This document shows positions 1 through 36,560 of a stretch of 36,560 nt of DNA, one piece after another; the first letter of the stretch is position 1; each line of letters opens with the position of its first letter. The stretch is from Pseudoxanthomonas sp. GTDB lineage: Bacteria; Pseudomonadota; Gammaproteobacteria; Xanthomonadales; Xanthomonadaceae. The stretch covers positions 1 through 36,560 of the forward strand of contig NZ_JANJUE010000151.1 in NCBI RefSeq assembly GCF_024710765.1, read 5' to 3'. Under the pieces are notes generated by a model, which saw nothing but the letters and a program-made list of their open reading frames with translations, did not search any database and was not told the origin of the DNA. Both the position numbers and the translations under genes were made by a program.

Positions 1-157
1 CGCACCATCTGGCCGCTGATCTGGCGGTCGTAATGGAACCAGAGCAGAAACGACAGCAGTACACCGGCCAGCGCGGCCAGACCCAGCATGGCGTAGAAAT
101 CACGCTGCCGCTGGGCGCGTCGTTCGGCGCGCCAGGGAAGTAGGTTGATTCTTGCCA

Positions 158-158
<1 letters not shown>
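1..158 (-). CDS. pilN: Type IV pilus inner-membrane assembly protein PilN (partial, N-terminus only)
   Basis: Only the first 52 or so codons are present; the gene runs off the left edge. The translation begins MARINLLPWRAERRAQRQ, the highly typical PilN N-terminus, and is followed by a single hydrophobic segment (about residues 27-44) that would anchor it in the inner membrane. PilN is a bitopic protein of the type IV pilus alignment subcomplex. Its short cytoplasmic N-terminal motif (INLLPWR) docks into PilM, and its periplasmic part pairs with PilO. The ATG shares one base with the stop codon of pilM (TGATG), so the two are translationally coupled. This is the usual pilMNOPQ order. Confidence 0.93.
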
Positions 159-1260
<1,102 letters not shown>

Positions 1261-1263
1261 ACA

Positions 1264-1291
1264 TTAATAACCAACTTTTTACGCTTGGCAA
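1264..1291 (-). promoter_or_regulatory. Predicted sigma-70 promoter of pilMNOPQ
   Basis: On the minus strand TTGCCA (1291-1286) and TATTAA (1269-1264) are separated by 16 bp in an unusually AT-rich stretch for this genome. The predicted start is near 1257, giving a leader of about 41 nt before the pilM GTG. This is a visual consensus match only. Confidence 0.55.
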
Positions 1292-1391
1292 CTTCAGTTT
1301 TCGTGGCTGTGCGGCTTGTCACGGTTCACGAAGGTTGTCACACAAGTTACTGTTCCCCCTAGGATCGCCGGCGGCGACCCCAGCCGTCATC

Positions 1392-1397
1392 TATACT
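1392..1397 (+). promoter_or_regulatory. Predicted -10 element for mrcA
   Basis: TATACT lies 35 bp upstream of the mrcA ATG. No good -35 is present at 16-18 bp. A second weak pair, TTGTCA (1335-1340) with TAGGAT (1360-1365), has a 19-bp spacer. Transcription from TATACT would start near 1404. Confidence 0.45.
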
Positions 1398-1432
1398 CTG
1401 CCCCCGAGAATTCTGCAATCGGATCCCACTGG

Positions 1433-3874
1433 ATGCCCCGTTTCCGCCGTCTCCTGCGCTGGGCCCTGCTGGCCGGCCTGGTCCTCACCCTCGCCGGCCT
1501 GGCCGCCATCGGCGTCCTCTATTACGTGGTTTCGGCCAAGGTTCCGGACATCCAGTCCCTGCGCAGCGTCGAATTGCAGGAGCCCCTCTACGTCTACGCG
1601 AGCGACGGCCGGCTGATTGGCCTGTTCGGCGAGACCCGGCGCTACCCGGTCTCCATCAAGGACGTCCCCGAGCCGGTCAAGCAGGCCTTCATCGCCGCCG
1701 AGGACTCGGACTTCTACAAGCACAACGGCGTCGACCTGACCGGCGTCAGCCGGGCAGTCTGGCAGATCGTCAGCCGCAAGGAAGGCCGCGTGGCCGGTGG
1801 CAGCACCATCACCCAGCAGGTCGCCCGCCAGTGGTTCCTCAGCTCCGAGTACAGCTACACGCGCAAGCTGGTCGAGATGATGCTGGCGATGCGCATCGAG
1901 AAGATGCTGACCAAGGACGAGATCCTGGAGCTCTACCTCAACAAGAGCTTCTTCGGAAACCGCTCCTACGGCGTGGCCGCGGCGGCCGAGTACTACTACG
2001 GAAAAACGCTTGACCAGCTGACCCTGGCCGAAACCGCGACCCTGGTCAGCGCGCTGAAATTCCCTTCCAGTGGCAATCCGATCAGCAACCCGGTGCGCAA
2101 CCACCAGCGCAGCGTGTACGTGATCAGCCGGATGCTGGAGGACCGTTACATCACCCCGGCGCAGGCGGCCGAGGCCAAGGCCGAACCGATGCATGCGACC
2201 CCGCACGAGCGCCCGGTCGAGGTCTACGCGCCGTACGTGGCCGAAATGGTCCGCCAGGAGATGATTGCCCGGTTCGGCGGCGACGTCCTGACCAAGGGCT
2301 ACCATGTCACCACCACCATCGACGCCGACCTGCAGGCGGCCGCCGATCAGGCGGTGCGCGAGGGCCTGCAGCTGTACGACCGCCGCCACGGCTGGAACGG
2401 GGTGGAACGGCATTTCGACGTGCCCGCCGACGCGGACGCCAAGGCCCTGGCCGCACAGTTGAACGGGGTGCCTCCGCAGGGCGGCATGCGTCCGGCCATC
2501 GTCGCCGCCACCACCGCGGACGGCAGCGCCCGCGTGGTCCTGTCCGACGCCAGCGAGGTGGTGCTGCCGCCGTCGGCCAGCCAATGGACCGGCAAGTCGC
2601 CCGGCAAGCTGTTCAAGCGTGGCGATCTGGTCCGCCTGAAGGCCGGCAAGACCGAAGGCAGCTACGTGGTCGACCAGGTGCCGCGCGCGCAGGCGGCGCT
2701 GGTGTCGCTGGATGCGGACACCGGCGCGCTGCGGGCGCTGATCGGCGGCTACAGTTTCGCCGGCAACAAGTTCAACCGCGCCACCCAGGCGCGCCGTCAG
2801 CCGGGTTCGAGCTTCAAGCCGTTCCTGTACGCCGCCGCGTTCGAAAAGGGTTTCAATCCCGCCTCGATCGTGCTCGACGCGCCGGTCGTGTTCCGCGACC
2901 GCCGTGGCCACATGTGGCGCCCGCAGAATGACGGCGGCGGCTTCCGTGGCCCGATGCGCCTGCGCGAGGCGCTGGTGCAGTCACGCAATCTGGTCTCGGT
3001 GCGCCTGCTCGACGCCATCGGCGTGGACTTCGCGCGCAAGTACATCAGCCAGTTCGGCTTCGAGGAGGCCGAGCTGCCGCCCAACCTGTCGATGTCGCTG
3101 GGCACGGCCTCGCTGACCCCGATGTCGGTGGCGCGCGGCTATGCGGTCTTCGCCAATGGCGGTTCGCGGGTGACCCCCTGGTTCATCGACGAGGTGAAGG
3201 ATCGCGCCGGCGCCGTGCTGTTCAAGGAAAAGCCCGCGGTCGCCTGCCGTGGTTGCAGCGGCACTTCGCTCGGCAATGCCGCGGTGCCCGCCAACGACGT
3301 GGTCGACGGCTTCAACTTCGGCCCCCAGCAGGCTGCCGCGCCCAAGCCCGCGCCGGCCAAGGCCCCGCCGACCGCGGCCGCACCGCCGGTCAAGCCGGCG
3401 CAGGCCGGCGATACCGTCGCCGCGCCGCGCGCCATCGACGAGCGCACCGCCTACCAACTGGTCTCGATGATGCGTGACGTGGTCCAGCGCGGCACCGGCG
3501 CCGCGGCCAAGACGCTCGGACGCGAGGACGTGGGCGGCAAGACCGGTTCCACCAATGATCACCGCGATGCCTGGTTCTCCGGTTTCGGCGGTACCTATGT
3601 CACCACCGTCTGGGTGGGCCGCGACGACTTCCGTTCGCTGGGTTATCGCGAATACGGCGGCAAGGCGGCGCTGCCGATCTGGATCGACTACATGCGGGTG
3701 GCGCTGAAGGACAAGCCGATCGCCGCCAACGATCCGCCCGCCGGCATGGTCCAGGTGACCACCAACGGCGCGACCGAGTGGGTCAAGGCCGAGGACCTGG
3801 AGCGCATCGAGCAGTTCGACGACTTCGGGCCCGAGGATGCGGTCCCGGACGAAGAAGCCTTCGACATCTTCTGA
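1433..3874 (+). CDS. mrcA: Penicillin-binding protein 1A (bifunctional peptidoglycan glycosyltransferase/transpeptidase)
   Basis: This class A PBP (813 aa) polymerises lipid II into glycan strands and cross-links the stem peptides at the inner membrane. One N-terminal membrane segment spans about residues 8-33. The GT51 domain follows with [14 protein letters not shown] (catalytic Glu90) and [12 protein letters not shown] (122-133). An OB-like region precedes the transpeptidase domain, whose motifs are complete: SSFK (Ser459/Lys462), SRN (517-519) and KTG (703-705). Between SxN and KTG there is a low-complexity Pro/Ala loop (about 633-660) preceded by a CRGC motif (605-608). I chose ATG 1433 because it starts right before the basic/hydrophobic anchor; the frame is open further upstream. 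The divergent arrangement with pilM matches ponA/pilM in pseudomonads. Confidence 0.95.
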
Positions 3875-3889
3875 CCACGCTTCCCCCGC

Positions 3890-3919
3890 ATCGGTGGATC
3901 ACCCGGGTGATCCACCGAT
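3890..3919. terminator. 30-bp perfect palindrome after mrcA (terminator-like, possible operator)
   Basis: ATCGGTGGATCACCC is followed immediately by its exact reverse complement, 15 nt after the mrcA stop. As RNA it would form a stem of up to 13 bp with a 4-nt loop. Only a short U run (TTTAC) follows, so as an intrinsic terminator it is imperfect. It also abuts the -35 of the promoter proposed for the next gene, which leaves an operator role open. Confidence 0.55.
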
Positions 3920-3946
3920 TTACATTCACAATCCTTGGTGTACAGT
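3919..3946 (+). promoter_or_regulatory. Predicted sigma-70 promoter for the 3976-5975 gene group
   Basis: TTTACA (3919-3924) and TACAGT (3941-3946) are 16 bp apart. The predicted start is near 3953, giving a leader of about 23 nt that contains the GGAGG (3965-3969) of the downstream gene. The -35 begins at the last base of the 30-bp palindrome. Confidence 0.5.
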
Positions 3947-3975
3947 CGCCGCTAGTTTCGACGCGGAGGCTCATC

Positions 3976-4629
3976 ATGCACCATGCCCGTCAGCACGCCG
4001 AAACCCGCATCCGCGAGCGCCGTCACCGCCTCGCCCATGAGGCCGCCAGGCTGATGGCCGAGGGTGGCATCCGCGACTTCCACCAGGCCAAGCTCAAGGC
4101 CGCCAACCGGTTGGGCATCCACGACGACGCGTCGTTGCCGCGCAACCGCGAGATCGAGGACGCCCTGCGCGAGTACCAGCGCCTGTTCGTCGGCGAGGCC
4201 CATGCCGAAGGCGTGCGCCGCCGCCGTGAAGCCGCCCTGCGCGCGCTGGAGTTCTTCCACGACTTCTCCCCCCGGCTGGTCGGACCGGTCCTGGAAGGCA
4301 CTTCGGACAGCAACGCCGCCGTGCAATTGCATGTCCACAGCGATGATCCGGACGCACTGTCCCGGTTCCTCGAGGAACATCGGATTCCCAGCGAGTCCAG
4401 GACACGCCGGCTGCGCCTGGATCGCGAGCGCGGGCTGGATGCTCCGGTCTGGCTTTTCAGCGCGGAGGAGCTCAGCTTCGACGTAACCGTGCTGCCGCAG
4501 GACGCCGTGCGCCAGGCGCCCTTGTCGAGCGTCGATGAGAAGCCGATGCGCCGGGCATCCGCGGCGCAACTGCGGCAGGTCCTGGCCGAAGAGGAAATCG
4601 CCGGCTACGAAACAGGCATGCAGGGTTGA
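3976..4629 (+). CDS. Conserved uncharacterised protein, possible degenerate nucleotidyltransferase fold
   Basis: This soluble 217-aa protein has no signal peptide or membrane segment. The ATG is supported by GGAGG 6 nt upstream. Residues 1-95 are charged and helical. Residues 100-170 contain RLVGPVLEGTSDSNAAVQLHV, which has the spacing of the nucleotidyltransferase signature (GS-x(10)-D-x-D), but both catalytic Asp positions are replaced (Ala115, Gln117). A candidate third acidic residue is Asp169 in LSFDVTVLP. If the resemblance is real, the protein would be a non-catalytic relative, but this reading is inference from pattern only. It may also be an unrelated family. I do not recognise a named family. 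Its stop lies 22 bp before the AraC-type gene, suggesting cotranscription. Confidence 0.75.
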   Translation: MHHARQHAETRIRERRHRLAHEAARLMAEGGIRDFHQAKLKAANRLGIHDDASLPRNREIEDALREYQRLFVGEAHAEGVRRRREAALRALEFFHDFSPRLVGPVLEGTSDSNAAVQLHVHSDDPDALSRFLEEHRIPSESRTRRLRLDRERGLDAPVWLFSAEELSFDVTVLPQDAVRQAPLSSVDEKPMRRASAAQLRQVLAEEEIAGYETGMQG

Positions 4630-4651
4630 GCACGGCCAAGGAAACGCCATC

Positions 4652-5458
4652 GTGCACCTGCTGCCCCCCTCCCCCGCGTTGCGTCCCTGGATAGTCGGCT
4701 ACTGGCATGTGGCGGCCACGGCAACCGGTACGGCGCGCCGGGAATGGGTGCTGCCCGATGGCCACGCCCATCTCGCGCTGCGCCTGGATGGCACGCCACT
4801 GCGCAAATGGATGGATGGCGAAACGGGCGCACGGTGCATTGGCGACCTGATCCTTGCCGGTCCGCATTCGCGGGTCTATCGCAAGGAAGCGGCTTCCGGC
4901 GGCGGCTCGCTGGGCGTGGTGTTCAGGCCCGGCGCGCTGCGCGCATTGTTCGGGGTCGCGCCGCATGAACTGGCGGATCGCCATGTCGCACTGGAGGACG
5001 TCTGGGGCACGGCCGCCGCGATGTTGCGCGAGCGGATTCACGCTGCGGCTCCCGAGCGTCATGTGGAACTCCTGGAAGCGCAATTGCTGGCGCGCCTGCG
5101 CCCCTGCCGCGGCCTGCATCCGCAGGTGGCGGCGCGACTGGGCGAGGTGGAGGCCGGCACGCGGATTGCGGCCATCGCGCGTTCGGCGGGCTACAGCGCG
5201 CGGCGCTTCACCGATCTTTTCCGCCAGGGCGTGGGCATGACGCCACGGTGCTACGCGGGCCTGTGCCGCTTCGCACGGGTGTTGCCGGCCGCCGCCGGGG
5301 ACAGCGCGTGGGCGAACGTCGCACTGGACGGCGGGTTCAGCGACCAGGCCCACCTGATCCGCGAATTCCGCGCGCACGCCGGCATGACGCCGGGCCAGTA
5401 TCGCCGCGCCGCACCGCGTGCGCTCCGCCATGTGCCGATAGCGGCGCCGGCCAATTGA
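4652..5458 (+). CDS. AraC-family transcriptional regulator (DUF6597-type N-terminus)
   Basis: The 268-aa protein has a C-terminal double helix-turn-helix of AraC type: the first HTH is about residues 170-192 (RIAAIARSAGYSARRFTDLF) and the second about 220-247 (VALDGGFSDQAHLIREFRAHAGMTPGQYR), the classic AraC signature. The N-terminal 140 residues (LPPSPALRPWIVGYWHV, LPDGHAHLALRL, SLGVVFRPGALRALFG) resemble the short beta-rich effector domain found in many small AraC proteins. The start is the GTG at 4652 with AAGGAAA upstream; upstream in-frame starts lie inside the preceding gene. The next gene, 73 bp downstream, encodes a VOC protein and is a plausible partner or target. The effector is unknown. 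Confidence 0.88.
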   Translation: MHLLPPSPALRPWIVGYWHVAATATGTARREWVLPDGHAHLALRLDGTPLRKWMDGETGARCIGDLILAGPHSRVYRKEAASGGGSLGVVFRPGALRALFGVAPHELADRHVALEDVWGTAAAMLRERIHAAAPERHVELLEAQLLARLRPCRGLHPQVAARLGEVEAGTRIAAIARSAGYSARRFTDLFRQGVGMTPRCYAGLCRFARVLPAAAGDSAWANVALDGGFSDQAHLIREFRAHAGMTPGQYRRAAPRALRHVPIAAPAN

Positions 5459-5531
5459 GTTTCGGATTCGTTCAATACCGCCGTGGCCACCGCGGCAATG
5501 CTATGCGCCACCCCGTCAAAGGAAGCCGCCC

Positions 5532-5975
5532 ATGGCCGTACATGAATTGTTCGCCTACCTCTGCGTCCACGATGCCGGCGCCGCGATCGACTTCTATCGG
5601 GACGCCTTCGCGGCGACCGAAAAGTTCCGCCTGGTCGAGCCCGGTGGCCGCATCGGCCACGTCGAACTCGAACTGGGTGGCGCCACGCTGATGCTGTGCG
5701 AGGAGTACCCCGAGTTCGGCATCGCCCGTCCGGATCCCGCCGCTCCCGCTTCGCACACGCTGCACATCCATGTCGACGATGCCGACGCCACCATCGCGCG
5801 CGCGGTGGCGCTGGGCGCCTCCCTGGTGATGGCGCCCCGGGACATGTTCTATGGCGAGCGCTCCGGCGTGGTGCGGGATCCCTTCGGCCATCGCTGGAAC
5901 ATCGGCCACAGCATCGAGGAGGTCACACCCGAGGAGATGCAGCGGCGCTATGGAGCCACCGATTCGCCCTGCTGA
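5532..5975 (+). CDS. VOC (glyoxalase/bleomycin-resistance fold) protein, PhnB-like
   Basis: This single-domain vicinal-oxygen-chelate protein (147 aa) contains the repeated beta-alpha-beta-beta-beta modules of the family. Visible elements are AYLCVHDAGAAIDFYRDAFAATE at the N-terminus, HVELELGGATLMLCEEY in the middle, and HTLHIHVDDADATIARAVALGA plus GVVRDPFGHRWNIGHSIEEV at the C-terminus. Such proteins act as metal-dependent lyases, dioxygenases or antibiotic-binding proteins, and substrates cannot be told from sequence. AAGGAA lies shortly before the ATG. It follows the AraC gene in the same direction and is closed by a strong terminator, so the two probably form one unit. Confidence 0.88.
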   Translation: MAVHELFAYLCVHDAGAAIDFYRDAFAATEKFRLVEPGGRIGHVELELGGATLMLCEEYPEFGIARPDPAAPASHTLHIHVDDADATIARAVALGASLVMAPRDMFYGERSGVVRDPFGHRWNIGHSIEEVTPEEMQRRYGATDSPC

Positions 5976-5982
5976 AAAAGCA

Positions 5983-6006
5983 AACGCCCCGCGAGAGCGG
6001 GGCGTT
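5983..6006. terminator. Bidirectional intrinsic terminator between the VOC gene and gltA
   Basis: A perfect 10-bp stem AACGCCCCGC / GCGGGGCGTT encloses a GAGA tetraloop. On the minus strand it is followed by TTTGCTTTTTC, an excellent U tract for gltA; on the plus strand by GCGTTT. It sits between convergent genes and serves both. Confidence 0.85.
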
Positions 6007-6040
6007 GCGTTTCGGTGCACCGTCGACGTGGAACAGATGC

Positions 6041-7330
6041 TCAGCGCTGGTCGATGCCCTTGTAGTCGCGCACGTCGTAGCCAGTGTAGATCTGGCGCGG
6101 ACGGCCGATCTTGGCTTCCGGATCGACCTGCTGTTCCAGCCAGTGCGCGACCCAGCCGGCGGTGCGGCCGATGGCGAACATGACGGTGAACATCTCGGTC
6201 GGGATCTTCAGCGCCTTGTAGATGATGCCGCTGTAGAAGTCGACGTTCGGATACAGCTTGCGCTGGATGAAGTAGTCGTCCTTCAACGCGGCCTCTTCCA
6301 GCTTCAGCGCCACTTCCAGCAGCGGGTCGTTGACGCCCAGCTCGCCCAGTACCTTGTGGGTCATCTCGCGGATGATCTTGGCGCGCGGATCGAAGTTCTT
6401 GTAGACGCGGTGGCCGAAGCCCATCAGGCGGAAGCCGGACTCCTTGTCCTTGGCCTTGGCGACGGCGCTGTCCACCTTGTCGGGGGTGCCGATCTCTTCC
6501 AGCATCTTCAGCACGGCTTCGTTGGCGCCGCCGTGGGCGGGGCCCCACAGGGCGGTGATGCCGGCGGCGACGGACGCGTACGGGTTGGCGCCGGTGGAAC
6601 CGACCAGGCGGACGGTCGAGGTCGACGCGTTCTGTTCGTGATCGGCGTGCAGGATGAACAGCAGATCCAGCGCCTTGGCCACCACCGGGCTCAGTTCCAA
6701 TGGCTCGCTCGGCACTTCGAACATCATGTGCAGGAAGCGGTCGACGTATTCCAGGTTGTTGCGCGGATAGCGGATCGGCCAGCCAATCGAATAGCGGTAG
6801 GCAGCGGCGGCGATCGTCGGCACCTTGGCGATCAGGCGGATGGCGGCCAGGCGGCGCTGCTCCGGATCTTCCAGGTCCAGGGTGTCGTGGTAGAACGCGG
6901 ACAGCGAGGCGACCGTGCCGGCGAGCATCGCCATCGGATGCGCGTCGTAGTGGAAACCGTGCAGGAAGTTCTTCAGCGACTCGTGCATCATCGTGTGATG
7001 CGTGACTTCGTGATCGAACTTCTCGAATTCCGCCTTGCCCGGCAGTTCGCCGTTCATCAGCAGGTAGGCCACTTCCAGGAAGCTGGAATTCTTGGCCAAC
7101 TGCTCAATCGGATAACCGCGATACAGCAGCACGCCGTTGTCGCCATCGATGTAGGTGATGGCCGACTTGCAACTGGCAGTGGCGGTGAAACCGGAGTCGT
7201 AGGTGAAGAGACCGGTTTCCTTGGTCAACTTGGAAATGTCCACGCAGTTGTTGCCCAGCGTGGGTTTCAGGACCGGCAGGTTGACGGATTTGTCGCCGGC
7301 GGTCAGCGTGACCTGGTCGAGATCGGACAC
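6041..7330 (-). CDS. gltA: Citrate synthase (type II)
   Basis: GltA condenses acetyl-CoA with oxaloacetate to citrate, the first step of the TCA cycle, in the cytoplasm. The 429-aa length and sequence fit the hexameric, NADH-regulated Gram-negative type. The catalytic residues are visible: His266 in GPAHGGANE, His307 in GFGHRVYKN and Asp364 in PNVDFYSG. I chose the GTG at 7330 (VSDLDQVTL) because AAGGAG lies 8 nt upstream; the open frame continues upstream only into non-conserved sequence. The gene stands alone, with its own upstream region and the terminator at 5983-6006. Confidence 0.97.
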
Positions 7331-7417
7331 AGTGTGCGCTCCTTCGTGGGGAAGCACCGGCCGCTTGCACGGTCGGCGTGTGACGGGAGTCCGGAGGGGG
7401 GTCCTCGGATAACGTCG

Positions 7418-7423
7418 ATTATC
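7418..7423 (-). promoter_or_regulatory. Candidate gltA -10 element
   Basis: GATAAT on the minus strand would start transcription near 7411, about 80 nt before the gltA GTG. The -35 position (CGACGA) is poor, which suggests the promoter needs an activator. Confidence 0.4.
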
Positions 7424-7454
7424 GCACACGCGCTTTGGAGTCGTCGCTCGGTTC

Positions 7455-7474
7455 CAGACCAAACTCAGACCAAA
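7455..7474 (-). repeat. Tandem 9-bp repeats upstream of the gltA promoter
   Basis: TTTGGTCTG occurs twice on the minus strand (7474-7466 and 7463-7455), 11 bp apart start to start. That is about one helical turn, placing both copies on the same DNA face at about -44 to -63 from the predicted gltA start. The arrangement is typical of an activator site but the protein is unknown. Confidence 0.5.
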
Positions 7475-7526
7475 GCATTAGTCGCCATGCAACGCCGGTT
7501 ACGCGCAAGCGGACGGCGGAAATGCA

Positions 7527-7553
7527 AACGGCCGCGCACCTGGCGCGGCCGTT
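7527..7553 (-). terminator. Intrinsic terminator of rpmE
   Basis: An 11-bp perfect stem (AACGGCCGCGC / GCGCGGCCGTT) with a 5-nt loop lies 22 bp after the rpmE stop. On the minus strand TTTGCATTT-like sequence follows. Confidence 0.75.
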
Positions 7554-7575
7554 GCAGGACGAACCGACGGTTCGC

Positions 7576-7818
7576 TCAGCGCGCGTAGCGCTTCTGGAAC
7601 TTGTCGATGCGGCCGCTGGTGTCGATGACCTTGTGCTTGCCCGTGTAGAACGGATGCGAAGCCGAGGAAATTTCAACCTTGATCAGCGGATAGTCGTTGC
7701 CGTCTTCCCACTTCGTGGTTTCCTTGCTGCCCAGGGTCGAGCGGGTCAGGAACTTGAAATCGGAGGTCACGTCGTGGAAGACGACTTCGCGGTATTCGGG
7801 ATGGATGTCGGCCTTCAT
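7576..7818 (-). CDS. rpmE2: 50S ribosomal protein L31, type B
   Basis: This is an 80-aa L31 ([17 protein letters not shown]...). It has the longer type B form and contains no cysteine at all, so it lacks the zinc-binding CxxC of classical L31 (the C-minus form). In organisms with both types the B form replaces zinc-binding L31 under zinc limitation. Here it has a good constitutive-looking promoter and its own terminator, so it may be the standard copy. The rest of the genome would be needed to tell. The ATG at 7818 matches the family start exactly. Confidence 0.96.
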
Positions 7819-7855
7819 GGCGGGCACACCGTGTTGCAGGATAGGGAAGAGCGGC

Positions 7856-7885
7856 ATTGTAGCCCGCCCCTCCCCATCGGCGCAA
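7856..7885 (-). promoter_or_regulatory. Predicted sigma-70 promoter of rpmE
   Basis: On the minus strand TTGCGC (7885-7880) and TACAAT (7861-7856) are 18 bp apart. The start near 7849 gives a leader of about 31 nt. It overlaps the end of the gap after the nucleoside hydrolase gene, making rpmE an independent unit. Confidence 0.65.
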
Positions 7886-7904
7886 GTCCGGGGTCCATCC
7901 GGGC

Positions 7905-8843
7905 TCAGCCGGCCGCCAGGGCAGCCCGGATCAGGGCCTCGAAGCGCTCCTGGTCGTACTTGAGCAGGATGTCGACCTTGTCCGGCTGGCCGCCCTCCCG
8001 CCGCCAGTCCACCACGCTGGCCCCCCGGGAGTGGGCGCCCTGCAGTTCGATGGCCAGCGGCCGCTCGGCCCGCTCCAGGCCCCCTTCCGGTTCCAGGGCA
8101 AAGGCCATGGCCAGGGCGTCGGCGGCATACCAGTAGTCGCCACGGCGATCGATCGACCACAAGCGGGTCTTCTCCGAGATGCCGGCATAGAACCGTGCGC
8201 GGTCCGAATCGGCCCGCAGCCAGTCGATGACGCGATCATGATGGAGGCCATGGGCGATGGTGGCCTCCCAGTCCGCCAGTTCGACGCGTTCGAACGCTTC
8301 GAATACCAGATGGGCGGCTTCCGGATCGAAATAGAAATTGAACTCCGCCGCGGGCGTGATGTTGCCGTGGGCGGTCACCGCGCCCCCCATCACCACGAAG
8401 CGCGCAATCCGCCGCGGCAGGGTCGGGTCCAGTTTCAACGCCAGCGCGATGTTGGTCAGCGGCCCCAGCGCCACCAGCGTCAGCCGGCCGGCGTGCTGGT
8501 GCGACAGGCGCAGGATTGCCAGCGCGGCATGCTCGGCTTCCACTTGCTTGGCCGGTGCGTCGTAACCGATGTCGCCGAAACCATCCTGGCCGTGCACGTA
8601 GCCCGCGTCCGGCGCCGGATGCAGCAGCGGCTCCGGTGCGCCGGCGAATACCGGGATATCGGTGCGACCGCAGACCTCGCACAGTTTCAGCGCGTTGCGC
8701 ACGGTGTGCTTCAGGCCGACGTTGCCGGCGGCGATGGTGAGGCCGATCACGTCATGGCGCTGATCATTGAACGCCATCAGCAGCGCCAGTGCGTCGTCGA
8801 CGCCGGGATCGGTATCAATCAGCAGTGGAATCCTGTCACTCAT
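7905..8843 (-). CDS. Nucleoside hydrolase (inosine-uridine preferring family)
   Basis: This 312-aa enzyme would hydrolyse the N-glycosidic bond of ribonucleosides to free base and ribose, for salvage. The family hallmark [15 protein letters not shown] (Asp cluster binding the catalytic calcium) is at residues 10-24. [17 protein letters not shown] in the middle and the later Asp/His residues (near YAADALAMA) fit the same family. There is no signal peptide, so it is cytoplasmic. Base preference cannot be read from sequence. It follows recG by 67 bp in the same direction and could be cotranscribed with it. Confidence 0.93.
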
Positions 8844-8910
8844 GCGTCTTCTTCATTCATGTCTCGGTCCGCGAGTCTGGCACCGATGGATGACGAACGA
8901 AAGTCGCGGC

Positions 8911-11013
8911 TCAGGCGCCTGCGTAGCGCGCCGCGCCGCCGACCCAGCGCTGGACGATGCGATCCGCCAGAGCCGGCGACTCCGCCAGCAGGCGATCGGC
9001 CAGATCACGCACCTGCGGCAGCAGGCCTGCGTCGCGCGCCAGATCCGCCACGCGGAACGTCGCCAGGCCGGTCTGCCGGGTGCCCAACAGTTCGCCCGGC
9101 CCGCGCAGCTCCAGATCCTTCTCGGCGATGACGAAACCGTCGTTGGTCTCGCGCATGGTCGCCAGGCGCTGCTTGGCCATCTGCGACAGCGGCGCCTGGT
9201 ACATCAACACGCAAGTGGACGCGGTCGCGCCGCGTCCCACCCGTCCACGCAGCTGGTGCAACTGCGCCAGTCCGAGCCGTTCGGCGTTCTCGATGATCAT
9301 CAGCGAGGCGTTGGGCACGTCCACGCCGACTTCGATCACGGTGGTGGCGACCAGCAGATCACTCTCGCCCTGCTTGAACGCGCGCATCGCCGCCTGCTTC
9401 TCGGCCGCCTTCATCCGGCCGTGGACCAGTGCGATGCGCAGTTCCGGCAGCGCGGCGGAAAGCTGTTCGTAGGTGGTCTGGGCGGCCTGCGCGATCACTT
9501 CGTCGCTGTCGTCGATCAGGGTGCAGACCCAGTACGCCTGTCGGCCCTCCGCGCAGGCGGCGCGGATGCGTTCGACCAGCTCCGGCCGGCGCTCGGCGCT
9601 GAAGGCCACGGTATGCACCGGCGTGCGTCCGGGCGGCAGTTCGTCGATGGCCGAGACATCGAGATCGGCGTAGGCCGCCATCGCCAGCGTGCGCGGAATC
9701 GGCGTGGCCGTCATCACCAGTTGGTGCGGGATCGACTCGCCGCTGGCGCCCTTGTCGCGCAGCGCCAACCGCTGGTGGACACCGAAGCGGTGCTGCTCGT
9801 CGACGATCGCCAGCGCCAGATCCTGGAACGCGACCGCCTCCTGCATCAGCGCATGGGTACCCACCACCACCTGCGCCTTGCCCGAAGCCACCTCTTCGAG
9901 CACCTGCGCGCGCGCCTTGCCGGTGACCTTGCCGGCCAGCCATGCCACCCGGATGCCCAGCGGCTCCAGCCATTGGCGCAGATTGGCCAGATGCTGTTCG
10001 GCCAGCAATTCGGTGGGCGCCGCCAGCGCGGCCTGCCTGCCCGCCTCGACCGCCAGCATCGCCGCCATCGCCGCGACCACGGTCTTGCCGCTGCCGACGT
10101 CGCCCTGCACCAGCCGCAACATCGGCGAAGGCTGCTTCAGGTCCTCGCGGATCTGCTTGAACACCCGTTGCTGCGCGCCGGTCAGGCGGAACGGCAGCGA
10201 CTTCACCAACTGCCCCGCCAGGGTGCCGCGCCCGGTCAATGCCGGCGCGCGATGGCGCTGCAGGGCGATGCGCTGCCGGCGCAGGCTCAGGTGGTGGGCC
10301 AGCAGTTCCTCCAGCGCCAGCCGCCGCTGGGCCGGATGGCGTCCGGCCGACAATGCCGGCAGGTCGGCATCGCGCGGCGGGCGATGCATGACCAGCAGCG
10401 CCTCGCGCAGTGAAGGCAGGCTGGATTCACGCAGCAACGCATCCGGCAGCAGTTCCAGCGACGCGTCCGCCGGCAGGCGGTCCAGGGCCTGCCCGACCAG
10501 CTTGCGCAGGCTGGCCGGTCCCACGCCCTCGATGGCCGGATAGATGGGGTCCAGCGCCTCGCCGAGCGCCACGTCGGCCTCCGCATCGAGCACCCGGTAA
10601 CTGGGATGCACGATCTCCAGGCCATGCAGGCCGGGCTTGGGCGTGCCGTAGCAGCGCACCCGCGTGCCCGGCGCGAACTGCGCGACCTGCGCCGCGCGGA
10701 AATGGAAGAACCGCAGCACCACCGTCGCGTGCGAGTCGTCGCCGATCGCCACCCGCAATACCGGCCGGTAGCGGAAGCCGCGTTCGACCGCCTCCACCCG
10801 GCCTTCCAGCTGCGCCGGCACGCCGGGCCGGAGCGCGCGTATGGGTGTCAGCGCGGTGCGATCCTCGTAGCGCAGCGGCAGGTGCAGCCACAGATCCTGC
10901 AGGGTCAGCAGGCCGCGCGCCGCCAGCTTTTCGGCGATGCGCGCGCCCACGCCTTTCAGCGACGCGATCGGAAGGCGGGCCACCTCGTCGGCCCCGGGAC
11001 TGGCATACGGCAT
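8911..11013 (-). CDS. recG: ATP-dependent DNA helicase RecG
   Basis: RecG (700 aa; the E. coli protein is 693) remodels stalled replication forks and branch-migrates recombination intermediates. The N-terminal wedge domain (helix-hairpin-helix LKGVGARIAEKLAARG, then an OB fold with LHLPLRYEDRTALTPI) is followed by the SF2 helicase core: Walker A GDVGSGKTVVAA, Walker B DEQHRFG, MTATPIPRT and motif VI QLRGRVGRG. The start is uncertain: the ATG at 11013 (MPYASPGADE) has no clear Shine-Dalgarno. A GTG nine codons later (VARLPIASL), after GGGGCCGACGAG, is an alternative. In many gammaproteobacteria recG lies close to spoT; here the TonB receptor module separates them. Confidence 0.96.
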   Translation of the reverse strand: MPYASPGADEVARLPIASLKGVGARIAEKLAARGLLTLQDLWLHLPLRYEDRTALTPIRALRPGVPAQLEGRVEAVERGFRYRPVLRVAIGDDSHATVVLRFFHFRAAQVAQFAPGTRVRCYGTPKPGLHGLEIVHPSYRVLDAEADVALGEALDPIYPAIEGVGPASLRKLVGQALDRLPADASLELLPDALLRESSLPSLREALLVMHRPPRDADLPALSAGRHPAQRRLALEELLAHHLSLRRQRIALQRHRAPALTGRGTLAGQLVKSLPFRLTGAQQRVFKQIREDLKQPSPMLRLVQGDVGSGKTVVAAMAAMLAVEAGRQAALAAPTELLAEQHLANLRQWLEPLGIRVAWLAGKVTGKARAQVLEEVASGKAQVVVGTHALMQEAVAFQDLALAIVDEQHRFGVHQRLALRDKGASGESIPHQLVMTATPIPRTLAMAAYADLDVSAIDELPPGRTPVHTVAFSAERRPELVERIRAACAEGRQAYWVCTLIDDSDEVIAQAAQTTYEQLSAALPELRIALVHGRMKAAEKQAAMRAFKQGESDLLVATTVIEVGVDVPNASLMIIENAERLGLAQLHQLRGRVGRGATASTCVLMYQAPLSQMAKQRLATMRETNDGFVIAEKDLELRGPGELLGTRQTGLATFRVADLARDAGLLPQVRDLADRLLAESPALADRIVQRWVGGAARYAGA

Positions 11014-11055
11014 GGTGCAAGCATGCCGGGGATCGCGGTGCGATTGCCAGTCCGG

Positions 11056-11085
11056 GAGCGGTTCCGGCACGCGCCGGAACCGCTC
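11056..11085. terminator. Strong stem-loop between the TonB receptor gene and recG
   Basis: A 13-bp perfect stem (GAGCGGTTCCGGC / GCCGGAACCGCTC) with loop ACGC begins 7 nt after the receptor stop codon. No U tract follows on the minus strand. It could be a Rho-assisted terminator, a 3'-end stabiliser or a partial attenuator before recG. Confidence 0.5.
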
Positions 11086-11092
11086 GTCGGTG

Positions 11093-13528
11093 TCAGAACC
11101 GGGCGCTGAACTCCACTCCGACCTGGCGCGGCGCGGAGATCGAGGCGAACGGCGTGCCCAGCACCGAGGCGGAGATGTTGTTCACTCCGGTCACGTAGCG
11201 CTTGTCGAACACGTTGTTGCCATACACGCCCACGCCCCAGGTGCCGTCGGCCGACGACCACTGCACGCGCATGTCGGTGCGGTTCTGCGCCTCGCCGGTG
11301 CGGAAGGCCGGGCTGGCCTGGCAGGTGCCCTGGGTTTCCGATTCGGCATTGCAGCGGCCCTTGCCGCGATAGGCGTGCAGCAGCGAGAAGCGCAGGTCGC
11401 CGGCGTCCCCCAGGTTCACGGTATAGCCCGCGCCCAGCGACGCCGACAGGTAGGGTTCGCCGGTGGGATCCCCGGAAATGTCCCGGCCGTTGGTGGACAG
11501 GCCATCCTTGTAGGTCGCGTCGATGAAGGCGGTGTTGAGGGTCAGGTCGAGACCGGTCACCGGACGCCATTGCAGGTCCACGTCAACGCCCCAGGCCTGC
11601 ATGTCGCTGGTGTCGACGACATAGCGCGGCACGCCGGAACCGGCCGTGTTCAAGTCCAGGCTGATCGCCTGGCGGTCCTTGTAGACGTAGTAGTAACCGG
11701 AGGCGTTGAGCGACAGCTTCTGCTCCGGGAACACGGTCTTGATGCCGAACTCGGCATTCCACACGTCCTCGTTGTCGAATTGCGACTGCGGCTGCACGCT
11801 GTTGAAGCCGCCGGCCTTGTAGCCCTTGGCCAGCGAGCCGAACACCATGGTGTTGTCGTTGACCGCGTAGTCGACGACGAAGCGCGGGCTGAGATCGGTC
11901 CAGGATTTCTTGCGGCTGTTCCTCACCCCTTCCAGCTCACCGAAGGCAAAGACGAAGTCCTGGTTGAACATGTCGGCGCTGACCGGATAGCCCATCTGCT
12001 GGAGCAGTTCGAAGAAACCCTGCTGATCCAGCATCGCCACGGTCGCGTCCAGGGTGGCCGCGTCGCGTGGGCCATTGAACCAGCTGAACTCCTTGCGGTC
12101 GTGGGTCAGGCGCAGGCCGAAGGTCAGGTTCCAGCGGTCGTTGACGTGCCAGATGACGTCGCCGAACGCCGCATAGGCTTCGGCCTTGCCCTCGTTGATC
12201 ATGCTCTCGCGCCATGGATGGCCCTGCAGGCGCAACGGCAGGCCGGCCCCCTCGAGGACCTGATCCAGCAACGCGATGATGTTCACGCCGCCGAAATTGG
12301 GCAGGTTGCCCATCGCGGTGCCCACGCTGTCGGTGAACAGGTTGGTCTCGCTGGTCTGGTCGGCCTCCTCCTTGAACCAGCTGGCGCCGGCCACCCAGTC
12401 GAACCTGCCCGATACGCCCGAGAACTTGAACTCCTGGTAGTAGCTGCGGTTGCTCTCGATGTTGGCGGTGTCGAAGTACAGGTTGATGCGGTTGGTGCCA
12501 TCCTCGTCCTCGCGGTTGACCGTGTCGAAATCACGCACCGCGGTGGTCGACTGCAGGCTGCCCCACGGAAATGCGTGATCGATCTGCAGGGTCAGGCCAT
12601 TGAAGGTGCGTGACTCCTCGTTGTTGACCACGTCGTTGAACACCGGTGCCTTCAGCGGATTGATGTAGCTGTCCGGATCCGCGGGGTATGGCGCGGGCGT
12701 CGGATACGGTCCCAGCGCCACCAGGCCGACCGCCGGACGCGCCAGCTGGTCGATGTTCTCGTAGTCCCAGGACAGGTTGAGGGTGGTCGATTCGCCCAGG
12801 TCCGAACGCCAGGCCGCGCGCAGGGCCATCGTGTCTTCGGGATTGAGCCGGTCGCCGGTCGCCGCATCGGTCATCCAGCCGTCGCTGTGGTTGGACAGCG
12901 CGCTGAAGCGCAGCGCATGGCGCTCGCCGAACGGCACGTTGAACAGGCCGGACAGATAGCGGCGGCCGTCCTCGCCCACGCGGATGCGGGCGTTGCCCTC
13001 GGCCACGTTGCTCGGCTTGTTGGTGATGATGGACACGGCGCCGGCGGCGCTGTTGCGCCCGAACAGGGTGCCTTGCGGTCCCTTCAGCACCTCGATGCGC
13101 TCGATGTCGTTGAAGGCCAGCATTGCGCCACCGGTGCGGGCCGAATAGACGCCGTCGATGTAGACGCCCACGGCCGGATCCGTGCCGATGCCGAAGTCGC
13201 CGGTGGAAATGCCGCGGATGGCGTAGCGCGGCTGGGTCGGGCTGCCGTCGGTGACCTCCAGCCCGGGCACGAACATGTCCAGATCACCGATGTCGGCGGC
13301 GGCCACCTGATCGATCATCTCGCCGTTGAGGACGTTGATGGCGATCGGCACGTCCTTCAATTCCTGCTCGCGGCTCTGCGCGGTCACCTTGATGGTGTCC
13401 AGCGTGGTCGCATCATCCTGCGCGGGAGCGGCCTGCCCCCATGCGGCACCCGAAACCCCCAGCAAAGCGCAGCTTCCGAACAGGGCGTGCCGCAGCCCCA
13501 CTACCAGACACCGTTGATTCAACTTCAT
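11093..13528 (-). CDS. TonB-dependent outer-membrane receptor
   Basis: This 811-aa TonB-dependent transporter has a signal peptide (hydrophobic stretch about 9-30, probable cleavage at AWG-QA) and a TonB-box-like segment LDTIKVTAQ. A plug domain follows (VPIAINVLNGEMI, PRYAIRGISTG, VGVYIDGVY, IERIEVLKGPQGTLFGRNSAAGAVSIITNKP), then a 22-strand-type barrel ending in aromatic Phe (VGVEFSARF). The plug resembles receptors common in sphingomonads and xanthomonads for large or hydrophobic organic ligands more than siderophore receptors, but the ligand is unknown. GTG 13531 is directly followed by ATG 13528; I chose the ATG, 5 nt after GGGAGG. It is the last gene of a three-gene operon, 39 bp after the diheme gene. 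Confidence 0.93.
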   Translation of the reverse strand: MKLNQRCLVVGLRHALFGSCALLGVSGAAWGQAAPAQDDATTLDTIKVTAQSREQELKDVPIAINVLNGEMIDQVAAADIGDLDMFVPGLEVTDGSPTQPRYAIRGISTGDFGIGTDPAVGVYIDGVYSARTGGAMLAFNDIERIEVLKGPQGTLFGRNSAAGAVSIITNKPSNVAEGNARIRVGEDGRRYLSGLFNVPFGERHALRFSALSNHSDGWMTDAATGDRLNPEDTMALRAAWRSDLGESTTLNLSWDYENIDQLARPAVGLVALGPYPTPAPYPADPDSYINPLKAPVFNDVVNNEESRTFNGLTLQIDHAFPWGSLQSTTAVRDFDTVNREDEDGTNRINLYFDTANIESNRSYYQEFKFSGVSGRFDWVAGASWFKEEADQTSETNLFTDSVGTAMGNLPNFGGVNIIALLDQVLEGAGLPLRLQGHPWRESMINEGKAEAYAAFGDVIWHVNDRWNLTFGLRLTHDRKEFSWFNGPRDAATLDATVAMLDQQGFFELLQQMGYPVSADMFNQDFVFAFGELEGVRNSRKKSWTDLSPRFVVDYAVNDNTMVFGSLAKGYKAGGFNSVQPQSQFDNEDVWNAEFGIKTVFPEQKLSLNASGYYYVYKDRQAISLDLNTAGSGVPRYVVDTSDMQAWGVDVDLQWRPVTGLDLTLNTAFIDATYKDGLSTNGRDISGDPTGEPYLSASLGAGYTVNLGDAGDLRFSLLHAYRGKGRCNAESETQGTCQASPAFRTGEAQNRTDMRVQWSSADGTWGVGVYGNNVFDKRYVTGVNNISASVLGTPFASISAPRQVGVEFSARF

Positions 13529-13567
13529 CACTCCCTCCCAGAAGCGTTGTCTTTACGGATTTACCCC

Positions 13568-14758
13568 TCAGGTGGACGCCGGTACCGCTTCTCCCCCCGG
13601 CCCATCCCCATCACAACTGCCGTGCTGCGCGCGAATCCACGCATCAATCAGTTCAACGCCTTCGCGGTGCACCACCGAGCGCCCCAGCTCCGGCATCATC
13701 ACCGCCGGGTCCGCGCTGTCCATGCGGAAACTCAGCACGGATTCGTCCGGCTTGCCAGGCTCGATGTCGTGGCGCCGGTCACCGGTGCCCTTGCCCGCCG
13801 CGATCGGCTGCTTGCAGAAACCCAGCTTGAGACGATCATGGGTCGCCGCGTCCAGCCACAGGCCGGAAGTGATCGCCGGACCAGTCGGGCTGTGGCAATG
13901 CCCGCAGTTCACGTCCAGGTAGGCGCGCGCGCGCGCATCCAGGCTGGCATTGGCCGCGTCCATCCAGTCCGCGTCGCGCGGTGCCTGCGCCGGCGCGGGC
14001 GCGCCGGTCAGGTAGCCCACGCGCGCCAGGTGCGCGAGCTGATTCTCGCGCCCTTCGCGATAGTCGAAATCCCGGTTCAGGTGGCGTGCCTTGGGACCGA
14101 TCGGCGACAGCTGGCGCGACCGGTTGTCGGTCAGGTGGCAACCGCCGCACTGGTTCTGGTCCGGCACCTGGTACGCCGCCTCCTCGCGCTGGCCGGAGGC
14201 ATCGACCAGATCCAGCGTGATCAGATCGCCGGTGCGCTTGAGGGTGGCTTCGGTCTGCGCTTCGTTCCAGACGTAAGGCATCGCGACCCAACCCGATTCC
14301 CGCCGCACCAGCAGGCGGGTTTCGATCAGGCGCACGCGCGACAGATCCAGCGATTCCTGCTCCAGCACGCTGGCCGACGGCGGCGTGCGCGCCACCGAGC
14401 GGCCATCCCACGCCTGCCCCGCCGGCAGCGGGTAGTAGAAGGTCTTGCTGATGATCGTGCCGACCGGGAAGTCGAGCGCCGCATCGGGCCGATACGCGGC
14501 GCTCTTGCCCTTGGGCATCCAGATCGTGCGCAGCTTGTGGGCGTAGTCGCTGAACAGCGGCGTGTTGAGATCGTAGGGCACCACGCCTTCGTTCAAGATC
14601 AGGCGGCCGTCCTCGATGCGCAGGACGTGCCAGTCATCCAGGCGCGCCGGCTGTCCCTCGGCGAAGAAGGCCACCTCCTGCGAACGCTTGCATCCCGCGA
14701 GCAGCACGGCGGCCAGCAAAGCGGCGATGGCCACTCCCGCGGCCCGGTACTTCCGCAT
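13568..14758 (-). CDS. Diheme c-type cytochrome-like lipoprotein (HNE_0200/SO2930 family)
   Basis: The 396-aa protein carries a lipoprotein signal ending LLAGC (Cys23), with Lys at +2, which favours sorting to the outer membrane. Two haem c attachment sites are present: CGGCH (204-208) and CGHCH (285-289). A possible Met axial ligand lies in MMPELGR (about 354-360). The segment VVPYDLNTPLFSDYAHKLRTIWMPKGK is characteristic of a family I recall as TIGR03806 (HNE_0200; also called SO2930 diheme cytochrome), found next to parallel beta-helix proteins (TIGR03805). That is the case here: the gene starts only 5 nt after the beta-helix gene. The family's biochemical role is unknown; electron transfer coupled to an envelope oxidation is inference. 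Confidence 0.88.
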   Translation of the reverse strand: MRKYRAAGVAIAALLAAVLLAGCKRSQEVAFFAEGQPARLDDWHVLRIEDGRLILNEGVVPYDLNTPLFSDYAHKLRTIWMPKGKSAAYRPDAALDFPVGTIISKTFYYPLPAGQAWDGRSVARTPPSASVLEQESLDLSRVRLIETRLLVRRESGWVAMPYVWNEAQTEATLKRTGDLITLDLVDASGQREEAAYQVPDQNQCGGCHLTDNRSRQLSPIGPKARHLNRDFDYREGRENQLAHLARVGYLTGAPAPAQAPRDADWMDAANASLDARARAYLDVNCGHCHSPTGPAITSGLWLDAATHDRLKLGFCKQPIAAGKGTGDRRHDIEPGKPDESVLSFRMDSADPAVMMPELGRSVVHREGVELIDAWIRAQHGSCDGDGPGGEAVPAST

Positions 14759-14763
14759 CGTGC

Positions 14764-15993
14764 TCAACCCCGCTTCAGGTCCACCGCGGGCAGGCGCGGC
14801 AGTTCGCACTGGAAGGACCGGGTGTCCTTGCTCGGGCTCTTGTAGCCGCCGGGGCCATCGGCGTTGATCACGCCGCTGACGTCGCGCAGGCAGATTTCCG
14901 GCCCACGCGCCTGGCCGTCGACCTTGCGGTCCTTGTTGTAGTAGCCGTCCCACAGCACGTCCGGGAAATTCCCGCGCAGCCCGTACATGGCTACCTTCAG
15001 CGCCTTCAGATCGAAGCCGTCTGGCGAGTCGCCGCCGCCGGACAGGGTATTGCCATGCACGTAGACCCGCTCCGGGTAGGGATCGAAGGTTTCCGACTTG
15101 CTCGAATCCTTGTAGCCGGTGGAGTAGACGCTGGAGATGATGATGTTGGTGGTCGCGTTGTCGCGGATCTCGTTGCCGAAGATCTCGATGTCGTCGTTGG
15201 AATTGACCACGATGCCGGAGCCGGCCGGGACGCTCGCCACCGGCGTGCCCTTGGCGCCGAAGTTCTCGTGGTTGTTGGCGATCACCTTGTTGTTGAACAC
15301 GCGGATGTTGCCGCCCTGCTGCTTGAGGCCGGGCATGTTGAACACCAGGATGCCGCCGGTGTTGCCGGTGGCGACGTTGTCGTAGACGTCGGCATTGATG
15401 GTGTTCTCGATCTCGATGCCGGCCACGTTCTGCTCCGCGCGGCTGCGCCGCACGATCACGCCGTCGGACTGGCCCACGTAGATGCCGGCGTCGGAGGCGC
15501 CGATGGAAACCGAGTCCTCGATCAGCACGTTCTTCGCCAGCACCGGGTACAGGCCATAGGCACCGTTCTTGGTGCTCGGACCACCGGTCCATTCCACCTT
15601 CACGCCGCGGATGGTGATGTTCTCCGACTCGCTGATCTTCAGGCCGTCGCCCTTGGAATCCTGGATGGTCAGGTTCTCGATGGCGAAGTCGTCGCCGTTG
15701 ACCAGCAGGCCCTCGGCGCCGGCCTTCTGGCCCTTGAAGCTGAGCACGGTCTTGTCCATGCCCGCGCCGCGGATGGTCACGCCGTCCGCGCGCAGGGTCA
15801 GGCTGCGGTCGAAGTGGTAGGTGCCGGCGGGAATCTCGATGACGTCGCCAGGCTTGGCATCGAGCAGCCGCTCGTGGAGCTTCTGCGAGAAGTCCGCGCT
15901 CGCCGCATCGGCCTTGGGCGCCTGTTCGTCGGTCTTCGGCTGGCAGGCGGCCAGCGCCAGTGCCAGGCCCACCATCAACATCGTCCGCTGCAT
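14764..15993 (-). CDS. Right-handed parallel beta-helix repeat lipoprotein
   Basis: This 409-aa protein has a lipobox LALAAC (Cys17, Gln at +2), predicting an outer-membrane lipoprotein. From about residue 50 it consists of beta-helix rungs: GDVIEIPAGTYHF, LTLRADGVTIRGAG, FAIENLTIQDSKGDGLKI, ENITIRGVKVEW, NVLIEDSVSIGASDAGIYV and GIEIENTINADVYDNVATGN, then IVVNSNDDIEIFGNEIRDN. The fold is shared with pectate lyases and alginate epimerases, but no catalytic set can be assigned. The C-terminus (from about 330) is a non-repeat cap with two cysteines (368, 396). ATG 15993 follows GGGGAGGG. It is the first gene of the operon with the diheme lipoprotein and the TonB receptor. The pairing matches families I recall as TIGR03805/TIGR03806. 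Confidence 0.9.
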   Translation of the reverse strand: MQRTMLMVGLALALAACQPKTDEQAPKADAASADFSQKLHERLLDAKPGDVIEIPAGTYHFDRSLTLRADGVTIRGAGMDKTVLSFKGQKAGAEGLLVNGDDFAIENLTIQDSKGDGLKISESENITIRGVKVEWTGGPSTKNGAYGLYPVLAKNVLIEDSVSIGASDAGIYVGQSDGVIVRRSRAEQNVAGIEIENTINADVYDNVATGNTGGILVFNMPGLKQQGGNIRVFNNKVIANNHENFGAKGTPVASVPAGSGIVVNSNDDIEIFGNEIRDNATTNIIISSVYSTGYKDSSKSETFDPYPERVYVHGNTLSGGGDSPDGFDLKALKVAMYGLRGNFPDVLWDGYYNKDRKVDGQARGPEICLRDVSGVINADGPGGYKSPSKDTRSFQCELPRLPAVDLKRG

Positions 15994-16143
15994 CGCATTC
16001 CCTCCCCGGTCATCGCGCGGCGGCCGGCGGCCACCATACGCGTGCGAATTCAGTAATTGAGAGTCTTGTCCCACTGGTTTCCCTGAAGTAGGGCAGGAGC
16101 GGCATACTTGGGGGGGCAAAGCGGACAAGCTGGAGGGGCTTCG
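15994..16143. promoter_or_regulatory. Divergent control region between the beta-helix operon and its AraC regulator
   Basis: For the leftward operon the best -10 is TATGGT (16038-16033, minus strand), with a non-consensus -35 (CTCAAT at 17 bp), as expected of an activator-dependent promoter. GGACAAG (16071-16065, minus strand) lies just upstream of that -35. The same GGACAAG occurs on the plus strand at 16123-16129, forming an inverted pair. For araC, CATACT (16103-16108) is a possible -10. These are candidate regulator sites; none is proven. Confidence 0.4.
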
Positions 16144-17187
16144 ATGCGCCGTAAACTGGGCCTGGACGGGGGCAATCGCCTGTCCATCGCCAATCTGCCG
16201 ACCAACATGCTGTGCAGCCTGGTGCTGCTGGCGGGCGAGTTGGGGGTCAACTGTGAGCCCTGGTTCAGCGGGCTGCGCCTGACGCCGCGCGAAATCCAGG
16301 ATCCGCAGGCGCGGGTGTCCTACCGCCAGGCCACCGAGGTCATCCGCCGTGCCTTGCCGACCCTGCCGATCGAGGATGTCGGCCTCGCCCTGGGCGGCAA
16401 CCAGAACGGCGCCAACTTTGGCCTGCTCGGCCTGGCGATGCGGATGGCGCCGAACTTCGGCGAGGCGGTCAACATCGGCCTGACCTACCAGCGCAACCTG
16501 GGGCCGCTGATGGACCTGCAACTGCTGCAGGAGGATCCGGACGTGGTGTCGGTGGTGGCGACCACCCCGCTGGATCTGCCCGAGATCCTGCCGTTCCTGT
16601 GCGAGGAAATGTTCTCCAGCGTACTGATGCTGGCGCGCGAACTGGCCGGCCCGGAGTTCCATCCGGTCCGCCTGGATCTGACCTACCCCGCCCCGGCCTA
16701 CGCCAGCAAATACAGCCGCATGTTCGAATGCGAGGTGCGGTTCCGCCAGGGCCAGAACCGGATGCTGGTGGATCGCAGCTGGTTCTCGCTGCCGTTTACC
16801 AGTTACAACCCGGTGGGTTCGCAACAGGTGCTGGCGCTGTGCCACGCGCAACTGGCCGCGGTGGCGACCTCGGGCGAGGCGACCGCGGCGGTGGAACGGC
16901 AACTGCGGCCGCGCCTGCGCGAGAACCCGCAGATGACCGAGATCGCGACCGCCCTGCATCTGAGCGAGCGGACGTTGCGCCGGCAATTGTCCGACGAGGG
17001 CCAGCGCTTCAGCGACATCCACGACCGCGTGCGCACGGATCGTGCGCTGGAACTGCTGCAGGACCGGGAACTGACCATCGCCTACATCGGCACCCAACTG
17101 GGTTTCAACGACGTGCGCGAATTCCGTCGCGCTTTCAAGCGCTGGACCGGGCATACGCCCAGTGAGGCGCGCGATCGCATGGTGTGA
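16144..17187 (+). CDS. AraC-family regulator with arabinose-binding-like (PF12625-type) sensor domain
   Basis: The 347-aa protein has an N-terminal sensor region (about 20-210: PREIQDPQARVSYRQATEVI, NFGLLGLAMRMAPNFGEAVN, REFHPVRL-like strands) typical of the AraC subgroup that includes regulators of lipid, sphingosine, ornithine and steroid-related genes. A C-terminal double HTH follows: first about 264-286 (MTEIATALHLSERTLRRQL), second about 311-343 (YIGTQLGFNDVREFRRAFKRWTG). ATG 16144 is preceded by GGAGGGG at good spacing. It is divergent from the beta-helix/diheme/TonB-receptor operon and is the obvious candidate activator. Its ligand is unknown; a hydrophobic one is suggested only by family analogy. 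Confidence 0.92.
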   Translation: MRRKLGLDGGNRLSIANLPTNMLCSLVLLAGELGVNCEPWFSGLRLTPREIQDPQARVSYRQATEVIRRALPTLPIEDVGLALGGNQNGANFGLLGLAMRMAPNFGEAVNIGLTYQRNLGPLMDLQLLQEDPDVVSVVATTPLDLPEILPFLCEEMFSSVLMLARELAGPEFHPVRLDLTYPAPAYASKYSRMFECEVRFRQGQNRMLVDRSWFSLPFTSYNPVGSQQVLALCHAQLAAVATSGEATAAVERQLRPRLRENPQMTEIATALHLSERTLRRQLSDEGQRFSDIHDRVRTDRALELLQDRELTIAYIGTQLGFNDVREFRRAFKRWTGHTPSEARDRMV

Positions 17188-17211
17188 TCGCACGCTGCTC
17201 CGGGCCGGCCG

Positions 17212-17595
17212 TCAGCCGGTGACCATCACCGCATCGACCTCGAACGCCGCGCCCTTGGGCAGGCCGGCCACTTCGATGGTGGAACGCGCCGGGAACGGCG
17301 CCTGGAAGTAGTCCTGCATCACTGCATTGACCTTGGCGAACTCGCCCAGGTCGGTCAGGTACAGGCCCAGGCGGACGATATCGCCGAGCGAGCCGCCGGC
17401 GGCTTCGGCCACCGCCTTGAGGTTGTCGAACGCCCGGCGTGCCTGCGCCTCGATGTCGCCCTCGACCAGGTTGCCGGTCGCCGGGTCGAGCGGGATCTGG
17501 CCGGAGAAGTAGACGGTGTTGCCGGCGCGCACCGCCTGCGAGTACGGGCCGATGGCGGCGGGCGCCTGCTCCGTGTGGATGATCTGCTTGCTCAT
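17212..17595 (-). CDS. ridA: RidA family reactive intermediate/imine deaminase
   Basis: RidA (127 aa) hydrolyses reactive enamine/imine intermediates such as those released by threonine dehydratase, protecting PLP enzymes. Family elements are seen throughout: [28 protein letters not shown], the turn [16 protein letters not shown], and the C-terminal [24 protein letters not shown], with the substrate-binding Arg in PARS. It acts as a trimer in the cytoplasm. It follows spoT in the same direction, as in Xanthomonas (gmk-rpoZ-spoT-ridA), but a REP doublet fills the 164-bp gap. It converges with the AraC gene, with only 24 bp between the stops. Confidence 0.95.
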
Positions 17596-17660
17596 GGGGC
17601 GCTCCTGTCTGGAAAGGCGGGGATTTTACCCGAGGCGCGGATGGCCCACGGAGCCACCTT

Positions 17661-17730
17661 GCAGGAGCGACGTAAGTCGCAACCGGAGACCGTCGGACAC
17701 ACCGGGTCGCGTACTTACGTCGCTCCTACA
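17661..17730. repeat. REP doublet (REPIN), copy 1
   Basis: Two inverted REP-like sequences: AGGAGCGACGTAAGT (17663-17677) and its exact reverse complement at 17713-17727, separated by 35 bp. They lie in the ridA-spoT gap. The unit closely matches the doublet at 29391-29457 and is typical of dispersed extragenic palindromes of Xanthomonadaceae and Pseudomonas, which are mobilised in trans by RAYT transposases. No RAYT gene is in the window. Confidence 0.85.
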
Positions 17731-17759
17731 GACGGATTTGTGCGCAAAACAGCTCCACG

Positions 17760-19931
17760 CTACTGGCGGCGGACGCCGTGGACGACGTTCAGGCGGCGCA
17801 GCCGGCGCATCACTTCGGCCAGGTGGTTGCGGTCGCGCACCTGGATGGAGAAGCGCAGCACCGCCACGTTGATGTCGCGTTCCAGGTACTCCACCCGCTC
17901 GATGTTGGACTGGCTCTTGGCCACCGCGGCGGCGACCTGGGCCAGCACGCCGGGCCGGTTTTCCACATCGATCAACAACGACGCGTCATAGTCGCCGGTG
18001 ACGTTGGCGTCCCAGGCGATCGGCACCCAGCGCTCGGGCGACTTGCGGAATTCGACCACGTTGGGGCAATCCATCCGGTGCACCACGATGCCCTTGCCGG
18101 CGGTGTGGTAACCCATGATCTCGTCGCCGGGGATCGGCTGGCAGCAGTTGGCGAAACTGACCACGCCGCGCTCGGTGCCCGTGATGAGGATCTTTTCCTG
18201 TGAGTGGCGCGAATGGCCGCCGGCGCGCAGTTCGGCATGCGCGGTCAGGGCCTGCGCGGCCTGCGCCGGCATCCAGTTGCCCAGCGCGACGTCGGCCAGC
18301 AGCGCTTCCAGGCGCGGATAGCGATGCTCGGCCAGGAAGGTGTCCAGGCGCTGCTGCGGCAACCGCTCCAGCGAACTGTCCAGTTCCTCCAGCGCGCGAT
18401 CCAGCATGCGGTGGCCCAACTGCACCGCGTCCTCGTGCTCCAGTTGCTTGAGCTGGTGGCGGATGGCGGTGCGGGCCTTGCTGGTGACCACGAACTCCAG
18501 CCACTGCGGCTTGGGCGCGGCGGACTTGGCGGTGATGATTTCCACGCTCTGCCCGCTGGCCAGCTTGGTGCGCAGCGGCACCAGCTTCTTGTCCACCCGC
18601 GAAGCCACCGCCTGGTTGCCGACGTCGGTGTGCACGGCGTAGGCGAAGTCGAGCGCGGTCGAATTCCTCGGCAACGACAGGATCTTGCCCTTCGGCGTGA
18701 ACAGGTAGACCTCGTCCGGGAACAGATCGACCTTGACGTTCTCCAGGAACTCCAGCGACGAACCCGCGGCGCGCTGGTTGTCGATCAGCTCGCTGATCCA
18801 GGCATGCGCGCGGTTCTGCGCGCTGTTGGGCGAATCGGTGCCGAACTTGTAGGTCCAGTGCGCGGCGATGCCGCGCTCGGCGATGAGATCCATCTCCTGG
18901 GTGCGGATCTGCACTTCGATGGGCGAGCCGTAGGGACCGAACAGCACCGTGTGCAGCGACTGGTAGCCGTTGGCCTTGGGAATGGCGATGAAGTCGCGGA
19001 AGCGCCCATCCAGCGGTTTGTATTGCGCGTGCACCGCGCCGAGGGCGTGGTAGCAGGAAGGCACCGAATCGACCACCACGCGGAAGCCGAACACATCCAT
19101 CACCTGATCGAAACTCTTTCCTTCCGAGCGCATCTTGTTGTAGATGCTCCACGGCGTCTTGATGCGGCTGACCAGGCGATGCTCGATGCCCTCCTTGGTA
19201 AGTCGCTGGGAAAGATGCGCCTCGATCTGGGCCATCGATTCGCGGCGCATCACCGGCTGGCTGCGGATGTGCTTGTCGATCACCGCATGCCGCCACGGAT
19301 GCAGCGCGCGGAAGCCGAGATCCTGCAGTTCCGACTTGACCAGGTTCATGCCCAGGCGCTGGGCGATGGGCGCGTAGATCTCCAGCGTCTCGCGGGCGAT
19401 GCGCTGGCGCGCCTCGGCGCTCTGCGCGCCGAGCGTGCGCATGTTGTGCAGGCGGTCGGCCAGCTTGATCATGATCACGCGCAGATCGCGCGACATCGCC
19501 AGCAGCATCTTGCGAAAGCTCTCGGCGGCCGCTTCCTGGCGATCCCGGAACTTCAGCTTGTCCAGCTTGGTGACCCCATCGACCAGTTCGGCCACCGACT
19601 CGCCGAACTCCCCGGCGATCCCGTCGCGGGTCAGCGGGGTGTCCTCGATCGTGTCGTGCAGGATTGCGGCGATCAGCGTCTCGGCGTCCATGCCCAGTTC
19701 GGCCAGCACGCCGGCCACCGCCACCGGATGGGTGATGTAGGGCTCGCCGGATTTGCGGGTCTGCCCGGCATGCGCGGCGGCGCCGACTTCCCAGGCGCGG
19801 CGCAGCAGCGGCAGCTGTTCCCTGGGCAGGTAGCGCGCGGTCTTTTCGAATTGGGCGAGATAGTCCGGCACGCCGTCGCCGTGCGACGAAGCGGGGGTAC
19901 GGAGCGCCTTGGCGGTACGGCCTGGGTTCAT
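17760..19931 (-). CDS. spoT: Bifunctional (p)ppGpp synthetase/hydrolase SpoT
   Basis: SpoT (723 aa) sets stringent-response ppGpp levels. Domains in order: HD hydrolase (HPVAVAGVLAELG, catalytic HDTIED with His92/Asp93, about 45-200); synthetase (about 240-360, with GFRVVVD, FIAIPKANGYQSLHT and EVQIRT); TGS (about 402-465, VYLFTPKGKILSLP); a Cys/His-containing region (ANCCQPIPGDEIMGYHTAGKGIVVHRMDCPN); and a C-terminal ACT domain (about 648-720, LLIDVENRPGVLAQVAAAVAKSQSNIE). The hydrolase site is intact, so this is SpoT/Rel and not a hydrolase-dead RelA. The gene follows rpoZ, as in E. coli, but a terminator and a separate promoter lie between them. That promoter would make the mRNA start at or within a base or two of the ATG. 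Confidence 0.97.
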   Translation of the reverse strand: MNPGRTAKALRTPASSHGDGVPDYLAQFEKTARYLPREQLPLLRRAWEVGAAAHAGQTRKSGEPYITHPVAVAGVLAELGMDAETLIAAILHDTIEDTPLTRDGIAGEFGESVAELVDGVTKLDKLKFRDRQEAAAESFRKMLLAMSRDLRVIMIKLADRLHNMRTLGAQSAEARQRIARETLEIYAPIAQRLGMNLVKSELQDLGFRALHPWRHAVIDKHIRSQPVMRRESMAQIEAHLSQRLTKEGIEHRLVSRIKTPWSIYNKMRSEGKSFDQVMDVFGFRVVVDSVPSCYHALGAVHAQYKPLDGRFRDFIAIPKANGYQSLHTVLFGPYGSPIEVQIRTQEMDLIAERGIAAHWTYKFGTDSPNSAQNRAHAWISELIDNQRAAGSSLEFLENVKVDLFPDEVYLFTPKGKILSLPRNSTALDFAYAVHTDVGNQAVASRVDKKLVPLRTKLASGQSVEIITAKSAAPKPQWLEFVVTSKARTAIRHQLKQLEHEDAVQLGHRMLDRALEELDSSLERLPQQRLDTFLAEHRYPRLEALLADVALGNWMPAQAAQALTAHAELRAGGHSRHSQEKILITGTERGVVSFANCCQPIPGDEIMGYHTAGKGIVVHRMDCPNVVEFRKSPERWVPIAWDANVTGDYDASLLIDVENRPGVLAQVAAAVAKSQSNIERVEYLERDINVAVLRFSIQVRDRNHLAEVMRRLRRLNVVHGVRRQ

Positions 19932-19937
19932 GACGCC

Positions 19938-19966
19938 AGCCTAGTGCAGACGTGGCGGGACGGCAA
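19938..19966 (-). promoter_or_regulatory. Predicted sigma-70 promoter of spoT, placed for a leaderless mRNA
   Basis: On the minus strand TTGCCG (19966-19961) and TAGGCT (19943-19938) are exactly 17 bp apart. The -10 ends 6 bp before the spoT ATG, so transcription would begin at about 19931-19932, at the start codon. No Shine-Dalgarno precedes the ATG, which agrees with leaderless translation. Confidence 0.55.
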
Positions 19967-19984
19967 ACCCGGAAAACGCGAAAA

Positions 19985-20000
19985 GCCCGCTCGCGCGGGC
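19985..20000 (-). terminator. Intrinsic terminator after rpoZ
   Basis: The stem GCCCGC / GCGGGC is followed on the minus strand by TTTTCGCGTTTT. Nearer the rpoZ stop is a second hairpin (CGCGGGA / TCCCGCG, 20030-20046) that can be extended by GCAGGC/GCCTGC (20022-20058). Together they punctuate rpoZ from spoT. Confidence 0.7.
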
Positions 20001-20059
20001 CTTTCCGATGAAAGCGGCAATGCAGGCGTCGCGGGATTTTCCCGCGCCGGCGGCCTGCC

Positions 20060-20359
20060 TCAGTCGTCGCCCTTGGACATGTCTTCGTCGGCGACCACTT
20101 CGGCGGCGGCCCATTCCAGCGCCTCGCGCTCGGCCCGCTCGCGCTCGGCCTTCTCGACGCGGTCGATCAGATCGTTGTCGATTTTGCGGGCGGCGATTTC
20201 ACGCAGCGCCAGCACGGTCGGCTTGTCGGCGGTTTCGCTGTTGTCGATGGTGGATTCGACGCCATTGGCGAGCTGGCGGGCGCGCTTGGCGGCCATCGTG
20301 ACCAGTTCGAAACGGTTGTTGACGACTTCCAGGCAATCTTCGACGGTGATGCGGGCCAT
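20060..20359 (-). CDS. rpoZ: DNA-directed RNA polymerase omega subunit
   Basis: Omega (99 aa) assists assembly and stability of core RNA polymerase and forms part of a ppGpp-binding site with beta prime. The family start [30 protein letters not shown] is complete, as is the [15 protein letters not shown] helix. The acidic C-terminal tail is longer than in E. coli. ATG 20359 is set by this conserved start. It is flanked by a strong promoter of its own and by a terminator, so although it sits between gmk and spoT it can be expressed independently. Confidence 0.97.
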
Positions 20360-20411
20360 GCGGGCTCCCGGCGACCCAGGGGCCGCGCGATGAATAGGGA
20401 AAGGGGCGGCG

Positions 20412-20440
20412 ATTGTACGGCCTCGGCTGGCCCCAGGCAA
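20412..20440 (-). promoter_or_regulatory. Predicted strong sigma-70 promoter of rpoZ
   Basis: On the minus strand TTGCCT (20440-20435), a 17-bp spacer and TACAAT (20417-20412) give one of the best consensus matches in the window. The start near 20405 leaves a leader of about 46 nt before the rpoZ ATG. Confidence 0.72.
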
Positions 20441-20472
20441 CCGTTTCTTTATAAATCAGTCAGTTAAACGAC

Positions 20473-20512
20473 AAAAAGCCCCCGGCCCGGCGCCTACCCG
20501 GCCAGCAGGGCC
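20473..20512 (-). terminator. Candidate intrinsic terminator overlapping the end of gmk
   Basis: On the minus strand an imperfect GC-rich stem (GCCCT...GGCCGG with CCGGGCCGGGGGC) ends in TTTTT (20477-20473). The 5' arm lies inside the last gmk codons. The bulged stem makes this a moderate call. Confidence 0.45.
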
Positions 20513-21114
20513 CCGATCAGCGCTTCGTGCCGCTGCTGCTGGGCCTCCCGGCGCAGGCGGCTGGCGGTGAAGATGGCGTGCATCTGCGCGCAGGCGGTTT
20601 CGAAGACGTCGTTGACGATCACGTAGTCAAACTCGTCGTAGTGCGACATCTCCTCGCGGGCGGCGGCCAGCCGGCGCTGGATCACTTCCTCGCTGTCCTG
20701 GCCGCGCGCGTGCATGCGCTGCTCCAGCGCATCGCGCGAGGGCGGCAGGATGAACACGCTGACCGCGTCCGGCACCTTCTCGCGCACCTGGCGCGCGCCC
20801 TGCCAGTCGATTTCCAGCAGCACGTCCTTGCCGGCGCACAGTTGCGGTTCCACCGACTGCCGCGCGGTGCCCTTCCAGTCGCCGTGCACCAGCGCGTATT
20901 CGAAGAAATCGCCGGCCCGGATCATCGACTGGAACTCGTCGGCGCTGATGAAATGGTAGTGCTGGGCATGCCGTTCGCCGGGGCGCGGCGCGCGCGAGGT
21001 GAACGAAATCGACAGCGCGATTTCCGGGTCCCGCGCCAGCACGGCGTTGACGATGCTGCTCTTGCCCGCGCCCGAGGGCGCGGCGACGATGTAGAGGGTG
21101 CCGCGGCGGCTCAT
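20494..21114 (-). CDS. gmk: Guanylate kinase
   Basis: Gmk (206 aa) phosphorylates GMP to GDP with ATP in the cytoplasm. The P-loop APSGAGKSSIVNAVL is at about 12-26. The GMP-binding region (SISFTSRAPRPGERHAQHYHFIS) and the lid arginines follow, with DVLLEIDWQGARQV (Walker-B-like). The ATG at 21114 overlaps the yicC stop (ATGA), so the two are translationally coupled. GMP/GDP supply is upstream of ppGpp synthesis, and the gene keeps the common gmk-rpoZ-spoT linkage. Confidence 0.97.
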   Translation of the reverse strand: MSRRGTLYIVAAPSGAGKSSIVNAVLARDPEIALSISFTSRAPRPGERHAQHYHFISADEFQSMIRAGDFFEYALVHGDWKGTARQSVEPQLCAGKDVLLEIDWQGARQVREKVPDAVSVFILPPSRDALEQRMHARGQDSEEVIQRRLAAAREEMSHYDEFDYVIVNDVFETACAQMHAIFTASRLRREAQQQRHEALIGALLAG

Positions 21115-21971
21115 TCGATGTTCTGCACTTGTTCGCGGATCTGGTCGATCAGGACCTTCAGCTCGACCGCCAGGTTGGTGGTGCGGGTGTCCACCGACTT
21201 CGAGCCCAGGGTGTTGGCCTCGCGGTTGAACTCCTGCAGCAGGAAGTCCAGGCGACGGCCGACCGGTTCGGCCTGCTTGAGGACGCGGCGGATTTCCTTG
21301 ACGTGGCTGTCCAGCCGATCCAGTTCCTCGTCCACGTCCAGCTTCTGCAACCACAGCACCAGTTCCTGTTCCAGCCGGCCGGGATCCGCGGGCTGGGCCA
21401 GATCGGCCAGGCGGGTTTCCAGCTTCTGCCGCTGGCCGGCGCGGATGGCCGGAATCAGTTCGCGCACTTCGGCGGCGCGCGCGGCGATCGCGTCGACGCG
21501 CTCCAGGATGGCGGCGACCAGCTTCTGTCCCTCGCGCTCGCGCGCGACGACGAACTGATCGACCACCGCTTCCACCAGCGCCAGCGCCTCGGCCTGCAAG
21601 GTCGCCTGGTCCACCGCCTTGCCCTGCAGCACGCCGGGGACCTGCAGCAGGTCGGCGAACTCGGTGCGCAGGGCGGGGAATCGCGAATGCAGATCCAGCG
21701 CCAGTTCCGACAGTTGGCCGACCAGCGCCGGGTTGATCTGCAGCGTGCCCTCGCCCTCCGGGGCGCGCAGGCGCAGGGTGAAATCGAGTTTGCCGCGCGA
21801 CACCCGCGCGGAAACGCGTTCGCGCAGGGCCGGTTCCAGCGCGCGCAGCTCTTCGGGCAGGCGCGTCCCCAGTTCCAGGAAACGATGGTTGACCGCGCGC
21901 AGTTCGCCGGTCAGCGTGCCACCGGAGGTGGTGCGTTCGACGGCGGCGAAGGCGGTCATGCTGCGGATCAT
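21111..21971 (-). CDS. yicC: YicC family endoribonuclease
   Basis: YicC (286 aa) has the family start MIRSMTAFA, then a YicC N-terminal domain ([45 protein letters not shown]) and a C-terminal domain ([46 protein letters not shown]) with conserved acidic and His residues. E. coli YicC has been described as an endoribonuclease acting on small RNAs. The start is fixed by the family motif; there is no good Shine-Dalgarno. It is divergent from rph, another ribonuclease gene (118 bp between starts), and overlaps gmk. Confidence 0.93.
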
Positions 21972-22089
21972 GGGAAAACCCGGTCGGATCGAAAGCGCGA
22001 ATGGTACCCTAGCGCGCCCCGGTCGGCCGAATCCGCGGGCCCTCCGGCCCACGCGGTCCACCGCTCCTCCCTCCAGCCGAGTTCCCTGC

Positions 22090-22815
22090 ATGTCCGTCCT
22101 TCGTCCCAGCGGCCGCCTCCCCGATCAAATGCGCGAGGTCCGCATCGAGCGCGGCTACACGCGCCACGCCGAAGGTTCGGTGCTGATCCGCTTCGGCGAA
22201 ACCCGGGTGCTGTGCACCGCCAGCGTCGAGAACAAGGTGCCGTCGTTCCTGCGTGGCAAGGGCGAGGGCTGGATCACCGCCGAATACGGCATGCTGCCGC
22301 GCGCCACGCATACCCGCGGCGATCGCGAGGCTTCACGCGGCAAGCAGGGGGGGCGCACGCTGGAAATCCAGCGCCTGATCGGTCGCGCGCTGCGTGCCTG
22401 CGTGGATCGCGCCGCGCTCGGCGAGCGCACCATCACCCTGGACTGCGATGTGATCCAGGCCGATGGCGGCACTCGCACCGCCGCCATCACCGGCGCCTAT
22501 GTCGCCTTGGCCGACGCGATTGGCTGGCTGCGCCAGCGCAACGAAATCAAGCGCGACGTGCTGCTGGGCGCGGTCGCCGCGGTGTCGGTGGGCATCTACC
22601 GCGGCGCGCCGGTGCTGGATCTGGACTACGCCGAAGACAGCGATTGCGACACCGACATGAACATCGTGATGAACGATGGTGGCGGCTTCATCGAACTGCA
22701 AGGCACCGCCGAGGGGCACGCGTTCCGGCGCGACGAACTGGACGCGCTGCTGGCGCTGGGCGAGAAGGGCACGGCCGAGCTGTTCGCGGCCCAGCAGGCC
22801 GCACTGGCCGGCTGA
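22090..22815 (+). CDS. rph: Ribonuclease PH
   Basis: RNase PH (241 aa) is a phosphate-dependent 3' exoribonuclease that trims tRNA and other RNA 3' ends as a hexameric ring. The family sequence is clear: [88 protein letters not shown] and the metal/phosphate segment [18 protein letters not shown]. It is full length and intact, unlike the frameshifted E. coli K-12 gene. The start follows the family; upstream sequence lacks a clear Shine-Dalgarno. It leads a rightward group rph-VOC-rdgB-hemW. Confidence 0.97.
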
Positions 22816-22865
22816 CACGACACCGCGCGCGGCCCCTTTCCCACCTCCCCCGGCTCTCCCCTCCG

Positions 22866-23258
22866 ATGCGCCAGACGCTCAGCCTGATTACCGTGGTGGT
22901 CGACGACTACGACCGCGCCATCGCCCACTACACCGGCGCGCTCGGCTTCGAACTGCGCGAAGACACCGACCGGGGCGACGGCAAGCGCTGGGTGCGGGTG
23001 TCGCCGCCGGGTGCGCGCGAAACCTGCCTGCTGCTGGCGGTCGCCGGCAATGACGCCCAGCGCGCGCGCATCGGCGACCAGACCGGCGGCCGGGTCGGCT
23101 TCTTCCTGGAGACCGACGACTTCCATCGCGATCACGCGCGGATGCTGGCGCGGGGCGTGGAATTCCTGGAAACCCCGCGCGAGGAAAGCTACGGCACGGT
23201 CGCGGTGTTCCGGGATGCCTATGGCAACCGCTGGGACCTGCTGCAGCTCAAGTCCTGA
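22866..23258 (+). CDS. VOC (glyoxalase-fold) protein
   Basis: A 130-aa single-domain VOC protein: SLITVVVDDYDRAIAHYTGALGFELREDTD at the N-terminus, KRWVRVSPPGARETCLLLAV in the middle, and GVEFLETPREESYGTVAVFRDAYGNRWDLLQLK at the C-terminus. This layout (Glu near the end of VAVFRDAYGN) is common among unassigned lactoylglutathione-lyase-like proteins, which work as dimers with shared metal sites. The substrate is unknown. It starts 50 bp after rph and is followed by rdgB 49 bp later, so the three are probably cotranscribed. It is distinct from the VOC protein at 5532-5975. Confidence 0.9.
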   Translation: MRQTLSLITVVVDDYDRAIAHYTGALGFELREDTDRGDGKRWVRVSPPGARETCLLLAVAGNDAQRARIGDQTGGRVGFFLETDDFHRDHARMLARGVEFLETPREESYGTVAVFRDAYGNRWDLLQLKS

Positions 23259-23307
23259 ATCCACCCGGGCATCAGCCCACGAATCCTCCCCCGACGGATC
23301 CTCCCCC

Positions 23308-23898
23308 GTGAAACTGGTCCTCGCCTCCTCCAACGCCGGCAAGCTCGAAGAACTCCGCCACCTGCTGGCCGATACCGATATCGAGCTGATCGCGCAGTCC
23401 GACCTCGGCGTGACCGATGCGGACGAAACCGCCACCACCTTCGTCGAGAACGCGCTGATCAAGGCGCGCCACGCGTCCCGCCTGACCGGCCTGCCGGCGC
23501 TGGCCGACGACTCCGGCATCTGCGTCGACGCCCTCAATGGCGCGCCCGGCCTGTATTCGGCGCGCTACGCCGGCGAACACGGCAACGCGAGCCGCAACAT
23601 CGACAAGCTGCTCGAGGCGCTCAAGGGCGTTCCCGACGAACAACGCAGCGCGCACTTCTATTGCGTGCTGGTGCTGCTCCACCATGCCGACGATCCGCAG
23701 CCGTTGATCGTGGAAGGCGAATGGCGCGGGCGCATCCTGCACGAGCGCCGCGGCAACGGCGGGCACGGCTACGACCCGGTGTTCCTGGACCCGGAACTGG
23801 GCCATTCGGCCGCGGAACTGGAAACCGCGCTCAAGAACCGCATCAGCCACCGCGGCCGGGCCCTGGCCGCGCTGCGCGAGCGCCTGACCTGGTCCTGA
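23308..23898 (+). CDS. rdgB: XTP/dITP diphosphatase (non-canonical purine NTP pyrophosphatase)
   Basis: RdgB (196 aa) hydrolyses dITP and XTP to monophosphates, keeping deaminated purines out of DNA. Motifs: the substrate loop LASSNAGKLEEL at the N-terminus, ADDSGICVDALNGAPGLYSARYAG (metal-binding Asp pair), GGHGYDPVF and the terminal SHRGRALAAL. The GTG at 23308 gives the exact family start (VKLVLASSN); no clear Shine-Dalgarno is present. It lies between the VOC gene and hemW, the usual rph-rdgB-hemW order. Confidence 0.96.
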   Translation: MKLVLASSNAGKLEELRHLLADTDIELIAQSDLGVTDADETATTFVENALIKARHASRLTGLPALADDSGICVDALNGAPGLYSARYAGEHGNASRNIDKLLEALKGVPDEQRSAHFYCVLVLLHHADDPQPLIVEGEWRGRILHERRGNGGHGYDPVFLDPELGHSAAELETALKNRISHRGRALAALRERLTWS

Positions 23899-23967
23899 GC
23901 CCCGCCGGGCGCGGGCGTGCGGGCACCCCGCCCCGCAGCCGCCGGAATGCGGGAAAATGATCCGGCC

Positions 23968-25122
23968 ATGCTGATCCCGCCGCCGCTGTCGCTGTACGTG
24001 CACCTGCCCTGGTGCGTCCGCAAATGCCCCTACTGCGATTTCAACTCGCACCAGGGCAAGGGCGCATTGCCGTTCGACGACTACGTCGATGCCCTGATCC
24101 GGGACCTGGATTTCGACCTGCCGCTGGTCTGGGGACGCACGGTGCATTCGGTGTTCTTCGGCGGCGGCACCCCGAGCCTGTTTCCACCGGAGGCCATCGA
24201 CCGCTTCCTGCAGGCCGCAGCGGCGCGGTTGCGGTTCGCCCCGGGCCTGGAAGTCACCCTCGAGACCAATCCGGGCACCGCCGAACACGGCCGCTTCGAT
24301 CGCTACCGTGCTGCCGGGGTCAACCGCATCAGCTTCGGCATCCAGAGTTTCGACGACGGCTGCCTGCAGCGGCTGGGCCGCATCCATGACAGCGGCGAAG
24401 CGGAGGCGGCCGTGAAGCTGGCGCAGGACGCCGGTTTCGACAATTTCAACCTGGACCTGATGTACGCCCTGCCCGAGCAGACCCTGGCGATGGCCGAGCG
24501 CGACCTGGAGCGGGCCTTCGCCCTGCAGCCTGCGCATGTCTCCCATTACCAGCTCACCCTCGAGCCGAACACGATCTTCTTCGCCCGCCCGCCCCGGGGC
24601 ATTCCCGACGATGACGGCGCGTGGGACATGCAGGCGCACTGCCAGGCGCTGCTGGCCGAGGCCGGTTTCGGCCACTACGAGACCAGCGCCTACGCGCGCC
24701 CGGATCGGCAGTGCGCGCACAACCTCAATTACTGGCGTTTCGGCGACTACCTGGGCATCGGGGCCGGTGCCCACGGCAAGATCACCCTGGGTGCCGAACA
24801 GGCCGTGCTGCGGCGCTGGAAGATCAAGCACCCCACCGCCTACCTGGCGGCGGCCGGCGGCGCCCAGGCCCTGGGCGGCGACGATCGCATACCGCCGGAG
24901 CAGCGCCCGTTCGAGTTCATGCTCAATGCCTTGCGCCTGCACGAGGGATTCCGCGCCGTCGACTTCGAACACCGTACCGGCCTGGCCCTGGCGACGGTGG
25001 AGGCGCCGCTGTCGCGCGCGCTGGCCGCCGGGTGGTTGCGGCAGGAGGCGGATCGGTTCATTCCGACCGAACTGGGACGGCGTTTCACCAACGACGTGGT
25101 GTCCGCGTTCCTGGCCGACTGA
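23968..25122 (+). CDS. hemW: Radical SAM heme chaperone HemW
   Basis: HemW (384 aa) is a radical-SAM-fold protein that binds haem and delivers it to target proteins. It was long annotated as oxygen-independent coproporphyrinogen oxidase. The iron-sulfur motif CVRKCPYC (Cys16, 20, 23) is followed by DFNSH, which is typical of HemW. Further features are FFGGGTPSLF, ETNPGT, FGIQSFDD, DLMYALPEQT and the HemW-type HNLNYW motif. The C-terminal HemN-type winged region ends GRRFTNDVVSAFL. ATG 23968 is the family start. Confidence 0.95.
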   Translation: MLIPPPLSLYVHLPWCVRKCPYCDFNSHQGKGALPFDDYVDALIRDLDFDLPLVWGRTVHSVFFGGGTPSLFPPEAIDRFLQAAAARLRFAPGLEVTLETNPGTAEHGRFDRYRAAGVNRISFGIQSFDDGCLQRLGRIHDSGEAEAAVKLAQDAGFDNFNLDLMYALPEQTLAMAERDLERAFALQPAHVSHYQLTLEPNTIFFARPPRGIPDDDGAWDMQAHCQALLAEAGFGHYETSAYARPDRQCAHNLNYWRFGDYLGIGAGAHGKITLGAEQAVLRRWKIKHPTAYLAAAGGAQALGGDDRIPPEQRPFEFMLNALRLHEGFRAVDFEHRTGLALATVEAPLSRALAAGWLRQEADRFIPTELGRRFTNDVVSAFLAD

Positions 25123-25171
25123 CGCCCGCCCTCACCCGGCCCCCACGTGGTTCGGTCCAGCATCCCGGAAA

Positions 25172-25180
25172 TGTGATAAT
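25172..25180 (+). promoter_or_regulatory. Predicted extended -10 promoter for the DUF1631-PilZ pair
   Basis: TGTGATAAT contains a TG dinucleotide one base before GATAAT, an extended -10, in an AT-rich spot. There is no good -35. Transcription would start near 25187, 21 nt before the GTG, with GGGGAG in the leader. Confidence 0.5.
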
Positions 25181-25207
25181 TGTGGCTTCAGGGGAGATCC
25201 ACCGCAC

Positions 25208-27628
25208 GTGACCGCCATCCCACCGCCACCGCCGAGCACTGCCGCAGGCAGCCTGGCCAGCGCTGCGCTGCCGCCGCGCGTGCGCAAGCTCCTGCGCGGT
25301 TTCTTCGAGCACATCGCCAGCGACATCATCCAGTCGCTCAACGCGATGCTGCCGGAATACGAGCAGGCTTTGTTCAAGCAGGCCGAACAGGCGCGCAGCG
25401 ACAACCGCCAAGCCGAATTCTTCAACAATCTCCGCGCCCTGCAACGCAACCGCGGCGAATTCGTCCCGCATTTCATGTTCGCACTGGAAGCCGAACTGGC
25501 CGCGGTGCGCACGCCTCCCGAACGCACGCGGGCTCCCGCACCCAGTGGCATCGAGTTTCGTACCCTGACCCTGGTGGAAGACGCGGCGATGGACGAGGAA
25601 ATCGTCCTCAGCGATATCGCCCGGCGCCACGAAGCCCGAGCCGCGCAGGCACTGTTGCTGCTGGGCCAGCGCTTCGGCGCGCTGGGCGGCGCGCCCGCCT
25701 TCGACAACGAACGCCTTCCGGTCGGGCCACAGGGCCTGTGCCGGATGCTCAAGCTGGCCACGCGCACCCTGGAACTTGATCTGGAGGAACGGCTGCTGCT
25801 GTACCGCACCTTCGATCACAAGGTGATGGGCAACTACCACGAGTGGGCGGAAACACTGAACCAGTACCTGTCGCAGGAAGGGCTCCTGCCGGGGCTGATC
25901 TACCTGCCACGCCGCACCCGCGCGGTGGACGCATCCGCGCCCGCCCGCCCCGGAGCCCAGGCCCTTGATCGCGCGCCTGGGCGGAGCCCGGCCGACCGCC
26001 CGCTGACCGGCTGGCACGGCCCGTCCACACCTTCGGCGTGGACCATCCCCACCGCCGGACCCGGCATGCCGCCGCCGTTGCCGGACACCGGACCGGGCGT
26101 GCAGGCACCGGCCGACGGCGGTCCGAGCTTCGAACTCCTGCAGCAACTGCTGGCCGCCCGGCGCCAGGCGGCCGCGCGTTTCAGCGAACCGGCTGCCACC
26201 CGTTTTGGCGGCATGGCCAGCTCGGGCATGCCGTCACCAGGCACGGCAACCGGCGCGCAGGCGGCTTCCACCGCCGCCCCAGGTTCCACCGACGGCGCCC
26301 GCCGCCTGGTGCCGACCCCGGACGTGCTGTCCGCCCTGCAGGCCCTGCAGGGCGTGGCCACGCCACGCATCGAGGGACAGGCGCGCCGCAGCCTCAAGGA
26401 CATCCAGCAGGCGCTGCTGGCACGCGCGCGCCAGCAACATGGCGAGCAGGCCACGCTGGCGGCCCCGGACGCGGACACCTTCGAACTGCTGGGCCTGCTG
26501 TACAACGAGGTCGAGCGCGAGGTGCGCCAGGAATCGCCGGCCAGCGATCTGCTGACCCGCCTGCAGGTGCCGTTGGCGCAGGTCGCCCTGCGCGATCGCG
26601 AGTTCTTCCTGCGGCCGGAGCATCCCGCCCGCGAACTGCTCAACGCGGTGGCCGAGTCCGGTGCCACCTGGCAGACCGACGACGATCTGGATCCGCGCCT
26701 GCTGCACCAGTTGCACCAGTCGGTGGATTTCGTGGTCAAGCACTACCACGGCGATGAGGCGGTGTTCGCCCAGGCCAACCAGGAAGTGCAGCGGCACCTG
26801 GAAGCCGCGGCACGCAAGGCGGAACTGGCCGAGCGCCGGCACGTCGAAGCCGCACGCGGCAAGGAACGCCTGGAGATTGCCAAGCAGCGGGCGAGTGAGA
26901 CCATCGAAGCCGCCTTCAACGAACAGCAGCCGCCGCGTTTCGTGCAGGCGCTGGTCAACCAAGCGTGGGCGGACGTGCTGACCCTGACCCAACTGCGCCA
27001 GGGCGAACACTCGGATGAGTGGACCGAACAGTTGCAGACCACGCTGCAGATCGTCGCCGCCACCACCGCGCCGGCCGATGCGCCGAAAGACCCGCAACTG
27101 CCGCGGCGCATCGAGAAGGCCCTGTTGCAGGTCGGCTATCACGACGAAGAGGCCCAGGCCATCGCCCGCCGGCTGTCCAGCGCCGATGGCGAGGACGATG
27201 GCACCTCGAAGACCGAGCTGACCGCCAAACTGAAGGCGCGTGCGAGGCTGGGCGAGCAGAACATGGTCCGGCGCCAGCCGATCCAGCCGCGCTCGCCGAA
27301 AGAACAGGAATGCTACGAAATGCTGCGCTCGCTGCCGTTCGGCACCTGGTTCGAATTCACCCTCAACCAGCAGGGGGACGTGCAGCGCCAACGCCTGTCC
27401 TGGTTCAGTCCGGTCACCGGCCATGCGTTGTTCGTCAACCAGCGGGGGCAGCGCACCGGCGAACATTCGCTGGACAGCCTGGCGCGGCTGATGGCGCAGG
27501 GCCAGGCGCAGGTGGTCACCGAAGACAAGGGCCGATTGATCGACCGCGCCTGGAACGCCACGCTGCGCGCGCTGCGCAGCCTCACCGGAATGGCCAGGTC
27601 CGCGGATATCGGAGGAGACGGCGCATGA
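25208..27628 (+). CDS. DUF1631 family protein (large, cytoplasmic, function unknown)
   Basis: An 806-aa protein of the DUF1631 type (often misnamed thymidine phosphorylase in xanthomonads). The N-terminal helical part (LRGFFEHIASDIIQSLNAML, NNLRALQRNRGEFVPHFM) is followed by a Pro/Ala/Gly-rich linker (about 235-375). A second helical block (VEREVRQESPASDLLTRLQVPLAQVALRDREFFLRPEHPARELLNAV) includes a charged coiled-coil-like stretch near 535-570. The C-terminal 90 residues (LPFGTWFEFTLNQQGDVQRQRLSWFSPVTGHALFVNQRGQRT) look like a PilZ-type beta barrel lacking the c-di-GMP motifs; that reading is inference. The start is the GTG at 25208. The stop overlaps the PilZ gene by 4 nt, which points to shared function, probably in c-di-GMP signalling or surface behaviour. 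Confidence 0.87.
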   Translation: MTAIPPPPPSTAAGSLASAALPPRVRKLLRGFFEHIASDIIQSLNAMLPEYEQALFKQAEQARSDNRQAEFFNNLRALQRNRGEFVPHFMFALEAELAAVRTPPERTRAPAPSGIEFRTLTLVEDAAMDEEIVLSDIARRHEARAAQALLLLGQRFGALGGAPAFDNERLPVGPQGLCRMLKLATRTLELDLEERLLLYRTFDHKVMGNYHEWAETLNQYLSQEGLLPGLIYLPRRTRAVDASAPARPGAQALDRAPGRSPADRPLTGWHGPSTPSAWTIPTAGPGMPPPLPDTGPGVQAPADGGPSFELLQQLLAARRQAAARFSEPAATRFGGMASSGMPSPGTATGAQAASTAAPGSTDGARRLVPTPDVLSALQALQGVATPRIEGQARRSLKDIQQALLARARQQHGEQATLAAPDADTFELLGLLYNEVEREVRQESPASDLLTRLQVPLAQVALRDREFFLRPEHPARELLNAVAESGATWQTDDDLDPRLLHQLHQSVDFVVKHYHGDEAVFAQANQEVQRHLEAAARKAELAERRHVEAARGKERLEIAKQRASETIEAAFNEQQPPRFVQALVNQAWADVLTLTQLRQGEHSDEWTEQLQTTLQIVAATTAPADAPKDPQLPRRIEKALLQVGYHDEEAQAIARRLSSADGEDDGTSKTELTAKLKARARLGEQNMVRRQPIQPRSPKEQECYEMLRSLPFGTWFEFTLNQQGDVQRQRLSWFSPVTGHALFVNQRGQRTGEHSLDSLARLMAQGQAQVVTEDKGRLIDRAWNATLRALRSLTGMARSADIGGDGA

Positions 27629-27969
27629 TCCAGGAATTCCGCCGCGCCCGCCGCCGCAATGTCCCCGAGCCCGTGGCGGTCATGGATACCCTCACCGATC
27701 AGCTGATCGGCCGGCTGGGCAACGTGTCCGAATCCGGCATGCTGCTGATCGCCAATGCGCCGATCGTGGAGGACGCGATCTACCAGTTGCGCTTCCACCT
27801 GCGCGCGGTCGGTGGTCGCGAGATGCCGATCGAGGTCGGCGCGCACGTGTTGTGGATGGCCGCGGCGAACACGCCCGGACAGGGTTTCGCCGGGTTGCGC
27901 TTCCTGACCATCGAGCCGACGCAACTGGACGCGCTGCGCGCCTGGGTGAACGCGCCCGGTCCCGGCTGA
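27625..27969 (+). CDS. PilZ domain protein (predicted c-di-GMP binding)
   Basis: A 114-aa single PilZ domain. The two ligand motifs are present: an Arg-rich RxxxR at residues 6-11 (RRARRR) and NxSxxG as NVSESG at about 33-38. The later strands (YQLRFHLRA, VGAHVLWMAA, FAGLRFLTIE) complete the barrel, so c-di-GMP binding is likely. GGAGGAG (27611-27617) precedes the ATG, which overlaps the DUF1631 stop as ATGA. The output is unknown; PilZ proteins can act on pili, flagella or polysaccharide synthesis. Confidence 0.9.
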   Translation: MIQEFRRARRRNVPEPVAVMDTLTDQLIGRLGNVSESGMLLIANAPIVEDAIYQLRFHLRAVGGREMPIEVGAHVLWMAAANTPGQGFAGLRFLTIEPTQLDALRAWVNAPGPG

Positions 27970-27995
27970 GCGCCGGGCACGCGAAAGCCCGGCGC
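27970..27995. terminator. Stem-loop after the PilZ gene
   Basis: A 9-bp perfect stem (GCGCCGGGC / GCCCGGCGC) with an 8-nt loop begins at the base after the PilZ stop. No U tract follows, so termination would be weak or Rho-assisted. pepQ starts 43 bp further on. Confidence 0.45.
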
Positions 27996-28037
27996 GAATG
28001 CGGCAAAATGCGGGTTTCGCCCGCAAGAGCCGCCGTC

Positions 28038-29378
28038 ATGAACGCTTCCGCCCCACTGGCCACCGAACTCGCCCCGCTCTACGCCGATCACCTGGCGCTG
28101 ATGAAGCGGCGCGCCGACGAAGCCCTGGCGCGCGGCGGTTTCGATCACCTGGTCGTGCCCAGCGGCAGCCTGCACTACCAGGTGTTCGACGATCGCGACT
28201 ATCCCTACGCCGTCAACCCGCAGTTCAAGGCCTGGCTGCCGCTGACCCGGGTGCCCGACAGCTGGCTGGTGTACACGCCGGGCCAACGGCCAAAAGTCAT
28301 CTACCACCAGCCATTCGACTACTGGCACGTGGTTCCGGCCGCACCCGGCGGCTGGTGGGTGGACCACTTCGACATCCACATCATCCGCAAGCCCGACGAC
28401 GCGCGCGCGTTGTTGCCCGGTCCCGCCGCCCGCTGCGCCATCCTCGGCGAGCCGCAGAGCGCACTGGGCGATCATGTCCCGAACAACCCGGAAGCGGTGG
28501 TCAACTACCTGGAGTACCAGCGCTCGTACAAGTCCGCCTATGAAATCGCCCTGATGCGCGAGGCGCAGCGGCTGGCGGTGCGCGGGCACCGTGCGGCGGA
28601 GGCCGCATTCCGCGAAGGACGGAGCGAGTTCGCCATCCACATGGCCTACTGCGCCGCGGTCGGCCAGGATTCGGCCGAACTGCCGTACGGCAACATCGTG
28701 GCCCTGAATGAACATGGCGCCGTGCTCCACTACATGGAACTGGATCGCGGCGCGCCGGCCGAACACCGCAGCTTCCTGATCGATGCCGGCGCCAGTTTCC
28801 ACGGCTACGCCAGCGATATCACCCGGACCTACGCGACCGACGCCGCCGGCGAATTCCAGGCGCTGATCGACGCGGTCGACCAGGCGCAGATCGCGATGGG
28901 CCAGGCGGTGCGCGCGGGCGTCGACTACCGGCAGCTGCACCTGGACGCGCATTTGCGCCTGATGGGCATCCTGAAGGAGTTCGGCGTGCTGAGGATCTCG
29001 CCCGAAGCCGCGGTGGCCAACGGCGTCAGCTTTGCGTTCTTCCCGCACGGCCTGGGCCATCCGATCGGCCTGCAGGTGCATGACGTGGCCGGCTTCGCCG
29101 AGAACGATCGCGGTGGCCGCATCCCGCGTCCGGAAGGACACCCCTACCTGCGCATGACCCGCGTGCTCGAACCGGGTATGGTGGTGACCATCGAACCGGG
29201 GCTCTATTTCATCGACATGCTGCTGGACGAGGTGAAGAAGAACGGCCACGCCGACAGCATCGACTGGGCGCGGGTGGACGCGTTCCGTCCCTATGGCGGC
29301 ATCCGCATCGAGGATGAGGTGCTGTGCACCGACGGCGATGCGGTCAACCTGACCCGACCGGCGTTCGCGGCGGGTTGA
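28038..29378 (+). CDS. pepQ: Xaa-Pro dipeptidase (prolidase)
   Basis: PepQ (446 aa; E. coli 443) cleaves Xaa-Pro dipeptides in the cytoplasm. The M24 pita-bread metal site is complete: Asp249 and Asp260 in IDAGASFHGYASDITRTY, His in HGLGHPIGLQVHD, Glu in VVTIEPGLYF and Glu in GIRIEDEVL. The N-terminal domain (DHLVVPSGSLHYQVFDDRDYPYAVNPQFKAWLPL) is the bacterial prolidase type, which separates it from PepP. ATG 28038 is preceded only by a weak AAGAGC. It converges with pepP, the other M24 peptidase; a REP doublet lies between them. Confidence 0.95.
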   Translation: MNASAPLATELAPLYADHLALMKRRADEALARGGFDHLVVPSGSLHYQVFDDRDYPYAVNPQFKAWLPLTRVPDSWLVYTPGQRPKVIYHQPFDYWHVVPAAPGGWWVDHFDIHIIRKPDDARALLPGPAARCAILGEPQSALGDHVPNNPEAVVNYLEYQRSYKSAYEIALMREAQRLAVRGHRAAEAAFREGRSEFAIHMAYCAAVGQDSAELPYGNIVALNEHGAVLHYMELDRGAPAEHRSFLIDAGASFHGYASDITRTYATDAAGEFQALIDAVDQAQIAMGQAVRAGVDYRQLHLDAHLRLMGILKEFGVLRISPEAAVANGVSFAFFPHGLGHPIGLQVHDVAGFAENDRGGRIPRPEGHPYLRMTRVLEPGMVVTIEPGLYFIDMLLDEVKKNGHADSIDWARVDAFRPYGGIRIEDEVLCTDGDAVNLTRPAFAAG

Positions 29379-29390
29379 TTAGCCCGCCCC

Positions 29391-29457
29391 TGTAGGAGCG
29401 ACGTCAGTCGCGACCGTGTTCCGCGACAAAAGCGTCGCGATTGACGTCGCTCCTACG
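29391..29457. repeat. REP doublet (REPIN), copy 2
   Basis: Inverted arms at 29392-29414 (starts GTAGGAGCGACGTCAGTCGC) and 29434-29456 match at 22 of 23 positions, with a 19-nt spacer. It lies between the convergent pepQ and pepP genes and can fold in transcripts from either side, so it may also limit read-through. It has the same core as copies 1 and 3. Confidence 0.88.
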
Positions 29458-29471
29458 AGTAATGGGGCCTT

Positions 29472-30794
29472 TCAGCCGGCCATCGCGGCCTCGATCTCGT
29501 CCGCGCTGCGGGCCAGGCCATCGGTCAGGACCCGGGGGCCCTGCTCGGTGATGACCACGTCGTCCTCGGTGCGGATGCCGATGCCGCGCCATTTCTCGGC
29601 GACGCTGGTGTCGTCCGGCGACACGTACAGCCCGGGTTCGATGGTGAAGGCCATGCCCGGTTCCAGCAGGCGTGATTCGCCCTCGATGCGGTAGTCGCCG
29701 ACGTCGTGCACGTCCAGGCCCAGCCAATGACCGGTCTTGTGCCGGTAGAAGCGGCGGTAATGGCCCTCGGCGAGGTTGCGTTCCAGCGAGCCCTTCAACA
29801 GGCCCAGCCGCAGCAGGCCTTCGGTCAGCACTTCCACCGCCGCGACGTGGCCGGCCTCGTAGGGCCGGCCCGGCAATGCCTGCGCCAGCGCCGCCTGCTG
29901 GGCCTGGCCGACCAGATCGTGCAGCGCGCGCTGCGCCGGACTGAAGCGGCCATTGACCGGGAAGGTGCGGGTGATGTCGCTGGCGTAGCCGCGGAATTCC
30001 GCGCCGGCGTCGATCAGCACCAGCTCGCCGTCCTTCGCGGTGCCGTTGTTGGCGCGGTAATGCAGGACACAGGCATTGGCCCCGGCACCGACGATGCTGC
30101 CGTACGCGGGCCAGGCGTCGTTGGCGCGGAACACGCGCTCGACATCGGCCTGCAGTTCGTATTCGCGGATACCGGGCCGGGCCGCGCGCATCGCCGCCCG
30201 GTGCGCTTCGATGCTGATGTCGGCGGCACGCTGCATCAGCTTGAGTTCGTCCCTGGACTTGAACAGGCGCAGATCGTGCAGCAGGTGTCCCAGTTCCAGG
30301 AACTCATGCGGCGGCTGCGCGCCCTGGCGCACCTGCGCGCGCACGTGGCGGACCCAGCCGATCAGCTTGAGGTCGAAATCGGCGTCGCGGCCGAAGTGGT
30401 AGTAGACGCGCGAGCGTCCTTCCAGCAGCCCCGGCAGGATCTCGTCCAGATCCTCGATCGGGTAGGCATCGTCCATGCCGTACTCGTCGACCGCGCCTTC
30501 CTGGCCGGCGCGCGGGCCGTCCCAGCTTTCACGCTCGGGATCGCGCTCGCGGCAGAACAGCAGCACCTCGCCGTGACGTCGGCCGGGCACCAGCACCAGC
30601 ACCGCCTCCGGCTCGGGGAATCCGCACAGGTACCAGAAGTCGGAATCCTGGCGGTAGGGATAGTGGGTGTCGTGGCTACGCACGCGCTCGGGGGCCGCCG
30701 GCAGCACCAGGATGGCGTCGTTGCCCGCCATCCGCATCAATTGCTTGCGCCTGCGCGCGAACTCCGCCGCGGACAGCCCCGTCTGGGCCTTCAT
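29472..30794 (-). CDS. pepP: Xaa-Pro aminopeptidase
   Basis: PepP (440 aa; E. coli 441) removes N-terminal residues preceding proline. The N-terminal AMP_N domain (EFARRRKQLMRMAGNDAILVLPAAPERVRSHDTHYPYRQDSDFWYLCGF) is characteristic. The M24 metal ligands include Asp262 and Asp273 (LIDAGAEFRGYASDITRTF), the His of GHWLGLDVHDVG, Glu in FTIEPGLYV and Glu in GIRTEDDVVIT. The ATG shares one base with the stop of ygfB (TGATG), a coupled arrangement also found in E. coli and Pseudomonas (ygfB-pepP). Confidence 0.96.
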   Translation of the reverse strand: MKAQTGLSAAEFARRRKQLMRMAGNDAILVLPAAPERVRSHDTHYPYRQDSDFWYLCGFPEPEAVLVLVPGRRHGEVLLFCRERDPERESWDGPRAGQEGAVDEYGMDDAYPIEDLDEILPGLLEGRSRVYYHFGRDADFDLKLIGWVRHVRAQVRQGAQPPHEFLELGHLLHDLRLFKSRDELKLMQRAADISIEAHRAAMRAARPGIREYELQADVERVFRANDAWPAYGSIVGAGANACVLHYRANNGTAKDGELVLIDAGAEFRGYASDITRTFPVNGRFSPAQRALHDLVGQAQQAALAQALPGRPYEAGHVAAVEVLTEGLLRLGLLKGSLERNLAEGHYRRFYRHKTGHWLGLDVHDVGDYRIEGESRLLEPGMAFTIEPGLYVSPDDTSVAEKWRGIGIRTEDDVVITEQGPRVLTDGLARSADEIEAAMAG

Positions 30795-31348
30795 CAGTTC
30801 AGCCGCTTGCGGTGGCGCGGCCCCATCACGCAGTCGCCATGCAGCAGGAGCGCCGCGATCCGCACGTACTCCTCGATCTCCGAGAGCGCGTCCTCGTCTT
30901 CCTGTTCGTCGCCGCCTTCCGGGCTGGCCTGGGCCAGCCGGGCCAGATCCTGGAGCGCTTCGGCGCCTTCCTCCGACAGCGGCGGATGTGCACCGGCGGC
31001 CAGCCCGAAACTGCCCAGGAATCCCCGGCACCAGGCGAACAGCGCGTCGGCGCGATCCACCGTGCTGGTTTCACCGTCGGGCAGCAACAGTTCGAAGGCG
31101 AAACTGCGATCTTCCAGTTGCGCCACGCTGGCCGCGCGCAGGCGGTCCAGCGCGCTGCCGGGCTGCGGCGTCGGCAACTGCGGATCCGCGAGCGCGCGGG
31201 CCGGCCAGTCGGCCACGTCCGCACCGCCGCCGGCGAGCCAGCCGCACAGTGCGCCGTGGAGTTCGGCCGGGTCGGCGGCGAGCTGCTGCTGGCGCGAGAC
31301 TTCGCCGATTTCGGCGTAGGAAGGGAGATCGGACGGCTGATGAGACAT
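30794..31348 (-). CDS. ygfB: YgfB/YecA UPF0149 family protein
   Basis: A 184-aa UPF0149 protein: an all-helical fold with ELHGALCGWLAGG, ALFAWCRGFLGSFGLA, SEEGAEALQDLARLA and DEDALSEIEEYVRIAALLLH. Homologues are soluble. In Pseudomonas aeruginosa YgfB has been linked to control of a peptidoglycan amidase gene and beta-lactam resistance; whether that holds here is unknown. It is cotranscribed with pepP. A TACACT -10-like element (31394-31389, minus strand) lies about 41 bp upstream of the ATG. Confidence 0.92.
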   Translation of the reverse strand: MSHQPSDLPSYAEIGEVSRQQQLAADPAELHGALCGWLAGGGADVADWPARALADPQLPTPQPGSALDRLRAASVAQLEDRSFAFELLLPDGETSTVDRADALFAWCRGFLGSFGLAAGAHPPLSEEGAEALQDLARLAQASPEGGDEQEDEDALSEIEEYVRIAALLLHGDCVMGPRHRKRLN

Positions 31349-31388
31349 GGATTAACGCAATCCGCGAACGGGTTCGGACAGACGGGGA

Positions 31389-31394
31389 AGTGTA
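31389..31394 (-). promoter_or_regulatory. Candidate -10 element for ygfB-pepP
   Basis: TACACT on the minus strand would start transcription near 31382, about 34 nt before the ygfB ATG. No recognisable -35 was found. Confidence 0.35.
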
Positions 31395-31417
31395 GCAACG
31401 AAAAGCCTCCGGGCCGC

Positions 31418-31447
31418 TTGTTGTGCCCGTTCGCCCGCCCCTACACT
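31418..31447 (+). promoter_or_regulatory. Predicted sigma-70 promoter of the GGDEF-EAL gene
   Basis: TTGTTG (31418-31423) and TACACT (31442-31447) are 18 bp apart. The start near 31454 gives a leader of about 30 nt before the ATG at 31484. Confidence 0.5.
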
Positions 31448-31483
31448 GGCCCATCTCCCGGCTCCGGACGGCCCCGCGCCTAC

Positions 31484-33742
31484 ATGCTCTCCGCACTTGC
31501 CGCCGTGACCCATCCCGGTTGGCCGCTGTCCGCGCGCCTGCCACTGCTGGCGCTGGCGCTGCTGGTGCTGGCGGGCGTCGCGCTGGTGGCCACCCGTCGC
31601 CACTGGCGCCCCTGGCTGGAGGCGCGGCGCGCGCCGCCGGAACCCGTGCGCACGGAATCCACGCGTTCCCGCGACGAACGCCTGAAGCTGGCCCTGTGGG
31701 CCTCCGGCGAGCATTTCTGGGACTACGACCTGGTCCAGCGCAAGCTCTACCGGATGCGCGCGGACGAGACCGCCCTGCACTCCTCCGACATCACCGTGTT
31801 CACCCGCCACGGCGAAGTGCCGCCGATCCATGCCGACGACATGCCATTGGTGATGGAACGCCTGCGCCTGCACCTGCAGGGCAAGGCGCCGCTGTTCATG
31901 TCGGAACACCGCATGGACATGGCCCAGAACGGCAACTGGATCTGGGTGCGGGCGCGCGGCCGGGTGGTCGAGCGCGATCCGGAGGGCCGTCCCGTCCGCA
32001 TCGCCGGCACGGCCCGCGACATCACCCTGAGCCGCAACGCCGAGTACGAACACCGCATCGCCGGCGAAGTCATGCGCAGCATGAACGAGGCGGTGGCGGT
32101 GCTGGACTGGGCCCACCACTTCATCACCATCAATCCCGCCTTCACCCGCATCACCGGCTACAGCGAGGACGAGGTGATCGGCCAGCCGGCACGGATGCTG
32201 GACAGCGATCAGCACGATGAAGCCTTCTTCGAACGGATGAACGCCGAACTGCTGCACACCGGGCACTGGTCCGGCGAAGTCTGGAAGGTGCGCAAGGACG
32301 GCGAGGAAATCCTGTGCCGGATCGAGACCAACGTGGTCCCGGACGCTTCCGGCGAGCGCCAGCTCTACGTGCAGGTGCTGACCGACATCACCGAGCAGAA
32401 GCGCGCCGAACAGGAGCTGCGCTACCTGGCGAACTACGACACCCTGACCAGCCTGCCGAACCGCTCGCTGCTGTCAGAGCGGCTGTCGCGCGCCATCGTC
32501 CGCGCCCGCCGCGAACAGGGCCACGTGGCCGTGCTGTTCATCGATCTGGATCGCTTCAAGGACATCAACGACTCGCTCGGCCACGCCACCGGCGACCGGA
32601 TCCTGCGCGCGGCCGCCTCGCGGGTGCAGCAGACCGTGGGCGCCCAGCACACGGTGGCGCGCCTGAGCGGCGATGAGTTCACCGTGGTACTGGAGGACAT
32701 CGAGTCACTGGCGGACGCGGAGCGGATCGCCCAGCAGATCATCGACGCCTTCCGCACGCCACTGAACTTCGGCGAACGCCTGGAGATGTCGGTGTCGCCC
32801 TCCATCGGCATCAGCCTGTACCCGCAGCATGCGCAGGTGCCGACCGAGCTGCTCAAGCACGCCGACACCGCGATGTACCAGGCCAAGGCGATGGGCCGCC
32901 ATACCTACCAGGTGTATTCCGAATCGATGGACGAGAAGACCCGCCATCGCGCCATCCTGGCCAGCGCGCTGCGACGGGCGCTGGAACGCAACGAGCTGTC
33001 GCTGGTGTTCCAGCCGCGGCTGGCGATCGCCGCGCAGCGGATCACCGCGGTGGAGGCGCTGATGCGCTGGGACAGCCCGGAGTTCGGCATGGTGTCGCCG
33101 GCGCAGTTCATTCCGCTGGCGGAAGAATCGGGCCTGATCCTGGAGATTGGCGCCTGGGCGCTGCGCGAGTCCTGCAGGCTCATGCGCAGCTGGCACGACC
33201 TGGGCCTGGAGGAGCTGACCGTGGCGGTCAACATCTCCGCCATGCAACTGCAACGTGGCGATCTGCCCGCGGTGCTGGCACGGATCCTGGCCGAGACCGG
33301 CATCCCCGCCGACCGGCTGGAACTGGAACTCACCGAAAGCGTGGTGATGGCCAACCCGGAGCAGAACGCCGACACCCTGCGCGCCTGCCGCCGCCTGGGC
33401 ATCTCGCTGGCCATCGACGATTTCGGCACCGGCTATTCCTCGCTGGCCTACCTGAAGCGCCTGCCGCTGACCACCCTCAAGATCGACCGCGAGTTCGTCG
33501 GCGATCTGCCCAACGACGGCGACGACGCCGCCATCACCAGCACCATCATCACCATGGGCCGCTCGCTGGCGCTGAAGGTCATCGCCGAGGGCGTGGAAAC
33601 CTACGACCAGTTCGAGTTCCTGCGCGACCACGGCTGCGACGAGGTCCAGGGCCATTGGGTCTCGCGCGCGCTGGAACCGGAACAGTGCCTGCAGTTCATC
33701 CAGGAGTACTATCCCGGTTCGGGCATGCGCGCGGTCTCCTGA
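31484..33742 (+). CDS. PAS-PAS-GGDEF-EAL c-di-GMP signalling protein
   Basis: This 752-aa protein has one membrane segment (about 18-36) and a cytoplasmic remainder: a PAS-like fold (about 65-185, ending GTARDITLSR); a PAS/PAC (about 195-312, RITGYSEDEVIGQPARMLDS ... VLTDITEQKRAEQEL); GGDEF (about 316-480, YDTLTSLPNRSLL, DLDRFKDINDSLGHATGD); and EAL (about 485-740). The cyclase signature reads SGDEF (395-399), a variant that may or may not be active. The phosphodiesterase residues look complete: EAL 524-526, NIS 583-585, LTES, DDFGTG 645-650, LKID, AEGVET and Gln722. It is therefore probably a c-di-GMP phosphodiesterase with PAS-controlled output. The gene separates ygfB-pepP from zapA-ssrS. 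Confidence 0.93.
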   Translation: MLSALAAVTHPGWPLSARLPLLALALLVLAGVALVATRRHWRPWLEARRAPPEPVRTESTRSRDERLKLALWASGEHFWDYDLVQRKLYRMRADETALHSSDITVFTRHGEVPPIHADDMPLVMERLRLHLQGKAPLFMSEHRMDMAQNGNWIWVRARGRVVERDPEGRPVRIAGTARDITLSRNAEYEHRIAGEVMRSMNEAVAVLDWAHHFITINPAFTRITGYSEDEVIGQPARMLDSDQHDEAFFERMNAELLHTGHWSGEVWKVRKDGEEILCRIETNVVPDASGERQLYVQVLTDITEQKRAEQELRYLANYDTLTSLPNRSLLSERLSRAIVRARREQGHVAVLFIDLDRFKDINDSLGHATGDRILRAAASRVQQTVGAQHTVARLSGDEFTVVLEDIESLADAERIAQQIIDAFRTPLNFGERLEMSVSPSIGISLYPQHAQVPTELLKHADTAMYQAKAMGRHTYQVYSESMDEKTRHRAILASALRRALERNELSLVFQPRLAIAAQRITAVEALMRWDSPEFGMVSPAQFIPLAEESGLILEIGAWALRESCRLMRSWHDLGLEELTVAVNISAMQLQRGDLPAVLARILAETGIPADRLELELTESVVMANPEQNADTLRACRRLGISLAIDDFGTGYSSLAYLKRLPLTTLKIDREFVGDLPNDGDDAAITSTIITMGRSLALKVIAEGVETYDQFEFLRDHGCDEVQGHWVSRALEPEQCLQFIQEYYPGSGMRAVS

Positions 33743-33763
33743 ACGGGGCGCCGCCGCACGCCC

Positions 33764-33793
33764 TTGACCGGCCTCCGGCCCCGCCCCTATCGT
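33764..33793 (+). promoter_or_regulatory. Predicted sigma-70 promoter of the zapA operon, placed for a leaderless mRNA
   Basis: TTGACC (33764-33769) and TATCGT (33788-33793) are 18 bp apart. The -10 ends 7 bp before the ATG at 33801, so transcription would begin at or next to the start codon. No Shine-Dalgarno lies before that ATG. Confidence 0.6.
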
Positions 33794-33800
33794 GCCGCCC

Positions 33801-34019
33801 ATGGACAACGACCCGCTGGAACAGATCCGACGCCTCTCCGCGCGCATCCAGACGCTGGCCGATCGTTGCCAGCAACTGGCCGACGAGAACCGCAGCCTGC
33901 GCCACCAGCAGGAACAGCTGGTCGGCGAACGTTCGCAATTGCTGGCCAAGAACGAGCAGGCCCGCTCGCGCGTGGAAGCGATGATCAGCCGCCTGAAGTC
34001 CCTGGAGCAGCACACGTGA
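33801..34019 (+). CDS. Small coiled-coil protein (TIGR02449/ZapB-like)
   Basis: A 72-aa protein that is almost entirely heptad coiled coil (IRRLSARIQTLADRCQQLADENRSLRHQQEQLVGERSQLLAKNEQARSRVEAMISRLKSLEQ). It matches the small family usually encoded directly upstream of zapA and resembles ZapB in size and composition. A role at the division ring with ZapA is inferred from this context. ATG 33801 is preferred over GTG 33792, which overlaps the predicted -10 element. The stop overlaps the zapA start (GTGA), so the two are coupled. Confidence 0.88.
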   Translation: MDNDPLEQIRRLSARIQTLADRCQQLADENRSLRHQQEQLVGERSQLLAKNEQARSRVEAMISRLKSLEQHT

Positions 34020-34315
34020 GCGCCAACGAGCCGGTCAGCGTCCACATCCTCGATCGCGAGTACACCGTCGGCGTGGAGCCGGAGGAGCGCAGCAGCCTGA
34101 TGGCGGCGGCCAAGCTGCTGGACAGCAAGATGCGCGAAGTGCGCGGCAGCAACCGGATGGCCGCGGTGGATCGGGTGGCGGTGCTGGCCGCGCTGAACCT
34201 GGCACACGAATTGCAGCAGTTGCGCGACGAGCGCGGTTCGCGCGATCGCGAACTGTCGCGCGCGCTCGACGATCTGCACCGCAGGCTGGACGAAGTGCTC
34301 GACGCACCGCGTTAG
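34016..34315 (+). CDS. zapA: Cell division protein ZapA
   Basis: ZapA (99 aa) bundles FtsZ filaments at the division site. The N-terminal globular part (VSVHILDREYTVGVEPEERSSLMAAAKLLDSKMREVR) is the family signature, and the C-terminal half is a coiled coil (RVAVLAALNLAHELQQLRDERGSRDRELSRALDDLHRRLDEVL) for tetramer formation. It starts with GTG in a GTGA overlap with the preceding gene. It lies directly upstream of the 6S RNA gene, the conserved zapA-ssrS-fau arrangement. Confidence 0.95.
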   Translation: MSANEPVSVHILDREYTVGVEPEERSSLMAAAKLLDSKMREVRGSNRMAAVDRVAVLAALNLAHELQQLRDERGSRDRELSRALDDLHRRLDEVLDAPR

Positions 34316-34332
34316 TGCATTGATCGCGCACG

Positions 34333-34347
34333 GTCGCGAACCGCGAC
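34333..34347 (+). terminator. Weak hairpin after zapA
   Basis: A 6-bp stem GTCGCG / CGCGAC with loop AAC lies 17 nt after the zapA stop, followed by TGAATTTG. It is short and lacks a true U tract. Without an efficient stop here, zapA transcripts could run into ssrS. Confidence 0.3.
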
Positions 34348-34391
34348 TGAATTTGACCGACGAACGGACTAGGCAATTTCGGACGGGCCGC

Positions 34392-34397
34392 TATACT
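34392..34397 (+). promoter_or_regulatory. -10 element of the 6S RNA gene
   Basis: TATACT lies 7-8 bp before the predicted 6S RNA 5' end (about 34404). The sequence at the -35 position (CTAGGC) is weak. TTGACC at 34353-34358 is too far away to serve this -10. Confidence 0.6.
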
Positions 34398-34403
34398 GGC
34401 GCT

Positions 34404-34591
34404 GCGTCCTCTGCTGTGAACGACAGCGCGCGCAAACATTCGCCTTGTCCCTTAATGACGACCACGGGATGGCAACGGTAGCCGGGAGTGCAGGTCCGCC
34501 TTCGCAGCGGGAAGCCCGATGGATATCCAGCCTTCCCACTTGAACCCCGGGTTCAAGGTCGTTTCGCGAGCATCGCCATGGCGGAGGACGT
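34404..34591 (+). ncRNA. ssrS: 6S RNA
   Basis: About 188 nt, located between zapA and fau as in most gammaproteobacteria. The ends pair as expected for 6S RNA: CGTCCTC (34405-34411) with GAGGACG (34584-34590), forming the closing stem. The interior shows the long rod layout with the internal segment CGGGATGGCAACGGTAGCCGGGAGTG-like, a terminal region around the TTCG at 34501-34504, and an internal bubble. 6S RNA mimics an open promoter and sequesters sigma-70 RNA polymerase in stationary phase. The 3' strand contains a perfect hairpin, CTTGAACCC-C-GGGTTCAAG (34539-34557). Exact ends are inferred from pairing and the -10 position; a U-rich TATTTTT follows the closing stem. Confidence 0.9.
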
Positions 34592-34600
34592 ATTTTTCCC

Positions 34601-34727
34601 GCGCAGCAGCGCCGTCAGTCGCGACCCGGCCGGTCTTGCCATCCACCTTCTGCCGGATTGCTTCACGACGAAGCCGTCGTTACCCGGACCGTACTCCCGC
34701 GGCCGCGACTGACGGCGCTGCTGCCTT
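34601..34727. repeat. REP doublet (REPIN), diverged copy 3, in the ssrS-fau gap
   Basis: Perfect 21-bp inverted arms lie at 34603-34623 (contains GCCGTCAGTCGCG) and 34704-34724, 80 bp apart. The arm matches the REP core of copies 1 and 2 (GTCAGTCGCGACC), with a changed GCAGCGCC head. The long spacer holds a small hairpin (GCTTC-ACGAC-GAAGC). In a transcript spanning ssrS and fau this would form a large stem directly after 6S RNA. Confidence 0.7.
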
Positions 34728-34821
34728 CCGGCTCTCTCCCCGCCTTATCTTCCCCGTTGTTGCGGACCGGAACGATGTCCCGGCGGGTGCCCGCGCGCAG
34801 GCGAGCCGCGGCGGCTTGGCA

Positions 34822-34827
34822 TAAAAT
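34822..34827 (+). promoter_or_regulatory. Predicted -10 element for fau
   Basis: TAAAAT within GGCATAAAATCG would start transcription near 34834-34836. No clear -35 is present. The start coincides with an upstream ATG (34836) that opens an 8-codon frame ending on the fau start codon. Confidence 0.45.
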
Positions 34828-34858
34828 CGCCCGCCATGGATTCGCACCACCCACCCAC

Positions 34859-35457
34859 ATGAGTTCAGACCGCGACGCGCTCCGGCGCGACCTGCGCCAG
34901 CGCCGCCGCGCGATTCCCGCCGCACAACGCATCGCGGCCGCCGATGCGCTGGCCGAGCGGCTGCGCGCGCTTCCCTTCCTGCCCGCATCCGGCTACGCCG
35001 CCGGCTACTGGGCCATGGACGGCGAAATCGGCCTGCACAACTGGCAGCTGCGCCTGCCCGATGGCCTGGTCTATTGCCTGCCGGTACTGCGCGCGGACAA
35101 CACCCTGGGCTTCGCCCCCTGGCGCCCCGGTGATGCGCTCGTCACCAACCGCTTCGGCATTCCCGAGCCGGACGTCGAGCCCGCCTCCGCGCTCGGCCCG
35201 GAACAGATGGCGCTGGTCCTGATGCCGCTGGTGGGTTTCGATGGCGACGGCCATCGCCTGGGCATGGGAGGCGGCTGGTACGATCGCAGCTTCGGCTTCC
35301 GCCAGCGCTCGGCGGCTCCGCCCTGGCTGGTCGGCGTCGGTTTCGCCACCCAGCAGGTCGACGCGCTGGCCCCTGCCGCCTGGGACGTTCCGGTGGACGC
35401 CATCTGCACCGAGCGCCAGACCCTGTTCCCGTCCCGCAGCCCCCACGGAATGCCCGC

Positions 35458-35461
<4 letters not shown>
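34859..35461 (+). CDS. fau: 5-formyltetrahydrofolate cyclo-ligase
   Basis: Fau/YgfA (200 aa) converts 5-formyl-THF to 5,10-methenyl-THF with ATP in folate metabolism. Family features are the Arg-rich N-terminal helix (RDALRRDLRQRRRAIPAAQRIAAADALAERL), GYWAMDGEI, the loop LVLMPLVGFDGDGHRLGMGGGWYDRSF containing the nucleotide-binding GMGGGWYDR, and WDVPVDAICTE near the end. ATG 34859 fits the family start; it lacks a Shine-Dalgarno and overlaps the stop of an 8-codon upstream frame. The location after ssrS is the classical ssrS-ygfA linkage. Its stop overlaps the EVE gene (ATGA). Confidence 0.95.
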
Positions 35462-35924
<463 letters not shown>

Positions 35925-35928
<4 letters not shown>

Positions 35929-36560
35929 CCCTCGTGTCGCAGAACGAACACAAGCGCCTGGCCGGCGAAAAGGCCATCGATTTCGTCGAGGACGGCATGA
36001 TCGTCGGCGTCGGCACCGGTTCCACCGTCGCCTACTTCATCGATGCCCTGGCGCGGATCAAGGATCGCATCGCCGGCGCGGTTTCCAGTTCCGATCAGAG
36101 CACCGAGCGCCTGCGCCGGCATGGCATCGAGGTCATGGATCTCAATGCCTCCGGCACGCTGTCCCTGTACGTGGACGGCGCCGACGAGTGCGATCCGCAC
36201 AAGCGCCTGATCAAGGGCGGTGGCGCGGCGCTGACCCGCGAGAAGATCATCGCAGAGGCCAGCCGCAAGTTCGTCTGCATCATCGATCCGGTCAAGCAGG
36301 TGCCGGTGCTGGGCAAGTTCCCGCTGCCGGTGGAAGTCATCCCGATGGCGCGCAGCCTGGTCGCACGCGAGATCCTGGCGATGACCGGCGGCCAGCCGGT
36401 CTGGCGCGACGGCGTCACCACCGACAACGGCAACTGGATCCTGGACGTGCACAACCTGTCCATCGTCGATCCGGTCGGCCTGGAACGCGAACTCAACCAG
36501 ATCCCGGGCGTGGTCAGCGTCGGCCTGTTCGCGCGCCGCCCGGCGGACGTGGTGATCATC
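35925..36560 (+). CDS. rpiA: Ribose-5-phosphate isomerase A (partial at the right edge)
   Basis: RpiA interconverts ribose 5-phosphate and ribulose 5-phosphate in the pentose phosphate pathway. 212 codons are present, and the frame is still open at the window end; the family is about 215-220 aa, so only a few residues are missing. Motifs: [15 protein letters not shown] (phosphate binding), [24 protein letters not shown] (catalytic Asp pair), [13 protein letters not shown] and the C-terminal [21 protein letters not shown] 35925 is in a 4-nt overlap with the EVE gene. GTG 35934 ([14 protein letters not shown]) is an alternative that better matches the usual length. Confidence 0.96.

What the first reader, a model, noticed from the sequence alone, without database searches (positions are those of the whole stretch)
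11093..17187. Self-contained envelope module: beta-helix lipoprotein, diheme lipoprotein and TonB receptor under a divergent AraC sensor
Seen: three leftward genes with gaps of 5 and 39 bp encode two lipoproteins (both with Lol-permissive +2 residues), one with two CxxCH sites, one with parallel beta-helix rungs, then a full TonB-dependent receptor. A divergent AraC regulator shares their promoter region. Known: beta-helix/HNE_0200-type proteins recur as neighbours (recalled as TIGR03805/TIGR03806), with no assigned function. Inference: the receptor makes the pair part of an inducible uptake/oxidation pathway at the outer membrane, where a beta-helix binds or cleaves a substrate and the diheme protein takes electrons. 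No cytoplasmic catabolic enzymes are linked, so the product may be used by core metabolism or the system may be protective.
Basis: partly seen in the sequence, partly recalled or inferred. Interest (0 to 1): 0.75.

Follow-up and report, generated by a model that had tools for sequence, protein, structure and literature searches.

The report
Receptor-linked P460-like diheme cytochrome module
A small gene set, probably from a Pseudoxanthomonas bacterium, pairs a cell-surface receptor with two exported proteins of unknown function, one of which looks like a distant two-haem relative of a rare nitrogen-oxidising haem enzyme, so a widespread "unknown" protein pair can now be tested for a definite activity.

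Summary
Four genes (AraC regulator; β-helix, TIGR03805; diheme, TIGR03806; TonB receptor) form a block between ridA and recG, probably in Pseudoxanthomonas. The diheme gene is in 27 of 37 genus genomes; of the nine truly without it, eight have ridA beside recG. A tandem-repeat operator (16098-16128) occurs once in each of 28 of 61 genomes, in 27 at this block (the 28th contig ends there). The receptor clade was found almost only beside the pair. Receptor and AraC are lineage accessories: of 64 named loci outside Lysobacterales, all keep the β-helix/diheme pair, 6 have this receptor nearby, none the AraC gene.

Likeliest: an inducible envelope oxidoreductase with a P460-like reactive haem, an electron-exit haem and a β-helix substrate partner. 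Substrate unknown.

The parts
16144..17187 (+). AraC-type regulator: PF12625 sensor domain and C-terminal HTH (start not proven)
   Evidence: best NCBIfam QhpR 144 bits, below cut-off 250; beside the pair in 25 of 25 genus loci, within 6 kb in 15 of 16 named Lysobacterales loci
16098..16128 (-). Operator candidate: TTGTCCGCTTTGCCCCCCCAAGTATGCCGCT; two direct half-sites (TGNCCGN...CCC) about 22 bp apart, between the AraC and beta-helix starts
   Evidence: one site in each of 28 of 61 genomes (at most 3 mismatches), reversed-pattern control 0
14764..15993 (-). Beta-helix lipoprotein, TIGR03805; AlgE-like right-handed parallel beta-helix
13568..14758 (-). Diheme c-type lipoprotein, TIGR03806
   Evidence: pLDDT 92.3
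14132..14659 (-). P460-like domain of the diheme protein (about residues 34-209)
14444..14446 (-). Lys105 codon: position of the P460 haem-crosslinking lysine (P98-x-G100-x4-K105)
   Evidence: K in 142 of 142 rows with a residue there, whole motif in 141; K in 4 of 4 GSDH-fused members; P460 positions from passages of PMC6427953 and PMC11928373
14135..14149 (-). Haem-1 motif C204-x-x-C-H208, in the P460-like domain; no conserved Met or His outside the haem motifs to serve as its sixth ligand except Met355, assigned to haem 2
13892..13906 (-). Haem-2 motif C285-x-x-C-H289; Met355 is the likely sixth ligand
   Evidence: M355 140 of 140
11093..13531 (-). TonB-dependent receptor of a pair-associated clade
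8911..11013 (-). recG, one boundary of the insertion site
17212..17595 (-). ridA (Rid family), the other boundary of the insertion site

Best explanation
An inducible envelope oxidation unit. Shown: the four genes occur, are missing and recur as one block, with one block-specific operator-like site per genome. Inferred from sequence and models: the AraC protein binds that tandem repeat when its ligand is present; the TonB receptor admits the ligand or substrate; the AlgE-like beta-helix lipoprotein holds the substrate, without a demonstrated cleavage activity; the diheme protein is the redox catalyst, with haem 1 in a cytochrome P460-like domain (Lys105 at the crosslink position; invariant Arg77 and Glu146 as candidate distal-pocket residues; no conserved Met or His as sixth ligand) and haem 2, Met-ligated, passing electrons to the respiratory chain. 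Where an aldehyde dehydrogenase is linked, the product may be an aldehyde. The substrate is not known.
For: Unit: 25 of 25 genus loci; whole block at other sites in L083 and L091; ridA next to recG in 8 of 9 module-free genus genomes; operator-like site once per genome; the receptor match lies beside the pair in 10 of the 11 genomes that have it. Pair: 39 of 42 phylum-sample genomes with a strong TIGR03806 domain have TIGR03805 beside it, six of them in one reading frame; 80 of 80 named loci. The other 3 genomes (4 domains) have it fused to PF07995 dehydrogenase, so in this sample the diheme part always joins a substrate-type module. P460. Beta-helix fold. Aldehyde dehydrogenase after the receptor in 9 of 10 Rhodanobacteraceae loci; best PDB match of the L132 copy is a steroid aldehyde dehydrogenase.
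Confidence: 0.45

Rival explanations
1. Relay only: the beta-helix (or the PF07995 propeller in the fusions) is the catalyst or binds one, and the diheme protein just carries electrons. The P460-like domain is inherited scaffold.
For: Fusion partner PF07995 is a known dehydrogenase fold; a PQQ alcohol dehydrogenase is the second gene downstream of the pair in L152 (same cluster in L160 and L162); the beta-helix has its own invariant polar set D168, Y172, Q175, E194, E196, N197; Arg77 and Glu146 vary in the GSDH fusions.
Against: No family scan showed a redox-cofactor domain in the beta-helix protein, though no dedicated search for one was made; Lys105, Arg77 and Glu146 are invariant in the main set, more than a scaffold should need; no conserved Met or His sixth ligand for haem 1.
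Confidence: 0.28
2. Protective unit: the P460-like haem binds or oxidises NO, hydroxylamine or peroxide at the cell envelope; the receptor only brings the signal or iron.
For: Cytochromes P460 oxidise hydroxylamine and c'-beta have a proposed gas-binding role (passages of PMC11928373 and PMC6427953); in Pseudomonas-type and Shewanella-like loci the pair stands without a receptor next to it; a hemerythrin-domain gene lies directly beside the pair in L113, same cluster in L114.
Against: A dedicated receptor clade and a linked aldehyde dehydrogenase in relatives fit a carbon substrate better; apart from the hemerythrin gene, none of the 30 proteins scanned was named as a nitrogen-oxide protein.
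Confidence: 0.14
3. Iron uptake: the receptor takes a ferric chelate and the diheme protein reduces or strips the iron; the beta-helix is an accessory.
For: Best receptor model is TonB-dependent siderophore receptor, 130 bits.
Against: That score is below its cut-off of 223.5; PDB matches lie in the N-terminal plug end of the receptor; most pairs outside Lysobacterales have no such receptor nearby.
Confidence: 0.08

Closest known systems
Cytochrome P460 / cytochrome c'-beta (PF16694)
   Same: Beta-sheet domain ending in CxxCH; P-x-G-x4-K with the crosslinking lysine position; an Arg aligned with a P460 Arg that I take, from its spacing, for the capping Arg50; no conserved Met/His sixth ligand.
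   Different: Two haems, an extra cytochrome domain with a Met ligand, lipoprotein, beta-helix partner, below Pfam's cut-off. The words diheme and fusion have 0 occurrences in the 2025 review PMC11928373.
SO2930 family diheme c-type cytochrome, TIGR03806 (Shewanella SO_2930/SO_2931)
   Same: Same family, 398 bits. SO2931 is cited as a diheme outer-membrane lipoprotein (passage of PMC5357785).
   Different: Shewanella-like loci L098/L099 have a beta-helix/diheme fusion plus a second diheme gene and no TonB receptor hit; a VolA/Pla-1 family phospholipase lies nearby in L098.
TIGR03805 beta-helix and AlgE mannuronan C-5 epimerases
   Different: 21-22% identity; invariant residues are its own set; catalytic equivalence not shown.
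QhpR and similar PF12625 AraC proteins
   Same: Best NCBIfam model for the regulator.
   Different: 144 bits against a cut-off of 250; I recall QhpR as the regulator of an amine dehydrogenase, and no such gene was named beside this one.

Membership tests
TIGR03806 diheme | Score above curated cut-off, two CxxCH | tested here: met
   398.4 against 313.3 bits; both motifs in 141 of 141 rows with residues there
TIGR03805 beta-helix | Score above curated cut-off | tested here: met
   433.8 against 141.5 bits
Cytochrome P460 (PF16694) | Pfam gathering score | tested here: not met
   Window protein 13.4 bits against 27
Cytochrome P460 | Crosslinking lysine in P-x-G-x4-K | tested here: met
   K105 142 of 142, whole motif 141 of 142; profile alignment puts it on the P460 lysine; Pro71, Gly73 and Lys78 of the Methylococcus protein from passages of PMC6427953
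Cytochrome P460 | P460 fold | tested here: inconclusive
Cytochrome P460 | Covalent Lys-haem bond; hydroxylamine oxidation | not testable with these tools
   needs purified protein
Cytochrome P460 | One haem per chain | tested here: not met
   two haem motifs
TonB-dependent receptor | Plug and barrel above cut-off | tested here: met
   PF07715 69.7 bits, PF00593 99.5 bits
TonB-dependent siderophore receptor TIGR01783 | Curated cut-off | tested here: not met
   130.2 against 223.5 bits
AraC/XylS, PF12625 type | Sensor and HTH domains above cut-off | tested here: met
   132.4 and 69.3 bits
AlgE mannuronan C-5 epimerase | Catalytic residues at equivalent positions | tested here: inconclusive
NosD | NCBIfam TIGR04247 cut-off | tested here: not met
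   36 bits against 300; Pfam PF05048 is over its cut-off, 36.0 against 23.6

The most novel reading that the evidence does not exclude
TIGR03806 proteins are a second, widespread lineage of lysine-crosslinked P460 haem enzymes, fused to their own electron-exit haem. They are coupled to an interchangeable substrate module: an AlgE-like beta-helix in operon or fusion, or a PF07995 propeller by fusion. In Lysobacterales they have been wired to a dedicated TonB receptor and a one-site regulator to oxidise an imported organic compound. This would be P460 chemistry outside hydroxylamine oxidation.
Probability: 0.33. Interest if true: 0.9.

Novelty: new variant of a known kind. Interest (0 to 1): 0.7.

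Why it matters
A P460-like reactive haem would give it a testable chemistry: spectrum, crosslink, substrate. An abstract in a search listing (PMC11726666) names only hydroxylamine oxidase and cytochrome P460 as hydroxylamine oxidisers, both with P460 haem; a third lineage would be new. The block also offers a clean inducer screen: one regulator, one candidate operator, three target genes. It shows receptors being exchanged while the pair stays.

Tried and rejected
Literature: searches for SO2930 family diheme; four of six combined terms; SO2930/SO2931; TIGR03805/TIGR03806; beta-helix with diheme; Pseudoxanthomonas with TonB receptor, AraC and hydrocarbon; beta-helix domain-containing with TonB receptor and cytochrome; cytochrome P460 with beta-helix. 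They gave no functional study of the pair and no paper joining it to P460. Two listed papers mention TIGR03805 only in annotation tables (passages of PMC3584217 and PMC5847202): an exopolysaccharide-cluster gene and a putative adhesin, neither said there to have a diheme partner. The one paper was not opened. All this covers only the held open-access library.

Solved relatives by sequence: for the diheme family 4 matches at E<=1, best 0.28, first a probable cytochrome c peroxidase; only weak beta-helix hits.

Promoters and terminators: no excess over shuffles, so transcription start and stop are not placed.

P460 homology of the rest of the domain: beyond the stretch ending at Lys105 the profile alignment is not confident, so I do not claim Glu146 as the distal carboxylate. 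My motif search with K-[TSA]-F found nothing in the four GSDH fusions; the alignment shows why.

Co-occurrence of aldehyde dehydrogenase with the module in the genus: not specific.

Operator in Dyella/Rhodanobacter: the Pseudoxanthomonas pattern itself is absent; a related repeat is visible by eye in L142 and L144 and less exactly in L150 and L151, not in the other 7 of 11 loci looked at.

QhpR literature: 4 papers listed, none opened.

Trees: only loci with clean pieces of all four proteins were kept, 39 of 50; among the genus loci L065 and L066 fell out. In one search one handle (G077) was an unintended, unrelated genome; it had no match.
Full report
WHAT IS THERE. They lie between recG and ridA.

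IT IS A BLOCK. TIGR03806 is over cut-off in 27 of 37 genomes of the genus, the window's own included, and in 1 of 24 other genomes of the order. Of 25 genus loci fetched with about 19 kb each, 25 have all four genes in the same order, at the ridA-recG site. One further genus genome, G022, has AraC and the operator-like site but its contig ends just behind them. In the nine genus genomes without any sign of it, ridA and recG are neighbours: gaps between aligned parts of 56-189 bp in eight, 636 bp in G010. Three module-free genomes of another genus of the family look the same. L083 (another family of the order) and L091 (another genus of the family) carry the whole block without ridA or recG in the stretch fetched.

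CANDIDATE OPERATOR. Shared 7-mers in front of the beta-helix gene led to TTGTCCGYTTTNCCCCCCNNAGTATGCCGCT. With up to 3 mismatches it occurs once in each of 28 of 61 genomes and in none of the other 33; the same pattern read backwards occurs nowhere. In 27 of the 28 the site is at the module by coordinates; the 28th is G022. G032 has the module but only a divergent site. In the window it is at 16098-16128(-), 0 expected in shuffles. The pattern was derived from these loci, so its presence there is circular; its absence elsewhere in 61 genomes is not. It holds two direct half-sites about 22 bp apart, as AraC operators often do (recalled). In L142 and L144 (Rhodanobacter, Dyella), and less exactly in L150 and L151, a related direct repeat of TGGCCGNTTT stands before the beta-helix gene. 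Binding is inferred.

RECEPTOR. At E<=1e-60 the window's receptor matches 11 of 30 genomes searched. In 10 the match is the gene beside the pair; in G317 it is a 30% match elsewhere. Five module-free relatives have none, nor have Pseudomonas-type, Shewanella-like and several other genomes that have the pair without this receptor (at most 33 candidates per genome were scored). Some of the latter have another receptor type nearby, as in L110. The receptor tree does not hold the genus together: at least 3 changes are forced by starred branches, and one clade is rejected at p-AU 7e-5. The tree of beta-helix plus diheme shows the genus on one side of a branch with support 88. So receptors have been exchanged, or old copies sorted, while the pair stayed. 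Both are quick trees of the same 39 rows.

HOW FAR THE LINKAGE GOES. Named loci: 80 of 80 have the diheme gene after the beta-helix gene on the same strand. In 16 named Lysobacterales loci the receptor is within 1.2 kb in 15, AraC within 1.2 kb in 12 and within 6 kb in 15. In the other 64 the receptor is within 1.2 kb in 6 and AraC in 0. The six are Kordiimonas, Kordiimonadaceae, Hyphomonas, Maricaulis, Oceanicaulis and one unassigned proteobacterium (L169, L172, L188, L197, L203, L176); in the first five a gene of one cluster (c22) stands close by, TetR-like by eye, with no NCBIfam match at E<=1e-15 in the one scanned; the receptor-linked locus L112 has a Pfam TetR gene. The 80 are the best of 582 places and were kept by likeness to the query, so they are not a random sample. 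In 35 other unnamed loci (34 with both genes) the receptor is within 1.2 kb in 6, one of them divergent, and AraC in 3. In a sample of 398 phylum genomes, 42 have a strong TIGR03806 domain (45 domains); 39 have TIGR03805 next to it, six of these with both in one reading frame. Six genomes have a lower-scoring TIGR03805 protein (178-187 bits) and no diheme (counted by hand from those tables). The remaining 3 genomes (4 domains: L104, L219, L220, L221) have the diheme part in one chain with PF07995 glucose/sorbosone dehydrogenase. In this sample the diheme unit always comes with a substrate-type module.

PATHWAY HINTS. In 9 of 10 named Rhodanobacteraceae loci and in L176 an aldehyde dehydrogenase of one cluster follows the receptor at -1 to 87 bp. 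The L132 copy's best solved relative is a steroid aldehyde dehydrogenase (322.7 bits), then an unspecified and a fatty aldehyde dehydrogenase. In the six named Lysobacteraceae loci it is not at that place. Homologues (46-50%) lie elsewhere in genus genomes with and without the module. L152 (Caulobacter) has a PQQ alcohol dehydrogenase as second gene downstream of the pair. In Shewanella-like L098/L099 the neighbours include an AraC gene, and in L098 a VolA/Pla-1 family phospholipase. L113 has a hemerythrin-domain gene directly downstream. These hints lean towards alcohols or aldehydes of hydrophobic compounds, but do not fix a substrate.

LITERATURE SEEN. Passages only. SO2931 is called a diheme outer-membrane lipoprotein (PMC5357785), one of several outer-membrane cytochromes (PMC12175506, PMC10986466), and is one of several genes deleted together for electrode work (PMC5829830); SO_2930 and SO_2931 are listed together as outer-membrane or extracellular c-type cytochromes (PMC4837345); one transcriptome paper files SO2931 under Fe/Mn oxide reduction (PMC5955497). 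None of these passages reports a test of its own function.

VERDICT. Shown: block, operator-site distribution, receptor association, pair, lysine conservation. Supported but not proven: P460 homology. Inferred: catalysis by haem 1, electron exit by haem 2, substrate held by the beta-helix, AraC binding. The corrections made at checking (H287, motif counts, the hemerythrin neighbour, the PF16694 misses) did not require changed odds.

Noticed in passing
L104:6983-10459, L219:5883-11000, L220:5220-11000, L221:3-6989: Very long proteins join PF07995 dehydrogenase to the diheme domain, with F5/8 type C (L219) or starch-binding CBM26, further cytochrome c and PSD domains (L220, L221).
   Followed up: partly
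L098:7594-9822: Two small insertion-sequence-like genes (transposase type, by eye) lie between the fused beta-helix/diheme gene and a second diheme gene whose N-terminus looks cut.
   Followed up: no
rows G375, G384, G377, G186, G292, G405: A longer beta-helix subfamily (open frames 509-580 aa, 178-187 bits) stands in genomes without a strong TIGR03806 match.
   Followed up: no
L176:178-21218: By eye, the block is surrounded by genes resembling an AtuA-type terpene-utilisation protein, a ring-hydroxylating oxygenase, an AMP ligase and acyl-CoA dehydrogenases, a possible substrate clue.
   Followed up: no
L140:12454-14940: Luteimonas cucumeris has a receptor that groups with three Pseudoxanthomonas receptors but a pair that groups with Luteimonas gilva, a clear case of receptor exchange.
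   Followed up: yes
L113:8229-8714 and L114:7314-7631: A hemerythrin-domain gene (cluster c86) lies directly beside the pair, downstream in L113 and upstream in L114.
   Followed up: no
L196:6097-14788: In Arenimonas daejeonensis my gene caller missed the diheme frame that tblastn finds, and called spoT and the receptor short, so frames there may be broken.
   Followed up: no
G000:C80:26798-28132: The window's genome has one unlinked 47% homologue of the aldehyde dehydrogenase that follows the receptor in Dyella.
   Followed up: no
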